Shown: one piece after another, positions 1 through 64,000 of the stretch | How the letters are laid out: each line of letters begins with the position of its first letter | How positions within the stretch are numbered: position 1 is the stretch's first letter | Assembly: GCA_016187925.1 (NCBI GenBank) | Contig: JACPIS010000037.1 | Span: 1-64,000, forward strand | Source: Opitutia bacterium | GTDB lineage: Bacteria > Verrucomicrobiota > Verrucomicrobiia > Opitutales > Opitutaceae | DNA: 64,000 nucleotides | Reading direction: 5' to 3' | The notes under the pieces: model-generated | Databases searched by the model: none | Seen by the model: the letters and a program-made list of their open reading frames with translations, nothing else | What the model was told of the DNA's origin: nothing | Program-made: the position numbers and the translations under genes

Positions 1-129
1 ACGGAAAAACACCGCCACTGGTGGCGCGTCCTCCTCCGCCAATTGAGCGACGCGGATCCCTGCTATGCAGTTGCCGCCCTCGCCGCCAGAGCCGGAAAAA
101 ATCAGATTATCTCGACCTCGACTGCATGA
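1..129 (+). CDS. C-terminal fragment of an unidentified protein
   Basis: The window opens inside a plus-strand frame that runs 42 codons to a TGA at 127-129. The residues (ending NQIISTSTA) are mixed polar and hydrophobic with an Ala-rich helix-like stretch, unlike the Arg/Pro-rich shadow frames here. The start lies outside the window and I do not recognise the family. It is supported only by the open frame and composition. Confidence 0.45.
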   Translation, partial: TEKHRHWWRVLLRQLSDADPCYAVAALAARAGKNQIISTSTA

Positions 130-167
130 GTCCGGCTTAGAACTCATTTCAAAACCGTGTTTCCTCG

Positions 168-216
168 TAGGGGCGCGCCTGGTGCGCGTCCGGGCGTGGT
201 CGAGCCACGCCCCTAC
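168..216. repeat. Pair of REP-like palindromes (GTAGGGGC type)
   Basis: Two palindromic units meet tail to tail: one begins GTAGGGGCGCG at 168, the other ends CGCCCCTAC at 216. The right unit folds as GGGCGTGG-TCGAG-CCACGCCC. They belong to the family seen many times in this window. Region 130-530 holds this pair, a third unit at 335-359 and the element at 410-497; I see no credible gene there. Confidence 0.8.
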
Positions 217-334
217 ACAAAGATGGGTTTTTGAAAGGAGCTCTTCGTGCGGTTTGCGGAAAAGACTGACGCCGGCGTTGCCGGAGGCAGGGCGGAGCGG
301 CCCGCTCCGCGGCGAGGGTGGTATCACGTTCCCC

Positions 335-359
335 GGCGCACCGGGCCGGTGCGCCCTAC
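335..359. repeat. Single REP-like palindrome
   Basis: This unit reads, on the minus strand, GTAGGGC followed by a stem of GCACCGG / CCGGTGC type. It has the same GTAGGGC head as other copies in the window with a different stem. Confidence 0.7.
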
Positions 360-409
360 CTGCCGGTCGGTTGCGCGGACTTCGCTGGGGCGTGTAGTCA
401 AACCCGGTT

Positions 410-497
410 TGTCATCCTGAGTGCAGCGAAGGATCCGCGGCATCGAAGGCCATGTCGCGAGCGAAAGTATGGATTCTTCCCTTCGTTCAGAATGACA
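410..497. repeat. Dispersed TGTCATCCTGAG-type inverted repeat element
   Basis: The 88-bp segment starts TGTCATCCTGAG and ends with the diverged inverse (CAGAATGACA), forming imperfect terminal arms of about 27 bp. Sequences of this kind are widespread non-coding repeats in many bacterial genomes and commonly give false ORFs, as they do here on both strands. Confidence 0.75.
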
Positions 498-530
498 GGT
501 TGAGTTGATTGGTGGGGCTTTAAACACGCC

Positions 531-1781
531 CTAGACGAAGCCGAGCGTAGCGTAATCCTTGCCGAGGATTTTCTGGGCGTCGCAGCCGAGCCAGCGGCTG
601 AGCACCGTCGAGTAAACCGCGCGGAAGTCGGTGGAGTAGGCGAGGTCTTCGTTGTGTCCGACGTTCAGGTCGGGCGCGCGGCCATGCACGCCGGCTTTCA
701 CACGCGAGCCGAGCACGAAGAGCGGGGCGGCGGTACCGTGGTCGGTGCCCTTGCTGTCGTTCTCGCTCGGGCGGCGGCCGAACTCGGAGAACGTCATCGT
801 CAGCACCTGGCCATCGAGCTTCTTGCTCTCGAGGTCGCGTTGGAACGCCGCCAGTCCCTCGCTCAACTGCTTGAGCAGGTTGTTCTGCGTGTTGAGTTGG
901 TTTGTGTGCGTGTCGAAGCCCGTGAGCGAAACGTAATAGATGCGGGTCGACACGCCGGCGGCGATGAGCGCGGCGACGTTGCGCAGCGAGTTGGCGAAGG
1001 GCGAGACGGGATACTCCGCCCCTGGCCGGTAGCCGGACAGGAAGCCTTGGAAGCGCTTCTCGGTGACGAGTGCATCCATCATCGTGTGGCGCAGGTAGCC
1101 GGCGTTGTCGTGCTCGTGGCCGTCGTGCTCCGTCGCCTGCAGCATGCTCTCCAGCAGCGCGAGGTTCTCCCGCCCGCCGCGGCCGCCGCGGGCGTTGGGC
1201 AGGAAACTGAAGGTCGGATGGTCCTGCTCCGCAAGGAACGACTGCGGGACCTCGTTGCTGATATTGACGCCGCAGGGGTCGTGGTTGGGCAGGCCGGAGC
1301 AGGCGTTGTCGAAGTAGCGGCCGAGCCAGCCGGTGGCGAGGAACTGGCTGCTCTCGCTGGCCGTCTCCCAGATTTCCGTCGAGCGGAAGTGGCTGCGGTT
1401 GGGATTCGGGTAGCCGACGTTCTGCACGATGCCGAGCTTGCCGTCCTGCAGCAGCCGGTGGAGCGGGGTGCAGGCAGCATTGAGCGCGAGGGAGTCGTTG
1501 AGCGTGACGAGCTGCTCCTGGCCGAGCCCCAGCGTCGGCCGCAGGCGGCGATAGTTCGGATCGGCATAGGGCACGACGGTGTTCAGGCCGTCGTTGCCGC
1601 CGGCGAGCTGGACGAGGACGAGGATGGTGCGGTCTTTCTCCGGCGCCGGCGCCTCGGCCGCCACGGACTCGACGACGAACGACGGCGCGAAACGGCTGAA
1701 GGCGAGCAGGCCGATGCCGCGCGCGCCGAGCCTGAGAAACTCGCGGCGGGTGGAGGGCAGGAAGGGCGTGGGATTTTTCAT
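531..1781 (-). CDS. DUF1501 family Tat-exported protein
   Basis: This 416-residue protein starts with a twin-arginine signal (STRREFLRLGARGIGLLAF, residues 10-28) and continues with the DUF1501 pattern: ILVLVQLAGGNDGLNTVVPY near residue 52, later FDTHTNQ and FSEFGRRPSEN, with GTDHG near the C-terminus. DUF1501 proteins belong to the alkaline-phosphatase/sulfatase-like superfamily; no substrate is established. The gene sits just downstream of a DUF1800 gene on the same strand, a pairing that recurs in many bacteria and suggests joint action in the envelope. A REP-like palindrome pair separates the two. Length is normal for the family. Confidence 0.9.
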   Translation of the reverse strand: MKNPTPFLPSTRREFLRLGARGIGLLAFSRFAPSFVVESVAAEAPAPEKDRTILVLVQLAGGNDGLNTVVPYADPNYRRLRPTLGLGQEQLVTLNDSLALNAACTPLHRLLQDGKLGIVQNVGYPNPNRSHFRSTEIWETASESSQFLATGWLGRYFDNACSGLPNHDPCGVNISNEVPQSFLAEQDHPTFSFLPNARGGRGGRENLALLESMLQATEHDGHEHDNAGYLRHTMMDALVTEKRFQGFLSGYRPGAEYPVSPFANSLRNVAALIAAGVSTRIYYVSLTGFDTHTNQLNTQNNLLKQLSEGLAAFQRDLESKKLDGQVLTMTFSEFGRRPSENDSKGTDHGTAAPLFVLGSRVKAGVHGRAPDLNVGHNEDLAYSTDFRAVYSTVLSRWLGCDAQKILGKDYATLGFV

Positions 1782-1798
1782 GGCGATGAGTAGCGCGC

Positions 1799-1854
1799 GT
1801 AGGAGCGTGCTTGCACGCGATGTGCTGCGAGGTCGCCTGCGAGCAGGCTCCTAC
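1799..1854. repeat. REP-like pair, GTAGGAGC...GCTTGC type
   Basis: Two inverted units face each other: GTAGGAGCGTGCTTGCACGC at 1799 and the inverse ending AGGCTCCTAC at 1854. The motif closely resembles Pseudomonas REP sequences (GTAGGAGC-x-GCTTGC-x-GCGA). The pair occupies most of the gap between the DUF1501 and DUF1800 genes. Confidence 0.8.
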
Positions 1855-1871
1855 AAAGAAAAAGAATCATC

Positions 1872-3359
1872 TCAGCAGAGTTGGTAGTCGGGCGACTCGA
1901 GGAGCGCGGAGAGCGCGGCGCGGACTGCGGCTTCGGGCCGGGCGCCGCCGCGCGCGAGGAATTTCTCCAATTGGCTCCCGAACGGTTCGGCGGGCCGCCC
2001 GGGGAGCGCGCGGGCGAGCAGTTGTTGCGCCGCCTGGGCGGAGGGCAGCAGGGCGAGCGGCTTGAGCTGCTCGGGGCCGAGCGTGAAGTGAGTGACGCCC
2101 TCCGTGCGGGCGTTGGCGAGGGCGTGCTGCTCGTCGCCGTTGAGCGCGTCCTCGTTCAGCGGCGAGAGCAGGGCGTTGATGACCTGATGGCGGACGGCGA
2201 GCGTGGCGGAGTTGATCCAGGCCCGGCCGCCGACCCAGCCGCGGACGTTGGGCGGATCGAACGGCATCTGGCCCATCTGGCGCAGCGCACCGAGCACGCG
2301 GCGCGGCAGCGGCGCGACGCGCAGATCGAGGTCCTGCAGCAGGCCGAGGTAGAATTGCACCGGACCCTTGATGTAGTTGCCGCGAAATTCCTCGGCGAAA
2401 AACGCCCGGCTGCCGAAGAACGCGGCCGCCAGGCCGCCGAGGCTGTAGCCGCCGCGTGCCCACGCGGCGCCGAGTGCATCGGTGTAGGCAACGGGGAGCG
2501 GGGTGTCGCTGAGGTAAAAGCGGACCATTTCCTTCGGCAGGAACGTGCCGGCGGCCGGCTGCTTGAAGACGAGATCGATGACGTCGTCGCCCGTGTAATG
2601 TCCCGCATGCCCAAAGACGGTCATGCGGCCGGAGTCGTGCTGGCGCGGGTTGTAGATGAATTCCCCGGCGCGTTGCCGGTAACCCGTGAAGGCGCGCGCG
2701 GCCTGCTTGATGTCGGCCTCGGTGTAGTGGCCTTCGCCGAGGGTGAAGAGTTCGAAGAGCTCGCGGGCGAAATTTTCGTTCGGCGCCTCGCGCTGGCTCT
2801 GCTGCAGGTCGAGGTAGACGATCATCGCCGGCGAGCGCGACATGGCCTTGGCCAGGTTCGGTGCGCTGCCGAGGGCGAAGCGGCGGATGAGATCCTGATG
2901 CTGATAGATGAGCGCGGAGTTCTTGACCTTCTCGATGCTGACGACCCAGACGTCCGAGAGAAACAGCAGCCACTTCTCCGCCGGGGAAAGCTCCGGGCGC
3001 GACGCTTGATCAAGCCACCTGATCGTCATGTCGCCAAGCGCCTCGCGCGAGCGTTCGCGGGCATCCTGCGCGGCGAGACGCTTCTGCTCGGGGTCGCCCC
3101 GGTTCATGCGCCGGAAAAGCTCGGGCGCATCGGCCTCGAGTTCGGCGATGAGCTTCGGCTTGGCGAACGCCGGCATCTGCCCGAAGTGACGCTTCAGGGT
3201 CGGCAGCAGGCCGTCCTTCAGCGCGCGGGCGGTCTCGGCGGGCGTGGCGCTGAACCCGATGCGTTGGAACAGGTGCCGCGCGGCAGCTTCATCCCATTGT
3301 CTGGCGGGCAACGGCTGCCAGGCCTCGGCGGGGGAAAGGGTGGAGAGTTTTTCCGGCAT
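1872..3359 (-). CDS. DUF1800 family protein
   Basis: A 495-residue DUF1800 protein. It opens MPEKLSTLSPAEAWQPLPAR and shows the helical HLFQRIGFSATPAETARAL segment, then the family's NENFARELFELFTLGEGHYTE, an FTGYR segment, and PPNVRGWVGGRAWIN near residue 380. I chose the ATG at 3359; an in-frame TTG at 3410 would nearly abut the alr stop codon and add 17 low-complexity residues. The order tsaB, alr, this gene, DUF1501 on one strand suggests cotranscription. No enzymatic activity is established for the family. Confidence 0.88.
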   Translation of the reverse strand: MPEKLSTLSPAEAWQPLPARQWDEAAARHLFQRIGFSATPAETARALKDGLLPTLKRHFGQMPAFAKPKLIAELEADAPELFRRMNRGDPEQKRLAAQDARERSREALGDMTIRWLDQASRPELSPAEKWLLFLSDVWVVSIEKVKNSALIYQHQDLIRRFALGSAPNLAKAMSRSPAMIVYLDLQQSQREAPNENFARELFELFTLGEGHYTEADIKQAARAFTGYRQRAGEFIYNPRQHDSGRMTVFGHAGHYTGDDVIDLVFKQPAAGTFLPKEMVRFYLSDTPLPVAYTDALGAAWARGGYSLGGLAAAFFGSRAFFAEEFRGNYIKGPVQFYLGLLQDLDLRVAPLPRRVLGALRQMGQMPFDPPNVRGWVGGRAWINSATLAVRHQVINALLSPLNEDALNGDEQHALANARTEGVTHFTLGPEQLKPLALLPSAQAAQQLLARALPGRPAEPFGSQLEKFLARGGARPEAAVRAALSALLESPDYQLC

Positions 3360-3414
3360 GGCCCGTGGTTCGTTGCTCCTGAGACGCGCGGGGCCGGCGC
3401 CGGGTTTCAACGTC

Positions 3415-4569
3415 TCACACCCCGGCGGCGTTGCGGTAGAGGCGCGGCACGCGCTTGGTCACGGAACAAAGTGTTTCCCAGGGGATCGTGTCCGACCAGG
3501 CGCTGAACTCGGCCACGGAAATCTCGGCGCCGTTCTGCCGGCCGACGAGCACGACCGGCTCGCCGCAACGCACTTCGCCGGGCACGTCCGTGAGATCGAC
3601 GATGGTCTGATCCATGCAAACGCGACCGAGGATCGGGCAGCGGCGGCCGTGGATGAGCACGGCGCCGCGGTTGCTGCAGGCGCGCGCGATGCCGTCGCCG
3701 TAGCCGGCGGTGAGGATGGCGACGCGCGTCGGTCGGCGGAGCGTGTGTGTGCGGCCGTAGCTGACGCCGGTGCCCGCGGGGAGCTCTTTGACGAGGCCGA
3801 CGCGGGTGTGGAAACTGAACACCGGCTCGGTGCGCACGCGCGCGAGCAGGGAGTTGGGGTGGGGCAGCACGCCGAATTGCAGCAGACCGACGCGCGCGGC
3901 GTTGAACACACCGCCGTGGCCGGGCGTCGTCTCGAGGCCGGCGGAGTTGTCGGCGTGGATGAACAGGCTCGTCGGATCGAGGCCGGGCAGTTGCGCGAGG
4001 AGCGCGACGAAAATCCGGCGCTGCTCCGCGGTGAAGACGGGATCCTCGTCGGCGCTGGCGAAGTGCGTGAAGATGCCCGCGAGCCGCACGCCGCTCGCGG
4101 CGCGGATCTGCGCGTAGAGCGCGGCGGCCTGCTCGTGCCAGACGCCGAGCCGGCCCATGCCGGTGTCGACTTTCAGGTGGATGTCGATGGGCCGGCCGGC
4201 CGCGCGGCCGACGGCGTCGAAGCGCTGCACCTCGTCGGCGGACGAGACGGTGGCGGCCAGCGCGTGCTCGGCGAGGTACTTGTCCTCGTCGGGCAGCACG
4301 GCGCTGAGCAGCAGGATCGGCCAGTCGGCGCTGAGCTCGCGGATGGCCATTGCCTCGGCGATGTTGGCGACGGCGAAGAGGTCGGCCCCGGCGTGCATCA
4401 GCCGCGCGGCGGTCTGCGGCAGGCCGTGGCCGTAGGCGTCGGCCTTGACGACGGCGACGTAGCGGATGCCCGGCGGGAGCGAGGCGCGGATGAGCTTCAG
4501 GTTGCGCTCGAGCGCGGCGAGATCGATCTCGGCCCAGCAGCGGCGCGGGAGTTGGGCGGAGGGCATCAT
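3415..4569 (-). CDS. alr: Alanine racemase
   Basis: A PLP-dependent racemase that interconverts L- and D-alanine for peptidoglycan precursors in the cytoplasm. The PLP-lysine motif VVKADAYGHG places the Schiff-base Lys at about residue 42. The SYGRTHTLRR segment near residue 275 carries the catalytic tyrosine, followed by AGYGDG and GRVCMDQTIVD. The N-terminal barrel and C-terminal beta domain are both complete (384 residues). The start ATG at 4569 overlaps the tsaB stop (ATGA), which fixes the start and implies translational coupling. A much longer open frame upstream is only the antisense or shifted reading of tsaB. Confidence 0.95.
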   Translation of the reverse strand: MMPSAQLPRRCWAEIDLAALERNLKLIRASLPPGIRYVAVVKADAYGHGLPQTAARLMHAGADLFAVANIAEAMAIRELSADWPILLLSAVLPDEDKYLAEHALAATVSSADEVQRFDAVGRAAGRPIDIHLKVDTGMGRLGVWHEQAAALYAQIRAASGVRLAGIFTHFASADEDPVFTAEQRRIFVALLAQLPGLDPTSLFIHADNSAGLETTPGHGGVFNAARVGLLQFGVLPHPNSLLARVRTEPVFSFHTRVGLVKELPAGTGVSYGRTHTLRRPTRVAILTAGYGDGIARACSNRGAVLIHGRRCPILGRVCMDQTIVDLTDVPGEVRCGEPVVLVGRQNGAEISVAEFSAWSDTIPWETLCSVTKRVPRLYRNAAGV

Positions 4570-5255
4570 TTCGGATTGGCCGTTGCGGCGCTGTGGACCT
4601 GCGCAGACCACTTCTTGTATTCGGGCGCCTCGTATTGGAAGGCGTCGGGTGCGTCCGTGGCGGCGAACAGGTTTGCGTCGGCGTGCGCGGCGAGCAGTTG
4701 GGCGACATCGTAGGCGCAGTCTTGCGTGGCGCGCGGCGATTTTGCCCAGGCGCGGAACGCGGTGGGCTGGTAGAGCGGCTTGGTGCCGGTCGCGAGTTCG
4801 GTCACCGGGACGCGGCGGAGCGGGGCGATTTGGCCGGCGGCGGACACGGTCACGTCGTGCCACGTGTCGCGCCGGGCGTCGGCGATGACGGCGAACGGCG
4901 CCGGGGTGCCGGCGCGCTGCAGTTCGTGCGCGAGCAGCACGAGGCTCTGGTAGCGGTAGGCGGGGCGGGGTTGCACGGCCTGCCAGGTGCGGATGGCCAT
5001 CGCGACGGTGCGGACGCCGAGCATCGAACCGGGACCCTCGCAAAAGACGAAGGCGCGGACCGCATCGAGGCCCACGCCGGCGTCGCGCAGGCCGGCGGCA
5101 GCGCAGGCGAAGAGCGACTTGCTGGCCTCGTCGGGCGACGTATGCCACACGGCGGGCGCGCCGGTGCGCAGCAGGCCGACTTGCACGGACGTGGCGGCGG
5201 CGTCGAGCACGAGGATACAGCCGTGATTGGCAAGGAGTTGGGCAAGGGTCGCCAT
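4566..5255 (-). CDS. tsaB: tRNA threonylcarbamoyladenosine biosynthesis protein TsaB
   Basis: TsaB is the ASKHA-fold partner of TsaD/TsaE in t6A37 modification of ANN-decoding tRNAs. Seen here: the N-terminal nucleotide-fold strand ILVLDAAATSVQVGLL and the characteristic FCEGPGSMLGVRTVAMAI (residues ~71-88), a variant of the usual GPGSFTGLRIG. At 229 residues it matches TsaB rather than the longer TsaD. Its stop overlaps the alr start. The start ATG at 5255 gives a plausible N-terminus. Confidence 0.88.
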   Translation of the reverse strand: MATLAQLLANHGCILVLDAAATSVQVGLLRTGAPAVWHTSPDEASKSLFACAAAGLRDAGVGLDAVRAFVFCEGPGSMLGVRTVAMAIRTWQAVQPRPAYRYQSLVLLAHELQRAGTPAPFAVIADARRDTWHDVTVSAAGQIAPLRRVPVTELATGTKPLYQPTAFRAWAKSPRATQDCAYDVAQLLAAHADANLFAATDAPDAFQYEAPEYKKWSAQVHSAATANPK

Positions 5256-5398
5256 CGCGCGCGCAGCTTGGGTGGTGTTGGCGGAAAATCCAAGCGGGAT
5301 TCGAGCGTGGCACCGGGAGAAACAGGCCTTGACCGGGCTGGAGGAGGCGACTTACCTCGACCTCTTTTCCGTCCGAAAACCACTCTGAATTTAAAGCC

Positions 5399-6724
5399 GT
5401 GAACGTCCAAATCGCCGACATCAACGATACCCGCAAAACGCTGACCGTGACCCTCGACAAGGGTGAGGTCGATGGTGAATACAAGGTCATCCTTGGCCAG
5501 TTCGCCCAACAGGTGCGCCTGCCCGGCTTCCGCCCCGGCAAGGCCCCGGCCCAGCTGGTCGAGCGCCACTACGGCAAGGAGCTGCGCGAGGAGTTCAAGG
5601 GCCGCGTCGTCAGCAAGGCCTACCGCGACGGCCTCGAGCAGTCCAAGCTCAACGTGATCTCGCTCGTCGACGTCGAGGAGGGCGAGGTCCAGCCCGGCCT
5701 GTCCGCCGCCATCAAGCTCACCGTGGACGTCCGCCCGGAGTTCACCCTGCCCGAATACGCCGGCCTCGAGACCGAGATCCAGCCCACCGAGCCGACCGAC
5801 GCCGAGATCGACGCCGTGATCGAGGGCCTGCGCTCCGAGCGCGCCGATTTCAAGGTCGCCGAGCGCCCCGCCGCCAAGGGCGATTACGTGCGCTTCGGCT
5901 ACGAGGGGACGCTCGACGGCAAGCCGCTGGCCGACATCGTCGCCGACAAGGCCATCTACGCCAAGGCCCCGCAGACGTGGGAAGAGGTCGAGGGCGCCAA
6001 CGAGGGCCTCCTGCCCGGCATGAGCAAGGAACTCGCCGGCGTGAAGGCCGGCGACAAGAAGACCGTCACGCTGGGCTTCCCGGCGGAGTTCGCCGCCGCG
6101 CCCGCGCTGGCCGGCAAGACCGTCGCCTACGCCATCGAGGTGCAGGAGGTGCGCGAGCGCGCGTTGCCGCCGCTCGACGAGAAGTTTTTCAAGGAAAACC
6201 AGGTCGACAGCCTCGACGCGCTCAAGGCGCAGGTGAAGCAGAGCCTGAGCATGCGCAAGGACTACGAGAACCGCGCCGCGCAGCGCCGCCAGATCACCGA
6301 CGCGCTGCTCGCCAAGGCGAGCTTCCCCGCGCCGGAGAGCCTCGTGGCCAGCGAGCGCGACGGCGTGCTCCGCCAGTTCATCGAGGAGAACATGCGCCGC
6401 GGCGTGCCGCAGGAGGATTTCGAGAAGAACAAGAAGGAGCTCTTCGAGAGCGCCTCGAAGGCCGCCGTCGCCCGCGTGAAGATGCAGCTCATCCTCGCCA
6501 AGATCGCCGAGGCCGAGAAGATCAAGGTCGACGAGCAGGACCTCAACAGCTGGCTCATGCGCGAGGCCATGCGCTCCGGCCAGAAGCCCGACAAGCTCGC
6601 CAAGGAGCTGGGCAAGGACCGCGAGCACATCCGCGGCATCCAGCAGCAGATCCTCTTCGACAAGGCCCTTGATTTCCTCGTCTCCAAGGCTACCGTGAAG
6701 ACGGCCTCAGCGCCGAAATCATGA
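5399..6724 (+). CDS. tig: Trigger factor, ribosome-associated chaperone and PPIase
   Basis: A 441-residue trigger factor. The N-terminal ribosome-binding domain carries the signature [19 protein letters not shown] (residues ~39-57). A PPIase FKBP-like domain follows around residues 150-240 ([17 protein letters not shown]), then the long helical C-terminal domain. The start is GTG at 5399, without a strong Shine-Dalgarno. The stop TGA overlaps the clpP ATG (ATGA at 6721-6724), so tig and clpP are coupled. The tig-clpP-clpX order is a classic conserved proteostasis cluster. Confidence 0.95.
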
Positions 6725-7341
6725 GCTACTACGTCCCCATCGTCCTCGAGAACACCGGCCGTGGCGAACGGTCGATGGACATCTACAGCCGTCTCCTGAA
6801 GGACCGCATCATTTTCATCGGCACGCCGATCGACGACGTGGTGGCGAACCTCGTCATCGCCCAGATGCTTTTCCTCCAGATGGAGGATCCGAAGAAGGAC
6901 ATCCACCTCTACATCAACTCGCCCGGCGGCGTCGTGACCGGTGGCATGGCCATCTACGACACGATGAACTTCCTCCAGTGCGACGTCGTCACCTACTGCA
7001 TCGGCATGGCCGCCAGCATGAGCACCGTGCTCCTCGCCGCCGGCACGAAGGGCAAGCGTTTCGCCCTGCCGAACAGCCGCGTGATGATCCACCAGCCCAG
7101 CGGCGGTGCGGGCGGCCAGGCCGCCGACATCGCCATCGCAGCCAAGGAAATCCTCCGCTGGCGCCAGACGCTCAACAACACCATTGCCAAGCACACCGGC
7201 AAGAGCGCCGAGCAGATCGGCAAGGATTCCGACCGCGATTATTACATGAGCGCGGAGGAGGCCAAGGCGTACGGCATCGTCGATCACGTGGTCGCCTCCA
7301 CGCGCGATGCCCAGCAAATCTCCGGGCAAAGCGCGGCCTGA
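6721..7341 (+). CDS. clpP: ATP-dependent Clp protease proteolytic subunit
   Basis: A 206-residue serine protease subunit that forms the ClpP tetradecamer and partners with ClpX encoded next door. The catalytic triad is visible: Ser at about residue 99 in [11 protein letters not shown], His at about 124 in VMIHQPSGG, and Asp at about 171-173 in SDRDYYMS. The oligomerisation and substrate-channel segment [19 protein letters not shown] is intact. The start is fixed by the ATGA overlap with tig; 78 bp separate the stop from clpX. Confidence 0.97.
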
Positions 7342-7419
7342 GCGCGCCTTGCGTCATAACTGAAAGCCGGGAAAAATCCCTCGACTAATCGGTCCAAGGG
7401 GCCGATATAAACACCCAAC

Positions 7420-8727
<1,308 letters not shown>

Positions 8728-8770
8728 GATTTGGCCGGAAGGTCCGCATCCCCGCGGGCCGGCAACGAAA

Positions 8771-8803
8771 AAGGCGCGGTAACCACCGCGCCTTCTGCAT
8801 TTT
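8771..8803 (+). terminator. Rho-independent terminator after clpX
   Basis: A perfect 10-bp stem AAGGCGCGGT / ACCGCGCCTT with an AACC loop (8771-8794) is followed by a T-rich CTGCATTTTC. It lies 44 bp past the clpX stop and ends the tig-clpP-clpX unit. Confidence 0.85.
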
Positions 8804-8816
8804 CAGAGGGGACGTT

Positions 8817-8883
8817 GTAGGAGCCTGCTTGCAGGCGATAGGAAACGGATCGTGCGCTGAATCGCCTGCAAGCTGGCTCCTAC
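8817..8883. repeat. REP-like pair, GTAGGAGC...GCTTGC type (second copy)
   Basis: GTAGGAGCCTGCTTGCAGGC at 8817 faces its inverse ending TGGCTCCTAC at 8883, enclosing about 20 bp. It is the same family as the pair at 1799-1854. Confidence 0.8.
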
Positions 8884-9031
8884 AAATAGGAGAACAAGGG
8901 ACCAGTTGAGTTGGCGTTGGTTTGATCCAATCCCTCGACGCTTGCTTCGAGGATATTTCGTTTCCATTTCGCTGAGATCAGGCAGGACGAGGCCTCCGGA
9001 TGAGCCGTCGTCAATTGCGGATATGGATTTC

Positions 9032-9118
9032 GGCTCGTTCGGAGAACTCGCCCTACCATCGGACCTCGGCGTTGGCCGCCCGGGAGAATCAGTGTAGGGC
9101 CTGACCTCGTGTCAGGCC
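9032..9118. repeat. Two REP-like palindromes in the clpX/M42 gap
   Basis: At 9032-9057 a GGCTCGTTCGGAGAACTCGCC unit ends in CCTACC; near-identical copies occur at 46566-46591 (inverted) and 46743-46768. At 9094-9118 a GTAGGGC unit folds GGCCTGAC-CTCGT-GTCAGGCC and could also terminate the converging M42 gene. The rest of 8884-9137 shows no gene. Confidence 0.75.
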
Positions 9119-9137
9119 TCGCGTCGAGCCAGTCGCC

Positions 9138-10205
9138 TCACCAATTGAAACTCTCGTCCTTGGCGATGGACTTGGCGAACTCCACGAAGAGCTTCACGCA
9201 ATTCTCCACGTCCTGCAGGTCGACGACCTCGCTGGGCGTGTGCATGTAGCGGAGCGGGATCGACACCAAGCCGCAGGCCACGCCGCCGCGGGCCATCTGG
9301 ATGGCGCGGGCGTCGGTGCCGGTCGGGCGCGGGTCGGCTTCGAGCTGATGGGGAATCTTGGCCCGCTTGGCGCATTCGATCAGGCGCGTGAAGACCTTCG
9401 GATTGATGTTCGGGCCGCGGCAGATGATCGGGCCGGCGCCGAGCTTGGTCTCGCCGTATTTCCGGTTGTCGCAATCCGGGTGGTCCGTGGCGTGGCCGAC
9501 ATCCACCGCGAGGGCGACATGCGGATCGACCGCGAAAGCCGAGGTGGTGGCGCCGCGCACGCCGATCTCCTCCTGCGTGGTGGCGACGGAGACGATCTTG
9601 GCGTTGAGCTTGGTCTTCGCCTTCGCGAGCCGGATGAGCGCCTCGCCCACGATGTAGGCGCCGACCTTGTTGTCGAACGCGCGGGCGGTGCCGACGCTGC
9701 CGTGGATCAGCTCGAACTCGTGGTCGTAGGTCGCCACGTCGCCGATCGCGACGCGCTTCAGGGCGTCGGCCTTGGACTTGGCGCCGATGTCGATCCAGAT
9801 TTCGTGTATCTCCGGCACCTTCTTGCGGTCGGCCTCGTCCATCAGATGGATGGCGCGCTTGCCCGTGACGCCCTTCACCGTGCCGTGGGCGGTCTGGATG
9901 ATGACGCGCCGGCCGGGGATCATGATCTTGTCGTGGCCGCCGATGGTGTCGAAGTAGAGAAAGCCGTCCTTGTTGACGTAGGTGATGATGAGGCCGAGTT
10001 CGTCCATGTGACCGGAGAACATCACGGTCGGGCCACCCTTGGTGTTCAGCGTGGCGTGGCGGCAGCCCAGCGCGTCGTTCGCGTAGGCGTCGGCGTGCGG
10101 CTTCACATGCGCGTCGTAGACAGCTTGGGCCTGCGCTTCAGCGCCGGACGGCGACTTGGCCTTGAGCAACTCGGTCAGGAAAACAGGGGCTTGGTAGTCG
10201 GACAT
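9138..10205 (-). CDS. M42 family metallo-aminopeptidase (glutamyl aminopeptidase/endoglucanase-like)
   Basis: A 355-residue M42 peptidase, a cytoplasmic dinuclear-metal aminopeptidase that usually assembles as a dodecameric TET particle. Metal and catalytic motifs are intact: FSGHMDELGLIIT (His/Asp), ARAFDNKVG (bridging Asp), TTQEEIGVRGA (catalytic Glu pair), AVDVGHATD (Asp) and the late MHTPSEVVDLQDV (His). The gene stands alone on the minus strand, converging with clpX. Substrate preference cannot be read from the sequence. Confidence 0.9.
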   Translation of the reverse strand: MSDYQAPVFLTELLKAKSPSGAEAQAQAVYDAHVKPHADAYANDALGCRHATLNTKGGPTVMFSGHMDELGLIITYVNKDGFLYFDTIGGHDKIMIPGRRVIIQTAHGTVKGVTGKRAIHLMDEADRKKVPEIHEIWIDIGAKSKADALKRVAIGDVATYDHEFELIHGSVGTARAFDNKVGAYIVGEALIRLAKAKTKLNAKIVSVATTQEEIGVRGATTSAFAVDPHVALAVDVGHATDHPDCDNRKYGETKLGAGPIICRGPNINPKVFTRLIECAKRAKIPHQLEADPRPTGTDARAIQMARGGVACGLVSIPLRYMHTPSEVVDLQDVENCVKLFVEFAKSIAKDESFNW

Positions 10206-10285
10206 GGGCTCAATCTCTGTTCAATCCCCGCCGTCCCGCAACGGGGAAATGGCGCCGGTCTTCGCCCTCAGCCAACCGCTTTCGA

Positions 10286-10370
10286 CTACAGGTGAACCAC
10301 GACGGCAGCCGGCTCGACTCGTGCGTCAGCAGCCGGCATGACGCGCCGCGATGTTGGCTCTGGCGTCTTC
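10286..10370 (-). other. Degenerate attC-like site a1, end of cassette array 1
   Basis: On the minus strand CAGAGCCAAC (L''-like, 10353-10362) and GTGGTTCACCTG (L'-like, 10289-10300) bracket a GC-rich imperfect palindrome directly after the stop codon at 10371. The L' resembles the CTCATCTG/TTCACCTG form of the other sites, but no clean GTTRRRY R' core is visible. It is read as the decayed last attC of the array. Confidence 0.5.
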
Positions 10371-10706
10371 TCAATCTTTCTGGTTCGGCTCTTTTTCATA
10401 GGCGACCAACTGGTCATCCCAATTCTCAACCCACGTCTCCGGGCGACTCAAGCGCTCGATGCCCTCTTCAGCTGAGATGTCCGTGATAATCTGTGCGGGC
10501 CACTTCCTCCGGAAGAAACCGACAACACCTGAGCGCGCCTTCTCTGCGATCTTTTCTTGCGTGCGCTGCCGAAGTGTCTCGGCACCTTCGTGCGGAAAGC
10601 GCTGCTTGAGTTCCTTCAATATCTCGAAGACGGCGGACTCTTCATGGACGTTGATGTCGATGATGCCATCGATCGTCTTAGGCGAGGCGTCGTCGGGGCT
10701 GCTCAT
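10371..10706 (-). CDS. Hypothetical protein, cassette-borne
   Basis: A 111-residue soluble, charged protein (MSSPDDASPKTIDGIIDIN...). I do not recognise a family. The central part is helical and charged (EILKELKQRFPHEGAETLRQ), followed by a basic FFRRKWPAQIITDISAEEG segment. It lies between two attC-like sites, its ATG is 7 nt after a site's R' position, and it has no promoter of its own that I can see, all typical of an integron cassette. Confidence 0.7.
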   Translation of the reverse strand: MSSPDDASPKTIDGIIDINVHEESAVFEILKELKQRFPHEGAETLRQRTQEKIAEKARSGVVGFFRRKWPAQIITDISAEEGIERLSRPETWVENWDDQLVAYEKEPNQKD

Positions 10707-10713
10707 CTGCCTT

Positions 10714-10760
10714 GCCCAGGTGAATCACGCCCCGTTCTCGCGCGTTGGCACTGACACTGG
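10714..10760 (-). other. attC-like site a2 (short)
   Basis: Between two cassette genes lies a short palindrome: minus-strand CAGTGCCAACGCGC (10740-10753) against GCGTGATTCACCTG (10717-10730), ending in an R'-like CCTGGGC (10714-10720) 7 nt before the next ATG. The core deviates from GTTRRRY, so this is a diverged site supported mainly by position and L' similarity. Confidence 0.5.
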
Positions 10761-11120
10761 TCAGGTACGCTGCTTGCCCTCGATTGTCTTGCTGTGGGCA
10801 AGCGCCAGATCGACCCAATACTTCAAGGCGCGCTCGGTCCTCACCGCCTCAGCCCGGACATGAACGTATCCGCGATATTCCCGTCCTCGCATGACCACCG
10901 TCTCGCAGCCTTGGCGCTTCAGTGCGGAGTCGTGTTGCTCAGGGGCGATGCGACACATGATGCGCTCGGCGCGCGCGGTAACACACATCTTGCCGCGGAC
11001 CATGAAAGCAATGCTTCCGAACATTTTCTTTTCACTTACGCCGGGAACGCGAACGAGCATCTTTCTCACTCGGTCTACAAGTGTCCGGCCGGACGGCTTC
11101 GGGCGCGGGGATGTTTTCAT
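10761..11120 (-). CDS. TfoX/Sxy N-terminal domain protein, cassette-borne
   Basis: A 119-residue protein with the TfoX N-terminal domain signature VSEKKMFGSIAFMVRGKMC (residues ~29-47) and a following basic, beta-rich part that fits the domain fold. Stand-alone TfoX-N proteins are common and mostly uncharacterised; the competence role of full-length Sxy should not be assumed. It lies in cassette array 1, flanked by attC-like sites, with its ATG 9 nt after the site's core position. Confidence 0.85.
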   Translation of the reverse strand: MKTSPRPKPSGRTLVDRVRKMLVRVPGVSEKKMFGSIAFMVRGKMCVTARAERIMCRIAPEQHDSALKRQGCETVVMRGREYRGYVHVRAEAVRTERALKYWVDLALAHSKTIEGKQRT

Positions 11121-11129
11121 GGGGACTTT

Positions 11130-11188
11130 GCCTGGCGTTCACGGTGAGCCATCCCGCGCATGCGGGATTGGCTCTGATTTTATCGAAA
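11130..11188 (-). other. attC-like site a3
   Basis: Minus-strand CAGAGCCA (L'') precedes a perfect stem ATCCCGC-ATGC-GCGGGAT, then TGGCTCACCGTG (L') and the R'-like GCCAGGC at 11130-11136. The L''/L' pair is nearly the same as in sites b1 and b4 of array 2, more than 40 kb away. Confidence 0.7.
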
Positions 11189-11593
11189 TCATGGCTGCGG
11201 CGGCAGCGCGCTCATATGGAAGAGCCCCCATCCGTGGCCGTCGGGGTCGACGAAGCTGTGCGTATACATAAATCCAAAGTCCTCCGCCTTGTCGTAGGTC
11301 GAGCCTCCCGCGGCGATGGCCTTCGCGACGAGATAGTCGACTTCCTGACGGCTCTCGCAGCTGAGGTTAATCAGGACCTCCACCGCCTGGGTCGTATTGC
11401 AGATGGCTTTGGGGGTGAACTGGCGGAACTTGGCATGCGTCAACAGCATGACGTTGATCGTCTCGCTGATGACGACACAGGCGGCCGTGTTGTCGGTGAA
11501 CTGCGGATTGTGCGAATAGCCGAGCGCCTTGAAAAAGGCCATCGACCTGGGCAAGTCGGCGACCGGGACGTTGAGGAATATCTGTTTGCTCAT
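11189..11593 (-). CDS. VOC (glyoxalase/bleomycin-resistance) superfamily protein, cassette-borne
   Basis: A 134-residue VOC protein: MSKQIFLNVPVADLPRSMAF opens the first beta-alpha-beta-beta-beta unit, and FMYTHSFVDPDGHGWGLFHM closes the second with a typical DPDGH segment. It is close to the lactoylglutathione lyase-like group; substrate unknown. It differs from its neighbours in having about 70 nt between the attC R' core (11664-11670) and its ATG instead of 7-9 nt. That leader contains an 8-codon frame starting at 11649 on the minus strand. Confidence 0.88.
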   Translation of the reverse strand: MSKQIFLNVPVADLPRSMAFFKALGYSHNPQFTDNTAACVVISETINVMLLTHAKFRQFTPKAICNTTQAVEVLINLSCESRQEVDYLVAKAIAAGGSTYDKAEDFGFMYTHSFVDPDGHGWGLFHMSALPPQP

Positions 11594-11663
11594 GTGAGTG
11601 GATTTTCGACCACTGCCTTAACGAATGAACCAGCTGATTTCAGACATGGCGCCGTTTTTTTTC

Positions 11664-11804
11664 GTCTAACGATTGAGCTTAGCCGCGTCCACCGGGAGCG
11701 GCAGACGGAGTTTGGAGCGGGCTTATCATAATGGGGAAGGGTGGATGGCGAGGAGTGCGAGGTCTCGGCGGGGAGCGTTGGCTGCGGTGGCTGATTGGTT
11801 GGTC
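11664..11804 (-). other. attC site a4 (classical form)
   Basis: The R' core GTTAGAC (11664-11670) matches GTTRRRY exactly. It is preceded by L' GCGGCTAAGCTCAAT, strikingly close to the GCGGCTTAACTCAAG form of class 1 integron cassettes. The R'' core GACCAAC sits at 11798-11804, just after the upstream gene's stop. The 141-bp length is within the known attC range. Confidence 0.85.
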
Positions 11805-11807
11805 TTT

Positions 11808-12110
11808 TCAACGCTGAGCGCCATACGCCAGGTAAGCGTAGAAAACGGAAACTCCCGTAAACGCTGCACACGCGAGCGCCGCGCCCACAGCCATGCCTCT
11901 TCGATTCTGCTTCATAAAAATCACTCCGGCAGCCACGGCCATGACGGCGGGGTAAGCGGCGTAAATGGCCGCCGACACCTCTTTCGACTGTCGTGCCATC
12001 ATCGGCATGAGGAAGACGCTTCCAAACGCGAACACCGCAAACGGCAGCGGAAGCAAGGAACGCTTCGTCGTGCTCGGGCCTGCTGAGGACTTGGTGGGAG
12101 ATGCGCACAT
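11808..12110 (-). CDS. Small membrane protein, cassette-borne
   Basis: A 100-residue protein with three predicted hydrophobic segments (about residues 20-38, 48-65 and 74-96; for example AIYAAYPAVMAVAAGVIFM). No family is recognised. The ATG lies 8 nt after the R' of site a5, the same spacing as neighbouring cassettes, which supports this start. Small hydrophobic proteins of unknown role are common cassette cargo. Confidence 0.65.
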   Translation of the reverse strand: MCASPTKSSAGPSTTKRSLLPLPFAVFAFGSVFLMPMMARQSKEVSAAIYAAYPAVMAVAAGVIFMKQNRRGMAVGAALACAAFTGVSVFYAYLAYGAQR

Positions 12111-12118
12111 AATTTTGG

Positions 12119-12286
12119 GACTGACGCCTCAGATCAGCCACGCCCGTCGGGCAGGCGCGCCGTCACTTCCTGTCGCGCCGTAGTCTTGGCGAGGGTGGCT
12201 GAAATACGGGGCTATGTGGAGCGGAGATGACATCGGCGATTTAGGTGAGAGCAAGGGCGTCGCGCTGGGCTGGCTATTGGTTGGGC
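12119..12286 (-). other. attC site a5
   Basis: R' GTCAGTC (12119-12125) is preceded by L' GTGGCTGATCTGAG. The R'' core GCCCAAC (12280-12286, perfect RYYYAAC) lies inside the last codons of the upstream gene. The 168-bp site shares long similarity with a6 (12579-12743) and b2 (52608-52742). Confidence 0.75.
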
Positions 12287-12570
12287 TCGGTTCTTCGATC
12301 TTCTGAACGCAACTTGTAGCGCTCCCTTTCGACAAACCAGCGATAGGAACCACGGCCGGAATAGTAGCCAGGAATCAGGACCAAAAGGGTAAGCCACATG
12401 TAGGTCATGGACCACCACTCTGGTGCGTCCGAGCACATCGCGATGACGTGCGTGAGCACGCCGACTACACCCCAGACCATAAAGCAGGCGTAGCTGGCTG
12501 CTAGGCCGGCAACGATGGCGAGGATCCAGGCTGCTGTCTTCTTTCCGGTGCTGATGTCAGATGAAGGCAT
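12274..12570 (-). CDS. Small membrane protein, cassette-borne
   Basis: A 98-residue protein with two hydrophobic segments (AAWILAIVAGLAASYACFMVW near residue 13, and MTYMWLTLLVLIPGYY near 55) and a charged, Arg-rich tail. No family is recognised. Its ATG is 8 nt after the R' of site a6. Its 3' end runs into attC a5, so the R'' core GCCCAAC is translated in the tail, as happens in compact cassettes. Confidence 0.65.
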   Translation of the reverse strand: MPSSDISTGKKTAAWILAIVAGLAASYACFMVWGVVGVLTHVIAMCSDAPEWWSMTYMWLTLLVLIPGYYSGRGSYRWFVERERYKLRSEDRRTEPNQ

Positions 12571-12578
12571 ATCTTTTC

Positions 12579-12743
12579 GCCCAATGATTCAGATCAGCCC
12601 CGCCCGTCGGGCGGACAAGCCGTCTGTTCTTGTCGCGCCGAAGCCTTGGCGAAGGCGGATGAAATACGGGGTCATGTGGAGCGGAAGCATCATCGGTGAT
12701 TTAGATGAGAGCTAGGGCGTCGCGCTGTGGCTGCTAGTTTTAC
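12579..12743 (-). other. attC site a6
   Basis: R' ATTGGGC (12579-12585) is one base from GTTRRRY and sits 8 nt before the next ATG. L' GGGCTGATCTGAATC matches a5 and b2, and a diverged R'' (GTAAAAC, 12737-12743) follows the upstream gene. The site is 165 bp with a long imperfect palindrome. Confidence 0.7.
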
Positions 12744-12762
12744 GCTCTGAGTTCGGCCTTTT

Positions 12763-13038
12763 TCATCCGCGCTTCAACGCTCGCGCCCGCTCAACGGTCT
12801 CAATCCTTCCAGCGAGTCGCCCAGCTTGGAATGCGACGATGAAAAGGGGCATCGCGAGCAGGGAAACAACTCCGCTAACTTCTGCTGCCAGGGCGATGAC
12901 ACCTACGGCGACGGCGTATGCCGCGACCGAGATCACTGCGCCGATAAACCACTTCTTTTGGGACGTACGCATCAACTGGAGACTTTCGCCGTTCAGTTGG
13001 ATCGCGCCGTCAACTAGAACATTGTCGGATGCGCTCAC
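12763..13038 (-). CDS. Small membrane protein at the head of cassette array 1
   Basis: A 91-residue protein starting at GTG 13038 (MSASDNVLVDG...). Two hydrophobic segments cover about residues 32-51 and 55-75; the ends are charged. No family is recognised. There is no attC core 8 nt upstream of the start, so the 5' boundary of this first cassette seems to be lost. No integrase gene or attI is visible between here and the next gene. Confidence 0.6.
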   Translation of the reverse strand: MSASDNVLVDGAIQLNGESLQLMRTSQKKWFIGAVISVAAYAVAVGVIALAAEVSGVVSLLAMPLFIVAFQAGRLAGRIETVERARALKRG

Positions 13039-13200
13039 GGGAGGAGACTTTTTGCTGAAGTATAATTCAGACTACGTAGAAAGCCTACGCTGGCTTGGCC
13101 CGCCGGCACGAGGAAGCGCGAGAACCTGTCGGTTTTCAATCCCCGAGTTTTCGGCGGAAACCTTTTGCGTGTGATGCTGCGGGGAACACGCATCTGCGGA

Positions 13201-13229
13201 AAACAAAAAGGAGGCCGGGTGGGCCTCCT
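13201..13229 (-). terminator. Rho-independent terminator of the disulfide reductase gene
   Basis: On the minus strand an AGGAGGCC / GGCCTCCT stem (arms 13209-13216 and 13222-13229) is followed directly by TTTTTGTTT. It lies 28 bp past the stop codon at 13257 and points in the right direction. Confidence 0.88.
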
Positions 13230-13256
13230 GGGGGTGAGCGGGAGATAGGCGGGGAG

Positions 13257-14642
13257 CTATGGTTTGATTTGCCCCGCGATTTCCTCGAGCGGGTAGGTGA
13301 GGATCTCGGCGAGCGTGGGGTGGTACCACGGGGCGCGGAGGAGGTCGAAGACGGTGGCGCGCTGGGCGAGGGCGATGGAGATGCAGTGGATGAGCTCGCC
13401 GGCGTCCTTGCCGACGATCTCGGCGCCGAGGATGCGGCCGCGTTTCGGCTCGGCGATGACTTTCACGTAGCCGTATTTTGCCTCCATCAGGATGGACTTG
13501 CCGTGGTCGTCGAACGGGTAGGAGGCGGACAGGTATTTGACGCCCTGCTCGTCGAGGTCACGCTCAAGCCGGCCGACGGTGGCGAGCTGCGGGTCGGTGA
13601 AGACGACGTTGAGCAACTGGTCGTAGTCGACGGGCTTGATGCCCTTGACGTCGAAAGCGTGACGCACGGCCAGCTCGGCCTGGGCGATGGCGATGTGGAC
13701 GATCTCGGCCGGACCGGAGCAATCGCCCGCGGCGTAGATGTGCGGCGCGCTGGTCTGCTGCCAGCGGTTGATGGCGATCTGGCCGCCCGGGTGCGTGCGC
13801 ACGCCGGCGGTGTCGAGCCCGAGGCCGGAGGTGGCCGGCTCGCGACCGAGCGCGTTGAAGAGATGCGCCGCGCGGCGCGTGACGGTCTTGCCGTCATGGA
13901 GAAACTTCACGGTGGTGCCGCGCCGGTCCTGCGTGATGCCTTGGAGCTGCGTGCCGGCGAAAAGCTCGATGCCCTCGTCGACGAAGGCCTTTTGCACGAC
14001 GGTGGACGCCTCGTCGGAGTGGTCGCGCAGGATGTGCTGGCTGCGCTGGATGAGGGTGACGCGGGTGCCGATGCGGTTGAGGAACTGCGCCAGCTCGCAG
14101 GCGACGATGCCGCCACCGAGCACGATCACACTCTTCGGCAGGAAATCGAGGTCGAGCACGTCGTCACTCGTCCAGAACTTCGCGTCCTTCAGGCCCGGCA
14201 CGGGCGGCACGCTGATGCGGGAGCCGGTGCCGATGAGGAAGCGCTTCGCGCGGAGTTTTTTCCCGTTGCTCAGCAGGACGGTGTGCGGGTCGATGAACTT
14301 GGCGTAAGCGCGGATGAGGTCGAACCTGCCCGCGGTGAGCGCGCGCACGCGGTAGTCGGCGAACTCGCCGATGATTTTCCTTTTGCGCGCGTGGATCGCC
14401 TTCATGTCGGCACGGGCGCCGGTGACGCGCAGGCCGAACTTCGCGGCGTGGCGCGCGTGGTGGAGGATCTCGGCGGTGTAGAGGAGCGTCTTGGACGGCA
14501 TGCAGCCCTTCAGGATGCAAAGTCCGCCGAGCTCCTTGGCTCCGTCGATGACGGCCGCCTTCCGGCCGAGCGAGGCGGCCAGCCGGGCGGCGTTGAAGCC
14601 GGCGCTGCCGCCGCCGATGCAGATGAGATCGTAGGTTTTCAA
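13257..14642 (-). CDS. FAD-dependent pyridine nucleotide-disulfide oxidoreductase (dihydrolipoamide dehydrogenase-like)
   Basis: A 461-residue class I disulfide reductase. An N-terminal FAD dinucleotide fold (ICIGGGSAGFNAARLAA) is followed by the redox-active pair in GGLCILKGCMPSKTLL (residues ~39-54), an NAD(P) fold (VIVLGGGIVACELAQFL, ~173-189), the FAD-binding APHIYAAGDCSG (~305) and the dimerisation domain with WYHPTLAEIL near the C-terminus. This has the outline of dihydrolipoamide dehydrogenase or mercuric reductase. No 2-oxoacid dehydrogenase genes flank it, so the physiological partner is open. Transcribed alone, with its own terminator. Confidence 0.88.
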   Translation of the reverse strand: MKTYDLICIGGGSAGFNAARLAASLGRKAAVIDGAKELGGLCILKGCMPSKTLLYTAEILHHARHAAKFGLRVTGARADMKAIHARKRKIIGEFADYRVRALTAGRFDLIRAYAKFIDPHTVLLSNGKKLRAKRFLIGTGSRISVPPVPGLKDAKFWTSDDVLDLDFLPKSVIVLGGGIVACELAQFLNRIGTRVTLIQRSQHILRDHSDEASTVVQKAFVDEGIELFAGTQLQGITQDRRGTTVKFLHDGKTVTRRAAHLFNALGREPATSGLGLDTAGVRTHPGGQIAINRWQQTSAPHIYAAGDCSGPAEIVHIAIAQAELAVRHAFDVKGIKPVDYDQLLNVVFTDPQLATVGRLERDLDEQGVKYLSASYPFDDHGKSILMEAKYGYVKVIAEPKRGRILGAEIVGKDAGELIHCISIALAQRATVFDLLRAPWYHPTLAEILTYPLEEIAGQIKP

Positions 14643-14685
14643 GAGAAGGTAGGAGCGCCGGACGGTCCGCCGTAATCCCGTTTTG

Positions 14686-16056
14686 TCAACGGCCCTTGCC
14701 GAAAAGCATGATCTGAATCGTCTTCAGGGCGATGGAGGCATCGAGCACGAACGAGAAATAGCGGATGTAATAGAGGTCGTACTCGAGCTTGCGCAGGGTG
14801 TCATCGAGACTGGCGCCGTAGGGGTAATTGACCTGGGCCCAGCCGGTGATACCGGGCTTCACGAGGTGGCGGAAGTGATAGCAGGGGATCTTTTGCTCGT
14901 ATTCCTCGACGAGCTTCACCCACTCGGCGCGCGGGCCGATGAGGCTCATGTCGCCGCGCAGGACGTTCCAGAGCTGCGGCACCTCGTCGAGCCGCGTGGC
15001 GCGGAGGAAGTGGCCGATGGCGGTGATGCGGGCGTCGTCCTTCTGTGTGTAGACGTTGCCGGCGGCGTGGACGCGCATCGTGCGGAGTTTGTAGGCTTCG
15101 AAGAGCACGCGGTTGCGGCCGACGCGCGTCTGGTGGAAGAAAACGGGTCCGCGGTCGGTCAGCCAGATTGCAGCGGCAACGAAGGGCAGGAGCGGGAGAA
15201 ACACCAGCAGTCCGACTCCCGCGAGGGCGATGTCGCTCACGCGCTTCAGGCGCTCGAAGACCGGCTCGCGGGCGATCTGAAACCCTTCCTGGAAGAGCCA
15301 GGTCTGGTTGAGGCGGTAGAGGGGGATTTTCCGCCAATAAATCTGGTGAAACAGTTCCAGCGTGTAGATGGGCACGCCGCTGAACTGCAGCTGCATCAAC
15401 TTTTCCGCCACGGGGGCGGGCAGCTCCTGGCTGGACTCCCGGAGGATGACGGCATCGATCAGGCCGGCATATTCGTCGAGATAGTTCACGATATCGCCGA
15501 AGGGGGGAGCCGAGACCGCCGGACTGCCGCCGGAGGTGTGCAGGAAGGTGTCATGCGTCGCGTAGAGCACGGCCTGCGACATGTCGTTCTTCCGGCATTC
15601 GTCCTTGAACGCGAGACAGCTCTCGGGGCTGCCGAGAAAGAGAAAGTAGCGCTGTTGCTGCCGGGCGCTGTGCCGTTGGTAGAAGAAGCGCCGGTAGCCG
15701 AGCGTGAGGGGCAGTAACGCGGCGTAGGAGGCGATGGTGACGAAGCGGCTCGATTGCAGGAGGAAGCCCGCCGGGATGAACACATACGTGAGCAAGAGCG
15801 TGACGAGGAGCACGGCGACGAGGGCGATCACATGCAGCGACGCATAAGTGAGCGACATCATGTCGGTGCGCGGATTGTAGCCGTCGATCAGATAGACGGC
15901 CAGCAGGTGGATCATCACCGGCAGCTGGAGCGGTGCGAGGACCAGCGTGTGCAGGCTGATCACCCCGTAGGTGTATCCGACCAGATTGAACACGAGGAGG
16001 ACGCACAGCGTATCGAGCAATACGAGTGTGAACGTGATCTGTTTTCCCCGGGGCAT
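14686..16056 (-). CDS. Polyprenyl-phosphate sugar-1-phosphate transferase (exopolysaccharide initiating enzyme)
   Basis: A 456-residue PHPT-family enzyme that loads the first sugar-1-phosphate onto undecaprenyl phosphate at the inner membrane. Several N-terminal membrane segments occupy residues ~8-125. A CoA-binding-like central region follows, then a reentrant helix (ALAGVGLLVFLPLLPFVAAA) and the catalytic domain with DRGPVFFHQTRVG, YKLRTM, ATRLDEVPQLWNVLRGDMSL and IGPRAEW, and GITGWAQVNYPYG. It is the last gene of the 14.7-43.3 kb operon and would start repeat-unit synthesis. Confidence 0.92.
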   Translation of the reverse strand: MPRGKQITFTLVLLDTLCVLLVFNLVGYTYGVISLHTLVLAPLQLPVMIHLLAVYLIDGYNPRTDMMSLTYASLHVIALVAVLLVTLLLTYVFIPAGFLLQSSRFVTIASYAALLPLTLGYRRFFYQRHSARQQQRYFLFLGSPESCLAFKDECRKNDMSQAVLYATHDTFLHTSGGSPAVSAPPFGDIVNYLDEYAGLIDAVILRESSQELPAPVAEKLMQLQFSGVPIYTLELFHQIYWRKIPLYRLNQTWLFQEGFQIAREPVFERLKRVSDIALAGVGLLVFLPLLPFVAAAIWLTDRGPVFFHQTRVGRNRVLFEAYKLRTMRVHAAGNVYTQKDDARITAIGHFLRATRLDEVPQLWNVLRGDMSLIGPRAEWVKLVEEYEQKIPCYHFRHLVKPGITGWAQVNYPYGASLDDTLRKLEYDLYYIRYFSFVLDASIALKTIQIMLFGKGR

Positions 16057-16097
16057 TCTCGGTATGGACTAAGACCGGCGCGGCGAACGCTGGCAAA

Positions 16098-17312
16098 TCA
16101 CTTCGCCACGCGCCCGGTGGCCAGGCCGCGGAGCAGCTCCTCCCAGCGCGTCACGGCCTGCGCGAAAGTGTATCCCCGTTCGTAGCTGGCCCGCGCGCTC
16201 CGGCCAAATTCCGTCACGCGGGCGCGATCGGCGCGCAGCGACTGCAGGGCCTGGGCCACGCCGGCGCCGTCGCCCGCCGGGAAAGCGAGCCCGCACCGGT
16301 CGCGGCTCAGGTTCGTCGCAAGGGCACAGCTGGGTGGACCGACGAAGAGCGCCGGCCGGCCGGCGGCAAGTATGCCGGCGAGCTTGCTCGGAAACACGAG
16401 GCGCTCGAAGCCGGGCAGGAGCGTGACGAAATGCACGTCGGCCGCCGCGAGGGTGATGCCGAGGCGTTCCCGCGGCTGGGCGGGGAAAAAGCGCACGTTC
16501 GCCAAGCCGCGCGACTCGGCGGCGCGCCTCACCGCGTTGAAGCGCGGGCCATCGCCGATGAAGAGAAAGACAATCTCCGGATCGGAGCGCAGCCGGTCCG
16601 CGGCATCGAGCAACGTGGCGAATTCATGGACGCGGCCGAGATTGCCGGAGTAGGCTGCGACGAATTTGCCGGTGAGGCTCCAGCCGTCACGCTGCGCGGC
16701 GACCGCCTCGACGGCGGCCGGTTGGTCGAGTTCGCGCGGGGCCCAGTTGAGCATGGCGAGCGCGTGCGCCGCGTCGATTTTCTGGGTCCGCACGAGTTGG
16801 GCCATGTCCTCGCTGACCGGCAGACAGCGGGACGCGGTGCGCCACGCGTGGTTGCGCCAAAGCTTCAGCGGCCACAGTGGCAGGGCGGCCCACGCTCCGA
16901 GATGCGCCGGGACGATCTCGGGATAGATATCCTGGATCCAGTGCACGACCTGGGCGCCGCGATGCCGGGCGACTCCGGTGGCAGCTGCGGCCAACAGGGG
17001 TGGGTCGGTCATCAGTACGACGATGTCGCCGGGCCGGGCCAGCCGGGTGATCTCGCGGCGCACCGCGATCAGGTAGCTCCCGTAATTCAGCGCTTGCGAG
17101 AGCCGGCCTGCATGCCGCTCGCCGCCGCCGGTGCGATGGATGAGCACGCCATGGCGTTCAGCCGGTCCCGTGCCGGCGGCGATGATGTGGACCGGCCAGC
17201 CTCGCGCGGCGAGCGCTTCGGCGAGGTCGGTCAGCAGTTGCGCCGTGGCGGCCTCGGCCGGCCAGTAGACGCGGTTGGCAAAAATGATCCGTGGCAACTC
17301 GCGGAGATTCAC
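16098..17312 (-). CDS. Glycosyltransferase family 4 (WcaI/WbuB-like)
   Basis: A 404-residue GT-B enzyme. The N-terminal IIFANRVYWPAEAATAQLLTDLAEALAARGW pattern resembles WbuB/WcaI-type transferases, and the central VVHWIQDIYPEIVP is typical of that group. The C-terminal domain has FVAAYSGNLGRVHEF and GFERLVFPSKLAGILAAGRP. I place the start at GTG 17312, which forms a GTGA overlap with the upstream GT2 stop; the open frame extends far upstream only as a shadow. It presumably adds a sugar on the cytoplasmic face; donor unknown. Confidence 0.85.
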   Translation of the reverse strand: MNLRELPRIIFANRVYWPAEAATAQLLTDLAEALAARGWPVHIIAAGTGPAERHGVLIHRTGGGERHAGRLSQALNYGSYLIAVRREITRLARPGDIVVLMTDPPLLAAAATGVARHRGAQVVHWIQDIYPEIVPAHLGAWAALPLWPLKLWRNHAWRTASRCLPVSEDMAQLVRTQKIDAAHALAMLNWAPRELDQPAAVEAVAAQRDGWSLTGKFVAAYSGNLGRVHEFATLLDAADRLRSDPEIVFLFIGDGPRFNAVRRAAESRGLANVRFFPAQPRERLGITLAAADVHFVTLLPGFERLVFPSKLAGILAAGRPALFVGPPSCALATNLSRDRCGLAFPAGDGAGVAQALQSLRADRARVTEFGRSARASYERGYTFAQAVTRWEELLRGLATGRVAK

Positions 17313-18190
17313 GCAGGAGGACGATGCCCGGTTCGCCGGAGTTCGGCCGCCTTCGCGGCGCTGAGGAACTCGTAGTAGGCCATCAGACGGCAAAAAACGT
17401 AGCCGCGGTAGCCGTCGAGAAAACCGGCGCGCCACACGTAGTGATAGAGGAAGCGCAGCGTCGGGCGGAAGGGCAGGCGCCAGGCGAGCCGACGCAGAAG
17501 ACGCTTGCGCGCCAGACCGGCATCGAGCGAGGCGTGCGCGCCGGTCCCGCCCGCGGCTTCGAGTTGGAGCCGGGCCTCCCAGTTGCTGTAGCGGTTGTGC
17601 TTTTCCACCCAGGTGGCGATATCGGGGAAGGCGTAATGTTCCATCTCGCCCGGCAGGTAGCCGGCAGAGCCCTGCAGCTCGACGTGCTCGTGCACCTCGT
17701 TGTCGCCGCTGCCCGTGCCGGCGATGGCCGCAGTTTTCTCGTAGCGCCCGAGGCGGTGGCGGAAAAGACGGAGGTTCCAGCTGGGGTAGTAGCCGCAGTG
17801 GTTGAGCCAGCCGTCGAGGAACCAGAAGCGGCGGTTGACGTAGTAGCCGGCGTGGGCGGTCGCCGGGCCGGCCGCGACCGCGCGCAGGGCGCGTTCCAAC
17901 TCGGGCGTGGCGCGCTCGTCGGCGTCGATGATGAAAACCCATTCGTGTTTCCAGGGCACGTTGGCCAGCGCCCAGTTCTTCTTCTTCGGAAATTCGCCGT
18001 TCCATTTGAAATCCACCACCTGCGCTCCGGCCTGCGTGGCGATGGCCCGGGTGCCGTCGGTGCTGCCCGAGTCCACCACGACGATCTCGTCGCAAAACGC
18101 CACCGAGGCGAGGCAGGCCGTGAGATTGGCCGCCTCGTTCTTCACGGGGATGAGGACGGAAATGGGCGCGCGCGCGGGCATGTCAGGCAT
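17309..18190 (-). CDS. Glycosyltransferase family 2 (LPS-core KdtX/WaaE-like)
   Basis: A 293-residue GT-A enzyme: ISVLIPVKNEAANLTACLAS, then VDSGSTDGT and the metal-binding IIDADERA near residue 90. The EFPKKKNWALANV segment is typical of WaaE/KdtX-like transferases, and a C-terminal amphipathic LYHYVWRAGFLDGYRGYVF stretch may contact the membrane. The stop overlaps the next gene by 4 bp (GTGA) and the start lies within the 3' end of the ligase-like gene (8-bp overlap). Confidence 0.88.
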   Translation of the reverse strand: MPDMPARAPISVLIPVKNEAANLTACLASVAFCDEIVVVDSGSTDGTRAIATQAGAQVVDFKWNGEFPKKKNWALANVPWKHEWVFIIDADERATPELERALRAVAAGPATAHAGYYVNRRFWFLDGWLNHCGYYPSWNLRLFRHRLGRYEKTAAIAGTGSGDNEVHEHVELQGSAGYLPGEMEHYAFPDIATWVEKHNRYSNWEARLQLEAAGGTGAHASLDAGLARKRLLRRLAWRLPFRPTLRFLYHYVWRAGFLDGYRGYVFCRLMAYYEFLSAAKAAELRRTGHRPPA

Positions 18191-19670
18191 GGTTCTCGGC
18201 GGATTGTGCGCCGAGGTCGAGCGTGGCGTAGCGGGCGGCGACGTAGAGGCTGGTCCAGAACGCGATCATCACGGACGGATTGGCGAAGGGGAATTCCACC
18301 CACGCGTAAAGCAGGATGAGCGCGCAGCCCGCGAGAAGGTAGCCGGGCAAGATCGATTCGACCTTGCTCCAGCGGACGAGCCGGAGAGGGAGGGCGCCGA
18401 GCAGCACCAACAACGCCGTGCCCACCGCGCCGACTTCCGCGAACGCCTGCAGCCAGTCGCTGTGCGCTTCGCGATAATAGGGCTGCCCGAACCACACCTC
18501 GACGGCGCGTTGGGAGTTGTAGACGCGGAAGACATCGCCGTAGGTCTCGAGACCCCAGCCAAACCACGGCTTGAGTGATGCCATCCGCCAAGTGTCGCGA
18601 TAGAGCGTGAGGCGGGAGTTGAGCGTGTCCTCGTGCCGGATGCGCGCCAGCTGTTCCGTGGTCAGCCGGGCGCGTTGCTGGATGACATCGCGTCCGAGAT
18701 AGACGATGGCGGCGAGCGCGAGCAGGACGCAGAGGAGGATGCCGGCGACGGGCAGGAGGGCGGATTCGTGATGTTCGCGCCGGCGGCGGATGGTGCGCCA
18801 CAGGAGATGAATGGTCGCGGCGCCCAGCAGCACGCACGTCAAGGCCGTGCTGGAGCGCGACGCGCTGAGCGGCACGGCGACGGCCAGCAGCAAAGTGGCG
18901 AGCGCGCCGGCCGGGACCGGAGAGTGCCACAGGTCGCGGTAGCCGCCGCGGCGCAAGGCATGAAAGAACAGACCGAGGCACGCCGCGGTGTTCAGCACGG
19001 TGAAGGCGCCCCAATGGTTGTGATACACGAAGGTTGAGAAGAAGTGCTCCTGCGGCGACGGGACGAGCCCGAACCACAGGCCCTTTGCGCCCACGAGTTT
19101 TTGAAAGGTGCCGAAGACGGCCAAAACGAGCGCGTTGAGGGCGACGACGAAGAGGACTTGGCGAAGCTTGCGACGGCTGTGCAGGACAAGGAAAGCGTTG
19201 TAGCACGAAAGAACGATGCCGTTGAACTGCCACAGCTCCCGCAGCGTGAGCTCCGGACGCGCCGAGCTCGGCAGCCAGCGGTACGGCGGATCCTGCAGGA
19301 TGAAATACGGCAGGCCGTCGCGGAAGATGGTCTGGAAACTCGGATTCAGGCAGCTCGCCCCGACGCAGAGATCGAACAACACCAGAGGCCAGAGGTCGCG
19401 CAGCGCCCCGAAGCGCGGCGCGGGCCGGTCGTCCGCTCTCCGGGCTTGGGCCACGAAAAACAGCAGGATGCCCAAGGTGCCCCAGATCAGCAGCCAAATC
19501 CGGGCGCCGGGCGATTGGCCACCGAAGGCCCATGAAGTGCCGACGATCAGCGCGCCCAAGTGGGCCAGCACGATGTTCGCCAGAACATCGTCCCGTGAGC
19601 GGGAGCGGTGCCGCGCTTCGCCGGCGGCGCGCGGCCGGGAGGGCATGATGTTTTCACCGGTGTCAGACAT
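18183..19670 (-). CDS. O-antigen ligase-like polytopic membrane protein
   Basis: A 495-residue protein with about ten to twelve hydrophobic segments. A large loop precedes the motif region FGWGLETYGDVFRVYNS (near residue 375) and the YYREAHSDWLQAFAEVGAVG segment, which match the Wzy_C/WaaL ligase family (His in the HSDWLQ motif). The start ATG at 19670 overlaps the upstream GT4 stop by 8 bp; about 96 further upstream codons are open but are antisense-like Pro/Ser-rich noise. Likely transfers or polymerises lipid-linked glycans on the periplasmic side. Confidence 0.85.
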   Translation of the reverse strand: MSDTGENIMPSRPRAAGEARHRSRSRDDVLANIVLAHLGALIVGTSWAFGGQSPGARIWLLIWGTLGILLFFVAQARRADDRPAPRFGALRDLWPLVLFDLCVGASCLNPSFQTIFRDGLPYFILQDPPYRWLPSSARPELTLRELWQFNGIVLSCYNAFLVLHSRRKLRQVLFVVALNALVLAVFGTFQKLVGAKGLWFGLVPSPQEHFFSTFVYHNHWGAFTVLNTAACLGLFFHALRRGGYRDLWHSPVPAGALATLLLAVAVPLSASRSSTALTCVLLGAATIHLLWRTIRRRREHHESALLPVAGILLCVLLALAAIVYLGRDVIQQRARLTTEQLARIRHEDTLNSRLTLYRDTWRMASLKPWFGWGLETYGDVFRVYNSQRAVEVWFGQPYYREAHSDWLQAFAEVGAVGTALLVLLGALPLRLVRWSKVESILPGYLLAGCALILLYAWVEFPFANPSVMIAFWTSLYVAARYATLDLGAQSAENHA

Positions 19671-20787
19671 GACGTACCTGGCGGTAGAAGTCACACAGCA
19701 GGCCGGCGGCGCTTTCCCAGGTGTAATCGCGGGCGATCCAGCTGCGGGCGTTTTTCCCGAGCGCGGCGAGCCGGTCGGCGGGCAGGGCGAGGGCGTCCTC
19801 CAGCGCGCGGGCATAACCGGCCCATGGAACGCACCAACCGGCTTCGTGGGCCGACAGGCCGCTCCACGGAGTCGTCTCGGTGACGAGCGCAGGCACACCG
19901 GCCGCGAGTGCCTCGGCGATGACGAGGCCGAAATTTTCCGAGTGCGAGGGCAGGACAAAAAGCTCGGCCACCGCGTAGGGCGGAGGCAGGCCGGTCGAAT
20001 CGGCGATCACGATTTCGCCGGCCGCGACCTGGTTTGCGGCCCGCTGGGCGAGTTCCGCGACGGAATATTCCTCCGGCAGACCGGCGACCAGCAGCACCCA
20101 GTCGCCACGCGGGGCAGAAGTCCAAAGATCGATCAGTTCGCGCACCCGTTTCTTGCGATGAAAACGCGAGTAGAAGAGTGCGACCCGCCGGCCGGCCAGC
20201 GCCGGGTGCCTGGCCAGCCAGACGGCACGGGCGGAGGCGAGCGCTTCCGGCGTTGGCACCTCGACGCCGTTGGGCGAGACGCACACGGGCTGCTTGAAAC
20301 CCGCCGCGCGGATGTCGTCCGCTTCCGCTTCACTCGTGGCATGCCAACCGGCGGCGTGGTCAAAGGCGCCGGGGTGGATGAAGAGTTCGGCGAACTTCTT
20401 CCGCCAGCTATGATGCTGCAGGGCCCAGCCGCTGAGCATCCCCCGCGGGGAGATGACCAGCGGGACCCCGTGACGATGCGCCGCTTCATGCGCGTAGTGC
20501 AAAGGCAGCAGCCACAGCGCGTGGTGGTGTACGCAGTCGACCGGCTGGGCGAGCAAGTGCCGGCGCAGGCCGGCGGAGCGGCACAGGCGCAGCGGAGCTT
20601 GCCGCGGGAAAATCACCACGCGCGCGCTGTCGGCCCGCGTGTCGGGTTCGGGTTGGCCGGGCTCGATCGTTGCGAGCAATTCGACCGCTTCGCCCCGTTT
20701 CGCTTGCGCGTTGGCCAGGGCGCGCACCGATTTTGATGGTCCTCCGTGGCGCTCTTCAAGACTGGGTACGATGTGGCAGATGCGCAT
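19663..20787 (-). CDS. Glycosyltransferase family 4
   Basis: A 374-residue GT4 enzyme with MRICHIVPSLEERHGGPSKSV at the N-terminus, the HHHALWLLPLHYAHEAAHRH donor-domain entry, and the C-terminal FVLPSHSENFGLVIAEALAAGVP motif (E-x7-E). I chose the ATG at 20787; 21 further upstream codons are open but overlap the acetyltransferase gene. The hexapeptide acetyltransferase just upstream is typical of the WcaF/WcaI type pairing. Confidence 0.88.
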   Translation of the reverse strand: MRICHIVPSLEERHGGPSKSVRALANAQAKRGEAVELLATIEPGQPEPDTRADSARVVIFPRQAPLRLCRSAGLRRHLLAQPVDCVHHHALWLLPLHYAHEAAHRHGVPLVISPRGMLSGWALQHHSWRKKFAELFIHPGAFDHAAGWHATSEAEADDIRAAGFKQPVCVSPNGVEVPTPEALASARAVWLARHPALAGRRVALFYSRFHRKKRVRELIDLWTSAPRGDWVLLVAGLPEEYSVAELAQRAANQVAAGEIVIADSTGLPPPYAVAELFVLPSHSENFGLVIAEALAAGVPALVTETTPWSGLSAHEAGWCVPWAGYARALEDALALPADRLAALGKNARSWIARDYTWESAAGLLCDFYRQVRHV

Positions 20788-20798
20788 TGCGCAGGCGC

Positions 20799-21362
20799 TC
20801 AGACAGGATCGGGCCGGGGTTTGAGCGGTTGGCAGGGATGGCCGGCGCAAATCATCCGCGGCGGCTGATCCTTGACCACGACGGAGCGCGCCCCGACGAC
20901 GCAGAGCGGACCGACCGTCACGCCCGGGCCGACGAACACGTCGGCGCCGAGCCAGGCGTTGGCGCCGATGACGATGGGCTTGGTCACGAGCGGCATGTCC
21001 CAGCGGGTGAAATCGTGCGTGCCCGAACAGAGATGGCAGTGTTGGGAAATGTTGGCTCCGAACTCCAGCCGGATGGGGCCGAGGTTGTAGAGATCGACGT
21101 GCGGCCCGACCATCGAGCGCGGGGCGAGGGACAGGCGCCAGGGAAACGTGACCTTGGCGGTCGGGAAAATCACGACCTGCCCCGGCGCGGGGATGTCGGC
21201 GCCGAACAGCTTGAGCAGCCGGGCGCGAAAACCGTGCAGCGGACGCGGGCTCCAGCGGAAGAGCGTGGATTGGACGAGCAGCCAGAGCCAGCGGCGCAGC
21301 ACCTCGGAGCGCGGGTAGGGCGTCGCGCAGTTGCGACCGAGGTAAGGGGCGTCGGGGTTCAT
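20799..21362 (-). CDS. WcaF-like colanic-acid-type acetyltransferase (left-handed beta-helix)
   Basis: A 187-residue hexapeptide-repeat O-acetyltransferase. After an N-terminal helix (RRWLWLLVQSTLFRWSPRP), irregular I/V/L-G-x4 turns run from residue ~62 (VVIFPTAKVTFPWRLSLAP) to ~170 (VTVGPLCVVGARSVVVKDQ). The catalytic His lies in LCSGTHDFTR. Length and motif order match WcaF-type enzymes that acetylate a sugar in the repeat unit using acetyl-CoA. Confidence 0.9.
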   Translation of the reverse strand: MNPDAPYLGRNCATPYPRSEVLRRWLWLLVQSTLFRWSPRPLHGFRARLLKLFGADIPAPGQVVIFPTAKVTFPWRLSLAPRSMVGPHVDLYNLGPIRLEFGANISQHCHLCSGTHDFTRWDMPLVTKPIVIGANAWLGADVFVGPGVTVGPLCVVGARSVVVKDQPPRMICAGHPCQPLKPRPDPV

Positions 21363-21398
21363 CGGCTCAGTGGTTTATGCGGGCGCGGCAAAGGTTGG

Positions 21399-22565
21399 TC
21401 AACTGCGGGTCAGCGCGGCGAAGTCCGCCAGCAGTGCCTCGGCGAACACCGGAAAATCGTAGCGCCGCACCTCCGCGCGCGCGCGGATCGCGAGTTGCTG
21501 CCGCAGGGCGGCGTCTTGGATCGCGCGGCCGAGCGCCGCGGCGAGGCGGGCCGGGGCGTCCGCAGCCTGATGATCAAACACAAGTCCGTTCTCTCCGTGG
21601 CGCACGAAATCGCGGAAACAGGCGAGATTGGAGACCACGGGCACGGCGCCGGCGGCCATCGCCTCGGCCACGGCCACGCCGAAGGTCTCGCCCTGCTCGG
21701 CGAGGCTGGGATAGCAGAACACATCGAACGCGCGGTAGATCGAGGCCAGCGTCCGCTCGTTGAACTGCGGATCGAGCAAATGAAGCCGCGAGGTCGGGAT
21801 GATGCGGGAAAGTTGCCCGATCAACTGGCTGCGGAATTCCGCCCCGGAGCCGCCCCGCGCGATGTCGGAAGGCCCGCAGAGCACGAAACGCCACGGCGGC
21901 AGGCCGGGTTGCTGCCGGAGCAACGGGAGTGCCGCGGCGAGCAGTTCGAGACCTTTTTCCCGATGCAGGCGGCCGGCAAAGCCGAGCGTGACTTCGCCGG
22001 GCTCGGCAGGGGGAGGCAGGACGTGCGGCGCGGCGGATGGACTGCTGCTGAGCAGCGTCCAGTCGATGGGATAACCCGTGACGCGGACGATCGGGGCGAG
22101 CGTGGGATTCTCCTCGACGACGCGGTCCCGCACGAAGCTGCTCGGAGCCAGCACGCGCGCGAGGCGCGCGTAGCGGCGGTATTGGCCCTTGGGCATGCGG
22201 CCCGGCATGACGACGACGCGCCCCGCCGAAGGTTTGAGCCGCCCCAGCCACATCGGAAGCGTCACGGCGTTGCACACGACGATGTCGGCGGGTGGCAGTG
22301 CGCGAAAGACGCGCCAGCTCCAGAACAGATCGCGGAGAAGATTGTGCCGTACGTCGCGGTGATGGTCATAACCCTTGAGACGAAGGTGGTGGACGCCGTG
22401 CAGGGTTTCGCGGTCAGGGAACGCGTGCCACTGGCGGGATATGCTCGTCACCTCGTGTCCGCGCGCCGCGAACTCGCGACCGAGCGCGAACCAAGTCTTC
22501 TCCGTCGAGCCGCCACTGACCGGTGGCACAGGGAGGAAGAATCCGTTGACGAGGGTGATGCGCAT
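21399..22565 (-). CDS. Glycosyltransferase family 4
   Basis: A 388-residue GT4 enzyme: MRITLVNGFFLPVPPVSGGS, the hinge segment LGFAGRLHREKGLELLAAAL near residue 205, and FCYPSLAEQGETFGVAVAEA near 300 (E-x7-E). The start ATG at 22565 lies 10 bp beyond the preceding stop; a longer open frame reaches into the neighbouring gene but is not needed. Donor sugar unknown. Confidence 0.88.
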   Translation of the reverse strand: MRITLVNGFFLPVPPVSGGSTEKTWFALGREFAARGHEVTSISRQWHAFPDRETLHGVHHLRLKGYDHHRDVRHNLLRDLFWSWRVFRALPPADIVVCNAVTLPMWLGRLKPSAGRVVVMPGRMPKGQYRRYARLARVLAPSSFVRDRVVEENPTLAPIVRVTGYPIDWTLLSSSPSAAPHVLPPPAEPGEVTLGFAGRLHREKGLELLAAALPLLRQQPGLPPWRFVLCGPSDIARGGSGAEFRSQLIGQLSRIIPTSRLHLLDPQFNERTLASIYRAFDVFCYPSLAEQGETFGVAVAEAMAAGAVPVVSNLACFRDFVRHGENGLVFDHQAADAPARLAAALGRAIQDAALRQQLAIRARAEVRRYDFPVFAEALLADFAALTRS

Positions 22566-22575
22566 GGATGACCGG

Positions 22576-23757
22576 TCAGGCGTGGGTTTCGTCGAGACTG
22601 GCAAGCGCCTGCAGCAGACCTTGCGTGGTCTGCTCATATGTGTAGCCGGAGATACGGGCAGCGACATTGCGCTTCAGTTGCGCGGTTTGCTCCGACGACG
22701 TCGACAACGCCTCGCGCAGGGTGCGGGCGAGAGCGACGGGATCATTGGCTGGGAAAACCCAACCGGTTTCGCCCGGCACCACGAGGTCGCGCTGGCAGCC
22801 GACGAGATCGGAGACGAAACACGGCACGCCGAGATGCATCGCTTCGTTCACGGCGAGCCCCCAGGTTTCGTAATGTCCGCGCGAAGGCAGAGCAAAGACA
22901 TCGGCGAGCAGGTAGCGGGCGGGCATCTCCGTCTGGTTGGCGAAGGGCAGGAAGTGAACCAACCGATCCGGGCGCGTGCCGGCCAGGGATTCCAATTCGG
23001 GGCGCAGCGGTCCATCGCCCACAAAGACCAAAGCGTCATCGGTGGTGGCGACTTCGTGAAAAGCCCGGAGCAGCTCGACCGGTTGCTTGCGCTCATGGAA
23101 TTTGCCGGCGAACAGCACGACACGTTTGCCAGTCAGGCCGAGGGATTCGCGCAATTGCGCTGCGGCAGCCTGCGTCGCTGGGTCGAGCGGGTTGAAGCGA
23201 CTGCCGTCCACGGCATGCGGCGCGAAAAACAGACGCTCGTCGGGCACGTGGCAGGCGAGGAAATAATCGCGGTTGGCGGCTCCCACGGTGGCGAAGGCAT
23301 CGAAGCGCGAATAGAGAAACCTCAGTGCCAGTCGCGGCAGCAGATCGAGCTTTCCACGACCGAGCAGGTGCGAGTCGCCGCGGAACACCAGGGGAATGCC
23401 CCGTCGGTACGCCCACCAGAGCGCACGCTGGTGGGAAGGCCAGTTGTAGCCGAAGAGCAGAAGGGCGCTCGGGCGCCAGGCGGCGAGGCGTGCGGTGAGG
23501 GACGGGTTGTTGAGTCCGAGAAAGTGATGGGTGCCCGGATCGCGTGCCACATTGGGAACGAACTCGGAATCGTAGCCGGCGAGCAGGTCGACATCCCATT
23601 GGAAGCTCGTGGCAAATTGTGGATCACGTTGCCGGGCGACGCCGAAATCCCAGAGATAGAAAACGCGAAATTCGAGCGAAGTGCGCGCCCGCAGCCACTG
23701 GAACCACGGACTGTAATATTGTACCGGGTGGGAGAGGATGACGGCGAGGCGGCGCAT
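22576..23757 (-). CDS. Glycosyltransferase family 4
   Basis: A 393-residue GT4 enzyme with MRRLAVILSHPVQYYSPWFQW, a motif typical of transferases that open with a HPVQY loop, the hinge GKRVVLFAGKFHERKQPVEL near residue 210, and LPSRGHYETWGLAVNEAMH near 295. It lies 9 bp downstream of the Wzy-like gene in the operon. Confidence 0.88.
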   Translation of the reverse strand: MRRLAVILSHPVQYYSPWFQWLRARTSLEFRVFYLWDFGVARQRDPQFATSFQWDVDLLAGYDSEFVPNVARDPGTHHFLGLNNPSLTARLAAWRPSALLLFGYNWPSHQRALWWAYRRGIPLVFRGDSHLLGRGKLDLLPRLALRFLYSRFDAFATVGAANRDYFLACHVPDERLFFAPHAVDGSRFNPLDPATQAAAAQLRESLGLTGKRVVLFAGKFHERKQPVELLRAFHEVATTDDALVFVGDGPLRPELESLAGTRPDRLVHFLPFANQTEMPARYLLADVFALPSRGHYETWGLAVNEAMHLGVPCFVSDLVGCQRDLVVPGETGWVFPANDPVALARTLREALSTSSEQTAQLKRNVAARISGYTYEQTTQGLLQALASLDETHA

Positions 23758-23766
23758 GGCTGGGGT

Positions 23767-25218
23767 TTAGCGGCCGAGCAGGGCGCGGATAAGCAGGGGC
23801 GCGCCAAGCACGACGATAACGGCCTGCTCGAGTGACGACACCCAGGCGGCCATGGTCAGCTCGGCGGAGAATGCCCACGCCGTGAGCAGGACCATGAACA
23901 GACCGGCAAAGGAGAACATCGGGCTGAAGGTGGACCAGATCTGCAGTTTCTTCAGCCAGAAGCCCCAGAACAATCCCAGGAGGAAGGCGCCGAACAGACC
24001 GAAGTTGGCGTAAGCCTCCGCCAGAAGCCCGAAGGCGATCGTGGTCGTCGAGGTCGCTTGTTCGTCCTGCAGTCCGTAGTAGATGGCGAGCTCGTAGGTG
24101 GCGATATGCGAGCGCGGCTTTTCCGGCCAGAAGAAGCGCGGAACAAGTTGGGGGATGACGTAGCCGTAGGTCTTGCCGTAAAAATAATCCTGCCGGGCGG
24201 GCGTGTAGTCGATGATGAGGCAGAGGATGTGCATGAGCGAGGTGCGCTCGAGCATCTTCTGGCTGGCCGTCTTGCCTTCGCTGCTGGGTTGGAGACCGTA
24301 TTCGAACCACTCGGCGAAATAGGCCGGCAGTTGGGCGACGGTCGGCTGGGGCAGTTTTTGCTCCCAATATTTTTCACGCATGGGAGTCTTGCCCGTATGC
24401 AGCACCGCGAGAATGGCAAAGGCCGCCGCGAAGACCACCCAAGGGATCCGTTTTCCACCCGAGAGATAGCCGAGCAGGGCGATGCCGATGAGACTGATCG
24501 CACTAATCAGGATGAGACCGATGCACATGACGAGGAGCTGGGGGACCAGGGTGCAGACCAGCACGATCTTTTCCGTCCGAGTGAGTTCACCGCGGCCCCA
24601 GCGCTGTGTGCTGATAAAAGTGCAAAGAATACCTACGCCGTAGAAAACTGCGCGCAGGATGCTTTCCAATTCCCCCGGCACCCAGGAAGTGAACGTACTA
24701 ATCCAGATATAGACGGTCGAACCGATCAGGCCATAGACGATAAATTTCTCCACACCCGTGCTGATCAGCGACTCGCGCCAGAACCGGGTGCGCCCGGGCA
24801 GCCCCCGGACTGATTGGTAGGTGATGATGGCGGTGAGCTGGTAGATGATGACCGCGAGGCAAGCGCGGGTAATGACTTCCGGAGAGTAGCCGGCCAGTTG
24901 CTCGTGCCGGTTGAGCACGGGCATGGCATAGGCGTTGGCGGTGAGAATCAGGACGGTTTCGAAGACCGGGAAACGGCTTCCTCCGTCCCGGGCCCAAAGG
25001 AGCGCGGGGACCGCCGCCAAGGCGAACATGATCAGACCGAGGTAGAGATGGAGAATGTCCCCAACGTCGGCCCGGTACGCGAGGTAGGCGAGGGCTGCCG
25101 CCAGGAGGCCCAGGCCGGTCAGAAACAGCTTGCGGCCGCGCTGCGCGTGAGCGCCGCCCAGTATGGAGTAGTCTACGACGGTTTCGTCCGGTTGCGGTCG
25201 GGGGTTGACGAATTCCAT
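23767..25218 (-). CDS. Wzy-like oligosaccharide repeat-unit polymerase (putative)
   Basis: A 483-residue polytopic membrane protein with about ten to eleven hydrophobic segments, beginning with FLTGLGLLAAALAYLAY at ~31. A large extracytoplasmic loop carries YGKTYGYVIPQLVPRFFWPEKP near residue 350. Such a PRFxWPxKP loop is seen in uncharacterised Wzy-like proteins of exopolysaccharide loci. Sequence conservation among polymerases is low, so the role rests on topology and on its place between glycosyltransferases. Confidence 0.75.
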   Translation of the reverse strand: MEFVNPRPQPDETVVDYSILGGAHAQRGRKLFLTGLGLLAAALAYLAYRADVGDILHLYLGLIMFALAAVPALLWARDGGSRFPVFETVLILTANAYAMPVLNRHEQLAGYSPEVITRACLAVIIYQLTAIITYQSVRGLPGRTRFWRESLISTGVEKFIVYGLIGSTVYIWISTFTSWVPGELESILRAVFYGVGILCTFISTQRWGRGELTRTEKIVLVCTLVPQLLVMCIGLILISAISLIGIALLGYLSGGKRIPWVVFAAAFAILAVLHTGKTPMREKYWEQKLPQPTVAQLPAYFAEWFEYGLQPSSEGKTASQKMLERTSLMHILCLIIDYTPARQDYFYGKTYGYVIPQLVPRFFWPEKPRSHIATYELAIYYGLQDEQATSTTTIAFGLLAEAYANFGLFGAFLLGLFWGFWLKKLQIWSTFSPMFSFAGLFMVLLTAWAFSAELTMAAWVSSLEQAVIVVLGAPLLIRALLGR

Positions 25219-25229
25219 GAGAGGGTGAT

Positions 25230-26513
25230 TTACGCGCAGCTGGCGACGGTGGCAAAAATTTCCAACTGGCGCTCCGCAACTGCACGGGCGCTATAGAGAC
25301 CGGGCGCGGCCACGTTCGGGTCGTACAATTGCCCAGCGGCCAGCGCGCGCAACTCTCCTGCCACCTCGCGCACGCTGGCGGCATCCGGTCCGTCAGCAGG
25401 GAAAGTCACGCAAGCTTGGCCGAGTTGGGCCAGGCGTGCGGTCATCGCGCTGCCCGCCGGCGCGAGCGCCACCACGGGACGGCCGGCAGCGAGCACCGCG
25501 AGGATCTTGGACGGCGTGAACGCCAGTTCGGTTGAGCCAAACAGCAGATTGGCCTCCGCCTCCAGCGTCACCTGCAAGGCGTCAAGATACCGCAGGCGAT
25601 CCGTCCGCTCGTGCACGCAGTCCATCAGGCCATATTTCCCGGCGAGGACAAGCGTGGCAGGGCACCCTTCTGCCGAGGGAGAATAGCTGGTGCCGAAAAA
25701 ATGCGCCGACACGCGCACGCCCTCGCGACGGATCAACGCCATGGCGGCGAACAATGTCTCGACCGCCGGCAGCATGCCCGGGCCGAGCGCGCCGGCAAAG
25801 GCGAGGCGCAGTCCATCAGGGGGCAGCATCGCGGGCCGCTGGGCGAGAGTCGCGCGCAGATGCTGTAGATCGGGATCGGGCGAACCGAAAGGCAGCTCGG
25901 TGCACGGAGTCGTGCACAGCTCTGGATAGCGCGCGCGCAGCGATTCTCCGTAGGCCACCGACACCGTGATCAATTGCGCGGCACCGCGCATCGTCCACCG
26001 CTCGAGCGCGCGGGCGGTCCACTGAGTGACGCGGTATTTCCAGCCACCGGGTGGACGTGGGGCGCCGGGACGTTCGTAATAGTCGCTTACCCAAGGATCC
26101 TGCAGGTCGATGACGTAGGGAACGCCGCAGAGCGCCCGCCAGAGTCGCCCAAGAGGCAGCGTGATGAACATCGTCGTGGAGAAATAGACCACGTCGTGAC
26201 GGCGCGCCGTCAGTAGACGGCAGCCGGTAAGAAACAGGAAAGGCAGCGAGCGCAGCGCGACGTTGTTGACGCCCAGCAATCCGGTCCATCGGCGGGAGAA
26301 ACAATGGGCCCGCACAACACGCACCCCGGACGGCACGGTGGCCTCGAGTTCCGACTCAAGGGGTGCGATGGGAGTAGGATCCGCGACGGTCAGCACGGTC
26401 ACCTCCCAGCCGGCCGTCACAAAATAGGGCAGACTCATCCGCACGCGTTGCATGTCGGGCGCGTTGACCGGCGGAAAGTGCGGACTCACGATCAGCAGGC
26501 GGCGGGTGTTCAT
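25230..26513 (-). CDS. Glycosyltransferase family 4-like
   Basis: A 427-residue GT-B protein: MNTRRLLIVSPHFPPVNAPDMQR at the N-terminus, VIDLQDPWVSDYY near residue 135, and a C-terminal part with TELAFTPSKILAVLAAGRPVVAL. The start ATG at 26513 overlaps the preceding gene's TGA by one base (TGATG). It is diverged from the other GT4 proteins in the locus; donor and acceptor unknown. Confidence 0.82.
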   Translation of the reverse strand: MNTRRLLIVSPHFPPVNAPDMQRVRMSLPYFVTAGWEVTVLTVADPTPIAPLESELEATVPSGVRVVRAHCFSRRWTGLLGVNNVALRSLPFLFLTGCRLLTARRHDVVYFSTTMFITLPLGRLWRALCGVPYVIDLQDPWVSDYYERPGAPRPPGGWKYRVTQWTARALERWTMRGAAQLITVSVAYGESLRARYPELCTTPCTELPFGSPDPDLQHLRATLAQRPAMLPPDGLRLAFAGALGPGMLPAVETLFAAMALIRREGVRVSAHFFGTSYSPSAEGCPATLVLAGKYGLMDCVHERTDRLRYLDALQVTLEAEANLLFGSTELAFTPSKILAVLAAGRPVVALAPAGSAMTARLAQLGQACVTFPADGPDAASVREVAGELRALAAGQLYDPNVAAPGLYSARAVAERQLEIFATVASCA

Positions 26514-27727
26514 CAGGACAGGGCCTGCTCGATCAGACGGAGCAAGATGGGCTGTTCGTGCTCCCAGCAATAATATGATTCCGCCAGTCTGCGTGCCGCG
26601 CGTTGCCGTGCCTGCAGCCGCACCTTGTCGCGCAGCATTTCGTCAAGCGTGGTTGCTGCGGCCGTCGGATCGGATTGGAGAAACACACCAGCCTCGGGCG
26701 AGTGGGCCAGCACCTCGTGTTGCCCCGCTGTGGGGGTGGCGACGATGGCCAGGCCGGCATTGAGATATTGGAGGACCTTGTTTGAGATGGTGAGGTCGCG
26801 GTTGCGATTGGCCGTGTGCTCGAGCGCCAGGCCTATGTCATGCCGGGCGATGAGCGCGGGCAGTGCATCGGGCGGCACGAGGTCGGAGAATTCCAACAAC
26901 GTCTGCCGTGGACCGGTCACCAGGCTGCGCAGCCTGTCACGGTAACCGCTCCGGTCCTCTCCGAGCAGCACGACGCGGGACGGGACAGTCGTCAGATTCC
27001 AGGCGGCCAGAAACTCTTCCAGTCCGCGGCCGGGCCCCAGGGTTTGGGAGAACCAGAAAAACGCGGACGGATCGCCGGGCGGGCCGTGACGCGGGTCGGG
27101 TTGCAGCGGAAAGGCATTGCTGATCACGGTGAGGCGCCGACCTCCGTCGGCCTGCTGAAGCGCTGCGGCTAAAGCTTCCGAGGTTGTAGTCACGTAGGCG
27201 GCACTGCGGAGCAACGCACGTTCCGTGTCGCGCAGTAGGCGCACGGGGCGGCCGGCCCGGTCGGCGGGAGGCAGATCCTCGGAATGCCAGTCCTCGAAAT
27301 CGGCGGCGACTTTCCGGCCCTCCGCGAGCAATTGGGCGGCGACCCAGAGACCGAGTTCGGTGTGGCCGATGACCAAGTCGGCCGGCTGGGGCCGCGCGAT
27401 GGACAGCAATTCCGCTGCGGGACCGATGGTCTCGATTGACGCGCGGTCAAATCGGTGCGCGGCCCAGCGGGCGAACGAGGTTCTCAACCGACGCAGAAGC
27501 ACGCGCACGGGCGACGCGCCCGGCACGTTGGCGACATCGAGCACGATGCGCTGAAAGCGGGCTCGCGCCATGATTTCACGGTCGAAGACCTCGGCAGCGG
27601 GGTGGTTGCGCAAGGTGAGGACGGTAACGGCATGGCCGGCGTCGGCGAGCGTCGAAGCCTCCTTGAGCACGCGCGGATTGCGACTGAGAGCCGCACCACT
27701 GACGATCAGGATGCGCTTGGAATTCAC
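26513..27727 (-). CDS. Glycosyltransferase family 4-like
   Basis: A 404-residue GT-B protein with KRILIVSGAALSRNPRVLKEA at the N-terminus, DFEDWHSEDLPPADRAGRP near residue 140, an FWFSQTLGPGRGLEEFLAAW hinge and a NLTISNKVLQYLNAGLAIVA nucleotide-sugar loop. I prefer the GTG at 27727 because it forms a GTGA overlap with the upstream GT2 stop; an ATG at 27766 is the alternative and would add 13 residues. Confidence 0.8.
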   Translation of the reverse strand: MNSKRILIVSGAALSRNPRVLKEASTLADAGHAVTVLTLRNHPAAEVFDREIMARARFQRIVLDVANVPGASPVRVLLRRLRTSFARWAAHRFDRASIETIGPAAELLSIARPQPADLVIGHTELGLWVAAQLLAEGRKVAADFEDWHSEDLPPADRAGRPVRLLRDTERALLRSAAYVTTTSEALAAALQQADGGRRLTVISNAFPLQPDPRHGPPGDPSAFFWFSQTLGPGRGLEEFLAAWNLTTVPSRVVLLGEDRSGYRDRLRSLVTGPRQTLLEFSDLVPPDALPALIARHDIGLALEHTANRNRDLTISNKVLQYLNAGLAIVATPTAGQHEVLAHSPEAGVFLQSDPTAAATTLDEMLRDKVRLQARQRAARRLAESYYCWEHEQPILLRLIEQALS

Positions 27728-28674
27728 CGATGCAGGAGATGTTTCAGCCGCCATACGCTTCGCCATCCAATCACCCCGGCGAGGGTGGCGGTTTTGGGAC
27801 CCATCGGCGGGCGACCGACGGATTCCCCAAACTGTTGCACATGCGCCTCGGCACGTTGAATCAGATCGTGCGGGAAGGGATAAAAGTCATGCACGAAGCG
27901 CCGCCAATAACCAGCGCAGGCCCGGCGGGTGCGAGGCGTGTCCTCGGCGGCTAGCAGTGAGGCGGTGATGAGCTCAAGGGAGCGAAACTGCGAGTGGCGC
28001 GCCGGCGTGCTGCGGGATTGGCTCAGGCTGCCGGGCAGACCGGACCGGTAATAACTCTTTGCCGCAGGATCCGCGCAATAGGCGAGGCCTGCACTGGCCA
28101 GGATCACGCGGCTGAAGTACTCGCCATCATCGTTCAACGAGAGCGACTCGTTCCATGGCCCGGCTTGACGGGCCAGATTCCCGGGAACCAGCCAGCAGGA
28201 TGGATGCATCATCGCGCCGGTCTCTCCGGCGAGCACAAGAAATTCGACAGGCTGAAAGTCCCGGCAGACCGCGTCATCAACAAAGCGGGCACTCTCTGGC
28301 GTTTGCTGAAAACGTCCCCACGCGCAAGTGGCGAGCGTACCTGCCGGCCGGTGAAGCAGCAGCGTGATCTGGGCGGAAATCTTCCCGGCCGAGAGCAGAT
28401 CGTCGGCATCAAGGAACTGGATGAAGTCGCCGCGAGCGGCGGCCAGGCCGAGATTGCGCGCGGCGGAAGCCCCGCGGTTGGATTGGATGATGATTTTGAC
28501 TCCGCGCGCCTCGTACTCGCGGGCAATGCGGAGGCTTTGGTCTGTTGAGCCGTCATCGACAAGAATGATTTCCTTATGAGGCCATGATTGCTCCAGGGCT
28601 GAGTCGAGGGTTTGTGCCAGCCAAGGAGCGGCATTGTAGCAGGGTATGATGATGCTGACGAAGCCGGAGCTCAT
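27724..28674 (-). CDS. Glycosyltransferase family 2
   Basis: A 316-residue GT-A enzyme: VSIIIPCYNAAPWLAQTLDS, ILVDDGSTDQSLRIAREY, and the DxD-type FLDADDLL near residue 88. The start ATG at 28674 makes an ATGA overlap with the preceding gene, ruling out the longer open frame. The C-terminal half has a conserved GEYFSRVILASAG acceptor-side segment. Confidence 0.88.
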   Translation of the reverse strand: MSSGFVSIIIPCYNAAPWLAQTLDSALEQSWPHKEIILVDDGSTDQSLRIAREYEARGVKIIIQSNRGASAARNLGLAAARGDFIQFLDADDLLSAGKISAQITLLLHRPAGTLATCAWGRFQQTPESARFVDDAVCRDFQPVEFLVLAGETGAMMHPSCWLVPGNLARQAGPWNESLSLNDDGEYFSRVILASAGLAYCADPAAKSYYRSGLPGSLSQSRSTPARHSQFRSLELITASLLAAEDTPRTRRACAGYWRRFVHDFYPFPHDLIQRAEAHVQQFGESVGRPPMGPKTATLAGVIGWRSVWRLKHLLHR

Positions 28675-29603
28675 CGGGTGAGTGCCACACGCCAGTTGTG
28701 CTGGAAATACCAGCGCTTGGAGTGCGCGACGTAGTGGTGCATGGCGGCGCGGCACTCGTCCGCTTCCGGCGGGAGCGGATGGGTGACGTAGTCGGCGGCG
28801 GGCGCTACGGCGCAGGCCCGTCCGGCAACCAGCATGGCGACAAGCGCCTGCTCGAGATAATAGCTGGAGCGCTCGCGGGTGATGAGTGCGCGGCACCAGT
28901 GTTCAAGCCGCTCCCAGTCGAGCTCGCTGCTGTTGAGGCCGGTGAGGCCGACATTGACGAGGTCGGCGACCGGTGTCCCGGCCAGCTCGTTCATCAAGGC
29001 GCGAGAGTAGCCGTAGGAGGTCTTGCAGTCCACGGCGTGCAGTGGCCGGTCGGGTGCGGCGCACCAGTCGAGCAGGAAACCGGGTCGACGGAAGAAAAGC
29101 AGATCGGAGTCGATCACGAGTTTCCAACCACTGGCGCCGACGTGGGGATCGGTCAGCTTGCGGATGTTCGGATAATTCAGCCAGCGCTCGTGAAGGACGG
29201 GGAATTTTGCGGCGGGCAGGAACGCGTTGAGGCGGGTGACAGTTTCGGTCTGCGTGACGAAGCGCGCTGCTGGGAAAAGACGCCGGAGCGGAACGCAAAA
29301 CTCCTCCGCGAGGGTGCCATCATCGTAAATGACGGGGGCGAGTGGTCGTCCGGCGTGGCGGGCGAATGACCAGAGGCAGAATGCGGTCTGATACCAGAAG
29401 CGCCGGCCGGTTAGCAGATGCAATTCGAGCGGGGTGCCTGAAACTGCAGACAGCGCCGGGAGGTCGCGGGCGGCGGTTTCCATTTTCTGGCGCCCGCGCT
29501 CTGTGCGGCGCATCTCCCAAGGACCACCCGCGGCGATGATGTCCTGGAGCGCACCGACGGGCTGGTGCCAGGCGTGGTAGAGGATTTTTCCGGGCAGGGA
29601 CAT
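28671..29603 (-). CDS. GT-A-like glycosyltransferase of uncertain family
   Basis: A 310-residue protein. LELHLLTGRRFWYQTAFCLWS and a later KLVIDSDLLFFRRP (DSD near residue 160) suggest a GT8-like GT-A fold with a metal-binding DxD. The DLVNVGLTGLNSSELDWERLE segment and the AMHHYVAHSKRWYFQHNW tail have counterparts in uncharacterised transferase-like proteins. The start ATG at 29603 overlaps the upstream TAA (TAATG). The function is inferred from the fold-like motifs and context only. Confidence 0.65.
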   Translation of the reverse strand: MSLPGKILYHAWHQPVGALQDIIAAGGPWEMRRTERGRQKMETAARDLPALSAVSGTPLELHLLTGRRFWYQTAFCLWSFARHAGRPLAPVIYDDGTLAEEFCVPLRRLFPAARFVTQTETVTRLNAFLPAAKFPVLHERWLNYPNIRKLTDPHVGASGWKLVIDSDLLFFRRPGFLLDWCAAPDRPLHAVDCKTSYGYSRALMNELAGTPVADLVNVGLTGLNSSELDWERLEHWCRALITRERSSYYLEQALVAMLVAGRACAVAPAADYVTHPLPPEADECRAAMHHYVAHSKRWYFQHNWRVALTR

Positions 29604-30556
29604 TAGCGGCGGGACAGAGAGGCGCGGCCCTCGAATTGCCCGCAAGCGCCCTGCCAGCGGATGTAGGCGGAGGGGGAGGACCACGCGCGGTAGGCGAACC
29701 AAGCCTTGATCTCGCGGAGTAAGGCACCAACGCGGGTGAGTGGGGGCCACGGGCTGGCATCGTGGAGTGCGAGCACTTGCATCCATGACTGCTGGATGCC
29801 GCGATTCAACCGGGCGAGATAGCCGGCCTGAAGGCGGCTGGCAGGGATCAGGTGGGTGAGGGCGAGCTGCGGGAAATATCCGACCGCCCAGCCCGCGCGC
29901 ATAATCGTAAGCACGATATCGTTGTCGCCGGAGGAGCTGAGTTCCGAGCCGCGGCGATCCCCGGGGCCGGCGCTGCTGGACCGGGCCTCAAGCCAAGCTT
30001 GCCAAGCAGCGCGCCGGAGAACCATCCCCGCGCCGATGGGGGCGCAGGCTGGATAAACATTGTGCGACGATCCGGCTGGGCGGAGCGTATCGGCGGTCAC
30101 CGGCTCGTTGCCCGGATCGCGCAACGCGAGCAACGGGAAAAACTCCCGGGCCCACGCGGGGGGAGGCGCGGTAAATTCGGGGTGAGATTTTCCGCCGATG
30201 GCGCCGAGTATCGGATTGGAGGACATGATCACCACCGCTTGCTCGAGAAAATCGGGCGCTAGCACATTGTCATCATCGACCAGCACAACCAACCCTCCCG
30301 CCGCCGCCCGGAGCCCTCGTGTCCGGGCCGCGGTGAGACCGACCAGCGGTTCACCGATGAGGCGGAGATTGCGCGGGGCGTCATGGCGGATATCCACTTC
30401 CGCCGGGAAATGTGTCGAAGCATTGTCGACGAGGATGGTTTCCCACTGGGCAAACGGAAGCGTCTGACCGCGCAAGCCTGCCAGCGTGCGCCGCAGGCGC
30501 TCCGGGTCCGGATTGTGGGTCGGTATGACGACCGAAAGAGGGAGGTCAGTAAGCAT
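29603..30556 (-). CDS. Glycosyltransferase family 2
   Basis: A 317-residue GT-A enzyme: LSVVIPTHNPDPERLRRTLA, ILVDNASTHFP, and LVVLVDDDNVLAPDF near residue 95 as the DxD motif, then an acceptor-recognition segment with GGKSHPEF and SGDNDIVLTIMRAGW. The start ATG at 30556 gives an 11-bp overlap with the acyltransferase gene; an upstream extension of 27 codons lies wholly inside that gene. Confidence 0.88.
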   Translation of the reverse strand: MLTDLPLSVVIPTHNPDPERLRRTLAGLRGQTLPFAQWETILVDNASTHFPAEVDIRHDAPRNLRLIGEPLVGLTAARTRGLRAAAGGLVVLVDDDNVLAPDFLEQAVVIMSSNPILGAIGGKSHPEFTAPPPAWAREFFPLLALRDPGNEPVTADTLRPAGSSHNVYPACAPIGAGMVLRRAAWQAWLEARSSSAGPGDRRGSELSSSGDNDIVLTIMRAGWAVGYFPQLALTHLIPASRLQAGYLARLNRGIQQSWMQVLALHDASPWPPLTRVGALLREIKAWFAYRAWSSPSAYIRWQGACGQFEGRASLSRR

Positions 30557-31643
30557 GCCGATGCCCCCAATTGATGAGAGGTGCTTCGAGGAATTTCCAG
30601 GAGAAGGCGGCGGCAATCCAGGTGACAGAAAAACCAAGGAGCACGCTGCAAAGTCCGCTGAATGAGTTCAGCACGAACGTCGGTCCCCCTAGGCACCGGA
30701 TCACTCCGACGCCGATCAGCATGTGCCAAAGATATATGGAATAACTGTGCCGGCCAAGTGCGACCAGCGGTTGCAGCGAAAGCAGACGGATCAACCCCGG
30801 GGGAGATCCCCTGGTCACGAGCGCCACCACGGCTGCGAACGTGAGTGCGATCAGGGAGTAGCCGAACCACAGCTGGGTGACGTCGCCTTCGCGAAAACGC
30901 AGTGCCGACAGCAGACCGAGCGCGCAGGTGCTGACGGCGAACACGGCAAGACTCCGGGACTGCAGCCAATCGAGCACCGGCCTGGCCGCAGGTGAGCGGA
31001 CGCCCCAGGCGATCCACACCCCACAAGCCAGTGTATCCATGCGGGCGGGCATCAGCACGTGCGCAGCAAGATGCCATTCAGGCCAAAGCAGGCAGAGCCC
31101 AATCCGGACAAAAGGAGCGACGATGACGAGTAGCGCGGCGAGCCAGCCCAAACGTGTCGGCGTAATTGTTCCTACCACCCAGGGTGCCACCAGATAGAAC
31201 TGCTCTTCCACCGCCAGCGACCATAACACCGTCAGCGGACCCCAGTCCCACACACTGCCGGCGGCGAGGCCGAAGTTTGTCAGAAACAGGCCGTAGACCC
31301 AAGGTGCAAAGCGGTTGTAGGCTCCGGGCCAGCCCGCCCAGATCGCGAGAAATATCGCCGCCAGCGTGACGAGATAAAGCGGAAGAATGCGCACGGATCG
31401 CCGCAAGTAGAAGACACGGGCGAATCGTGGCGATTGCCAGCGATCAATCAGAATGCCGCCGATAAAATAGCCTGAGAGCACAAAGAAGAGATCAACACCG
31501 CACCACGCCAGGTCGGTGCCGGCCTTGAGCCAGCCCAGCCAGCTGTCATGGCCACTCGGCAGGTAGGCACCAACCAAATGATGCCACAGCACCAGGGAAA
31601 TCGCGAGACCACGGAGACCGTCGAATTGGGCGGCGCGGGGCAT
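30546..31643 (-). CDS. Acyltransferase 3 family membrane protein
   Basis: A 365-residue integral membrane acyltransferase of the OafA/NodX type, which moves acyl (often acetyl) groups onto cell-surface sugars. Seen: FDGLRGLAISLVLWHHL at the N-terminus with the conserved R and H, GVDLFFVLSGYFIGGILIDRW, WSLAVEEQFYLVAPWVVG, and about ten membrane segments. The start ATG at 31643 overlaps the upstream TGA (TGATG). Probably decorates the polysaccharide made by this locus. Confidence 0.9.
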   Translation of the reverse strand: MPRAAQFDGLRGLAISLVLWHHLVGAYLPSGHDSWLGWLKAGTDLAWCGVDLFFVLSGYFIGGILIDRWQSPRFARVFYLRRSVRILPLYLVTLAAIFLAIWAGWPGAYNRFAPWVYGLFLTNFGLAAGSVWDWGPLTVLWSLAVEEQFYLVAPWVVGTITPTRLGWLAALLVIVAPFVRIGLCLLWPEWHLAAHVLMPARMDTLACGVWIAWGVRSPAARPVLDWLQSRSLAVFAVSTCALGLLSALRFREGDVTQLWFGYSLIALTFAAVVALVTRGSPPGLIRLLSLQPLVALGRHSYSIYLWHMLIGVGVIRCLGGPTFVLNSFSGLCSVLLGFSVTWIAAAFSWKFLEAPLINWGHRHAY

Positions 31644-32488
31644 CAGCGGGCAAAAAGGCTTCTCATCCGGTCCAGTGCGCGCGAAGCGAGCCAACGCCAG
31701 TGGGTGTGCCACGGCTGGGTACGGCTCCATGCCGCGGTCTCGGCGCGCGCGACTTCGATGATGGTCGAGGTTTTTGCCTCGGCGTGGCGGCGGAAAACAC
31801 CCAGGGGCCGGGCGAGGTGCCGGGGCCTAAGTCCGGATGCGGCCAGTCGTTTGAACAGCTCGGCGTCCATCGTGAACCTCAACCGTTCATCGACTGGTTG
31901 GTGTGCCGACCTCGGCCAGAAGGTGGCGTGACTCGGCAAGGTGCGTCCCCCGGCCGCGACTTGGAACGCGAATGCCGGGCGCTCGTGATGGGTGATCAGG
32001 CCCGGGGCACTCTCCTCGCGCTCGCACCAATCGCCGTAGAGCAGTGCGCGGGGCGTCTCTCGAAAGGCGCGCCCCACGGCGGCCAAAGCCCCAGGCTGAT
32101 AGTAATCATCCGAATTGATCCAACCGAGAATGTCGCCCGTCGCGCGCGCGAACCCCTTGTTGAGCGCGTGCGATTGGCCGTGATCAGGCTGTGATTCCCA
32201 ATAGGTGATCCACGGCGAGTAGCGCTTCAGGTGATCGACGGTGGCGTCCGTGCTGCCCCCATCCATGACGATGAACTCAAGGTCGGGATAGTTCTGAAGC
32301 AACACGGAGCGCATGGTCTCCTCAAGATAGGCTCCCTGATTGAAGGACGGGCAGACGATAGTGACTCGCGGCCAGCCACCCAGCGGTGGCGAGGCGTACT
32401 CGGCTGGTGAGGTTTCCTCTGTCCAAGGCCAGCCACGGAGCGAACGATCGCACGCAGGGAGTTGGGCAAGCAGGCTGAAGGTGGTCAC
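31643..32488 (-). CDS. Glycosyltransferase family 2
   Basis: A 281-residue GT-A enzyme: RVTIVCPSFNQGAYLEETMR, FIVMDGGSTDATVDHLKRY and GWINSDDYYQPGAL near residue 125. It starts at GTG 32488 in a GTGA overlap with the following paralogue, to which it is clearly related (shared DHGQSHALNKGF / DDGMYSALNKGF block), so the two probably arose by duplication. Confidence 0.88.
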   Translation of the reverse strand: MTTFSLLAQLPACDRSLRGWPWTEETSPAEYASPPLGGWPRVTIVCPSFNQGAYLEETMRSVLLQNYPDLEFIVMDGGSTDATVDHLKRYSPWITYWESQPDHGQSHALNKGFARATGDILGWINSDDYYQPGALAAVGRAFRETPRALLYGDWCEREESAPGLITHHERPAFAFQVAAGGRTLPSHATFWPRSAHQPVDERLRFTMDAELFKRLAASGLRPRHLARPLGVFRRHAEAKTSTIIEVARAETAAWSRTQPWHTHWRWLASRALDRMRSLFAR

Positions 32489-33369
32489 AGGAAGCGGTAG
32501 GTTTCGGAGCGCCAGCCTCCTTCGGAGATGGGAATGATACGACGGGCATCATAGCCGACGCGATTTGCGAGAAACCCACGTAGTCCGGGCATCTCCGCTG
32601 CGCGGGAGCGTTGGGCTAGGAGGCGGATCGGAGCAGTCCGGTAACCGGCCGTCCGCCGGGCCGTGGCCAAGGCGGCGCGAGCCTCGCGGAGATAGTCCTC
32701 CATGGCCCGGCTCTTCTGTCGCTCATGGAGGCGAAACCCTCCGAGCGGTACCGGTGTCCCGACAAGTTCGGCGTGTTGGTAGAAACGCGACCACAATTCG
32801 AAATCACCGGCCAGGTGCAGATTGGCGGCAAGCTGTCCCCCTGCACGTTCCCAGAGCGAACGCCGCCAGAAGGTGCTTTCTTGGGGGATCCAGCCATAGT
32901 GGCGCGCTCCGCCCGGCAGGTAGGCGCCATCCAGAAAAGCCTGGCGCGAATAGCCGGCGATACTTGCGATGCCGGCGCAGGCTCCGGAGGCAGTCCATGT
33001 ACTGAGCGAAAGACTGGTCAGCCACTGCACGTCGGGGAAGTCACGGAAGATGATCCCGACGGTCTGCAGCGCGCCGGGTTGCAACAGGTCGTCGCTGTTG
33101 AGCCAACCCATGATTTCACCTCGGGTGTGATCGAATCCTTTGTTGAGGGCGGAGTACATCCCGTCATCCGCTTCGCTGCACCACCAGGAGAGAGCGGGTG
33201 CGCGTGCTTCGATCAATGCCCGGCTCCCGTCGGTGCTCCCGCCGTCGACCACCACATAATCGAGCGCGGGATAAGCCTGCCCCAGCACACTGTCCAGGCT
33301 TTGGGCGAGATAGGCGGCCTGGTTAAAAGAGGGCGTGACCAGAGAGATGAGGGGCAGAGGAGCGCTCAT
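32485..33369 (-). CDS. Glycosyltransferase family 2
   Basis: A 294-residue GT-A enzyme paralogous to its downstream neighbour: ISLVTPSFNQAAYLAQSLDS, VVVDGGSTDGSRALIEAR, MGWLNSDDLLQPGAL near residue 108, and a WIPQESTFWRRSLWERAG acceptor segment. The ATG at 33369 overlaps the GT9 stop (ATGA). Confidence 0.88.
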   Translation of the reverse strand: MSAPLPLISLVTPSFNQAAYLAQSLDSVLGQAYPALDYVVVDGGSTDGSRALIEARAPALSWWCSEADDGMYSALNKGFDHTRGEIMGWLNSDDLLQPGALQTVGIIFRDFPDVQWLTSLSLSTWTASGACAGIASIAGYSRQAFLDGAYLPGGARHYGWIPQESTFWRRSLWERAGGQLAANLHLAGDFELWSRFYQHAELVGTPVPLGGFRLHERQKSRAMEDYLREARAALATARRTAGYRTAPIRLLAQRSRAAEMPGLRGFLANRVGYDARRIIPISEGGWRSETYRFL

Positions 33370-34508
33370 GGAGGGGTGAGCAGGGCGGTGCAGGCGGCCT
33401 GGACTGCGGCCAGTGATATCTCAGTCACCGCCAGCTGGCCCGGTCCGGGGGATGGTTGCAAGATGCGGGTAGGCACTGCCCAGGCACCAAAGCGGGCGGG
33501 AGAGTGATTGTGATTCGGATCGCCACCAGTACGGAACCCGCTGAGTTCGACTACCGGGATACGGGCCGCAGCGGCGAGGTGTTTCAGACCGCTGTCGTTG
33601 CCAACGAACAGGCGGCAACATTCCAGCACGGCGCCGGCTTCCCGCAAAGTGGTGCGCCCGCGCAGGTCGATGGCTCCGCCGATGCCCGGATCGGCCGTCT
33701 CGCCGAGCACGACAGGGGTCAGCTGGTGTTCTTTCTGCAACCATGCCGCGAGCTCGGTGAATTGTCCGGCTGGCCAGCGGCGAAGTTCGTCGCGCGCTCC
33801 CGGAGCGATGGCCACAAAAGGGCCCTGGTGGGGAAGTGCCATACGGGCCCGGACCCTGTCTTGCTCCGTCAGCCAGAGCTCCAGGCTGCCCGCATCAGGT
33901 TCGCCGCCAAATTCCCTAAGAAGACGAGCATGATGTTCCACCTCATGCGCTGGCGCTCCGGGCGAAACGGCGTGGGAGAGCAGCCGGTCGAAGCCGGCGT
34001 TCATGATTCGCCTCCCGGGGGTGGTGGATTCCGAGTATGCCACGATGGCTTCCGGTCGCGCCATGGCGGCCAGATAGGTTGCGTTGTAAGCATCCTCACC
34101 CCAGCGAGGAAGAACCGCGATGTCGGCGCGCGGGCGCTGCAGTGCTCCACGGGCTAGTCGCCATGCCCGCCACTGACGGCGGAGTTGCCAGGCCGAGAGG
34201 CCCTTCGTTTGCCCATCGTACACCAACACCCGGTTCACATACGGACACGTCTCGGCGAGGTTGAGCAAAGCTGGTTTGACCACGAGGGTCAGATGGGCGT
34301 CCGGTGCAGCCCGGCGTAGGCCGCGTAAGAATGGCGCGACCAGCAGGAAATCGCCGATTTCATCCAGTTTGATGACGAGGATGCGCCGGGCTTTTGACCA
34401 GAGGATCGGCCGGTTCGGAGGTGGCGGATATAACCGGGCCATCCGGGCGGGGGCAAAGAACCAGTTGCTGCCGCTACGGAACCAAGACTTGGCGGAAAAC
34501 TGAGGCAT
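33366..34508 (-). CDS. Glycosyltransferase family 9 (ADP-heptose:LPS heptosyltransferase-like)
   Basis: A 380-residue GT-B protein with RRILVIKLDEIGDFLLVAPFLRGLRRA near residue 42 (the GT9 N-terminal D..GD motif), PFVAIAPGARDELRRWPAGQF near 240 and LFVGNDSGLKHLAAAARIP near 310, all typical of heptosyltransferases. It may act on LPS core or on this locus's glycan; no heptose biosynthesis genes are present in the window. Confidence 0.87.
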   Translation of the reverse strand: MPQFSAKSWFRSGSNWFFAPARMARLYPPPPNRPILWSKARRILVIKLDEIGDFLLVAPFLRGLRRAAPDAHLTLVVKPALLNLAETCPYVNRVLVYDGQTKGLSAWQLRRQWRAWRLARGALQRPRADIAVLPRWGEDAYNATYLAAMARPEAIVAYSESTTPGRRIMNAGFDRLLSHAVSPGAPAHEVEHHARLLREFGGEPDAGSLELWLTEQDRVRARMALPHQGPFVAIAPGARDELRRWPAGQFTELAAWLQKEHQLTPVVLGETADPGIGGAIDLRGRTTLREAGAVLECCRLFVGNDSGLKHLAAAARIPVVELSGFRTGGDPNHNHSPARFGAWAVPTRILQPSPGPGQLAVTEISLAAVQAACTALLTPP

Positions 34509-34510
34509 CG

Positions 34511-35644
34511 TTAGCCGGCCTCTGGAATTCTGAACACCGTGCGCACGAGTTCGCGGTAGACGCGTTCGAAATTCTCCCGGGTGTGTTGGCTACGGGCGAA
34601 CTCCCAGGCGGCGCGACTACGGAGTGCGAGGTCGGCCGGATTGCCGTCGGCTATCTCCCGGATGGCGGCCATCAGGGTTTCGATGTGCGTATCGCGCAAT
34701 TCCAAACCAAATTCCCCTGTATCCACGCTGGCTTCCCGGGTCACGATGGGGGCAAGGCCGCCGTGAAGACAGGTGATGACGGAACCTCCCCCGCCCTCAG
34801 AACAAGAGGGATAGACGACGGCGCCATGTTTTCCCAGCAACGTGGGGAAATCGGGCGAGCGGGTATCGACCCAGTCCAGCACCCGCACATTCGGCAAGGA
34901 GAGTTCCTTCTGGTACAAGGCTGCAAAATCAGGTTCGGCGCTGACCGGGCCGGCGACCGTGAGATGGAGATCGGGCAATCGGGAGAACGCTTCGAGCACC
35001 AGGTCGAGGCCCTTGTGGACCAGCCCGTGGCTGCCGAGCCAGAGAAAGTGTGCGCGGGCTGCGGCGAAATCCTTGCCCGTCGGCCAGTCCTGCCGGTAAG
35101 TGGTCGAAAGCGGAACCCGGTGTACGGGTTTTCCCGCGAAGGCGAAGGTTCCGATCGTGAAGGCATTTCCGGTGGTGGTGGCCAGATCGGCGCATTCAAT
35201 CGCGTGTGATTCCGGAACCTGACGCCGCGGAGGCAACGTGACTCTGCGGCGCGAGCGCAGCGCAGCCAGACGGGCCAGCTCCGCTTCATTTTGAAAACGC
35301 CAATGAGCACCCGTGGCATGCAGGATTTTCCGGGCGTGCTTTGGGGCTGCCGCCGCCAACCTCTCCAGGTTGGAGTGCAGATCGATCACGGCGACGCAAT
35401 CCGGGGGCGGCAGATGGTGGCGGTTGTCATGATTGATGACTTCGACCGCATACCCGGCCTCCTGCAACAGCCGGGCCATACACTGACATTCCCAGCGGTT
35501 GGTATGGTAGTGGGTCTCGGGCTCTCCTTGAAAACTGTCGATAAGATACGAAAGCAAGACCGTGCCCCGGGTGCGTCCGACAGACCCGAGACGCACGACA
35601 GCGGACGCAGGAGCACGGCGACGGAAGCGGTCAAGCAGTCCCAT
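34511..35644 (-). CDS. Glycosyltransferase family 4
   Basis: A 377-residue GT-B protein with an unusual N-terminal half (VLLSYLIDSFQGEPETHYHTNRWECQCM) and a standard C-terminal donor domain: FLWLGSHGLVHKGLDLVLEA near residue 195, HLTVAGPV, and AVVYPSCSEGGGGSVITCLHGG near 280. It abuts the methyltransferase gene upstream with no gap. Confidence 0.84.
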   Translation of the reverse strand: MGLLDRFRRRAPASAVVRLGSVGRTRGTVLLSYLIDSFQGEPETHYHTNRWECQCMARLLQEAGYAVEVINHDNRHHLPPPDCVAVIDLHSNLERLAAAAPKHARKILHATGAHWRFQNEAELARLAALRSRRRVTLPPRRQVPESHAIECADLATTTGNAFTIGTFAFAGKPVHRVPLSTTYRQDWPTGKDFAAARAHFLWLGSHGLVHKGLDLVLEAFSRLPDLHLTVAGPVSAEPDFAALYQKELSLPNVRVLDWVDTRSPDFPTLLGKHGAVVYPSCSEGGGGSVITCLHGGLAPIVTREASVDTGEFGLELRDTHIETLMAAIREIADGNPADLALRSRAAWEFARSQHTRENFERVYRELVRTVFRIPEAG

Positions 35645-36277
35645 TTATTTACGGGCCACGAGGTGAAAACTCCAATAATGGTCGTGGCCTGGGTTGAAGG
35701 CGACGACTTGCAGACCGAGGGATTCGAGGAAGGGCTTGAGCACGGCGTGGGTGGGCTGCCATTTGTGGCCGTCATGGACCCATGGGCTGCCGGGGTTCCA
35801 CAACTTCATGTCCTCGTGCGGCAGATAGAGGAAAAGATGGCCGCCGGGCTTGAGCTTGCGAACCCAAAGCCGGAGCGCTTCCTGCCACCGATCCAGATGT
35901 TCCAGACAGTGGGAACTGTGGATGTAATCCTGCGAGCCGTCGGATACATCATCGAGGAGATAGGCATTCCGATGGGCCTCATTGTAGACCGGCGTTGCCC
36001 CGGGGAAAGGCCATCGGTCCGCGCCAATGTCCAGTCCTTGGCCGGTGCAGTATTTCAATGCCTCGCTGCGGATGTGTTCTGCCGCGTTTCCCTGGTTGAG
36101 ATAGTCGGGGTAGAGCACACCGCGATAGCGATAGTACCATTCTCCGTGCCGTTTCACCCTGCGCACGCGCTCGGGGTCGGTTAGGAAGCGCAGGTGGCTG
36201 ATGATCGCTCGCGGATCTCGCAACCCTTTTAGGATTTTTTGCCCGAGCGTGCTGGTGGAGGTGATGGGGTCGGCCAT
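35645..36277 (-). CDS. SAM-dependent methyltransferase (class I)
   Basis: A 210-residue protein. GLDIGADRWPFPGATPV (residues ~80-96) is a degenerate SAM-binding motif I, YIHSSHCLEHLDRWQEALR is the post-motif helix region typical of Methyltransf_11/23 proteins, and LKPGGHLFLYLPHED is motif III-like. It could methylate a sugar of the polysaccharide. A 97-bp gap follows upstream (36278-36374), one of few spacings in the operon, where I see no gene or clear signal. Confidence 0.82.
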   Translation of the reverse strand: MADPITSTSTLGQKILKGLRDPRAIISHLRFLTDPERVRRVKRHGEWYYRYRGVLYPDYLNQGNAAEHIRSEALKYCTGQGLDIGADRWPFPGATPVYNEAHRNAYLLDDVSDGSQDYIHSSHCLEHLDRWQEALRLWVRKLKPGGHLFLYLPHEDMKLWNPGSPWVHDGHKWQPTHAVLKPFLESLGLQVVAFNPGHDHYWSFHLVARK

Positions 36278-36374
36278 GGGGAAAGCACTCAGAACTGAAT
36301 TTTAGGAGCCGTCCGGCGGAGCGAGTCGGGGCTGCGAAACCGGCACAACGGATGACTGCCGCAGCTGAGAAAAA

Positions 36375-37562
36375 TCAGGACAAACCGGCTGGGTGGGCGA
36401 CGGTTGCCTCATCAACCGCGTCACGGCTGCGAATCAGACCCAGGAGGTGGAGGCCGGATACGGCAGTGACCGAGACGAACGTAAGGTAATAACGGTAGTC
36501 GAGAGCAGGAAAGAGAACAAAACGAACTGCGAGGTTCGCTCCAATAAGCAGCAGGAGATTCCGGCAGGATCGCACTCGAGTGTCATGCCAAGCCACGATA
36601 AGTGCCACGCCCCAGCCGATGAGCCAGAGCAGCATTTCCGCCGAACCCAGCACCACCCGACTCTGCCGCCAGAGCAGCTGCAGATATTCCCCGGCCGTGA
36701 AATCGATCAAGCGGGGCACCGGCGGGTGCTCCATCAGGCAATAGCTGACGGCCATCCGCCAACCGTAGCCCGGTCGGAACAATACGAGCCAGCCGTAAGC
36801 GGACAGCATCAGAAGAGAGCCCAAAGCAAGAATCGCCCAGGATGGTCGTTTGGCTCCTCCGATCCAGCCGAGTCCGATTACCGTCATCAAACCCAGTATG
36901 ATCACCTCGGCACGGGCTAGGACGGCGAGGGCCAGCAGAGCAAAGGCCACCAGGGGCGCGCGGTTTCGCTCGAACAACAGGTACAATGCTCCGAAGCAGA
37001 GCGAAGCGGCCAGCATGTCAGAGGTGCTGAGCCGGGCTATATCCATCAATTGCAGCGCATAGGTCATGGGCACGAGACCGAGTGCGAGGGCCCAGTCCGG
37101 CCAGTAGGGTGAAAGCCACCATAGCATCAGGGTGATGAGAATCCAGGTGGCGGTTGCGTTGAGCGCGACGCTGGCGCGAAATGGATTGATGCCCACATGG
37201 TGAAGCAGCCGGATGGCGCCGACATATGCGGCCCGCTGATTGAAGAGCCCCCGGGTGCGACCGAAGGCCTCAGGGTCATCCCGTTGAGCGCGACGGAAAG
37301 TTGGCTCGATTTGTGGCGCGTTGACGAGGGCGTCGTAGGCCTCCGAAGGCAGCGAGGCGGCGGCGAGTTGGTAGACTTCCGCATGCAACTGGCGCTCGGG
37401 CTGGCCCTCATCCAGGGCATTGGCGACGTAATAGAGCATATCGAAGTTGAAATGCGGTGAACGATAGGCCCGCACGCAAAGGCCTGCGGCTAGCAGGACG
37501 GCAAAGCAAAGCCAGAACGTTGCTCGCGACCGCCGCACCGCCGATTGCTCAGGCTTCAGCAT
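36375..37562 (-). CDS. Polytopic membrane protein, possibly a GT39-like transferase
   Basis: A 395-residue protein with about nine hydrophobic segments, starting with FWLCFAVLLAAGLCVRAYRS and a following NFDMLYYVANALD that places an acidic residue in the first loop, as in C-type (GT39-like) glycosyltransferases. The large loop (residues ~50-125) is soluble and charged. No clear family match by eye. Neighbours suggest a role in polysaccharide modification. Confidence 0.7.
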   Translation of the reverse strand: MLKPEQSAVRRSRATFWLCFAVLLAAGLCVRAYRSPHFNFDMLYYVANALDEGQPERQLHAEVYQLAAASLPSEAYDALVNAPQIEPTFRRAQRDDPEAFGRTRGLFNQRAAYVGAIRLLHHVGINPFRASVALNATATWILITLMLWWLSPYWPDWALALGLVPMTYALQLMDIARLSTSDMLAASLCFGALYLLFERNRAPLVAFALLALAVLARAEVIILGLMTVIGLGWIGGAKRPSWAILALGSLLMLSAYGWLVLFRPGYGWRMAVSYCLMEHPPVPRLIDFTAGEYLQLLWRQSRVVLGSAEMLLWLIGWGVALIVAWHDTRVRSCRNLLLLIGANLAVRFVLFPALDYRYYLTFVSVTAVSGLHLLGLIRSRDAVDEATVAHPAGLS

Positions 37563-37574
37563 GTCGGGGCCTGT

Positions 37575-38207
37575 TCAAAGGTGTTCATAGAGCGCAAACC
37601 CTATGCTGTCCGGCTCGCCGAGTATCTGGCGCGCGCGCCAGTTGGGTGATTGGGTCAGGGCCTGCCGGACCAGGCGCATTTTTTCCGTCTCCCAGTCGTG
37701 CATGACCAGAATGCTGCCGGTCCGAAACCAGGGCTCGAAGAAGCGGAATTGAGCGAGGCTTTGTTCGGCATGTTCCGCGCCGTCGAGGAAGACGAATTCC
37801 GCAGCACCCGCCGTCTGGAGATAGGGTTGGAAAAGGGCAGGGTCGCCTCCGAGTAGGAACTCGACGTGCTGACGCAAAGCAGGCAGACGCGAGTCATAGA
37901 GCTCGACCGCGCGTGCTTGCAGGAGGGGATCAATCTCCAGAGTGATCAGACGTCCGCGTCCAAGTCGGGCAAAGGCCCGGGCGGAAAAATAGGTGCTGCC
38001 GCCGCCGTTGAATGTACCGATCTCAAAGGCATAAGCCGGGGCGCGTGCAAGTATCGCCTCATACAGCGCCCGCCGCTCCGCCCGGTAGAGCTGTCCGGGT
38101 ATGCCAGGTATGCCTTCGAAAAACTCGCGTTCGACTTTCGATAGGAAAGGACGGACCAGCCAGCGATAAGCAAGGCGTTGACCCGACCCCAGCGCCTGAA
38201 CGTTCAT
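37575..38207 (-). CDS. Class I SAM-dependent methyltransferase (TylF/CmcI-like)
   Basis: A 210-residue protein with AYAFEIGTFNGGGSTYFSARAF (SAM motif I) near residue 75, LITLEIDP, EFVFLDGAEHAEQS and a C-terminal GSILVMHDWETEKM. These match the Methyltransf_24-type group often found in glycan loci. I use ATG 38207; a TTG start at 38267 would overlap the ABC transporter gene by 25 bp. Confidence 0.83.
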   Translation of the reverse strand: MNVQALGSGQRLAYRWLVRPFLSKVEREFFEGIPGIPGQLYRAERRALYEAILARAPAYAFEIGTFNGGGSTYFSARAFARLGRGRLITLEIDPLLQARAVELYDSRLPALRQHVEFLLGGDPALFQPYLQTAGAAEFVFLDGAEHAEQSLAQFRFFEPWFRTGSILVMHDWETEKMRLVRQALTQSPNWRARQILGEPDSIGFALYEHL

Positions 38208-38242
38208 CTTCAGGTTGCGACGGAAGTTCCGAATGGTCGTTC

Positions 38243-39511
38243 TCAAGGGGCCGGCTGTTCGACCCAAGGCAGGATGGGGAGTACGACCCCGGCCCGACCT
38301 TGGGAAAGCTTCAGCAATACGCTGCCATCATCAACGACCTCGAAGCTGAGGAGTTGGCTGTGCTCCGCGAGAAAACGTCGGTTGGGGACGCTGGCGGAGA
38401 CGGATAATGTGTAGGCCCCCGGGCGGAGGTATTCGCTTGGAATCCGGCAACGCGTCCGATGACGCCCAGCGGATTTTTCAGAAAATATCCTATCCGTCAC
38501 GGTATCGAAATCCGTGCTGCAAAGCACGCAGACGCCGAAGTCGTCCCATAGTTCAAAAACGACTTGGGCCCCTTGCACCGCTCGGATGAGCGTGTAGTCC
38601 AATTCCACTGTAACCCCGGCGGAAAGATTGTGCCGGGCGGAAGGCAGCCCGGCTCTGTCGAGCACGGCGACCCGCTGGAAACTGAATTCCGTGGCCTCGG
38701 CATGAGGCGGCAAAGTAACGAGCACTTCACCCCGGGACTCAGCGGACTCGTTTAGGTAGGCGGAAACGCATTCATGTACACTGCCTTGCCCTGCGATCTG
38801 ACCGGCGCGAAGCCAAAGGGCCCGCTGGCAGAGATGCTGAACTGCTGCCATATTATGGCTGACAAAAAGGATGGTGCGACCCGATCCCCGGGCAACCTCA
38901 CTCATCTTGCCGAGGCATTTCTTCTGAAAGCTTGCGTCACCCACTGCCAGGACCTCGTCGACGATGAGCACCTCGGGCTCGAGGTGCGCAGCCACCGCGA
39001 AGGCGAGGCGCACGTACATGCCGCTGGAGTAGTGCTTCACCGGCGTGTCGAGGAACCGCTCCACTTCGGCGAAGGCCACGATCTCGTCGAATTTTTGCTG
39101 AATCTCGGCGTGGCGCATGCCGAGAATGGAACCGTTCAAAAAGATATTTTCCCGGCCGGTCAGCTCGGGGTGGAATCCGGTGCCGACTTCGAGCAGCGAT
39201 GCCACCCGTCCGCGCAGACGGACCGAGCCGGCCGTTGGCTCGGTGATACGGGACAGGATCTTGAGCAGAGTTGATTTGCCCGCACCGTTGCGCCCGATGA
39301 TGCCGACCACTTCACCCTGCTTCACGTCAAAGGAAACATCGCGCAAGGCCCAGAACTCCTCAGTGGTTGGGGCTTGGTGGCGGCGGAGCAAACGCCGCGC
39401 GACGCCCCGGGCGCCGTGCATGAGGGTGTCGCGCAGGGTGTCGTGACGCGCCTCATGGGCGATCCGATAGCGTTTGCCCAGCTGGGAGACCGATATGACG
39501 ACGTCACTCAT
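38243..39511 (-). CDS. wzt: ABC transporter ATP-binding protein for polysaccharide export, with C-terminal Wzt domain
   Basis: A 422-residue protein. The ATPase core has GIIGRNGAGKSTLL (Walker A, near residue 75), HYSSGMYVRLAFAVAAHLEP (signature) and VLIVDEVLAVGD (Walker B). After residue ~265 a beta-sandwich Wzt_C-type domain follows (EFSFQRVAVLDRAG through SFEVVDDG), which in known systems recognises the modified glycan terminus before export. With the adjacent Wzm permease it forms the exporter of an O-antigen-type or capsule-type glycan. Confidence 0.93.
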   Translation of the reverse strand: MSDVVISVSQLGKRYRIAHEARHDTLRDTLMHGARGVARRLLRRHQAPTTEEFWALRDVSFDVKQGEVVGIIGRNGAGKSTLLKILSRITEPTAGSVRLRGRVASLLEVGTGFHPELTGRENIFLNGSILGMRHAEIQQKFDEIVAFAEVERFLDTPVKHYSSGMYVRLAFAVAAHLEPEVLIVDEVLAVGDASFQKKCLGKMSEVARGSGRTILFVSHNMAAVQHLCQRALWLRAGQIAGQGSVHECVSAYLNESAESRGEVLVTLPPHAEATEFSFQRVAVLDRAGLPSARHNLSAGVTVELDYTLIRAVQGAQVVFELWDDFGVCVLCSTDFDTVTDRIFSEKSAGRHRTRCRIPSEYLRPGAYTLSVSASVPNRRFLAEHSQLLSFEVVDDGSVLLKLSQGRAGVVLPILPWVEQPAP

Positions 39512-39513
39512 GC

Positions 39514-40347
39514 TCAGATGATGTCAGCGAAGCTCCGCTCGGTGCGACGGAAGAACCATACACCCGACCAGAGTAGCAGGATGATGATGGCGAGTCCGAT
39601 GATTTGCGCCGGCCAATAGAGCGGCTGATCACCGCGGAGCAGGCTCCAGCGAAACCCATCAATGACGCCAACGAGGGGATTGAGGGAGTAGGCGAGGCGC
39701 CAGTTGGGCATGTTCGAGGTGCTGAAGCCCACCGGCGAAAGGAACACGCCGACCTGGATGACGAACGGGAGGATGAAACGAAAATCCCGGAAGCGCACGG
39801 TGAGCGCGGTCAGCCAGAGGCCCGCGCCCAGCGCCGCCAGCAAGGTGAGGAGGATATAGAGGGGCACAGCCACCAGATGCCAGTCGGGCAGGCGGCCGTA
39901 GGACACGCTCAGGCCGGCATAGAGGGCGAGCACGACGCAGAAGTCGATCAGGGCGACGGCAATGGAGGACAACGGCACGATCAGCCGCGGAAAATAGACC
40001 TTGGAGATCAGGTGCGTGTTGCTCACCAAGCTGCCGCTGGTGCCGGAAAGAGAATTGGCGAAAAGCTGCCACGGCAGCAGGCCGGCCATCACCAGCAGCG
40101 GATAAGGCACGCCGCCCGACGGCATTCCGGCCAGCTTGCCGAAGACGAAGGTAAAGATGACGAGCGTGATGGCCGGCTGGATGAGGGCCCACGCGGCGCC
40201 GAGCACGGTCTGCTTGTAGCGGACCTTGATGTCGCGCCACGCGAGGAAGCCGAGCAGCTCGCGATAGCGCCAGAGATCGCGCCAGTAGTGGCGCTCGGTG
40301 CGTCCGGCCTCGATGAGCAGTTCGGTCTGGGTGGTGGAGTCGGACAT
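39514..40347 (-). CDS. wzm: ABC-2 type permease for polysaccharide export
   Basis: A 277-residue ABC-2 permease with six hydrophobic segments, the typical LGFLAWRDIKVRYKQTVLGAAWALIQPAITL entry near residue 32 and the late FLSPVGFSTSNMPNWRLAYSLNPLVGVIDGFRW segment. The start ATG at 40347 overlaps the upstream TGA (TGATG). It lies 2 bp before wzt, with which it forms the exporter. Confidence 0.93.
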   Translation of the reverse strand: MSDSTTQTELLIEAGRTERHYWRDLWRYRELLGFLAWRDIKVRYKQTVLGAAWALIQPAITLVIFTFVFGKLAGMPSGGVPYPLLVMAGLLPWQLFANSLSGTSGSLVSNTHLISKVYFPRLIVPLSSIAVALIDFCVVLALYAGLSVSYGRLPDWHLVAVPLYILLTLLAALGAGLWLTALTVRFRDFRFILPFVIQVGVFLSPVGFSTSNMPNWRLAYSLNPLVGVIDGFRWSLLRGDQPLYWPAQIIGLAIIILLLWSGVWFFRRTERSFADII

Positions 40348-41426
40348 CAAATGAGGGCGGCGGCCAGTCGCTGCTTGAAGCGTGGGAAAGCGAACGAGCC
40401 GGCATGCGCGCGGATGCGCACGGGGTCGCGGGGATAGCGGAGGAGATCGGACACGGCGGCGGCGATGTTGGGGATATTGCCGTATTCGGCAAGCGCGCCC
40501 ACCTCGTCATTCAACACTTCGGGCACGCCGCCAGCGCGCGCCCCGAGGCAGGATTTGCCGTGGGTCATGGCTTCGAGAAACACCAGGCCGAAGCCCTCCT
40601 TCCGGCTCGGCAAGGCAAACAGATCGCAAGCGGCGTATTCGCCGCGCAGGGCCTCGTCGCCGATGGAGCCGGCGAACGACACGGCTGTCTCCACACCGAC
40701 TCGTGCCGCGAGCGCCTGCAGGCGCGGCAGGTCATCGCCTCCGCCGACGATCCGCAGGGTTGCGCCGGGATGCTCGCGCCGCACCAGCGGCAACGCCTCG
40801 ATGAGCGTGTCGATGCCCTTGTAGGTGTCGGTGGCGGCGAGCCGCGCGACCGTGAGGATGCGCGGGTGCGACTCCACCGCCGCGCTGCGGGTAGCTGCTG
40901 CATCGGGCTGGAAGAATGGATCGAGTGCATTGGGCACCACCACGAGCCGCGCCACGTCGAGCGCGGGGCAGAACCGCAACAACTGTCGGCGCGTGTAGTC
41001 GCTCACGCACCAAATGCGGCGTGCGCCCAGCAACGCGCGCTGCTCCAAGAACGAGTAAGGCCGCCAGACCTCGATGCCGTGGGCGACGAGGAAATAGTCG
41101 AGGGCGGGGTGGAGCTTCTTGGCCAGCCAGGCGATCGGCAGCTGGTGCAGGTGCCCGCAGATGATGCGGTCCGCGCCGGACGCCAGCCGGAGCGTTTCCC
41201 CAATGAAACGCAACTTGCCGCGCGCGCAGCCGGTGTGCGTGCGCAGCGCCGGCGAGGAGTAGCGTGCCAGTCGCGGCTCGGGGCCGGGCTGGTCGTTCAG
41301 GACGAGGCTGGAGACTTCGTCGCCCGCCCCGGCCAGTTCGCAGAGTGCCTTGAGGTAAAGCCGCATGATGCGTGCGATGCCGCCTTCGGCGAGGAACAGC
41401 TCGGGGCTGAGCAGCAGCGTTCTCAT
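40347..41426 (-). CDS. Glycosyltransferase family 4
   Basis: A 359-residue GT4 enzyme: MRTLLLSPELFLAEGGIARIM, the IICGHLHQLPIAWLAKKL and FLVAHGIEVWRPYSFLEQR segments, PRILTVARLAATDTYKGIDT at the domain hinge near residue 190, and LPSRKEGFGLVFLEAMTHGK near 280. The ATG at 41426 overlaps the asnB stop (ATGA). Confidence 0.9.
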   Translation of the reverse strand: MRTLLLSPELFLAEGGIARIMRLYLKALCELAGAGDEVSSLVLNDQPGPEPRLARYSSPALRTHTGCARGKLRFIGETLRLASGADRIICGHLHQLPIAWLAKKLHPALDYFLVAHGIEVWRPYSFLEQRALLGARRIWCVSDYTRRQLLRFCPALDVARLVVVPNALDPFFQPDAAATRSAAVESHPRILTVARLAATDTYKGIDTLIEALPLVRREHPGATLRIVGGGDDLPRLQALAARVGVETAVSFAGSIGDEALRGEYAACDLFALPSRKEGFGLVFLEAMTHGKSCLGARAGGVPEVLNDEVGALAEYGNIPNIAAAVSDLLRYPRDPVRIRAHAGSFAFPRFKQRLAAALI

Positions 41427-43321
41427 GCGCGCGCGGGGCGGTTGGCGAAGGCGATCAAGACGGCGACCGTCCATACCCGCGACCAGGCGCGCGGGTCGTC
41501 GCCCGCGAGGTAACGCCGCCACATTTCCTGGACGGGCAGCGCGTCGAACCACGGGCAGCGATCGAGCGAAGCCGCACTGAAGGTTTCATCGAGGAACGGG
41601 CGCAGCTCGCGTTTCATCCAGTGGGCAAAGGGCAGGGTGAAACCGCGCTTCGCTCGTTGTCGGATGGCCGCCGGCACGAGGTCGGCCACGGCGTCGGCCA
41701 GCGCGCGCTTGGGCATCCGCGGGTCGCGCTTGAAGCCGGTCCGCTGCGGCCACAGCCACTCCAGCAAGCGCGCGTCCACGAAAGGCACGCGCAGTTCGAG
41801 TGAGTGCGCCATGCTGAAAACGTCGCTGTCGCGCAGGAGCACATCGGCCATGTAGGTGCGCATTTCCCACGCGCTGATGATCTGAAAAGCGTCGGCGCCC
41901 ATCAGGTCGTGCACGAAGTCGTCCAGCATCGGGTGGTTCGGCCCGAGCCGCGCGGTCATCTGCCTGGCCTCCGGCGAGAGCAATGACAGCCGTGCCGCCT
42001 CCGGCAGCACGCGCCGCTGCAGGGACGCCAGCTCGTGCAGATCGCGCGCGTGGGAAAGAAAATCCGCCAGCTTGCGCGCGCGGCTGGAGTTGAGGTTTTG
42101 CAGGCGCTCGACCAGGAACCGGCGCGGTCTCGCGGGCAGGCGGCGCCACCACGGCAGGAGGCCCGCCAGCCGGGGCAAATCACGAAACGAGGGATAACCG
42201 CCGAACAGCTCGTCGCCGCCGAGGCCGGAGAGGGCGACTTTCACTCCGCCGGCCTTGGCCGCGCGACTGACGTAGAAGGTGTTGATGCCATCGCCCGTCG
42301 GCTGGTCGTAGCTGGCGAGGATGTGCGGAAGATCGCGCGCGACCCGCTCGCCGGTAAGCACGTCTTCGTGGTGGTCCGTGCCGAACGTCTGCGCGGCGAG
42401 CCGCGCGCTTTGCTGCTCCGAGAAGTCCGCCTCGCCGAAGATCAGCGAGAATGTTTTCAGCCGGCTGGCGCCGGTCTTGGTCATGAGGCCGACAATCGCA
42501 GTCGAGTCCAGGCCGCCGGAGAGAAACGCGCCGACCGGCACGTCGGCCACTTGGTGCGCGCGGATGGTGTCCTCGAGCTGCGCGCGCAGGCCGCGGGTGA
42601 AGTCGGTGTAGTTTTGCGCGGTGCCGGAGGCTGGCGCCGGGGCGGGCAGGCGCCACCACGGTTCGGTCTTAACGCGGCCGTCGGCCTGCGCCGTGAGGCA
42701 ATGCCCCGGCGGCAGGTTGACGATGCCGCGATAGATGGTGCGCGGCGCCGGCACGCTGAACCACGCCAGGTATTCGCCCACCGACACCGGATCGATTTCC
42801 CGCGCGACGAGACCGCTGGCGAGCAGCGCGTTGAGTTCGGAGGCGAACACCAGACCCGTGCCCGGCACGCGCGCGTAATACAGCGGCTTGATGCCGAGTG
42901 GATCGCGCGCGGCGAAGAGCGTTTGCTCCCGGGTGTCCCACACGGCGAAGGCGAACATCCCGCGCAGCCGCTTCAGGCAGGCCGTGCCGTGCTGCGCGTA
43001 GGCGGCGAGCAGCACTTCGGTGTCGCAGTTAGTGCGGAAGGCGTGGCCTTCGGCGCGCAACTCCGCCTGCAACTCGCGGTAGTTGTAGATCGCGCCGTTG
43101 AAGATGAGGGCGAACCGGCCGTCGGCGCTTTGCATCGGCTGCCGCCCGTGCGCCGGATCGATGATCGCGAGCCGGCACATGCCGAGCGTGGCCGAGGCGT
43201 GGGAGAAAATTCCCCGATCGTCGGGTCCGCGATGCGACTGGCAGTCGATCATGCGGGTGACCGCAACTTCGCGCTGCTCAGGAGAGAGCGTCGGGGCAAT
43301 CAGTCCGGCAATGCCGCACAT
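41423..43321 (-). CDS. asnB: Glutamine-hydrolysing asparagine synthase
   Basis: A 632-residue class B synthetase. Cys2 (MCGIAGLI) is the glutaminase nucleophile, followed by SHRGPDDRG and FNGAIYNYRELQ. The synthetase half has the PP-loop GAFLSGGLDSTAIV near residue 270 and SGLGGDELFGGYPSF near 365. AsnB-type enzymes at the head of polysaccharide loci are common; whether this one amidates a sugar acid or makes asparagine cannot be told. First gene of the 29-kb minus-strand operon. Confidence 0.92.
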   Translation of the reverse strand: MCGIAGLIAPTLSPEQREVAVTRMIDCQSHRGPDDRGIFSHASATLGMCRLAIIDPAHGRQPMQSADGRFALIFNGAIYNYRELQAELRAEGHAFRTNCDTEVLLAAYAQHGTACLKRLRGMFAFAVWDTREQTLFAARDPLGIKPLYYARVPGTGLVFASELNALLASGLVAREIDPVSVGEYLAWFSVPAPRTIYRGIVNLPPGHCLTAQADGRVKTEPWWRLPAPAPASGTAQNYTDFTRGLRAQLEDTIRAHQVADVPVGAFLSGGLDSTAIVGLMTKTGASRLKTFSLIFGEADFSEQQSARLAAQTFGTDHHEDVLTGERVARDLPHILASYDQPTGDGINTFYVSRAAKAGGVKVALSGLGGDELFGGYPSFRDLPRLAGLLPWWRRLPARPRRFLVERLQNLNSSRARKLADFLSHARDLHELASLQRRVLPEAARLSLLSPEARQMTARLGPNHPMLDDFVHDLMGADAFQIISAWEMRTYMADVLLRDSDVFSMAHSLELRVPFVDARLLEWLWPQRTGFKRDPRMPKRALADAVADLVPAAIRQRAKRGFTLPFAHWMKRELRPFLDETFSAASLDRCPWFDALPVQEMWRRYLAGDDPRAWSRVWTVAVLIAFANRPARA

Positions 43322-43483
43322 AGGGAGAAATCTCTAGGGACAGCTTCGCCGCGTCGCTTCCGAGGCATTGAGCGGCGGGGTAGAGGCAAATGGGCAAACG
43401 ACCAAGCTAAGGGCCACTGGCTGGCCCGGGCTAAGTCAACGCGAGGCGCTCTCGCGTGGCAATGCGCTTTTTCGCGCAACCTC
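43322..43483. other. Intergenic region upstream of the polysaccharide operon
   Basis: The 162-bp gap carries two palindromes (GGGCCA-CTGGC-TGGCCC at 43411-43427; CGCGAG-GCGCT-CTCGCG at 43440-43456) and the first copy of a 13-bp direct repeat TAGAGGCAAATGG (43381-43393; the second at 43485-43497 overlaps the DJ-1 stop). A minus-strand TTGACT at 43434-43439 could be a -35, but no good -10 follows at 16-18 bp. The operon promoter is expected here but not defined. Confidence 0.4.
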
Positions 43484-44023
43484 TTAGAGGCAAATGGCTT
43501 TGCTTATCTCACGCGATTTCTCGGCCGAGACCAGCAGCGCCACCAAATGCAGGCCGAAATCGACCGCGGTCCCCGCGCCGCGCGAGGTCGTGATTTTACC
43601 GTCGGTCACGACGCGCTCGTGCGCCTTGATTGCGGGCAGCTCGTTGGCGACGGAGAAATGGGCCGTGTAGCTCCGTCCGTCCAGCAGGCCGCAATCGTGC
43701 AGCACCGTCGGCGCGGCGCAGATTGCCGCGAGCCAGCGGTCGGCGCGGTGATGTTGCAGCACGATTTCCTTCACCCGGGGATCCGCGCGCAGATTTTTCA
43801 CGCCGGCTCCGCCGGGCAGGAACAGCAGGTCGCACAGTTTGCCGTCCAACTGGCTCACGGCGACGTCGGCATGCGCGGTGATGCCGCTGCGGCCGGTGAC
43901 GTGCCGGTTGTCGGGCAACGAGGCGGTCGTGACCCCCACGCCGCCGCGGCGGAGCAGATCGATCGGCGTGAACGCTTCGATTTCCTCAAACCCATCGGCG
44001 AGCAGAACGAGCACGGAGGACAT
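43484..44023 (-). CDS. DJ-1/PfpI family protein (YajL/ThiJ-like)
   Basis: A 179-residue DJ-1 superfamily protein: SSVLVLLADGFEEIEAFTPIDLLRR with the conserved Glu in the N-terminal part, LLFLPGGAGVKNL, and the nucleophile elbow WLAAICAAPTVL with Cys near residue 103. Proteins of this type act as redox-linked chaperones or glyoxalase/deglycase-like enzymes, a matter still debated. I chose the ATG at 44023, where homology starts; an upstream in-frame codon would add 7 residues. Confidence 0.9.
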   Translation of the reverse strand: MSSVLVLLADGFEEIEAFTPIDLLRRGGVGVTTASLPDNRHVTGRSGITAHADVAVSQLDGKLCDLLFLPGGAGVKNLRADPRVKEIVLQHHRADRWLAAICAAPTVLHDCGLLDGRSYTAHFSVANELPAIKAHERVVTDGKITTSRGAGTAVDFGLHLVALLVSAEKSREISKAICL

Positions 44024-44129
44024 AGACGAAGTATCAAGGATCAAGGGCCAAGTGGCAAGTTGCTGCTGGCGCGGCGAAGGTGCGCATCTCCTTCTTGTTA
44101 CTTGTTACCTGCTCCTTGATACTTTCGGA

Positions 44130-45029
44130 ATGTCTTCCTTCTCCGGCCAACGTCTCGTCATCTTCGGCTGCGGCTACGTTGGCTCTGCGCTGGCGGCCAG
44201 CGCGGCGGCCGGCGGGGCGCGCGTGACGGCGTTGACGCGCAACTCCTCCAAAGCCGACGCGCTGCGCGCGGCTGGCGTGGCCGAGGTCGTCGTGGCGGAC
44301 TTGGCGTCGTCCGAATGGCACGAGCGTGTCGCCGCGGCCGATTGGGTGGTGAATTGCGTGAGCGCCGCCGCGCCGACAGTCGACGGCTACCGCCAGTCCT
44401 ACGTCGAGGGCATGCGCTCCATTCTCGCTTGGGCGGGTCGGTCCGCCCAACTGGTCGGCACTTTCGTTTATACGAGCAGCACCTCGGTTTATCCGCAGGG
44501 CGGCGGCGCTGTCGTGGACGAGACCGCGGACACCGCGCAGGCGTCCGCGAACGGCCGAATCCTTGTCGAATCGGAAAACCTGCTGCGAGCCGCATCGTCC
44601 GCGGCCGTGCGGCGCTCGTTCATCCTGAGGCTCGCGGGCATCTACGGCCCCGGCCGGCATTACCTGCTGGATCAGTTGCGCGCCGGCGAATCTCCTGCTG
44701 GCGGCTCGCACCGGCTGAATCTCGCGCACCGCGACGACATTGTCGCGGCCATCCTGGCCTGCCTCGGCGCGTCGGCGGAAATCCCGGGCGGGATTTTCAA
44801 TGTCGCCGACGATGCGCCTGCACCGAAGGACGAAGTGTTGCGCTGGTTGGCCGAGCGTCTCGGGCGGCCGACTCCGGCGGTTGTTGCTCCGGTAGCCGCC
44901 GTCCGTCGCGAAGGTCGTGCCACGCCCGACCGCATCATCGGCAACACCAGGCTGCGCACGCGCCTAGGCTGGCGGCCGCGGTTTACGGATTTCCGCGCCG
45001 GCTACGAGGCCATCCTGCACGGCGCTTGA
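44130..45029 (+). CDS. NAD-dependent epimerase/dehydratase (short, YeeZ-like)
   Basis: A 299-residue extended SDR-like protein: RLVIFGCGYVGSALAASAAA (Rossmann glycine motif), FVYTSSTSVYPQGGGAVVDE (active-site Ser region), LRLAGIYGPGRHYLLDQLRAG and ILACLGASAEIPGGIFNVADD. The usual YxxxK is not clear, as in YeeZ-like members, so catalysis is uncertain. Open frame extends upstream across the DJ-1 gene as a shadow; the ATG at 44130 is the first sensible start. Confidence 0.85.
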   Translation: MSSFSGQRLVIFGCGYVGSALAASAAAGGARVTALTRNSSKADALRAAGVAEVVVADLASSEWHERVAAADWVVNCVSAAAPTVDGYRQSYVEGMRSILAWAGRSAQLVGTFVYTSSTSVYPQGGGAVVDETADTAQASANGRILVESENLLRAASSAAVRRSFILRLAGIYGPGRHYLLDQLRAGESPAGGSHRLNLAHRDDIVAAILACLGASAEIPGGIFNVADDAPAPKDEVLRWLAERLGRPTPAVVAPVAAVRREGRATPDRIIGNTRLRTRLGWRPRFTDFRAGYEAILHGA

Positions 45030-45091
45030 GCGAGGTTTTGTGTTTGCGTCGGACAGGGCAGGGACAATCTTGCCCCTCCACTTTCAAACCT

Positions 45092-45400
45092 ATGGCCGGC
45101 GTCGGAAAACTTCTCAAACAAGCCCAGAAAATGCAGCGCTCCATCGAGGAGATGCAGAAATCCCTCGAGACCCGCGAGCTCGACATCTCGAGCGGCGGTG
45201 GCGCCGTACAGGTGAAGATCAACGGCTCCGGCAAGTTCCTCGCTCTGAAGCTCGATCCCGAGTTCCTCAAGGAGGACGCCAAACTCGTCGAGGAAACCAT
45301 CCTCAACGCCGTGCAGGAAGCGGCGACGAAGGCCAAGGAGCTGAACGACTCCGAGATGCAGCGCATCTCGTCGGCCTTCCAGGTGCCCGGCATGTTCTGA
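45092..45400 (+). CDS. ybaB: YbaB/EbfC family nucleoid-associated protein
   Basis: A 102-residue DNA-binding protein: GKLLKQAQKMQRSIEEMQKSLE helix, then GGGAVQVKINGSGKFLALKLDPEFL and the C-terminal ETILNAVQEAATKAKELNDSEM helix. It sits 28 bp ahead of recR, a conserved pairing (dnaX-ybaB-recR in many bacteria, here without dnaX). Confidence 0.93.
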   Translation: MAGVGKLLKQAQKMQRSIEEMQKSLETRELDISSGGGAVQVKINGSGKFLALKLDPEFLKEDAKLVEETILNAVQEAATKAKELNDSEMQRISSAFQVPGMF

Positions 45401-45428
45401 GGCGCGCCGCGCCGAGGAGAGATTTCCC

Positions 45429-46019
45429 GTGACGCCGGCGCTCGAAAACCTCCAGAAGCAGCTCAAGCAGCTGCCGGGCGTGGGCTACCGCTCCGCCGAG
45501 CGCATCGCGCTGCACCTGCTCGTCGAGAAACCGCAGAAGCTGCCCGAGCTGGTCAACGCCCTGCAGGCCGCCGCGCAATCCGTCCGGCGCTGCACCCGCT
45601 GCGGCAATCTTTCCGAGGAGGAGCAATGTCCGATCTGCGCCGACGAACGTCGGGCGACCGGCCAGGTCTGCGTGGTGGAAAACGTGCCCGATCTCGCCGC
45701 CATCGAGCGCTCCGGCGCCTACCGCGGCCGCTATCACGTGTTGCACGGCAAGCTTTCGCCCATCCGCGGCGTCGCACCGGAGGACCTCAATCTCAGCACG
45801 TTGCTCCAGCGTCTCCAGAGCGGCGAGGTGACCGAACTCATCCTCGCGCTCTCCAACGACGTTGAAGGCGAGGCCACCTGTCATTACCTGACCGAGCGCC
45901 TGCCGCACGCCGGGGTCAAGGTCACCCGCATCGGCTTCGGCCTGCCCAGCGGAGGCGGCGTGCTTTACGCCGACGCCGTCACCCTCAAGAGCGCCCTTGA
46001 GGGCCGTAGGGCCTATTGA
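45429..46019 (+). CDS. recR: Recombination mediator RecR
   Basis: A 196-residue RecR, part of the RecFOR pathway that loads RecA at ssDNA gaps. The HhH-type QLPGVGYRSAERIALHLL, the C4 zinc motif CTRCGNLSEEEQCPIC (residues ~56-71) and the Toprim domain (VCVVENVPDLAAIERSGAYRG; LALSNDVEGEAT) are all present. It starts at GTG 45429 with a GAGGAGA Shine-Dalgarno about ten bases upstream. Confidence 0.95.
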   Translation: MTPALENLQKQLKQLPGVGYRSAERIALHLLVEKPQKLPELVNALQAAAQSVRRCTRCGNLSEEEQCPICADERRATGQVCVVENVPDLAAIERSGAYRGRYHVLHGKLSPIRGVAPEDLNLSTLLQRLQSGEVTELILALSNDVEGEATCHYLTERLPHAGVKVTRIGFGLPSGGGVLYADAVTLKSALEGRRAY

Positions 46020-46077
46020 ACGAATGCGGGCTTGCCCGCAACCCCGCCGCCTCTATTAACTCCGCCCGTTCTTTCGC

Positions 46078-46152
46078 GCGCCATTAGTATATCGGCTATT
46101 ATGCGAGCTTCCCAAGCTTGAGAGGAGGGTTCGATTCCCTCATGGCGCACCA
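46078..46152 (+). tRNA. tRNA-Gly (anticodon CCC)
   Basis: A 75-nt tRNA with CCA encoded. The acceptor stem GCGCCAT (46078-46084) pairs with ATGGCGC (46142-46148). The anticodon stem CGAGC/GCTTG holds the loop TTCCCAA, anticodon CCC. The T arm contains GGTTCGATTCC. CCC reads GGG glycine codons. Confidence 0.93.
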
Positions 46153-46181
46153 GTTTTCTTTCCGAAGCGGAAAGAAAACTG
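46151..46181. terminator. Perfect 14-bp hairpin at the tRNA 3' end
   Basis: CAGTTTTCTTTCCG (46151-46164), AAG, CGGAAAGAAAACTG (46168-46181) form a perfect palindrome starting within the CCA of the tRNA. It may terminate or help process the tRNA transcript. A further inverted pair GTCCGCC / GGCGGAC (46181-46222) encloses a CCCTGAGCCAGTCGAAGGGG unit, a palindrome type found in many genomes. Confidence 0.6.
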
Positions 46182-46285
46182 TCCGCCGTAGCCCTGAGCC
46201 AGTCGAAGGGGCGAAGGCGGACTTTCCCCTGTCAGTCGTTAGTTTGTCAGTCGTCACCTCAATCCCCAACCCATACCCCACAAAG

Positions 46286-46489
46286 ATGAGAACCCTGCGA
46301 CTCTGCGCGTTGATTGCGCTCGGCATGGCGCTCGGCTACGCGTTCAGCGAAGCCGCCGACGCGCCGAAGGAAACCCCCAAAGCGAAGTGCTGCGCCCAAG
46401 CCGAAAAAGACGGCAAAAAGTGCGACCACTCCTGCTGCGAGGCCGCCGCCAAGGATGGCAAGAAGTGCGAGCAATGCCCCAAAGGCTGA
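46286..46489 (+). CDS. Small cysteine-rich exported protein
   Basis: A 67-residue protein with an N-terminal signal sequence (LCALIALGMALGYAFSEAADA) and a mature part with repeated Cys clusters: KCCAQAEKDGKKC, DHSCCEAAAKDGKKCEQC. Seven Cys in about 40 residues and two KDGKKC repeats suggest metal binding or disulfide cross-linking outside the cytoplasm. No family is recognised. A strong terminator follows directly, which supports that it is a real, separately transcribed gene. Confidence 0.75.
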   Translation: MRTLRLCALIALGMALGYAFSEAADAPKETPKAKCCAQAEKDGKKCDHSCCEAAAKDGKKCEQCPKG

Positions 46490-46523
46490 CCGCTCGTCCT
46501 GCAGGATCTCACCAAGCAACCTT

Positions 46524-46554
46524 GCCGCGCCCTGACCGGGCGCGGCTTTTTTTT
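46524..46554 (+). terminator. Rho-independent terminator after the Cys-rich gene
   Basis: A perfect 9-bp stem GCCGCGCCC / GGGCGCGGC (46524-46532 and 46538-46546) with a TGACC loop is followed by eight T residues. Confidence 0.92.
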
Positions 46555-46565
46555 GCGGCAATACC

Positions 46566-46926
46566 GGTAGGGCGAGTTCTCCGAACGAGCCGTCGCCAAG
46601 TTTGATGGAGGGCCCACGTCCCCGTGGGCCGCACCCAGCGTGTAGGGCTCGACCTCGCGTCGAGCCTTGGCTTCGGCCGCACACGAGGTGCGGCCCTACT
46701 GGGCGCGGTCCACACGGACGTGATCCCCATCAACCCCAGCTCGGCTCGTTCGGAGAACTCGCCCTACCAGTGGGCCTCGTCAGATGGTCGACCGGGGTAA
46801 ACAACGTAGGGCCGCACCTCGTGTGCGGCCGATGAGTCAAGCGCTGCGTCCACCAACAAAAAGACCCGACGCGGGGTCAAGCCCTGCAACCAAAACCAAA
46901 AGGCGCGACGCAAGGTCGCGCCCTAC
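46566..46926. repeat. Cluster of REP-like palindromes
   Basis: This gene-free stretch holds at least five GTAGGGC-headed palindromes: 46566-46591, a tail-to-tail pair at 46642-46699, 46743-46768, 46806-46830 and 46902-46926. Their heads are the same but the stems differ (TCGAC/GTCGA, CGCAC/GTGCG, CGCGAC/GTCGCG). 46927-47001 shows nothing recognisable. Confidence 0.85.
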
Positions 46927-47001
46927 GATGAGTCCGCATGAGCGAGCCGCTGCCGGGCCTGCACCCGAGCTGGAGGCGGAGCCATCAGCCCCGCGGATTG
47001 C

Positions 47002-48921
47002 TCAGACCTCGGCTTCGATCGGGGCGGCGCCGAGACGCTTGGCGCGTTCCTTGATGCGGCGCACGATGTCGTCGGTCGAGAGTCCATAGGCCGCGCGGAG
47101 GATTTCCGTGCTGCTGCCGTGCTCGACGAACTTGTCGGGCCAGCCGATGCGCTCGACGGGCGTGAGGCAGTCGGCCTCCTGCAACGCCTCGAGCACCGCG
47201 CTGCCGAACCCGCCGGTGACGACGTGGTCCTCCAGCGTGACGAGCAGCGGCACGCCGGCGGCCTGGCTGAGCAGCAGGTGCTTGTCGAGCGGCTTGATGA
47301 AGCGGGCGTTGACGACGCCGACGGAGAGACCCTCCTCGGCGGCGAGGCGGTCGGCGACCTTGAGCGCCTCCTGCACCATCGGGCCGAGCGCCCAGATGAT
47401 GACGTTGGAGCCTTCGCGCACGACCTCGGCCTGGCCGAGCGGGAGCACGGCGGGCTGGGCCTTGAGTTTCACGCCGGTGCCGGCGCCGCGCGGATAACGG
47501 ATGAAGCCCGGGCCGGGCAGCTGCAGCGAGGTGTGCAGCATGTCGACGAGTTCGTCCTCGTCCTTCGGTTGCATGACGGTGGCGTTGGGCACGCAGCGCA
47601 GGTAGGCGATGTCGAACAGGCCGTGGTGCGTCGGACCGTCGTTGGGCGAGAGGCCGGCGCGGTCCATGCAGAACGTCACGGGCAAATTCTGCAGGCAGAC
47701 GTCATGGATCACCATGTCGTAGGCGCGCTGGAGGAAGGTCGAGTAGATGGCGCAGACGGGGCGGAAGCCCTTGGTCGCGAGGCCGGCGGCGAAGAGCACC
47801 GCGTGCTCCTCGGCGATGCCGACGTCGAAGAACTGGCCGGGGACTTCCTTGGCGAGGTGGGTGAGGCCGGTGCCGCTGGGCATGGCGCCGGTGATGCCGA
47901 GCACCTGCGGGTTGGCCTGGGCGAAGCGCACGAGCGCGTGGCCGAAGACGTCCTGGTAATTCGGCGGCGTGCCGGGTGCGCTCTTGGCGCTCTCGCCGGT
48001 GATCGGGTCGAACGGGCCCGCGCCGTGGAATTTCTCCGGGTGCGCGATGGCGGCCTCGAGGCCCTTGCCCTTCTTCGTCAGCACATGGATGAGCACGGGC
48101 ACGTCGCAATGCTTGGCGAACTCGAGGTTCTTCACGAGCGCTTCGAGGTTGTGGCCGTCGACCGGGCCGAGGTAGCGCAGGCCGAACTTCTCGAACAGCG
48201 ACGACTCGACGAAGAAGTCCTTCGTCTCGCGCTTCCACTTGTGGTAAACGCGGTTCATCTCCACGCCGGTCGGGAAGCTCGTGAAGAACTTCTCCACGTC
48301 GTGGTGCAGCTTGTTGTAGGTCGGGTTCGTGCTGATCCGGTTGAGATAGGTGGAGATGGCGCCGACGTTCTTGGCGATGGACCACTCGTTGTCGTTGAGG
48401 ATGACGATCAGGCGCTTGGTGGAGCTGACGACGTTGTTGAGCGCCTCGAGCGTCACGCCGCAGGTGAACGCCGCATCGCCGCAGACCGCGACGACATGCT
48501 CGGGCGAGCCGCGCAGGTCGCGCGCCGTCGCCATGCCGAGCGCGGCGGAAAGCGCCGTGCCCGCGTGGCCGGCGCCGAACGCGTCGTGCTTGCTCTCCGC
48601 GCGGTAGAGGAAACCCGAGGCGCCGCCGGTCTTGCGGAGGCCGTGGAAAAATTCGCCGCCGCGGCCGGTGAGCAGCTTGTGCACGTAGCCCTGGTGGGCG
48701 ACGTCGAACACGAACTGGTCCGCCGGCGAGTCGAACACGCGGTGCAACGCGAGCGTCAGCTCCACGACGCCGAGATTCGGGCCGACGTGCCCGCCGTTCT
48801 TGGCGGTGACCGCGATGATCTCGTCGCGGATTTCCTGCGCGAGCTGCGGCAACTGGTCGGGGGCGAGCGCCTTGACGTCGGCGGGGCCTTGGATGCGGTC
48901 GAGGATACGGGGGGAGCTCAT
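47002..48921 (-). CDS. dxs: 1-deoxy-D-xylulose-5-phosphate synthase
   Basis: A 639-residue ThDP enzyme that condenses pyruvate and glyceraldehyde-3-phosphate, the first step of the MEP isoprenoid pathway. Seen: GGHVGPNLGVVELTLALHRVF near residue 43, the ThDP motif start GDAAFTCGVTLEALNN with the NDN of VILNDNEWSI, the transketolase pyrimidine-domain EEHAVLFAAGLATKG and DRAGLSPNDGPTHHGLFDIAYLR. The start ATG at 48921 gives the standard N-terminus; the open frame continues upstream over xseB only as a shadow. xseB lies 29 bp upstream on the same strand. Confidence 0.95.
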   Translation of the reverse strand: MSSPRILDRIQGPADVKALAPDQLPQLAQEIRDEIIAVTAKNGGHVGPNLGVVELTLALHRVFDSPADQFVFDVAHQGYVHKLLTGRGGEFFHGLRKTGGASGFLYRAESKHDAFGAGHAGTALSAALGMATARDLRGSPEHVVAVCGDAAFTCGVTLEALNNVVSSTKRLIVILNDNEWSIAKNVGAISTYLNRISTNPTYNKLHHDVEKFFTSFPTGVEMNRVYHKWKRETKDFFVESSLFEKFGLRYLGPVDGHNLEALVKNLEFAKHCDVPVLIHVLTKKGKGLEAAIAHPEKFHGAGPFDPITGESAKSAPGTPPNYQDVFGHALVRFAQANPQVLGITGAMPSGTGLTHLAKEVPGQFFDVGIAEEHAVLFAAGLATKGFRPVCAIYSTFLQRAYDMVIHDVCLQNLPVTFCMDRAGLSPNDGPTHHGLFDIAYLRCVPNATVMQPKDEDELVDMLHTSLQLPGPGFIRYPRGAGTGVKLKAQPAVLPLGQAEVVREGSNVIIWALGPMVQEALKVADRLAAEEGLSVGVVNARFIKPLDKHLLLSQAAGVPLLVTLEDHVVTGGFGSAVLEALQEADCLTPVERIGWPDKFVEHGSSTEILRAAYGLSTDDIVRRIKERAKRLGAAPIEAEV

Positions 48922-48950
48922 TCGGTGCGTGGATTGCGGGGAGCCGCGGC

Positions 48951-49199
48951 TTACTCGCCGCGGGCGGGCTCGAAGCCCTCGAAGGCGGCGCTGCCGTCCT
49001 TCTGTTTCTTCAGTTTCTCGATCTTGAGCTCGGCCTCCTTGAGGCGCGACTCGCAGATCTTGAGCAACTTGGTGCCCTCCTCGTACTTGCCCAGCAGGTC
49101 GGCCAGCGGCACATCGCCCTGTTCCATCGAGTCGACGATGGCTTCGAGCTTGGTGAGCGCGGTTTCGAAGCTGAGCTTGGAGGTCTTGTCTGAATCCAC
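48951..49199 (-). CDS. xseB: Exodeoxyribonuclease VII small subunit
   Basis: An 82-residue helical protein: LSFETALTKLEAIVDSMEQG and VPLADLLGKYEEGTKLLKIC match XseB, the small subunit that coats the XseA ssDNA exonuclease. The start is GTG at 49199. The xseB-dxs order is a common arrangement; xseA is not in the window. Confidence 0.92.
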   Translation of the reverse strand: MDSDKTSKLSFETALTKLEAIVDSMEQGDVPLADLLGKYEEGTKLLKICESRLKEAELKIEKLKKQKDGSAAFEGFEPARGE

Positions 49200-49317
49200 G
49201 CCGCCACGATGCGAGGGGAGGGGGCGATTTCAAACAATCTTTCGCCTTCCCGGGCGGGGGCGCACCGCCAAAGCCCGGCCCTGGGCCGGTTTAGGATTGG
49301 CGCGGCAAAAAATCCGT

Positions 49318-50586
49318 ATGGACTCTCGCGCCATGCTTTCCCTGCCGCAAACGGTCGTCGCCCTGATGGCCGCTCGCCTGGCCGCCCAGCTCACGCTCGA
49401 GGCCCTCAACCGTTCCGAAACCCGCCTGCATGCCGGCGTGCTGCCGGGCGCCTTTGTCGGCATCATGGACGAGCCGACCTTCGCCCGGGCCGCCGACTAC
49501 ACGCTGGCGAAGAGCCGCTTCGCGTGCGTCGAACTGGTCTATGATGCCCTCGTGCTGGCGGGCGTGCTCTTCAGCGGATGGTTGCCGTGGCTTTGGGCGC
49601 GGTTCGATGCCCTCGCGCCGGGCGCGGCGTGGAGCGGCGCGCTGTTCCTCGTCGGCACGGGCCTGCTGCTGAGCGTGCCGGGCCTGCCGCTCGATTGGTG
49701 GTCGCACTTTCGCCTCGAGGAGAAATTTGGTTTCAACAAGAGCACGCCGTCCCTCTGGCTGACCGACCAGCTCAAGTCCGCGCTGCTCGGCCTGGCCATC
49801 GGCTTTCCGTTGGCGTGGGCGCTGCTGGCGCTCGTGGGCTGGGTCGGCCCGCTGTGGTGGGTGTGGGGCTTTGCGCTGCTCTTCGGTTTCCAACTGCTGA
49901 TGATCGTGCTTTACCCGAAGCTCATCCTGCCGCTCTTCAACAAGCTCACGCCGCTGGCCGAGGGCGAGCCGCGCTCGCGCCTGCTCGCGCTGGCCGACCG
50001 CACCGGTTTCGCGGCGCAGACGATCGACGTGATGGACGGCTCCAAGCGCTCCGGCCACTCCAACGCGTTCTTCACCGGCTTCGGCCGCTTCCGCCGCATC
50101 GTGCTCTTCGACACGCTCATCGCCCAGCTCGCGCAGGACGAGCTGGAGGCCGTGCTCGCGCACGAGATCGGCCACTACAAGCGCGGCCACATCCCGAAGC
50201 GGCTCGTCACGCTGGCGCTGCTCCAGCTCGGCGGCTTCGCGGTCGTGGCCTGGCTGGCCGCCGCGCCGTGGTTCAACCCGGCCTTCGGCCTGCCCGCGGG
50301 TGCGCTCGCGCCGGCGCTGCTGCTCTTCGGCTTCTTCGGCGGGCTGGTGACCTTCTGGTTCTCGCCGATTGGCAATTGGATCTCGCGGAAACACGAATAC
50401 GAGGCCGACGCCTTCGCCAAGAAGGCGATGAACTCCGCCGCGCCGATGATCGGCGCCCTGCGCAAGCTCGCCCAGAAAAACCTCACCAACCTCACCCCGC
50501 ACCCGCTCTACAGCGCCGTCTATTACTCGCACCCGACCATCGTCGAACGCGAACGGGCGCTGGAGTCCAAGGCCGGGTACCACTAA
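49318..50586 (+). CDS. M48 family peptidase, CAAX prenyl protease 1 (Ste24/HtpX-like)
   Basis: A 422-residue integral membrane zinc protease. The N-terminal CAAX-protease extension has several membrane helices (residues ~60-200), the catalytic zinc motif is LAHEIGHYKRGHI near residue 281, and the third ligand is in RKHEYEADAFAKKA near 360; the MDGSKRSGHSNAFFTGFG segment is typical of Ste24-type members. In bacteria these proteins take part in membrane protein turnover; prenylated substrates are not expected. The ATG at 49318 follows a non-coding gap after the xseB start. Confidence 0.92.
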   Translation: MDSRAMLSLPQTVVALMAARLAAQLTLEALNRSETRLHAGVLPGAFVGIMDEPTFARAADYTLAKSRFACVELVYDALVLAGVLFSGWLPWLWARFDALAPGAAWSGALFLVGTGLLLSVPGLPLDWWSHFRLEEKFGFNKSTPSLWLTDQLKSALLGLAIGFPLAWALLALVGWVGPLWWVWGFALLFGFQLLMIVLYPKLILPLFNKLTPLAEGEPRSRLLALADRTGFAAQTIDVMDGSKRSGHSNAFFTGFGRFRRIVLFDTLIAQLAQDELEAVLAHEIGHYKRGHIPKRLVTLALLQLGGFAVVAWLAAAPWFNPAFGLPAGALAPALLLFGFFGGLVTFWFSPIGNWISRKHEYEADAFAKKAMNSAAPMIGALRKLAQKNLTNLTPHPLYSAVYYSHPTIVERERALESKAGYH

Positions 50587-50665
50587 TCCACACTCATGAG
50601 CACTAATTCGGATGATCCCCGATTGGGCGGGTCGACTCATCAGCGTTCATTAGTGTCCATTAGTG
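50580..50665. repeat. Inverted repeat of CACTAAT / ATTAGTG type
   Basis: Left arm 50580-50610 (CCACTAATCCACACTCATGAG, then CACTAAT) and right arm 50643-50665 (GCGTTCATTAGTGTCCATTAG, then TGG) are imperfect inverses. Related pieces recur at 51778-51806 (ATTAGCGTTCATTAGCG). The element overlaps the annotated 5' end of the following gene. Confidence 0.6.
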
Positions 50666-51558
50666 GTTCAAAAATCTGGTGGTTTGTCGGCCTGTGGTTT
50701 CTCCTGCTGTCGGCCGCGCACGCGCTCACCGTCGCCACCTACAACGTCGAGAACTACCTCGTGGCCGACCGCCTGGTCGACGGCGTCTATCGCCCGGCCT
50801 ACCCGAAGCCGGAGGCCGAGAAGGCCGCCGTGCAACGCGTCATCCGCGACCTCGCGCCGGACGTGCTTGCGCTGGAGGAGATGGGCACGCCGCCGTTTCT
50901 CGACGAACTCCAGCGCGACCTGCGGAAGCAGGGCGCCGATTACCCGCACGCCGTCGTCCTGGAGGCGGCCGATCCCGACCGCCACGTCGCCGTGCTCTCC
51001 AAGCTGCCGTTCAAGGAAGTCCGCCGGCACAACGCCGTTCCCGTGACGTTCCTCGGGCAGAGGGACGTCGTGAAGCGCGGCGTGCTCGAGGTGACCTTCG
51101 CCACGGAGGCGGGCGACGTCACGCTCTTCGTCATCCACCTGAAAAGCCGCCGCACCGAGCGGCCCGACGATCCCGAGGGCAACACCCAGCGCCTCGCCGA
51201 GGCCGAGGCCGTGCGCGACCTCGTGCTCACGCGCTTTCCCGAGCCCGCTGCGGCGAAGTTCCTCGTCTGCGGCGACTGGAACGACACCCGCTCCAGCAAG
51301 CCCGTCAAGGCGCTCGCCCGTCGCGGCAAGACCGACCTCGGTGAAATCCTCCGCGCCACCGACTCCCGCGGTGAGACGTGGACGCATTTCTTCCGTCGTG
51401 AAGACACCTACAGCCGCATCGACTACCTCCTCGTATCCGCCGCTCTCAAGCCGCTCGTCGCAGGCGACCACGCCACCATCCACGACGGCCCCGGCTCCCT
51501 CGTCGGAAGCGACCACCGCGCCGTGTTCGTAAAGCTCGCCGTCGATCCAAAACGGTAG
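50596..51558 (+). CDS. Exported endonuclease/exonuclease/phosphatase-fold protein
   Basis: A protein of 320 residues from ATG 50596, or 301 from GTG 50653. The hydrophobic KIWWFVGLWFLLLSAAHA is a signal peptide, followed by the EEP fold: LTVATYNVENYL (Asn metal ligand), LEEMG (Glu), the HLKSRR His, FLVCGDWNDTRSS (D-x-N) and VGSDHRAVFVKL at the C-terminus (D-H). The first 19 codons lie inside an inverted repeat, so the GTG start is more likely. Extracytoplasmic nuclease or phosphoesterase; the substrate cannot be told. Confidence 0.88.
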   Translation: MSTNSDDPRLGGSTHQRSLVSISGSKIWWFVGLWFLLLSAAHALTVATYNVENYLVADRLVDGVYRPAYPKPEAEKAAVQRVIRDLAPDVLALEEMGTPPFLDELQRDLRKQGADYPHAVVLEAADPDRHVAVLSKLPFKEVRRHNAVPVTFLGQRDVVKRGVLEVTFATEAGDVTLFVIHLKSRRTERPDDPEGNTQRLAEAEAVRDLVLTRFPEPAAAKFLVCGDWNDTRSSKPVKALARRGKTDLGEILRATDSRGETWTHFFRREDTYSRIDYLLVSAALKPLVAGDHATIHDGPGSLVGSDHRAVFVKLAVDPKR

Positions 51559-51900
51559 GGGCGGTTGCCCTCAACCGCCCGTTCCGGTCTTTGGCGCGCC
51601 TGCGCTGGTAGGGCGGGACCGCTGGGCCCGCCGTGCTCTCATCCTAAATCCCGTAGCTGGGTAACCGCTAATCTTCGCTCATCAGCGCTGATAAAATTGC
51701 AGCAACACAAATCCATAAAACCGCGTATCCCGGGCAGGTGAAGGAACCAAACGTAGATTCGCAGACCCAATCTGCTGATTAGCGTTCATTAGCGCCAATT
51801 AGCGGTTGGTTGTAGGGCGGGGTCGCCTGACCCCGCCGCGAACGTGATCTTGTGATGGAAGGCATGAGGCGGGGTCAGCGACCCCGCTCTACAATTTTCC
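51557..51900. repeat. Gene-free stretch with REP-like palindromes
   Basis: GTAGGGGCGGTTGCCCTCAACCGCCC-type unit at 51557-51582, a GTAGGGCGGGACC unit near 51609-51633, a GTAGGGCGGGGTC unit near 51812-51837 and its inverse near 51871-51893. Between them lie ATTAGCG-type repeats (51778-51806). I see no gene. Confidence 0.75.
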
Positions 51901-51952
51901 GGGATGGATGCTAGAAATTGCACACCCGTATCCTCGCCGTGTTCGACCTCGC

Positions 51953-52018
51953 GGCGAACGTCACAGATGAGCCATGGCAGGGCGCCGCCCTGCCATTGGC
52001 TCTGGCGATTTGTTAGCC
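51953..52018 (-). other. attC site b1
   Basis: R'' GGCTAAC (52012-52018), spacer AAATCGC, L'' CAGAGCCA, a perfect TGGCAGGGC/GCCCTGCCA-type stem, L' TGGCTCATCTGTG and R' GTTCGCC (51953-51959). The 66-bp length and order R''-L''-L'-R' are those of a compact attC. The TAA stop of the upstream cassette gene lies inside R''. Confidence 0.88.
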
Positions 52019-52600
52019 CTTCTTTGCATTTCGGATCGGTCGCTTCACAAGTGGTGGATAGGGTAAGTCGGGAGGCGACATCGTGATCGAATCCAAGTTC
52101 ACGCCGGCGGAACCATAGTCGAGGTATGGGAGGAAATACTGGCGTAGATCGTGGAGATGCTGCTGAACAAACCACCCCTGCAGGGACGGCACGTCGGTAA
52201 GAACAGTGCTGCCTTGAAAGTAACCGACGATTCCACCTACGACTGGACCATCTTCACATGGGAGATCTTCCAAGATGCCTCGAATTGCCAGGGCGTTCGC
52301 AATGACCTCTCGGTGATACTTTCGAATCTCGGGTCCAAAAAGAAACTCGAACTTCTCTGTCTCCTGCTCGAACTTCTTCAGAGCAGGCTCGCTATAGCGA
52401 TCATGGAGTGCGCAGTGCTCAACAAAGTCTTTGAACGCCAAGTAAACTGCGTATCGCTGATCAAAGAGCTTAATTCGAAGATCTGATCTCTGGTTGTGAA
52501 TCTGCGCGCGCGCAATGCGCCAACCGAAGAACCAAGCGCCCGCGCCGAGGAAGAGCTGAATGGCCGACGTAACGATCAACTTCTTGGTCTCGATATCCAT
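52013..52600 (-). CDS. Hypothetical membrane-anchored protein, cassette-borne
   Basis: A 195-residue protein with one N-terminal membrane segment (LIVTSAIQLFLGAGAWFFGWRIA, residues ~8-30) and a charged helical remainder (NQRSDLRIKLFDQRYAVYLAFKDF...). No named family; proteins with this outline are frequent in mobile cassettes. Its ATG is 7 nt after the R' core GTTAGCC of site b2, and its TAA stop is part of the R'' of site b1. Confidence 0.8.
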   Translation of the reverse strand: MDIETKKLIVTSAIQLFLGAGAWFFGWRIARAQIHNQRSDLRIKLFDQRYAVYLAFKDFVEHCALHDRYSEPALKKFEQETEKFEFLFGPEIRKYHREVIANALAIRGILEDLPCEDGPVVGGIVGYFQGSTVLTDVPSLQGWFVQQHLHDLRQYFLPYLDYGSAGVNLDSITMSPPDLPYPPLVKRPIRNAKKG

Positions 52601-52607
52601 CTGCTTT

Positions 52608-52742
52608 GGCTAACGCTTCAGATCAGCCACGCCCGCCGGGCGGGCGAGCCGTCTCTTTTGAATAACTGGGTCATGTCGAGCGGAGATATCATCAGCGAAT
52701 CAGGTGAGAGCAAGGGCGTTGGTCTGTGGCTGCTGGATCGGC
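52608..52742 (-). other. attC site b2
   Basis: R' GTTAGCC (52608-52614) preceded by L' GTGGCTGATCTGAAGC; the R'' is diverged (GCCGATC, 52736-52742), with L'' AGCAGCCAC. The 135-bp site is a close relative of a5 and a6 in array 1. Confidence 0.85.
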
Positions 52743-52743
52743 C

Positions 52744-53343
52744 TCAATTTATGGTCACGATGTCGCCTATCTCATCAATGCCGTCGTGCGCAGCGTCACG
52801 GACGAAGAATGGCGCGACCTCGGATAAGACATAAAGTCCGGTCGGAAGCTTCGTGATGAAGGACAGCAACCTTCCCTCAAGAACGTCCGTCTCGGTATCG
52901 AGCTTCGTGAGCAGCGATGCAATCAGAGCCTGCACTTCGGGCAGCTTCTTTCTTCCGAATGGTAGCAGCCGAGCCGGGACCCAGTAGTGCTGGGAATCGC
53001 GCTGCTTCAGCAAACGAATCTGATGGCACACCTTTCCGGCTGCTGGATCGCCAAGATCTCCGTCGAGATGTGCATGAGCCTTGTCGCGCGCCTCAATCAG
53101 GAGGCGATGCAGGGACAAATTCTCGGCGGGAACAAAGCTCTCCTCGAGCATCGACATGCCACGCGAGCGCTTAAATGGGCGTGCGTAGTGGGTGACCAGC
53201 GAGGTAATGCCGGAAAGAAATGCCATGCTCGTTTCCGGGCTAATCTGCGACAACTGCGTGCAGTCGTGGTCGGCAAACTTCAGGGCATCGGTCGCATAGC
53301 CGAGTGAAATGAACCGCTGCACGTCTTGTTTGGTGGGATTCAT
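52744..53343 (-). CDS. Hypothetical protein, cassette-borne
   Basis: A 199-residue soluble protein (MNPTKQDVQRFISLGYATDALK...). The pattern ETSMAFLSGITSLVTHYARPFKRSRG followed by RDKAHAHLDGD is reminiscent of cassette-borne or HEPN-like helical proteins, but I cannot assign it. The ATG lies 8 nt after the R' of site b3. Confidence 0.75.
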   Translation of the reverse strand: MNPTKQDVQRFISLGYATDALKFADHDCTQLSQISPETSMAFLSGITSLVTHYARPFKRSRGMSMLEESFVPAENLSLHRLLIEARDKAHAHLDGDLGDPAAGKVCHQIRLLKQRDSQHYWVPARLLPFGRKKLPEVQALIASLLTKLDTETDVLEGRLLSFITKLPTGLYVLSEVAPFFVRDAAHDGIDEIGDIVTIN

Positions 53344-53351
53344 CTTCTTCC

Positions 53352-53418
53352 GCCGATCGTCATCAGTCAGACACGGAGGGGCGAAGCCCCGGAGTTGTCT
53401 GTGATGATCTGGTTAGCC
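53352..53418 (-). other. attC site b3
   Basis: R'' GGCTAAC (53412-53418) directly follows the upstream stop; a stem GGGGC-TTC-GCCCC with flanking AGACAAC / GTGTCT arms follows, then R' GATCGGC (53352-53358), two bases from GTTRRRY. The 67-bp site closely matches b5 in layout (ATCACAGACAAC ... GTGTCTGACTG). Confidence 0.82.
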
Positions 53419-53419
53419 C

Positions 53420-53869
53420 TTATTTCCATAGTCCAACTGAACTGACGCAAATCTCGCCCTGCTCACGCAACACCACAAACTGAATTTTGGCCTTCTTTCC
53501 GGCGGCCGACATAAAATCCTGCTTATAAGCCCAACCGGTAGTGCCCTTACGGTCGTCGACGTAATGCACTCGTCCGCTGTTCAGCATCCGGGGGAAGAGT
53601 TGAATCGCTGGGATGGTATCGGCTAGATAGAGCTGCCGCAGCTTCTCAATTCCGGTCTGCTGGATCGTCACCTTGCTGGTGAGCGAAATCATTCCTTCTG
53701 CATCACCGGCGATAGCAAAGGCGACGAATCTCCGCATGACCGGCTCGAACTTCGCAGGATCATCGCGCTCCAACATTTGGATCATCCTGTCCATGTCTCG
53801 AGGGCCAGCCGCGCAACCACATGCGATAATCGCAACGGTCGCACACACGAGTTGTGCAAGAATCTTCAT
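53420..53869 (-). CDS. Putative lipoprotein, cassette-borne
   Basis: A 149-residue protein with a lipoprotein signal (MKILAQLVCATVAIIACGC; Cys near residue 17) and a mature part with two alpha-beta stretches (MIQMLERDDPAKFEPVMRRF; TGIEKLRQLYLADTIPAI). No family is recognised. I chose the ATG at 53869, 8 nt after R' of site b4; a longer open frame runs back into the attC palindrome. Confidence 0.75.
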   Translation of the reverse strand: MKILAQLVCATVAIIACGCAAGPRDMDRMIQMLERDDPAKFEPVMRRFVAFAIAGDAEGMISLTSKVTIQQTGIEKLRQLYLADTIPAIQLFPRMLNSGRVHYVDDRKGTTGWAYKQDFMSAAGKKAKIQFVVLREQGEICVSSVGLWK

Positions 53870-53877
53870 CTCTCTTC

Positions 53878-53968
53878 GGCTAACGTTACAGATGAGCCAC
53901 GACCCTGCTTGGCACCAAAGGCTGCTCCGCAGCCGACGTGCCAAGCAGGGTCGTTGGCTCTAGCGACT
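53878..53968 (-). other. attC site b4, 3' part (split by the IS element)
   Basis: R' GTTAGCC (53878-53884), L' GTGGCTCATCTGTAAC, a long stem (ACGACCCTGCTTGGCAC against its inverse) and L'' TAGAGCCA are present. The R'' that should lie 7 nt beyond is instead at 55333-55339 (GCCCAAC, perfect RYYYAAC), on the far side of the inserted element. Confidence 0.88.
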
Positions 53969-53983
53969 TCCATGAGAAGGCGT

Positions 53984-54228
53984 GTCGAGGGTAATGTTTA
54001 AAATGGTTCACCATTTTGCTGGTCGGTGCCGTTGGCCCTCGGCGGTTCCGGATGGTCAGGCTTCCATACGCACTCGGTGGGTGGGCGTCAATGCCCGGGC
54101 GGTGCAGGGAGGAGTCCGTGAAACCGGAGAGGGGCTGGCCCTGCCTACTGGTTATCGCATTGATTGCTCATGCTGGCGCCAGATCGCAGTAGCCAAAGGA
54201 CGGAACCTGGGTGGGAAATATTCGGGAA
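53984..54228 (-). ncRNA. Candidate bridge RNA region of the IS element
   Basis: The 245 nt downstream of the transposase stop are non-coding and end near a perfect AAAATGGT-TC-ACCATTTT hairpin (54000-54017). In IS1111-type elements the bridge RNA is encoded downstream of the recombinase. The minus-strand 10-mer AACCAGTAGG (54144-54153) is identical to the junction of attC R'' with the transposase-proximal IS end (55326-55335), as a guide segment would be. The RNA ends and fold are not defined. Confidence 0.45.
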
Positions 54229-55287
54229 TCAGGCGGCTTGGAGGAGGGGTTGATACTCGGCCCCGCTTTTCCAGAGGGCGAGGAGCGTGACGGCGAGCTT
54301 GCGGGCGACGGCGATGACGGCGCGTTTCTTGGCGGACTTGCCGCCGCGCAAGGCGATGCGCTCGCCGGCCTCACGCAAGTGCGAGGGCGGGCCGAAGGGC
54401 CCGAGGATGTAGTGGGCACAGTTGACCAGCAGGCAGCGCAACTGGCCGTTGCCGGCCTTGGTGATGGGCAGCTGCTTGTCGGTGAGACCCGATTGATCCC
54501 TTCGGGGCACGAGTCCGAGGTAGGCGCCCACGTCGCGGGTGTGCGGGAAGCGCGCCGGCGTCTCGACGGTGAGCACGAAGCACAGGGCGGTCAGCGGGCC
54601 GACGCCGTCGACCTGGCGCAGACGGGCGGTGACGGGATATTGCTCATCAGCCATCTGTTCGAGCCGGACGTCGAGTTGTTTGATCTGGGCGTTGAGCGCA
54701 TCGATGGTCTGCAGCAGCGGCTCGACCAGCGCGGCCGTCGCGGCGTCGGCGCGGGCCCGGAACTGGCGCACGAAGGCGGTGGCCTTGACGCCACGGGGCA
54801 CGACCAGCCCGAGGCTCTTCACGAGAAAACGGACACTGTTCATCTGGTTGACGCGGGAGCGCACGAGGGCCTCGCGGACCTTCAGCTGCACCAAGGCGCG
54901 CTGGGCAGACTCGCTGCGGTGCTGCACCGGGCTGAGCAAGGCGGGATCGGCCCGGCCGAGCCGGGCAAGCATCCGCGCGTCCTCCTCGTCGCTCTTGGTC
55001 GTGCTCTGCGAGATCGCCCGCAGCTTGCGGGCGTTGGCCACGATCACCGCGTGGCCCAGGGCCTGGAGCAGGCGGCTCACCCACGGGCTGTGCGTGCCGG
55101 TCTCCATCACGAAGGTGGCCCCGGGATGCTTCTGCGCGAAGGCCGTCAGGCACTCGCGCGTGTTGGTGATCGCTTCCTCGGCGAGAATCTCGCCGGCGGT
55201 AGAGAGGACGCAGGCGCTGTGCTTGCGGTCCCCGAGGTCGATTCCGATCGTGACGTTGTTCGTGGTCATAAGGCGGAGAGTATCCAC
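54229..55287 (-). CDS. IS110 family transposase (DEDD recombinase)
   Basis: A 352-residue IS110-type transposase. The N-terminal RuvC-like domain has TIGIDLGD (Asp), FVMETGTHS (Glu) and KSDEEDARMLARL (Asp pair); a coiled-coil linker follows; the C-terminal Transposase_20 part has VDGVGPLTALCFVLTV, LGLVPRRDQSG and LPITKAGNGQLR. The GTG at 55287 has GGAAG six bases upstream; an ATG at 55269 is the alternative. The gene is complete, with 44 nt of element sequence before it and about 260 nt after it. Confidence 0.93.
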   Translation of the reverse strand: MDTLRLMTTNNVTIGIDLGDRKHSACVLSTAGEILAEEAITNTRECLTAFAQKHPGATFVMETGTHSPWVSRLLQALGHAVIVANARKLRAISQSTTKSDEEDARMLARLGRADPALLSPVQHRSESAQRALVQLKVREALVRSRVNQMNSVRFLVKSLGLVVPRGVKATAFVRQFRARADAATAALVEPLLQTIDALNAQIKQLDVRLEQMADEQYPVTARLRQVDGVGPLTALCFVLTVETPARFPHTRDVGAYLGLVPRRDQSGLTDKQLPITKAGNGQLRCLLVNCAHYILGPFGPPSHLREAGERIALRGGKSAKKRAVIAVARKLAVTLLALWKSGAEYQPLLQAA

Positions 55288-55332
55288 CTCACACTTCCGT
55301 GCGAGGCGCTCTACGCCTTCTCATTCCTACTG

Positions 55333-55346
55333 GTTGGGCGTTTTCT
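55333..55346 (-). other. attC site b4, R'' part
   Basis: GCCCAAC (minus strand, 55333-55339) lies 7 nt after the stop of the upstream cassette gene and directly before the IS boundary. It is the missing R'' of the site at 53878-53968. Confidence 0.85.
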
Positions 55347-55772
55347 TCATGCGATAAGAGAGGCACGGTAATTTTCTTTGTGGGTCAAACGAGTGCAGTC
55401 TTTCTGTGGACAGAAAAATCGGTCCGACTTCTCCTGCAAAAGCGACTCGATGCCTCGATTCAAACAGGAAGGACAATAATGTAGTCCCGTCTTCTTATGT
55501 CTCCACACACCAACTTGCGGTATGAATTCCAAGTCCCTCTTCAATCGCCTGATTCCCGAGCGGCTCCAAATAAAGTAACCAACCAAAACCAGATTTAGCG
55601 CGAGGGACAGCAAAAGAGCCGACGCGAGCGACTCCTTCTTGATTGCCGGAAAGACCGATGTCACGACCGCTGCCCATGCGTCTCGGCCGATGAATGCCAG
55701 TAAGATGCCCAAGCCCGAAAGCAGAACCGTCAGCGCGCTTCGAGTCAGCTCTTCTTTAATCAACTTTAGCAT
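55347..55772 (-). CDS. Membrane protein with C-terminal zinc-ribbon-like motif, cassette-borne
   Basis: A 141-residue protein from ATG 55772: two hydrophobic segments (SALTVLLSGLGILLAFIG; ALLLSLALNLVLVGYFIW), then a soluble tail with HYCPSCLN and FFCPQKDC, a C-x2-C / C-x4-C-like metal site. An in-frame ATG at 55793 would add 7 residues but lies inside the attC R' core of site b5. Similar membrane plus zinc-ribbon proteins are common, uncharacterised cassette cargo. Confidence 0.75.
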   Translation of the reverse strand: MLKLIKEELTRSALTVLLSGLGILLAFIGRDAWAAVVTSVFPAIKKESLASALLLSLALNLVLVGYFIWSRSGIRRLKRDLEFIPQVGVWRHKKTGLHYCPSCLNRGIESLLQEKSDRFFCPQKDCTRLTHKENYRASLIA

Positions 55773-55787
55773 ACGGCGGATTTTTTT

Positions 55788-55854
55788 GCCCATCGTCAGC
55801 AGTCAGACACGACGGGGCGCAGCCCCGTCGTTGTCTGTGATGCTCTGGATGGGC
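55788..55854 (-). other. attC site b5
   Basis: R'' GCCCATC (55848-55854) and R' GATGGGC (55788-55794) are perfect inverses. Between them an ACGACGGGGC / GCCCCGTCGT stem with a TGC-type loop and the same ATCACAGACAAC / GTGTCTGACTG arms as b3. The R' deviates from GTTRRRY in having GAT for GTT. Confidence 0.82.
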
Positions 55855-55857
55855 CGT

Positions 55858-56340
55858 TCATTCGTGTGCTCCAATCAATGCCTGCCAATAAGAGCGGATG
55901 TATGGCTGGTGAACACCGGCGGTGATCTCTTTCGCGAATCTCCCTAGAAGGTCGTCTCGCGACTGATAAGTCGAAGCACGCTGCACAGCCTCTTCCTTCT
56001 TAATCTGCCATATGGCAGACAGAGCGTCGGCCCGGAAATAATCGATCTCCTCGGCGCTTTCGAGAATGCGGCGCAACGCTGGCAAGGCATCGGGGCGACC
56101 GTCGATACCGAGAAAACCAATAGCATACCTTCGCTTCTGCATCTTTGGGTCGGCGACCTCTTGGGCGACGCGCTCATGCACAACGCGGCTGTGAAGAATC
56201 AAAGGGTCCATGAGCATATCTTCCGCCCGATCTTTCGCGGCGTAGAAATCTTGCATCACAGCATCGGCTGACGGCTGGAAAGCGCGCCACGCGATTACAG
56301 CAACGACTCCGAGGCCAAAAAGATATCCGATACGCTTCAT
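55858..56340 (-). CDS. Hypothetical protein with N-terminal signal, cassette-borne
   Basis: A 160-residue protein: a signal anchor (MKRIGYLFGLGVVAVIAWRAF) and a helical mature part with RRYAIGFLGIDGRPDALPALRRILES, which resembles a HEAT-like helical pair. No family is assigned. The ATG at 56340 is 8 nt after the R' of site b6, the standard spacing in this array; an upstream ATG at 56373 would lie beyond the core and is rejected. Confidence 0.78.
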   Translation of the reverse strand: MKRIGYLFGLGVVAVIAWRAFQPSADAVMQDFYAAKDRAEDMLMDPLILHSRVVHERVAQEVADPKMQKRRYAIGFLGIDGRPDALPALRRILESAEEIDYFRADALSAIWQIKKEEAVQRASTYQSRDDLLGRFAKEITAGVHQPYIRSYWQALIGAHE

Positions 56341-56348
56341 CTTTCTTC

Positions 56349-56480
56349 GCCCATCAGTGTTATTGTGCCGCACTCGAAAGCCGCACCGGGAAAGGGTTCA
56401 TGGCGGCATTTCACCCCGCAACTCCCTCGGATTCAAGACCGCAGATTTTGGGTGCGGCTTTACGCGGGTGCAGGTGGTGC
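56349..56480 (-). other. attC-like site b6, head of cassette array 2
   Basis: R' GATGGGC (56349-56355) as in b5, with an 11-bp inverted pair AAAGCCGCACC / GGTGCGGCTTT (56377-56387 and 56451-56461) around about 63 bp. The R'' is not clear (perhaps GCACCAC near 56474). No attI or integrase gene lies beyond it. Confidence 0.6.
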
Positions 56481-56490
56481 TGGCGCGCTC

Positions 56491-56730
56491 TTATTTTTCG
56501 CGGGCCAGGGTCGAGTAGTGTGCGCCCCAATAGAGGGCGAGGCCAGCCAGTCCGCCGACCAAGGCGACGAGGGTCCATTCGCCGCGGGTCAGGATGTGGA
56601 TCGGCTGGTGGCGATAGTTGCGCTCCGACGCATCGCGGTTGATGGCGATGGCAAGCACGCCGTGCATAAACAGCAGGGCGACAGCAGCAAGGACGCCCGA
56701 AGCTCCGGCAAACAGAGGAATGATAGTCAT
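56491..56730 (-). CDS. Small membrane protein
   Basis: A 79-residue protein with two hydrophobic segments (FAGASGVLAAVALLFMHGVLAIAI and WTLVALVGGLAGLALYWGAHY) joined by a charged NRDASERNYRHQPIHILTRGE loop. No family is recognised. It lies just outside the last recognisable attC of array 2, so it may be chromosomal rather than a cassette. Start ATG 56730. Confidence 0.7.
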   Translation of the reverse strand: MTIIPLFAGASGVLAAVALLFMHGVLAIAINRDASERNYRHQPIHILTRGEWTLVALVGGLAGLALYWGAHYSTLAREK

Positions 56731-56859
56731 GGGAGGTTGGTGGCCCGCAGGGGTCAGCTCAATCGAGTCGCCCGATCTTGGCAAGCGCCCAGCAATAAGC
56801 GCGCGGATGTTGCCGCGCGCTTCGGGTGGTCGTCGGGCCCGACTTCGTGTCGGACATTC

Positions 56860-56938
56860 AGGCCTCACACGAGGTGAGGCCCTACGAAAAATGGCGACGC
56901 TGCCGTTCAGCCCGTAGGGCTCGACCTCGCGTCGAGCC
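56860..56938. repeat. Facing REP-like pair (composite unit)
   Basis: AGGCCTCAC-ACGAG-GTGAGGCC followed by CTAC, a short spacer, then GTAGGGC-TCGAC-CTCGC-GTCGAGCC. The same composite occurs twice at 61074-61145 and 61335-61406. 56731-56859 shows no gene. Confidence 0.8.
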
Positions 56939-56945
56939 TCGGTGT

Positions 56946-57872
56946 TTACTTCGCCGTGACGGTGAGCGGAATGGAGCTCTCGCCGGCGCTGCTCTTGAAG
57001 AAGAGCGAGCCGGTGCCGGGTTTGCCGCCTTGCACGGCGACGGTGACGCTGGTCTGGCCGGCGGCGATCATCACCTCGGGCATGACGATGCTCGCGGGGG
57101 CGTCGGTCGTCACGTCCACCAGCATGCCGCCGGCGGGCGCGGGCTGCGGGATGGTGAAGGTGAGGGCCTGCTGTTCGCCGGTGCGGAGCGTGAGCTCCCA
57201 GGGCGTGACCGTGAAGCTGATGGCGTCGACCCGGAACGAGCCGACGTCGAGGTCCTGGCCGCCACCCGCGATGCGCAGGCTGTAGCTGCGGCCGGCGTCG
57301 ACCGCGGGGACGAAGAAGCTGAGCGAGCTGGGCGACTCGAACACCGTGCGCGTGGGCGTGCCGCCGAAATAGACGACGTCGCCGGGCGTGAAGCCCGCAC
57401 CGAGCACGCTGACGCGCGAGCCGACCGGAGCGCGGCTGGCCTCGGGGCGCAGCACATAGCGGCCGGCGACCGCGAGCGAGTAGAGTTCGGAGGTGAGCTC
57501 CTGCACGGCGCCGGTCGAGTTGTTGCCGTTGCGCATCGCGTAATAGGTAATGAAATAATAGGTGGCGCCGGTGCGGCCCGCGGGCAGTTGGTAGTCGAAT
57601 TCCCAGAGGTCCGAGCCGGTCGTGCTCTTCGTCATGTCGAAGCGCTGGCCGTCGATGATGATGGTCGACTTGATGGTCTCGGTCGCGACGTTGCTGGAGG
57701 CGGGGTGGACGCTCGTCGTGATCGTGTAGATCTGCGACGGGTTGGCGGGCACCTTGTCGGGCGTGAGGTTGGTGACGGTCACCGTGGCGCAACCGCTGAA
57801 CACCAGCAGGGCAAGGCCGGCGATGAGCGCCGGGAAGATTCTGCTCGCGTGAGTGAAGGGAGTCTTGTGCAT
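56946..57872 (-). CDS. Putative lipoprotein with IPT/TIG-like domain
   Basis: A 308-residue exported protein: signal IFPALIAGLALLVFSGCAT with the lipobox FSGC at about residue 28. The mature part is beta-rich. Residues ~140-220 (SRAPVGSRVSVLGAGFTPGD; VYFGGTPTRTVFESPSSLSF) have the IPT/TIG immunoglobulin-like pattern, and the C-terminal part is a second Ig-like domain with PEVMIAAGQTSVTVAVQGGKP. No enzymatic motif. It is transcribed divergently from hemW. Confidence 0.85.
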   Translation of the reverse strand: MHKTPFTHASRIFPALIAGLALLVFSGCATVTVTNLTPDKVPANPSQIYTITTSVHPASSNVATETIKSTIIIDGQRFDMTKSTTGSDLWEFDYQLPAGRTGATYYFITYYAMRNGNNSTGAVQELTSELYSLAVAGRYVLRPEASRAPVGSRVSVLGAGFTPGDVVYFGGTPTRTVFESPSSLSFFVPAVDAGRSYSLRIAGGGQDLDVGSFRVDAISFTVTPWELTLRTGEQQALTFTIPQPAPAGGMLVDVTTDAPASIVMPEVMIAAGQTSVTVAVQGGKPGTGSLFFKSSAGESSIPLTVTAK

Positions 57873-57933
57873 TGGGAGGGAAATTCGCCGGCCACGCAGG
57901 CCGCTGATGGTTCGTAAATTAACTCGTTCTTAA

Positions 57934-59280
57934 ATGCCCGGGCACCCCCCAGCGCAAGAAAAAGCCGCGAATAACCCGAGCGGCAGCCCGTCGGAGCCGC
58001 CGCTCGGGCTCTACGTGCACGTGCCGTTCTGCGCCACGACGTGCGACTTCTGTGCGTTCTACCAGACCGTGCCGAAGGCCGATGCCGTGCCGCGCTACCT
58101 CGCGGCCATCGCGGCCGAAGCGCAGTTGGTCGAGTGGACTGCTCCGGTCTCGACCGACGCGGCTGATGTAGGGCGGGGTCTCCCGACCCCGCCGACAGGA
58201 TCAGGCGCGGCGGGATCAGCCTCGGCGGGATCAGGCAATCCCGCCCTACCGCGGCCCGCGTCCGCGAAACGGCGCGTCACCACGGCTTTCTGGGGCGGAG
58301 GCACGCCGGGGCTGTTGCGTGCGGGCGAACTGGAGCAACTCGGCCGGACAATGCTGGCGCACACGGGCGGAGCACCGGACGAGTGGAGCGTCGAGATGGC
58401 CCCGGCGACCGTCACCGCCGAGCGGCTGGCCGTGCTCAAGGCGCTGGGCGTCACACGGATTTCGCTGGGCGTGCAGAGTTTCAACACAGCCTTGCTCGAC
58501 GCGCTCGGCCGCCAGCACACGCCCGCGCAGGTCTACCGCGCCTACGAGCTGATCCGCGGGGCAGGCTTCGCCAGCGTGAATCTCGACCTGATGTTCGCGT
58601 TGCCCGGCCAGGAAGAGGCGCAATGGCGCGCCGATCTCGACGAGGCCATGCGGCTCGCGCCCGACCACCTGTCGACCTACTGCCTGACCTTCGAGGAGGA
58701 CACCGCGCTCTGGGTGAAGCTCTCGCAGGGCAAGGTGAAGCTCGACCCGGAGAAAGAGGCGGCGTTCTACCTGCGCACGTGGGAGTATCTCGCCGCGGCG
58801 GGTTTTGCCCAGTATGAGGTCTCGAATTTCGCCCGGCCGGGCCACGTCTGCCGGCACAACCTCAACACCTGGCGCATGCACGAGTGGGTGGGGCTCGGGC
58901 CGTCCGGCGCCTCGCAGCACGCGGGCTGGCGCGCGAGCAATCCGCCCGACCTCACGCAATGGCACGCCGATGTCGCCGCCGGCCGGCGCGCGCAAAGCGA
59001 CCGCACCGCGCTCACGCCCGCTCTGCTGGCGTCGGACAGCGTGATCTTCGGCCTGCGCATGAACGAAGGCGTGTCGCTGCCGTTGCTGCAGCGGCGTTTC
59101 CCGACGCCGCAATGGAGCGGCCTGCTCGACCTGCTGCCGAAATTCCTGCTCGAAGGCCTGATGACCGACAGCCCCGAGGGCATCATCCGGCTCACACCGC
59201 GCGGCCGCCTCGTGGCCGACGCGGTCGGCGCGGAAATTCTTGAGGCTTTCGGGCCGACGGAGAAAGTCTCCGGCTCATGA
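57934..59280 (+). CDS. hemW: Radical SAM coproporphyrinogen III oxidase-like heme chaperone HemW
   Basis: A 448-residue HemW. The radical-SAM cluster motif is CATTCDFC (Cys33, Cys37, Cys40), followed by TTAFWGGGTPGLL, ISLGVQSFNTALLDALGRQH, VNLDLMFALPGQ and YEVSNFARPGHVCRHNLNTW. HemW is thought to insert heme rather than decarboxylate coproporphyrinogen. Residues ~79-105 (Gly/Ser/Ala/Pro-rich) are encoded by a pair of REP-like palindromes and interrupt the usual short link before the GGGTP motif; the frame is kept open. Confidence 0.92.
   Translation: MPGHPPAQEKAANNPSGSPSEPPLGLYVHVPFCATTCDFCAFYQTVPKADAVPRYLAAIAAEAQLVEWTAPVSTDAADVGRGLPTPPTGSGAAGSASAGSGNPALPRPASAKRRVTTAFWGGGTPGLLRAGELEQLGRTMLAHTGGAPDEWSVEMAPATVTAERLAVLKALGVTRISLGVQSFNTALLDALGRQHTPAQVYRAYELIRGAGFASVNLDLMFALPGQEEAQWRADLDEAMRLAPDHLSTYCLTFEEDTALWVKLSQGKVKLDPEKEAAFYLRTWEYLAAAGFAQYEVSNFARPGHVCRHNLNTWRMHEWVGLGPSGASQHAGWRASNPPDLTQWHADVAAGRRAQSDRTALTPALLASDSVIFGLRMNEGVSLPLLQRRFPTPQWSGLLDLLPKFLLEGLMTDSPEGIIRLTPRGRLVADAVGAEILEAFGPTEKVSGS
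58168..58249. repeat. REP-like pair inside hemW
   Basis: GTAGGGCGGGGTC...GACCCCGCC (58168-58193) and the inverse GGCGGGATC...GATCCCGCCCTAC-type unit (58224-58249) lie head-out within the coding sequence, with GGCGGGATCAG pieces repeated between them. They match the intergenic family in the window. Confidence 0.85.
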
Positions 59281-60014
59281 GCGCGTCACGTATTTTCCCA
59301 AGCGGGTTGCCGAGTGGGAGGGGCTTTATGCCCCGACTTCATGGAGCCGCGGCGCCCTCGCTGCGATCCAGGCTGGCTCGAATCAGGAGATTCCTGTCGG
59401 GGCGTAAAGCCCCTCCCACGTTGTCCCCTTCTGCATTATTCCCTCCCACGTTATCGCCTCAAGGACGGTGCATCGGCGCACGGATCGGCTTCGCGAAAAA
59501 CGCCGGGGAGGCGTGCCTGCTCCGGCTGTTTGGTCTGCTGCTCGCCGCCGTCATGCTCAGCGGTTGCCAGTCCATACCGGCGAGCCAACCCGCGCCCGAG
59601 CCGCTGGTGGCGCGGCTGTTCCTTGAGACGAAGCCCGGCGAGGCGGGCGTGGCGGCGCAGCTGCCGCAGAGCGGCGTGGTGATCAACGTCGCGCCGAAGC
59701 CGGTGTTTGTCGAATACGACATTGCCAACGCCGAGGTGGCGCAGGTCGAGCTGGGGCACTGCCTGATGCTGCAGCTCACGCCCGCGGCGGCGCGCGACCT
59801 CTACCGGCTCTCCGTCGCGGCCAACGGCCGGCGGCTGGTGCTGGCGCTCAACGACGCCTTCCTCGGCGCGCGCCGGATCGAATCGGCGCTGACCGACGGA
59901 GTCGTCCTCGTCTTCGTCGAGTCGCCGGATGACCAGTTACCGGGGCTCGTCGAGCGGATCAAGCGGACCTCGGCCGACCTTGCCGCCGCGGCGCAAAAGG
60001 CGAAAACCGATTGA
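59277..60014 (+). CDS. Putative lipoprotein with uncertain start
   Basis: An open frame of 245 codons beginning in an ATGA overlap with hemW. A lipoprotein signal (LLRLFGLLLAAVMLSGCQS, Cys near residue 97) lies deep inside, and the sequence before it is largely a 106-bp inverted repeat (59314-59419), so the true start is probably downstream, perhaps TTG 59421 or a nearby CTG. The mature domain (PLVARLFLETKPGEAGVAAQ; ARRIESALTDGVVLVFVESP) resembles a SecDF-P1-like or preprotein-translocase-type small domain only loosely; I do not assign it. Confidence 0.7.
   Translation: MSASRIFPSGLPSGRGFMPRLHGAAAPSLRSRLARIRRFLSGRKAPPTLSPSALFPPTLSPQGRCIGARIGFAKNAGEACLLRLFGLLLAAVMLSGCQSIPASQPAPEPLVARLFLETKPGEAGVAAQLPQSGVVINVAPKPVFVEYDIANAEVAQVELGHCLMLQLTPAAARDLYRLSVAANGRRLVLALNDAFLGARRIESALTDGVVLVFVESPDDQLPGLVERIKRTSADLAAAAQKAKTD
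59314..59419. repeat. 106-bp element with 24-bp inverted arms
   Basis: Arms 59314-59337 and 59396-59419 match at 23 of 24 positions (GTGGGAGGGGCTTTA start, inverse end). It has the look of another REP-like unit pair and lies between hemW and the lipoprotein signal sequence. Confidence 0.85.
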
Positions 60015-60016
60015 CC

Positions 60017-61033
60017 ATGCGCCGCCGTCTGCTGTCGGTTTTTCTGCTGTTGCTCGGCACTGCCAGCGGTTGGGCCGCGCGGATCGAGTTCGTCTGGCCG
60101 ACGCCCAACAAGGCGTGGGAACGCGGCCGGCCGATCGAGGATTTCATCCAGCCGACCGCGTCGGGCGACCCGGAGTCGGGCACGTTCGGCGGCGTGCGCA
60201 GCGGCGGCCGGCAATTCCACGAGGGTCTCGACATCAAGCCCGTGAAACGCGACCGCAGCGGCGAGCCGGCCGATCCGATCTTCGCCGCGATGCGCGGCGT
60301 GGTGCGTTACGTGAGCTTGAGCCCCGGCGGGAGCAACTACGGCCGCTACATCGTGATCGAGCACCCCGACCTGCAGCCGGCGGTCTACACGCTCTATGCG
60401 CACCTCGCGCGCGTCGAGCCGGGCATCCGCGCAGGCGCGGCGGTCGAGGCCGGACAGACGATCGCGCTGATGGGCCGCAGCTCCAGCGGACAGGCGATCC
60501 CGAAGGAGCGCGGGCACCTGCATTTCGAGATCGGCCTGCGCGCGACGGACAATTTCGATACATGGTACCGCACGCGGAAATTCGGCAGCCCGAACGAGCA
60601 CGGCGTCTACAACGGCATGAACCTGATGGGCCTCGACCCGCTCGATTTCCTCCGGCAATGGCGCGCGGGCAAGGTCGACGATTTCCAGCAATACCTCAGC
60701 CGGATGCGCGCGGTGGTGCGCGTGCGCGTGGCGACGAGCCGCGTGCCGGACTTCATCTCGCGCTATCCCGCGCTGCTGCGGAAGCCGATGCCGGCGGGGC
60801 TCGTCGCGGGCTGGGAAGTGGAATGCAACTCGACCGGTCTGCCCTTCGCGTGGACGCCGCTCGGGCCAAACGAACTCGTCGGCGCACGGCCGGGCAGCGT
60901 GCAGATCGTGTCGGTGGAAGCAGCACTGGTGCGCGCCAACCGGAGCAAGTCGCTCGTCTATTCGCGGCGCAGCGGCTACGAGCCCGGCTCGGACCTCGCG
61001 ATGATGCTGCAGCAGGTCTTCGGCGTGCGCTGA
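60017..61033 (+). CDS. M23 family metallopeptidase (LytM-like)
   Basis: A 338-residue exported peptidase with signal LLSVFLLLLGTASGWAARI. The M23 zinc motifs are FHEGLDIKP (H-x3-D, near residue 74), the YAHLARVEPG strand with its His, and HLHFEIGLR (H-x-H, near 170). A C-terminal extension of about 140 residues has no motif I recognise. Such enzymes cut or bind peptidoglycan cross-links. I chose ATG 60017, 2 bp after the previous stop; TTG 60011 is the alternative. Confidence 0.9.
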   Translation: MRRRLLSVFLLLLGTASGWAARIEFVWPTPNKAWERGRPIEDFIQPTASGDPESGTFGGVRSGGRQFHEGLDIKPVKRDRSGEPADPIFAAMRGVVRYVSLSPGGSNYGRYIVIEHPDLQPAVYTLYAHLARVEPGIRAGAAVEAGQTIALMGRSSSGQAIPKERGHLHFEIGLRATDNFDTWYRTRKFGSPNEHGVYNGMNLMGLDPLDFLRQWRAGKVDDFQQYLSRMRAVVRVRVATSRVPDFISRYPALLRKPMPAGLVAGWEVECNSTGLPFAWTPLGPNELVGARPGSVQIVSVEAALVRANRSKSLVYSRRSGYEPGSDLAMMLQQVFGVR

Positions 61034-61073
61034 GCCGAGGTTTTGTAGGGCTCGCTCTGCTGTCTAGTCGAGC

Positions 61074-61145
61074 AAGGCCTCACGCGAGGTGAGGCCCTAC
61101 GAGTAAGGGTCTGCTGCTTTGTACGGCTCGACCTTGCGTCGAGCC
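61074..61145. repeat. Composite REP-like unit, copy 1
   Basis: A 72-bp facing pair: AAGGCCTCAC...GTGAGGCCCTAC, spacer, then GTACGGCTCGACC...GTCGAGCC. It aligns over its whole length with 61335-61406. The gap 61034-61457 contains these and further palindromes (near 61180 and 61260-61282), no gene. Confidence 0.85.
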
Positions 61146-61334
61146 GAGCAGGCCGTGGCCCGCTTTGGCGCGGCAGCGCCGGTAGGGACGGACCCGCGAA
61201 GGCTTGCGCACTTCGCGCCGCCGGGCCGTCCGTTCTGCTGGCCAACCGAATCCTTACGGCGGGCCCGGCGGTCCCGCCCTACCGGGGAAGGCCGCGGCCG
61301 CGAGGACGCAGGCCCTCCGGACGAGAAGGCACGC

Positions 61335-61406
61335 AAGGCCTCACACAAGGTGAGGCCCTACGAGTGAGCGTCTGATGTGACGTAGGGCTCGACCTTGTGT
61401 CGAGCC
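61335..61406. repeat. Composite REP-like unit, copy 2
   Basis: A 72-bp segment of the same length and order as 61074-61145. Several differences fall at opposite positions of the same stem or in loops, so folding is kept. Confidence 0.85.
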
Positions 61407-61457
61407 ACGTCAGGCCGCGGCCCGCGGGGATGCGGGCCCTCCTGGGCGTGCTGCCGC

Positions 61458-62429
61458 TCAGAACTTTAGGTCCTTCAACCAGGATTGGTTGGCGCGATAC
61501 CAGTCGACGGAGCGTTGCAGGCCTTCGTCGAGGCTGACTTGGGGCGACCAGCCGAGCAGGCGGCCGGCCTTGGCGATGTCGGCCCAGGTTTCCTTCATGT
61601 CGGCGACGTGAAAAGGTTTTCGGTCGTAGCGCGCGGGCTTGCCGAGCAGTTTTTCCAGCTTGGCGATGAGGGTCGCGACGGTGATGGGGTTGCGGCCGCC
61701 GCCGAGGTTGAGGATCTCGTAGCCGACCGGCTGGAGCGCGGCGACGGTGCCGCGCGCGATGTCGTCGACATAGGTGAAGTCGCGCGCCTGCGAGCCGTCG
61801 CCGAAGAGTTCGATCGGCTGGCCCTCGTCGATCCAACGCGTGAAGCGCAACAGGCCCATGTCGGGCCGGCTGGCCGGGCCGTAGACGGTGAAGTAACGCA
61901 GCACGGAGCAGTCGATGCCGTGCAGGTGGTGGTAGGAATGCGTCAGGACCTCGGCGGCCTTCTTGGACGCGGCGTAGGGCGAGATGGGCGTGTTGACGGC
62001 GAGCGTCTCGCTGAACGGCATCGGCTGCCCGGCGTAGAGCGAGGAGGAGGACGCGAGGACGAATTTCTTTACACCGTGCCGGCGCATCAGCTCGAGCAGA
62101 TTGAGCGTGCCGTCGACGTTCGTGGTGAAATAGACGCGCGGCGCCTCGATGCTGGCACGCACGCCGGCGCGGGCGGCGAGGTTGATGACGGCGTCGAAGC
62201 GGTGCGCGGCGAACACGGGCTCGAGCGCCGCGGACTGCTCGATGTCGCCGCGCACGAAGGTGAACCCCGGCTGCGCGCGCAAGCGGGCCAGCCGGTGCTC
62301 CTTCAGGCGGACGTCGTAGTAGTCGTTGAGATTGTCGAGGCCGACGACGGCATGGCCGGCGTCGAGCAGCAGCTCGACGGTGCGCGCGGCGATGAACCCG
62401 GCGGCTCCGGTGACGAGGTAGGTGGCCAT
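61458..62429 (-). CDS. NAD-dependent epimerase, UDP-glucuronate 4-epimerase-like
   Basis: A 323-residue extended SDR enzyme: TYLVTGAAGFIAARTVELLL (Rossmann GxxGxxG), GLDNLNDYYDVRLKEHRLARL (typical of UDP-glucuronate 4-epimerases), LASSSSLYAGQPMP, and the catalytic Y-x3-K in PYAASKKAAE near residue 147. It would give UDP-galacturonate, a possible precursor for the polysaccharide locus, though it lies 18 kb from it. Confidence 0.9.
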   Translation of the reverse strand: MATYLVTGAAGFIAARTVELLLDAGHAVVGLDNLNDYYDVRLKEHRLARLRAQPGFTFVRGDIEQSAALEPVFAAHRFDAVINLAARAGVRASIEAPRVYFTTNVDGTLNLLELMRRHGVKKFVLASSSSLYAGQPMPFSETLAVNTPISPYAASKKAAEVLTHSYHHLHGIDCSVLRYFTVYGPASRPDMGLLRFTRWIDEGQPIELFGDGSQARDFTYVDDIARGTVAALQPVGYEILNLGGGRNPITVATLIAKLEKLLGKPARYDRKPFHVADMKETWADIAKAGRLLGWSPQVSLDEGLQRSVDWYRANQSWLKDLKF

Positions 62430-62432
62430 GGA

Positions 62433-62807
62433 TCAGCTCTGGGGCTTGAGCTTTTCGAGCAGCTGCTGGAAGCCGGGCGTGTCCTTCAGGCTCTCGAGGT
62501 CGGGATCGCGCAGCATCCAGTTGAGATCGGAGTAGCCGAGCGAGACGGCCTTGCGCAGGGTGCGGAGGGCGTCGGCGCGGCGCTTGCTCAGGGCGAGGCT
62601 GCAGGCGAGGTTGTAGTGGGCGGTGGCGTTGTCCGGCAGGAGGCGGACGAGTTTGCGGTCCATGCGCAGGCCGTCGGCGATGCGTCCGGTCTTGGTGTAG
62701 AGCCCGCCGAGCAGCTCGATGACGTCGGTGTAGGCCGGCACGCGGCGGTGGACCGACTCGTAGAAGGAAATATCGAAGGAGGGATCGTTCTTGGGTTGGC
62801 GGGCCAT
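62433..62807 (-). CDS. TPR-type repeat protein
   Basis: A 124-residue helical protein: SVHRRVPAYTDVIELLGGLY and a second TPR-like unit TAHYNLACSLALSKRRADAL, ending in the common tail WMLRDPDLESLKDTPGFQQLL. A TPR of this short type usually mediates protein contacts. It follows the Fur-family gene by 2 bp and precedes the epimerase by 3 bp, so the three are probably cotranscribed. Start ATG 62807. Confidence 0.82.
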   Translation of the reverse strand: MARQPKNDPSFDISFYESVHRRVPAYTDVIELLGGLYTKTGRIADGLRMDRKLVRLLPDNATAHYNLACSLALSKRRADALRTLRKAVSLGYSDLNWMLRDPDLESLKDTPGFQQLLEKLKPQS

Positions 62808-62809
62808 GA

Positions 62810-63277
62810 CTACTTGCGGGCGCGGTTGGGGCAGCGGCCGTGCTGGCGGAACGCGATGCATTGCGCGCTGACCTGCAGGCGCTGCGAGACGGGTTTCAGG
62901 CCGAGCTTCGAGGAAACCGTGCTGCCGTACCATTCCATGAACGGGGCGCTGATCTCGAAAATCTTGTCGCAGTCGACGCACACGACCTGGGCAACCTGCG
63001 AACCGGTGTCGCCGACGCGGAGGTAGTATTTTTCGCCCTTGCCGATGTCGACCTCGCGGAGCAGATGGCTCTCGGTCATGATCGGCAATGTGCGGTAGAT
63101 GGTGGCCCGCGACACGGAGTCGTCGATTGCGCGGGCGTGGTCGAGCAGTTCCTCGGCGGTGAAGTGCTCCTTCTGCGCGAAGGCGGCGTCGAAGATCGCC
63201 AGACGCTGGTTGGTCACGCGGAGTCCCTTCTCGGACAGGTAGGCTTGGAATTTTTCGCGGGAGGCTTCGACGCTCAC
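62810..63277 (-). CDS. Fur family transcriptional regulator
   Basis: A 155-residue Fur-type metalloregulator: [28 protein letters not shown] winged-helix start, [27 protein letters not shown] recognition helix region, [12 protein letters not shown] (first Cys pair) and the C-terminal [12 protein letters not shown] pair. The residues that tell Fur from PerR or Zur cannot be weighed by eye. It starts at GTG 63277 and is divergent from priA. Confidence 0.88.
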
Positions 63278-63394
63278 GGGCCGAGTGTCGCGCGCGGGTT
63301 TTCCGACTGTCAACTCATCTATTGTCCGCCCCGGGCGCGCGGCCCGGCGCGAAACGCGTTGCCAGCCCGCCGCGCGCCGCCAATCACTGGGGCG

Positions 63395-64000
63395 ATGATC
63401 GTGGGTGTCCAACCGCTGGCGGGCTTCGACAAGCTCCTGCACTACCGGGTGCCGGAGGCTTTGCGCGCGCACCTGCGGCCGGGCCAGCTCGTGCGCATCC
63501 CGATCGTCAACCGCCAGCATCTGGGCCTCGTGCTCGAGACCGACGCCGTGCCCGACGTGCCGGTGGAGAAACTGAAGTCGGTCAGCGGCATCCTGCACGA
63601 TTACCCGGCGCTGACCCCGGACCTGCTCGACCTCGCGCGCTGGATGCACGGCTACTACGCCGCGCGCATGGAGGCGGTGCTGGAGGCCATGATCCCCGCC
63701 GCCGTGCGCGACGGGGCACGGCTCAAGCAGGAGAAATACCTCGCGCCCGCCCGCGCGCTCACGCCCGACGAGCACGCCGCCCTCGCGCGCAAAGCCCCGA
63801 AGCAGGCCCGGCTCTACGATTTCCTGAAACAGCAGTTCCACCCGGTGAAGAAGTCGCTCGTGCTCTCGCGGCTCGACACGACCGCCGCCGTGGCCGCCGC
63901 GCTGGTCAAGAATGGTCTCGTGCGCGAGGAGGCGCGGCACGTCGAGCGCGTGGCCTACGCCGACGGCTGGTCGGGCGGCGAGGTCGTCGCCGCGCAGCCA
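63395..64000 (+). CDS. priA: Primosomal protein N' (PriA helicase), 5' part
   Basis: The frame runs from ATG 63395 to the window end (202 codons, no stop). The N-terminus [20 protein letters not shown] and [21 protein letters not shown] match the PriA 3'-DNA-binding domain; the helicase motifs would lie past the window edge. PriA restarts collapsed replication forks. Confidence 0.88.

Follow-up and report, generated by a model that had tools for sequence, protein, structure and literature searches.

An attI-headed cassette array in an Opitutaceae genome, probably an integron whose integrase gene was lost

Gene content of the array

The window, i.e. the whole stretch of 64,000 nucleotides that was analysed (G000:C5:1-64000), belongs to a genome of 4.0 Mb in 48 contigs, with an estimated completeness of 100%. 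This genome is a member of the Candidatus Didemnitutus group; another genome of the same genus, G116, carries an IntI 100% identical to that of Candidatus Didemnitutus sp. (Opitutaceae, Verrucomicrobiota). Towards the end of the window, five minus-strand genes are separated by small palindromic sites, one of which is interrupted by an insertion sequence (IS). An initial annotation had described the region as a CALIN with five cassette genes and six attC sites, b1 to b6. The five genes are present as ORFs and sites b1, b2, b3 and b5 are real attC sites; b4 is also real but split by the IS, and b6 corresponds to an attI core. The features are the following (CM R1, covariance model R1).

51953-52018, minus strand: attC b1, last site of the array; R'' GGCTAAC, R' GTTCGCC; CM R1 73.9 bits, E 7e-15
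52013-52600, minus strand: cassette 5 gene (ORF), 195 aa, N-terminal membrane segment
52608-52742, minus strand: attC b2, long class, 135 bp; R'' GCCGATC (52736-52742), R' GTTAGCC; copies in arrays of relatives
52744-53343, minus strand: cassette 4 gene, 199 aa
53352-53418, minus strand: attC b3; R'' GGCTAAC, R' GATCGGC; CM R1 64.6 bits, E 1e-12
53420-53869, minus strand: cassette 3 gene (ORF), 149 aa, lipoprotein-like signal
53878-53966, minus strand: remainder of attC b4 (L'', variable stem, L', R' GTTAGCC); CM R1 30.1 bits, E 1.1e-4 (29.3 bits with filters off)
53967-55329, minus strand: IS110-family, IS1111-type IS; subterminal inverted repeat ATGAGAAGGCGT; ends approximate, from junctions compared across copies
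54229-55269, minus strand: IS110-family DEDD transposase, 346 aa; NF033542 1.8e-63, PF01548/PF02371
55333-55339, minus strand: R'' of attC b4, GCCCAAC, read from the sequence and separated from the rest of the site by the IS
55347-55793, minus strand: cassette 2 gene (ORF), 148 aa, possible membrane/zinc-ribbon protein
55788-55854, minus strand: attC b5; R'' GCCCATC, R' GATGGGC; CM R1 80.4 bits, E 2.2e-16
55858-56340, minus strand: cassette 1 gene (ORF), 160 aa; weak BrxA match
56349-56364, minus strand: attI core AATAACACTG^ATGGGC, head of cassette 1 (former b6)

The spacing of 7-8 nt proposed between the sites and the start codons holds for four genes when counted from R' to the ATG, while the start codon of the 148-aa gene overlaps with R' itself. 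Searches of Pfam, NCBIfam and PADLOC gave no family for the proteins of cassettes 2 to 5 (four of the five). As for the HEAT-like and zinc-ribbon cargo suggested before, the HEAT_2 match of the cassette 1 protein is weak (7e-4, under the Pfam cut-off) and the zinc ribbon comes from a CxxC...CxxxxC pattern alone. For the 199-aa protein, a homologue with 29% identity was found in a different genus (G003), where it lies between two attC matches. A 72% identical homologue of the 195-aa protein is also found in another genus (G102), at a place where no attC was detected. This patchy distribution of homologues of both proteins is typical of cassettes.

Left of the array, positions 51663-51894 contain nested palindromic repeats (GTAGGGCGGGGTCGC / GCGACCCCGC) that are dispersed in the genome. 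Elsewhere in the window, the region labelled 'first CALIN' (11137-12735, minus strand) includes two long sites of the b2 type (12114-12272 and 12588-12735) and weaker attC matches at 11137-11178 and 11664-11804; no attI motif was found in this region.

Structure of the attC sites

When positions 51560-56800 were compared by BLASTN with the genomes of 57 relatives, most matches fell in the small palindromic sites and in the IS, and others in short repeats of the flanks. The palindromic sites recur in tandem beside the IntI genes of the relatives. Model R1 was built from 22 short sites, all from other genomes and none from the source genome. Their alignment has the attC structure, a palindrome of the form R''-L''-stem-L'-R' with 87.5% standard pairs, and the pairs covary: in the relatives' sites the covariation score was 0.273, versus 0.092 in shuffles and at most 0.06 in slid registers, and there were 55 doubly changed cells versus 24 in the shuffles. 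The covariance search that had been suggested as a check of the sites recovered b5, b1, b3 and b4, all on the minus strand, with E values from 2e-16 to 1e-4. Across 38 loci (relatives plus contig C35 of the source genome, 535 kb) the same model gave 141 matches at E<=1e-3, those in intI-bearing loci being on the strand opposite to intI and on its 5' side. Location of attC on the strand opposite to intI is the usual integron layout. Rfam at the gathering score found no attC, and a simple structural search for pairs of R'' and R' returned 95 candidates in the window, a number that makes it useless without the model.

Site b2 belongs to a separate class of 135 bp, with full-length copies 87-92% identical in relatives, the closest (92%) in the intI-bearing locus L073. 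A reading of its R'' as GACCAAC was discarded; the sites of the relatives and the match between cassette head and tail place R'' at GCCGATC.

Canonical attC cores are RYYYAAC and GTTRRRY. The cores first proposed for b1 and b5 (both R'' and R') and for b2 and b4 (R' GTTAGCC) are present as described. R' starts with GTT in b1 and b2 and with GAT in b3 and b5, and b1, b2 and b3 fit RRRY only in part; the relatives' sites that adjoin intI have the same mixture of GTT and GAT. Within b2 and within b3 the two cores are mismatched, as expected for recombined junctions. The cores of b5 match perfectly, and b1, b3 and b5 are well preserved.

In the predicted folds of b1, b4 and b5 a T of the bottom strand stays unpaired, as the extrahelical base, and the unpaired column is conserved in alignment A1. 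It is in this conserved bulge and in the R1 score that strand specificity can be seen, b1 and b5 scoring 74-80 bits on the minus strand versus 23-24 bits on the plus strand. A lack of strand-specific folding bias had been put forward as grounds for rejecting the sites. Folding energy proved a weak test and was abandoned for this purpose, top and bottom strands differing by about 0.1-0.6 kcal/mol in b1, b3, b4 and b5 and by about 5 kcal/mol only in b2. The CALIN reading itself agrees with the covariance model, the conserved asymmetric bulge, the orientation of the sites and the match between cassette heads and tails.

Insertion sequence in attC b4

The IS, which the initial annotation did not mention, splits b4 at R''-CAG/TAGGAATG...CATGGAAG/L'' (slashes mark the junctions). 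It has the features of the IS1111 group, namely a DEDD transposase, subterminal inverted repeats and a 3' non-coding region. Its left junction recurs at R''-C[AC]AG or R''-AAG in five loci of relatives (L040, L044, L046, L047 and L053), the R''-C[AC]AG/TAGG form of the junction being the one used to recognize the separated R'' of b4. The copies that the source genome carries on contigs C29, C37 and C46 are not within clear attC sites, which makes the short CCAG...CAGAG part the likely target. The element, presumably RNA-guided, would have entered b4 at a later time between R'' and L''.

Cassette boundaries and core classes

In integrons the bases that follow the first G of R' are already part of the following cassette, and the head of a cassette should therefore be complementary to its own tail R''. 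While present, IntI would insert circular cassettes at the G^WT of attI or attC, each inserted cassette bringing its own head (WTNNNN) and tail (NNNNAWC). Since both ends would travel together, each head is expected to match the tail of its own cassette rather than the core next to it. Among 104 cassettes from the relatives and from the array of contig C35, head and own tail matched at 6/6 positions in 87, and the mean match was 5.70, whereas the two cores within a site averaged 4.76 and random pairs from the same array 4.69. In the window four of the five cassettes are perfect.

Cassette 1: head ATGGGC, tail GCCCATC, 6/6
Cassette 2: head ATGGGC, tail GCCCAAC, 5/6
Cassette 3: head TTAGCC, tail GGCTAAC, 6/6
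Cassette 4: head ATCGGC, tail GCCGATC, 6/6
Cassette 5: head TTAGCC, tail GGCTAAC, 6/6

This comparison provides an assay-free test to separate true cassette arrays from look-alike palindromes, and its outcome here points to past recombination by an IntI.

The main surprise of the locus is the class of cores with GAT in R' or ATC in R'' instead of GTT/AAC, which makes up about 20% of the sites and exchanges with the GTT/AAC class. Head and tail agree in the class of the W position in 17 + 76 cassettes versus 8 (Fisher p 4e-12), and 25 sites mix the two classes, indicating that these recombine with each other. In five relatives a GAT-headed cassette is located directly at attI. Tolerance of GAT at secondary sites is known for IntI1 (PMC10127599), and in the literature searched, with partial coverage, no description of GAT as a regular cassette core was found. 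On balance we consider it probable that cassettes of both classes share arrays and attI in the Opitutaceae integrons and that G^WT serves their IntI as a regular core instead of being accepted at rare secondary sites only. If confirmed, the GAT class would loosen the GTT rule on which attC finders and recombination models are based.

The attI core

Motif AATAACACTGWT is found in about 30 relatives at the head of the array, on the strand opposite to intI and mostly 51-135 bp from its start. It appears once in the window, with 0.04 occurrences expected when one mismatch is allowed, and the extended motif AATAACACTGWTNNNC has a single match in the whole 4-Mb genome, precisely at the head of cassette 1. 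The alternative of b6 being an attC site was rejected, as R1 gave no match there even with the filters off and the attI motif is found instead. Upstream of the 12-base core the window is only weakly similar to other attI regions, so this attI may itself be truncated. In many relatives (for example in the attI regions of L075, L079, L083, L084 and L085) the core is directly preceded by a short inverted repeat around ACTNAGT; this repeat is degenerate in the window. The same kind of array, headed by attI and devoid of intI, was likewise found at locus L050 of the sister genome G096, which has no IntI match.

Absence of the integrase gene

The intI gene would be expected on the plus strand next to attI, rightwards from 56364, but no match to intI was found in the window. 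Whole-genome searches detected no intact intI in the assembly, only Xer-like and phage-type recombinases and a 5' fragment of intI. The fragment is on contig C35, which holds a second array headed by the attI-like sequence AATATACTGAT. This array has four sites at 3102-5576, in addition to a site of 135 bp at 4519, and ends with a truncated site of the b2 type. Upstream of this array and divergent from it, an ORF of 158 aa is similar to the N-terminal region of the Didemnitutus IntI (43-47% identity over about 95-114 residues) and has no catalytic domain, being a 5' remnant of intI. A dispersed repeat lies near both truncated ends of this decayed integron (L036, positions 2116-6316 of C35). 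Verrucomicrobial IntI proteins (L040 4498-5961, L066, L067 and L094) are extended at the N-terminus by about 100-150 residues that precede the SAM-like domain and lie outside TIGR02249, and it is this part that survives on C35.

We estimate at roughly 87% the probability that 51953-56364 is a chromosomal integron, headed by attI and with five minus-strand cassettes, whose integrase gene has been lost. The cassettes could now move only by the action of an IntI in trans. Such an enzyme might be encoded in a gap of the assembly or on another replicon and keep the array mobile: with 48 contigs, an intact intI could be absent from the assembly, the preservation of b1, b3 and b5 and the perfect cores of b5 would fit a functional array, and IntI is found in 63 of 150 genomes of the family. 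We nevertheless regard present mobility as unlikely, given the estimated completeness of 100% and the kinds of recombinases that the genome searches returned.

The genes that flank the array are adjacent and without any array in the sister genomes G153 (105 bp apart) and G133 (about 630 bp). This would also fit cassettes inserted one by one at a secondary chromosomal site by an IntI encoded elsewhere, with attI and intI never present here, which is one of the three origins proposed for CALINs (PMC8618304). However, cassette 1 follows exactly the attI motif AATAACACTG, which occurs once in 4 Mb, and not a random GWT, making this origin very improbable. Finally, ordinary palindromic repeats of the REP or MITE type, fallen by chance between small genes, could be imagined in a genome so rich in dispersed palindromes, but they can be practically dismissed by the orientation opposite to intI, the conserved bulge and the attI, and are refuted by the head-tail statistics.

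Returning to the integron with attI, either it lost intI here within this lineage or attI and the cassettes arrived without the gene. We favour the first alternative. An attI kept at the head of the array argues for loss of intI, another of the proposed CALIN origins (PMC8618304).

Comparison with known integrons and insertion sequences

Verrucomicrobiota are listed among the integron-bearing phyla (PMC8618304). The array shares its attC families, attI motif and cassette orientation with the sedentary chromosomal integrons of Verrucomicrobiota and Opitutaceae. The difference is that intI adjoins the array in G116, G149 and others and is missing here. It is an ordinary decayed integron of Opitutaceae, of a kind already known, to which the many junctions with a GAT core add a useful twist.

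With at least two attC and without an integrase either close by or elsewhere in the assembly, the array also fits the usual definition of CALIN (IntegronFinder, PMC9024848), but it differs in retaining attI at its head. It is better described as an integron without intI than as cassettes dropped off-target. From sequence alone, the locus illustrates one route to a CALIN, in which the docking site is kept and the integrase is gone.

The IS resembles the attC-targeting IS1111-type elements ISKpn4 and ISPst6 (PMC11187229) in its DEDD transposase, its subterminal repeats, the long non-coding region downstream of tnp and the insertion at one fixed place of attC in a fixed orientation. It differs from them in its identity of about 36% to the closest matches from the plasmid collection and in having copies outside attC as well in the source genome.

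What the first reader, a model, noticed from the sequence alone, without database searches (positions are those of the whole stretch)
53969..55339. IS1111-type element sits exactly in the R''-L'' spacer of an attC
Removing 53969-55331 rejoins GCCCAAC, a 7-nt spacer and TAGAGCCA, restoring an attC with the same spacer length as the intact b1. The 12-bp inverted repeats are subterminal with 3 and 7 outer bases, and CT borders both ends. This matches the described IS1111-attC group and gives independent support that the palindromes are attC sites.
Basis: partly seen in the sequence, partly recalled or inferred. Interest (0 to 1): 0.85.

Follow-up and report, generated by a model that had tools for sequence, protein, structure and literature searches.

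The report
RNA-guided insertion sequence inside integron attC
A small jumping gene that appears to use its own guide RNA has landed exactly inside an integron's recombination site (attC) in a Verrucomicrobiota (Opitutaceae) genome; it belongs to a lineage that seems to have evolved attC targeting separately from the attC-hunting elements known from antibiotic-resistance integrons.

Summary
Window 53969-55331 is a 1363-bp IS1111-type element: 12-bp subterminal repeats, 7- and 3-bp extensions, DEDD/SG transposase, downstream non-coding region. It sits between R'' and L'' of an attC. Joining the flanks gives a site found uninterrupted in other Opitutaceae genomes, some with the identical CAGTCGC spacer. 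Four related insertions lie 1-6 kb from an integron integrase. A second copy, split over two contig ends, interrupts a DUF11-like gene and also gives exact boundaries. The filing under the known IS1111-attC group does not hold. The transposase is only 25-31% identical to ISPa21/ISKpn4/ISPpu24/ISPa62 and falls elsewhere in the tree. The element lies parallel to the cassettes (theirs are antiparallel), 1 nt after R'' (theirs about 6 nt). The non-coding region encodes a predicted bridge RNA (seekRNA): stems show compensatory changes, target guides co-vary with insertion sites (0 of 100,000 permutations as good), donor guides co-vary with the IS ends. One guide reads R'' (TAACCAG), the other L'' (TCTGGCGCC); ISKpn4 uses its guides the other way round, which explains its opposite orientation. 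This is a Verrucomicrobiota clade of attC-seeking, RNA-guided ISs, probably convergent with the proteobacterial one. RNA production and transposition are inferred.

The parts
53969..55331 (-). IS1111-type insertion sequence, 1363 bp
   Evidence: sTIRs, exact ends shared with the second copy; flanks rejoin to attC or to an ORF
54229..55287 (-). transposase (RuvC-like DEDD + Transposase_20; GIDLG, METG, DEEDAR and GLVPRRDQSG motifs), 352 aa
   Evidence: Pfam PF01548 and PF02371; NCBIfam NF033542 'IS110 family RNA-guided transposase', 214.7 bits against a cut-off of 140
55313..55324 (-). left subterminal inverted repeat ATGAGAAGGCGT; 7-bp extension 55325-55331 (AGTAGGA)
53972..53983 (-). right subterminal inverted repeat ACGCCTTCTCAT; 3-bp extension 53969-53971 (GGA)
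54055..54203 (-). predicted bridge RNA (seekRNA), target loop plus donor loop
   Evidence: alignment of 21 relatives, compensatory stems
54175..54184 (-). target guide 1 (ATCTGGCGCC): complementary to the top strand of the right target half (attC L'' side, AGNCGNYAGAG)
54148..54154 (-). target guide 2 (TAACCAG): same sequence as the left target half (R'' AAC + C + core AG), pairs with the bottom strand
54108..54117 (-). predicted donor guide for the left IS end (GGACTCCTCC; compare rc of the left end, CATTCCTACT)
   Evidence: co-variation with left ends, 0 of 50,000 permutations as good
54061..54067 (-). predicted donor guide for the right IS end (ATGGAAG = right end TGGA plus core AG)
   Evidence: p=0.011 (TGGAAG/TAAGAG change in step with the right end)
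55332..55339 (-). R'' side of the interrupted attC: GCCCAAC plus one base (C)
53876..53968 (-). rest of the interrupted attC: spacer AGTCGC, L'' TAGAGCCA, palindrome, L' TGGCTCA, R' GTTAGCC
51953..52018 (-). intact attC of the same family, 7-nt R''-L'' spacer
53345..53419 (-). attC-like site GGGCTAACCAGATCATCACAGACAAC...GATCGGC
55788..55854 (-). attC-like site GCCCATCCAGAGCATCACAGACAAC...GATGGGC

Best explanation
The feature is an IS1111-type (IS110 superfamily) insertion sequence that entered an attC recombination site of an integron-type cassette array. Shown in sequence: exact ends, no target duplication, the restored attC, a conserved RNA-like structure, and guides that match both halves of the target and both IS ends. 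Inferred from the characterised IS1111/IS110 systems (PMC11187229, PMC11208160): the region downstream of the transposase gene is transcribed into a bridge RNA (seekRNA); the transposase uses it to bring a circular IS (ends joined at core AG) to a matching target, where strands are exchanged at the AG core. Guide 2 reads R'' (TAACCAG) and guide 1 reads the L'' side (TCTGGCGCC); together they fit the consensus attC of Opitutaceae, so attC targeting is by sequence guides, not by recognition of the folded attC. The element belongs to a Verrucomicrobiota clade of attC-seeking ISs whose guides follow the attC sequence of their host lineage, separate from the known proteobacterial IS1111-attC group. 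The insertion separates R'' from L'' by 1.36 kb and very probably inactivates that attC (inferred).
For: Ends and family. Second copy with the same ends, ORF restored (..DLGTLTP|GQSAVITFGVQIDQ*); homologue uninterrupted. Empty attC found in relatives with identical spacer. Related elements in attC, always with R'' at the left end. IntI near the IS in G104 (two arrays), G050 and G144. Guides against targets across 14 element types: guide 1 102 matches against 59.1 +/- 5.2 (maximum 87 of 100,000 permutations), guide 2 62 against 26.9 +/- 4.5 (maximum 49). Donor guide against left end, 0 of 50,000. Stems: 97.6% of cells paired, 36 compensatory cells against 9.6 shuffled and 1-5 when slid. Guides fit the attC consensus of 20 sites. 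In G544 a different guide matches a different attC family; 20 clustered attC-like sites, five IS copies inserted in such sites. Separate clade from ISPa21/ISKpn4.
Against: No RNA, circle or transposition data. Guide matches in the window copy are imperfect (7 of 10 and 4 of 6). Off-target copies exist (DUF11 gene; L033), so attC is preferred, not exclusive. The host genome lacks an IntI above the curated cut-off, so integron activity is not shown there. The attC status of some relatives (L049, L050, L027) rests on partial flanks. No Rfam family matched the RNA region, so the RNA could not be confirmed that way.
Confidence: 0.93

Rival explanations
1. It is simply another member of the described IS1111-attC group (ISPa21/ISKpn4/ISPst6/ISPa25), spread horizontally from Proteobacteria.
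For: Same IS family, same R''-L'' spacer of attC, downstream non-coding region with guides.
Against: 25-31% identity to four named group members; their group is one 100/99 branch together with IS4321, away from the window clade; non-attC elements lie nearer to the window than the group does. sTIR ATGAGAAGGCGT against ATGGACTCTCCCC, opposite orientation, different insertion point and swapped guides.
Confidence: 0.05
2. attC targeting is ancestral to a large part of the IS1111 family and was lost in the elements between the two clades.
For: Both groups read the conserved AAC of R''; the tree cannot tell gain from loss.
Against: The AAC is read by guide 2 here and by guide 1 in ISKpn4, with opposite orientation, so the guides are not simply inherited; many non-attC lineages lie between.
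Confidence: 0.12
3. The element recognises the folded (single-stranded) attC hairpin rather than its sequence.
For: Most full copies in Opitutaceae are in palindromic attC sites.
Against: The second copy in a DUF11-like coding sequence shares the guide-matched letters (CTCTGACGCC) but is not an attC; relatives with other guides use other, matching sites.
Confidence: 0.05
4. The match to attC is coincidence: a palindromic repeat (REP-like) of unrelated function was hit.
For: IS1111 elements such as ISPa11 target REP sequences (PMC11187229); no IntI in the host genome.
Against: The same sites form arrays next to IntI in relatives, with R''/L''/L'/R' anatomy and cassette spacing.
Confidence: 0.02

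Closest known systems
IS1111-attC group (ISPa21, ISKpn4, ISPpu24, ISPa62 tested; ISPst6, ISPa25 from PMC11187229)
   Same: IS1111 family; inserted in the R''-L'' spacer of attC; non-coding region downstream of tnp with two guides matching both target halves; subterminal inverted repeats
   Different: Transposase 25-31% identical and on another branch; sTIR sequence differs; lies antiparallel to the cassette whereas this one is parallel; inserts about 6 nt after R'' against 1 nt here; guide 1 reads R'' there, guide 2 reads it here
IS1111-family seekRNA elements in general (ISEc11, ISPa11; PMC11187229)
   Same: sTIR with 7/3-bp extensions, DEDD/SG transposase, downstream RNA, top-strand guide 5' of bottom-strand guide
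   Different: Target is attC; donor-end guides are also visible here by co-variation
IS110/IS621 bridge RNA system (PMC11208160)
   Same: RNA with a target loop and a donor loop, both readable; core dinucleotide
   Different: RNA encoded in the right end, downstream of tnp; long sTIR
Desulfobacula/Desulfotignum/Desulfobacterales IS1111 elements L019, L020, L022
   Same: 52-53% identical transposase, same sTIR core ATGAGAAGGC, same RNA scaffold (L020, L022)
   Different: Guides and insertion sites are different and not attC

Membership tests
IS1111 family (IS110 superfamily) | subterminal inverted repeats of 11-13 bp with 7-bp left and 3-bp right extensions | tested here: met
   12 bp perfect, 7 and 3 bp; extensions as defined in PMC11187229
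IS1111 family (IS110 superfamily) | DEDD transposase with PF01548 + PF02371 and GL-P----S(t)G motif | tested here: met
   (GLVPRRDQSG at residue 258)
IS1111 family (IS110 superfamily) | long non-coding region downstream of tnp encoding seekRNA/bridge RNA | tested here: met
   260 nt downstream; conserved structure and guides; expression not tested
IS1111 family (IS110 superfamily) | no target duplication; restored target on removal | tested here: met
IS1111 family (IS110 superfamily) | circular intermediate | not testable with these tools
   needs PCR or reads across the joined ends
IS1111-attC group (ISPa21/ISKpn4 lineage) | insertion into attC R''-L'' spacer | tested here: met
IS1111-attC group (ISPa21/ISKpn4 lineage) | transposase in the same clade | tested here: not met
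   separate branch, known group 100/99
IS1111-attC group (ISPa21/ISKpn4 lineage) | same orientation and position relative to attC | tested here: not met
   antiparallel, AACAATTCA|TTCAAGCC; here parallel, AACC|AG
integron cassette array (attC identity of the target) | R''/L''/L'/R' sites repeated at cassette spacing next to an IntI | tested here: met
   in relatives; own genome has attC sites but no IntI above the cut-off, i.e. CALIN-like
integron cassette array (attC identity of the target) | IntI-catalysed recombination at the site | not testable with these tools
   needs an assay

The most novel reading that the evidence does not exclude
RNA-guided attC hunting evolved at least twice: the Verrucomicrobiota clade gained it independently of the ISPa21/ISKpn4 group, reads the site from the opposite side, and its guides follow the attC sequence of each host lineage (Opitutaceae AACCAGNCGCYAGAG; G544 CAACAAGRCCGCGG), so that integrons serve as a renewable, low-cost landing pad that the IS tracks by changing about 10 guide bases.
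Probability: 0.7. Interest if true: 0.7.

Novelty: new variant of a known kind. Interest (0 to 1): 0.62.

Why it matters
attC sites are the currency of integrons. A second, separate lineage of RNA-guided ISs that reads the same conserved boxes in the opposite orientation shows that the guide, not a lineage-specific protein, makes attC a target, and gives a natural set of guide/target pairs for testing the bridge RNA code in the IS1111 branch, donor loop included. It extends a phenomenon known from proteobacterial resistance integrons to the chromosomal integrons of Verrucomicrobiota.

Tried and rejected
Rfam scan of the element: no RNA family (two weak microRNA-model hits are the attC palindrome). 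Tetu and Holmes 2008 not held, so the defining features of the IS1111-attC group were measured on plasmid copies instead. ISPst6 reference record not held; ISPst6 and ISPa25 are therefore absent from the tree. Literature searches found no held paper describing attC-targeting ISs in Verrucomicrobiota; absence from this library is not proof. Considered and rejected: membership in the known group, recognition of the attC fold, REP-like coincidence (see rivals). The automatic guide finder mis-anchored L018 and L020; these were anchored by hand. L050 and the G544 elements scored poorly in the fixed register of that test (G544 pairs well when shifted); they were kept in the test as they were.

Full report
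1. Observation. The window holds a 1363-bp element at 53969-55331 (read on the minus strand). Its 12-bp subterminal repeats are perfect (53972-53983, 55313-55324), with a 7-bp extension at the left end (AGTAGGA) and 3 bp at the right end (GGA), the values given for the IS1111 family (PMC11187229). The single long gene (54229-55287) is a DEDD transposase: Pfam DEDD_Tnp_IS110 and Transposase_20, NCBIfam NF033542 'IS110 family RNA-guided transposase' 214.7 bits against a cut-off of 140, with the GL-P----SG motif. Joining the flanks gives GCCCAAC-CAGTCGC-TAGAGCCA followed by palindrome, L' and R' GTTAGCC. The intact window attC at 51953-52018 has the same 7-nt spacer length.

2. Exact ends. The host genome (G000) holds a second, identical copy broken by the ends of two contigs: C37 ends inside one IS end and C29 inside the other. 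Its flanks, joined, give one open frame..SFAFDLGTLTP|GQSAVITFGVQIDQ*, a DUF11-like C-terminus; a homologue in G103 runs across the junction without interruption. So the ends are exact, no bases are duplicated, and this copy is an off-target in a coding sequence whose letters (CTCTGACGCC) resemble the attC L'' side (CTCTAGCGAC). 'DUF11-like' is named from the sequence pattern, not from a domain search. Remnants of related copies lie at C46, C41 and C12; those at C41 and C12 have attC-like flanks. That C37 and C29 are the two sides of one insertion is inferred from the restored frame.

3. Empty site. The 194-nt joined-flank query matches 67 of 252 Opitutaceae genomes (own genome included), many of them across the junction without interruption and in clusters with cassette spacing. 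Several have the identical spacer CAGTCGC (L088, L091, L095, L103).

4. The sites are attC. IntI above the curated cut-off is present in 87 of 250 Opitutaceae genomes and in none of 14 controls. In G104 (two arrays), G050 and G144 IntI lies 1-6 kb from a relative of this IS, and in all four the transposase gene points away from IntI, i.e. with the cassettes. The host itself has no IntI above cut-off: its array is CALIN-like, or IntI is missing from the 48-contig assembly.

5. Relatives. Protein searches gave full or partial elements across Opitutaceae, other Verrucomicrobiota and some Desulfobacterota. The sTIR core ATGAGAAGGC is shared by nearly all of them; L062/L063 differ. Those in attC (window, L029, L030, L032, L038, a tandem right end in L031, L018, L052, five copies in G544) have R'' at the left end. 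In G544 the attC-like family is different (TTCAACAAGRCCGCGGT...CCTTGTTNGGC); 20 such sites lie in clusters, with 0 in the reversed-pattern control.

6. Guide RNA. The region downstream of tnp aligns across 21 elements as a conserved scaffold. In the 16 sequences counted, its outer stem and inner hairpin are paired in 97.6% of cells, with 36 compensatory cells against 9.6 after shuffling and 1-5 when slid. Between the stems lie two guides: guide 1 is complementary to the top strand of the right target half, guide 2 equals the left half. The order (top-strand match 5' of bottom-strand match) is that reported for IS1111 seekRNAs. Across 14 element types own guide and own target agree far better than permuted ones: guide 1 102 against 59.1 +/- 5.2 (maximum 87 of 100,000), guide 2 62 against 26.9 +/- 4.5 (maximum 49). 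Some of these types are related, so the permutation is a strong indication, not an exact probability. A second structure carries sequences that co-vary with the IS ends (left end: 0 of 50,000 permutations; right end: p=0.011, resting on TGGAAG/TAAGAG), as expected of a donor loop (PMC11208160). For the window, guide 2 (TAACCAG) and guide 1 (rc GGCGCCAGAT) together fit the consensus of 20 Opitutaceae attC sites, GCCNAAC(C/A)AG(T/G)CGC(T/C)AGAGCC, to within one base of guide 1.

7. Comparison with the known IS1111-attC group. Copies annotated or published as ISPa21, ISKpn4, ISPpu24 and ISPa62 were fetched from plasmids. They too sit in the R''-L'' spacer, but antiparallel to the cassette, at AACAATTCA|TTCAAGCC, with sTIR ATGGACTCTCCCC. 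Their transposases are 25-31% identical to the window's and form a 100/99 branch with IS4321 beside it; the Verrucomicrobiota attC elements form another branch (89/85) among elements with other targets. In ISKpn4 the R'' letters (TAACAAT) lie in guide 1 and the L'' letters (TTGAA) in guide 2; here it is the reverse. That swap explains the opposite orientation and argues for independent origin. The tree has no outgroup, ISPst6 and ISPa25 are missing, and the support of the Verrucomicrobiota attC branch is below 95, so convergence is likely, not proven.

8. Verdict. Observation confirmed; interpretation partly supported. The element is an IS1111 family member that works like the IS1111-attC elements, but two defining features of that group (clade; orientation and position) were tested and not met. 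Steps that are inferred: RNA production, RNA-guided transposition by this protein, and inactivation of the attC.

Noticed in passing
G000 contigs C37 end (L003) and C29 end (L004): Second identical copy of the IS inserted in a DUF11-like gene, an off-target whose letters resemble the attC target; the core reads GG at one side and AG at the other.
   Followed up: yes
L031 (G104), right end: Two right ends of the element in tandem, about 170 bp apart, the outer one bordering the attC: trace of an earlier insertion at the same site.
   Followed up: partly
G544 C1: 974-979 kb, 1282-1284 kb, 3258-3281 kb, 3445-3455 kb: Clusters of very short attC-like sites (TTCAACAAGRCCGCGG...CCTTGTTNGGC) with IS copies inserted in some; possibly an unusual short attC family.
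   Followed up: partly
L077 (NZ_OL468819.1, pS810a): An ISPa21-annotated copy lies next to a dndB gene, not in an attC: off-target of the known group.
   Followed up: no
window 56370-56455: A further inverted repeat (AAAGCCGCACC...GGTGCGGCTTT) just outside the last recognised attC, perhaps a terminator or another attC.
   Followed up: no
L056 (G262): Relative whose transposase reading frame holds one TAG stop and whose downstream RNA region could not be anchored: probably a decayed copy.
   Followed up: no
window 53345-53419 and 55788-55854: Two attC-like sites with R' GATCGGC and GATGGGC instead of GTTRRRY; the GAT form recurs in other Opitutaceae attC sites.
   Followed up: no

What the first reader, a model, noticed from the sequence alone, without database searches (positions are those of the whole stretch)
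53984..54228. Candidate bridge RNA with a 10-nt copy of the IS/attC junction
IS110-family recombinases use a bridge RNA. Here the only sizeable non-coding part is downstream of the transposase. It contains AACCAGTAGG (minus strand, 54144-54153), which also spans the attC R''/IS end at 55326-55335. A guide that pairs with the attC R'' side would explain targeting of integron cassettes.
Basis: inference. Interest (0 to 1): 0.75.

Follow-up and report, generated by a model that had tools for sequence, protein, structure and literature searches.

The report
Bridge RNA aiming IS at integrons
The stretch encodes the guide RNA of a jumping element of the IS1111 type, and the copied bases are the part of the guide that reads the integron attC site, the crossover dinucleotide and the first bases of the element; the kind is known, but this lineage and its clean base-by-base evidence look new.

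Summary
Across 22 distinct related elements, mostly Verrucomicrobiota, the same RNA position changes together with each element's own left target flank (90 of 126 matches; shuffled mean 48.8; 0 of 50,000 shuffles reach it). It lies in an internal loop between two covarying stems, not in a stem. The 10 bases resolve into: left target guide AACC, core AG, a 2-nt 'handshake' segment TA that copies the IS left end (first base 22/22, second 20/22), and GG, which is not conserved. The left guide, core and right guide together describe the standard attC of Opitutaceae integrons. Bridge/seekRNAs, including attC-targeting IS1111 elements (ISKpn4, ISPst6), are already published, so this is a new member of a known kind. 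The possibly new point is the handshake segment on the left guide, matching the reversed guide order of IS1111. No transcript data were available.

The parts
53967..55331 (-). IS1111-type insertion sequence, 1365 bp counted from left core AG to right core AG
   Evidence: ends defined by sTIR, 7-nt/3-nt extensions and the shared core AG; same layout in all complete relatives
54229..55287 (-). transposase/recombinase (DEDD_Tnp_IS110 + Transposase_20), 352 aa, conserved acidic residues and QSG serine
   Evidence: Pfam; PDB match to IS621 and ISCro4 transposases; alignment A2 with relatives
55313..55324 (-). left subterminal inverted repeat ATGAGAAGGCGT; 55325-55331 is the 7-nt extension AG-TAGGA
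   Evidence: sequence, conserved in relatives
53972..53983 (-). right subterminal inverted repeat ACGCCTTCTCAT; 53969-53971 is the 3-nt extension GGA
   Evidence: sequence, conserved in relatives
55333..55339 (-). attC R'' site GCCCAAC; followed by C (55332) and core AG (55330-55331)
   Evidence: sequence; intact sites of the same kind in Opitutaceae
53878..53968 (-). rest of the split attC: core AG, TCGCTAGAGCCAACGACC..., bulged hairpin L''/L', R' GTTAGCC
   Evidence: rejoined empty site folds as an attC with one extra base in L''
54039..54218 (-). bridge RNA (seekRNA) region
   Evidence: covariance model R1, 151.8 bits in the window (the window is one of its building sequences)
54186..54195 (-). 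5' arm of outer stem of the target loop (UGGCU-A-CUGC); 3' arm 54136-54144
   Evidence: 4 of 9 pairs with changes on both sides, 98.2% of cells paired
54176..54184 (-). right target guide AUCUGGCGC; pairs with right target TCGCTAGA (one mismatch, one G-T wobble)
   Evidence: matches to the complement of own right flank 127, shuffled mean 83.8, 0/50,000
54157..54173 (-). apical stem GCAU/AUGC of the target loop
   Evidence: 2 of 4 pairs with changes on both sides
54150..54153 (-). left target guide AACC
   Evidence: positions -1 to -4 match own left flank in 18, 19, 17, 19 of 21 elements
54148..54149 (-). core AG in the guide
   Evidence: core AG at both ends of all complete elements kept
54146..54147 (-). 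handshake-like dinucleotide UA, copies the IS left end (AG-TA), not the target right side
   Evidence: 22/22 and 20/22 match own left end; only 6 of 42 match own target
54109..54115 (-). right donor guide ACUCCUC, complementary to the IS left end TAGGAAT with 5 of 7 bases
   Evidence: 119 of 154 matches to the complement of own left end, shuffled mean 78.4, 0/50,000
54061..54067 (-). left donor guide AUGGA-AG, same as the IS right end ATGGA-AG
   Evidence: conserved in all elements together with the right end

Best explanation
The minus strand of 54039-54218 encodes a two-loop bridge RNA (seekRNA) of an IS1111-type element. [quoted passage not shown] The next two bases, UA, match the element's own left end and probably pair with it after strand exchange, as the handshake guides of IS621 do, but attached to the left guide because the guide order is reversed in IS1111. 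The second loop (54061-54115) reads the two IS ends joined in the circular donor. The recombinase joins target and donor at the AG core and places the IS just after R'' in an attC. Shown by sequence: anatomy, ends, structure covariation, guide covariation. Inferred: transcription, binding to the recombinase, catalysis, and the handshake role.
For: Guide-target, guide-donor and handshake covariation far beyond shuffles in 22 elements, and in a thinned set of 13. Structure: outer and apical stems covary (covariation score 0.287 against 0.093 shuffled and at most 0.059 slid), guides unpaired in the consensus. IS1111 hallmarks: recombinase, downstream non-coding part, sTIR, 7/3-nt extensions. Natural retargeting: L084 and L091 share left-end sequence and RNA frame, carry different guides and sit in correspondingly different targets. 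Guide-type attC sites occur intact in Opitutaceae; 45 lie within 5 kb of another, always on the same strand.
Against: No expression data. The right target guide of this copy has one mismatch and a wobble, and the right donor guide only 5 of 7 matches. The handshake pattern was not seen in IS5075 (read by eye). Relatives share ancestry, so the shuffles overstate independence, although a thinned set keeps the signal (HSG: 128 of 50,000). The mirror handshake segment in the donor loop matches the target only weakly.
Confidence: 0.92

Rival explanations
1. The 10-mer is a chance repeat or a leftover duplication of the IS end, without a guide role.
For: A shared 10-mer is only about 0.6% improbable alone; the last two bases are not conserved.
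Against: The same RNA position copies a different left junction in other elements, e.g. L007 AACA-AG-AT, L009 GGAT-AG-AT, L055 CCGC-AG-AT, L077 TTCC-AG-GT.
Confidence: 0.03
2. The bases after the core match the IS left end because the guide must recognise the integrated left junction during excision, not because of handshake pairing after strand exchange.
For: [quoted passage not shown] the match is to the integrated junction.
Against: The length of two bases next to the core equals the handshake guides of IS621 (PMC11208158); the bases avoid the cognate target (6 of 42), as the pre-exchange lock model predicts. Neither point excludes this rival, and both roles can be true.
Confidence: 0.3
3. 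The motif lies in an ordinary stem of a transcription terminator or other structured RNA; the CUGG/CCAG pairing in the predicted fold is the real state.
For: The minimum-energy fold of the window copy pairs CUGG with CCAG.
Against: That helix is broken in many relatives (55% of cells paired, no more covariation than slid controls), while the flanking stems are at 98%.
Confidence: 0.03
4. The copied motif belongs to a donor guide, reading the IS end, and not to a target guide.
For: Six of its ten bases also lie in the IS left end (AG-TAGG).
Against: The four bases before the core follow the target flank in relatives (17-19 of 21 per position), and a separate donor loop exists and covaries with the left end.
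Confidence: 0.03

Closest known systems
IS1111-family seekRNA elements aiming at attC: ISKpn4, ISPst6, ISPa25 (PMC11187229; the IS1111-attC group of Tetu and Holmes 2008, Post and Hall 2009, cited there)
   Same: DEDD transposase, downstream non-coding part with a guide RNA, sTIR, top-strand guide before bottom-strand guide, insertion near one end of attC
IS621 bridge RNA and recombinase (IS110 group; PMC11208160, PMC11208158)
   Same: Two loops, four guides, core dinucleotide, handshake bases next to the core that match the opposite DNA
   Different: Guide order reversed, RNA downstream instead of upstream, core AG instead of CT, long sTIR, handshake bases attached to the left target guide
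IS4321/IS5075 (IS1111 family, Tn21-type terminal repeats)
   Same: sTIR, extensions, right guide before left guide (AAAACGGAAA, then TATTTTC)
   Different: Different target; bases after the left guide do not copy the IS end

Membership tests
IS1111 family (IS110 superfamily) | DEDD transposase with PF01548 and PF02371 and the GL-P----SG motif | tested here: met
   (GLVPRRDQSG)
IS1111 family (IS110 superfamily) | subterminal inverted repeats with a 7-nt left and 3-nt right extension | tested here: met
   ATGAGAAGGCGT on both sides, extensions AGTAGGA and GGA
IS1111 family (IS110 superfamily) | long non-coding part downstream of the transposase | tested here: met
   about 260 nt downstream, about 44 nt upstream
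IS1111-type bridge RNA / seekRNA | guide for the top strand 5' of guide for the bottom strand, both matching the target | tested here: met
   54176-54184, then 54148-54153; covariation
IS1111-type bridge RNA / seekRNA | target and donor loops with covarying stems | tested here: met
   the donor stem itself is invariant, so neutral
IS1111-type bridge RNA / seekRNA | RNA made and bound to the transposase | not testable with these tools
   no expression data
IS1111-attC group (ISKpn4, ISPst6 and relatives) | insertion at a fixed place in attC sites | tested here: met
   window, L005, L007, L021, L022, L023, L054, L057 interrupt attC-like sites after R''; other relatives use other targets
IS1111-attC group (ISKpn4, ISPst6 and relatives) | close transposase kinship with that group | tested here: inconclusive
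   no reference sequence of the group at hand; best plasmid match 36%
IS621-type handshake guides | two bases next to the core guide matching the non-cognate DNA and not the cognate one | tested here: met
   42 of 44 matches to own IS end, 6 of 42 to own target; function not tested

The most novel reading that the evidence does not exclude
IS1111-type bridge RNAs of this clade carry a handshake guide on the left target guide, so the first strand exchanged is the bottom one: the IS621 mechanism run with opposite polarity, which would explain why the guide order is reversed in IS1111.
Probability: 0.45. Interest if true: 0.62.

Novelty: new member of a known kind. Interest (0 to 1): 0.5.

Why it matters
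It gives a sequence-only, statistically tested map of target, core, handshake and donor guides for an IS1111-type bridge RNA outside the published examples, in a lineage that aims at integron cassettes of Verrucomicrobiota. Natural retargeting between close relatives (L084/L091) supports programmability. The reversed handshake offers a direct test of the open question whether IS1111 and IS110 use the same strand-exchange order.

Tried and rejected
Rfam at gathering thresholds: only a tRNA in the window. CUGG/CCAG helix as a conserved stem: rejected. Mirror handshake in the donor loop: second base 12 of 16 (0.011), first base mostly mismatched, so left open. First automatic location of the donor guide misplaced it in several elements and was redone. 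Viral contigs: one distant relative only. The strict guide pattern finds no intact site in the own genome. Over the family it gives roughly as many hits as the reversed control; only the same-strand clustering and the attC hairpins distinguish them. IS5075 as an independent handshake test: guides found, no handshake match.

Full report
What was checked. The 10-mer AACCAGTAGG (minus strand) occurs exactly twice in the window, at 54144-54153 and 55326-55335. Shuffling the non-coding stretch yields such a shared word with the junction in 113 of 20,000 trials, so the repeat alone is only suggestive.

The element. Read on the minus strand, the element runs from the core AG at 55331-55330 to the core AG at 53968-53967. 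The left end is AG-TAGGA followed by ATGAGAAGGCGT. The right end is ACGCCTTCTCAT followed by GGA and AG. This is the 7/3 extension rule of IS1111 elements (the 7-nt left extension is stated in PMC11187229; the 3-nt right one rests on general knowledge of the family). The 352-aa protein has both IS110 domains, matches the solved IS621 and ISCro4 transposases, and keeps the acidic residues and the QSG serine in an alignment of relatives. Rejoining the flanks gives GCCCAACC-AG-TCGCTAGAGCCAACGACC..., which folds as an attC with the extra base in L''.

Relatives. Related transposases were fetched from genome contigs and from family, class and phylum samples, and complete elements were cut out by their ends. 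All that were kept have core AG at both ends and a right extension GGA, which was part of the search pattern. The left ends differ: AG-TA, AG-AT, AG-TT and AG-GT.

Structure. Aligning 14 RNAs gives a consensus with an outer stem, an apical stem and, between them, an internal loop that holds the motif. Over 17 pairs, 98.2% of cells pair, 23 cells have changes on both sides (5.9 in shuffles), and the covariation score is 0.287 against 0.093 shuffled. The alternative helix that would bury the motif is paired in 55% of cells, with no more covariation than slid controls.

Guides. For each element the RNA was compared with its own and with other elements' flanks. On 22 elements: left guide against left flank 90 matches (shuffled mean 48.8); right guide against the complement of the right flank 127 (83.8); donor guide against the complement of the left end 119 (78.4); the two bases after the core against the left end 42 of 44 (21.5); none of 50,000 shuffles reached any of these. 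A thinned set of 13 keeps all four signals (HSG 128 of 50,000). Per position, the left guide is supported at -1 to -4, and the IS-end match at +1 (22/22) and +2 (20/22) but not at +3 (6/22). The 10-mer is thus AACC, AG, UA and a non-conserved GG, the last G of which starts the outer stem.

Mechanism. In IS621 two bases next to the right target guide pair with donor DNA after the top strands are exchanged (PMC11208158). Here the corresponding bases follow the left target guide, match the donor and avoid the target (6 of 42). In IS1111 the order of the two target guides is reversed (PMC11187229). The simplest reading is the same handshake with the opposite strand polarity. This is inference; a role in reading the integrated left junction during excision is not excluded. 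IS5075 does not show the pattern.

Targeting. The guide-derived pattern AACCAGNYGYYAGAG is found intact in 67 of 252 family genomes. Total counts are close to the reversed control, so they prove nothing alone. But 45 of the sites lie within 5 kb of another, always on the same strand, and among 35 inspected sites many are attC with GAGCCAAC and a bulged hairpin: 16 pass the strict hairpin test, against 8% of random positions. The window's own empty-site sequence, AACCAGTCGCTAGAG, occurs intact in several relatives. Other members of the clade use other targets, e.g. five copies in a CAACAAG-RCCGCGG palindrome in L049 and its genome.

Prior knowledge. Bridge RNAs or seekRNAs of IS110 and IS1111 elements, including attC-targeting ISKpn4 and ISPst6, are published (PMC11187229, PMC11208160). 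Searches of the held library found no report of handshake guides in IS1111 or of such elements in Verrucomicrobiota; subscription journals and preprints are largely not held, so absence is weak evidence.

Limits. No transcript or protein evidence. Relatives are not independent. Ends were assigned by the conserved sTIR and core pattern and would miss divergent members.

Noticed in passing
own genome contig C46:59477-59656 (L095): An orphan right end with a full bridge RNA (132.8 bits) and the same AACCAGTAGG, no full transposase detected there, next to AG-CGCCAGAGCC, an attC-like flank.
   Followed up: partly
L002 (C12) and L003 (C29 contig end) in the own genome: Left-end fragments of the same IS kind after CCCAACC and CTGACC; the C29 copy is cut by the contig end and may be complete in the cell.
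   Followed up: partly
window 51969-55853, minus strand: Cassette array with attC-like sites at about 55853-55797, the IS-split one, about 53410-53342 and 52002-51969; no gene over the integron integrase cut-off in the genome, so perhaps an array without its integrase.
   Followed up: partly
L084 and L091: Closely related elements with different left and right guides in correspondingly different targets: natural reprogramming.
   Followed up: yes
L048: The bridge RNA has its right-guide half twice in tandem with different guide letters, perhaps a step in retargeting.
   Followed up: no
L011 ends: Joining right and left ends of the circle would give TTGACT-17-TAAAAT, a good promoter; weaker in the window copy.
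   Followed up: no
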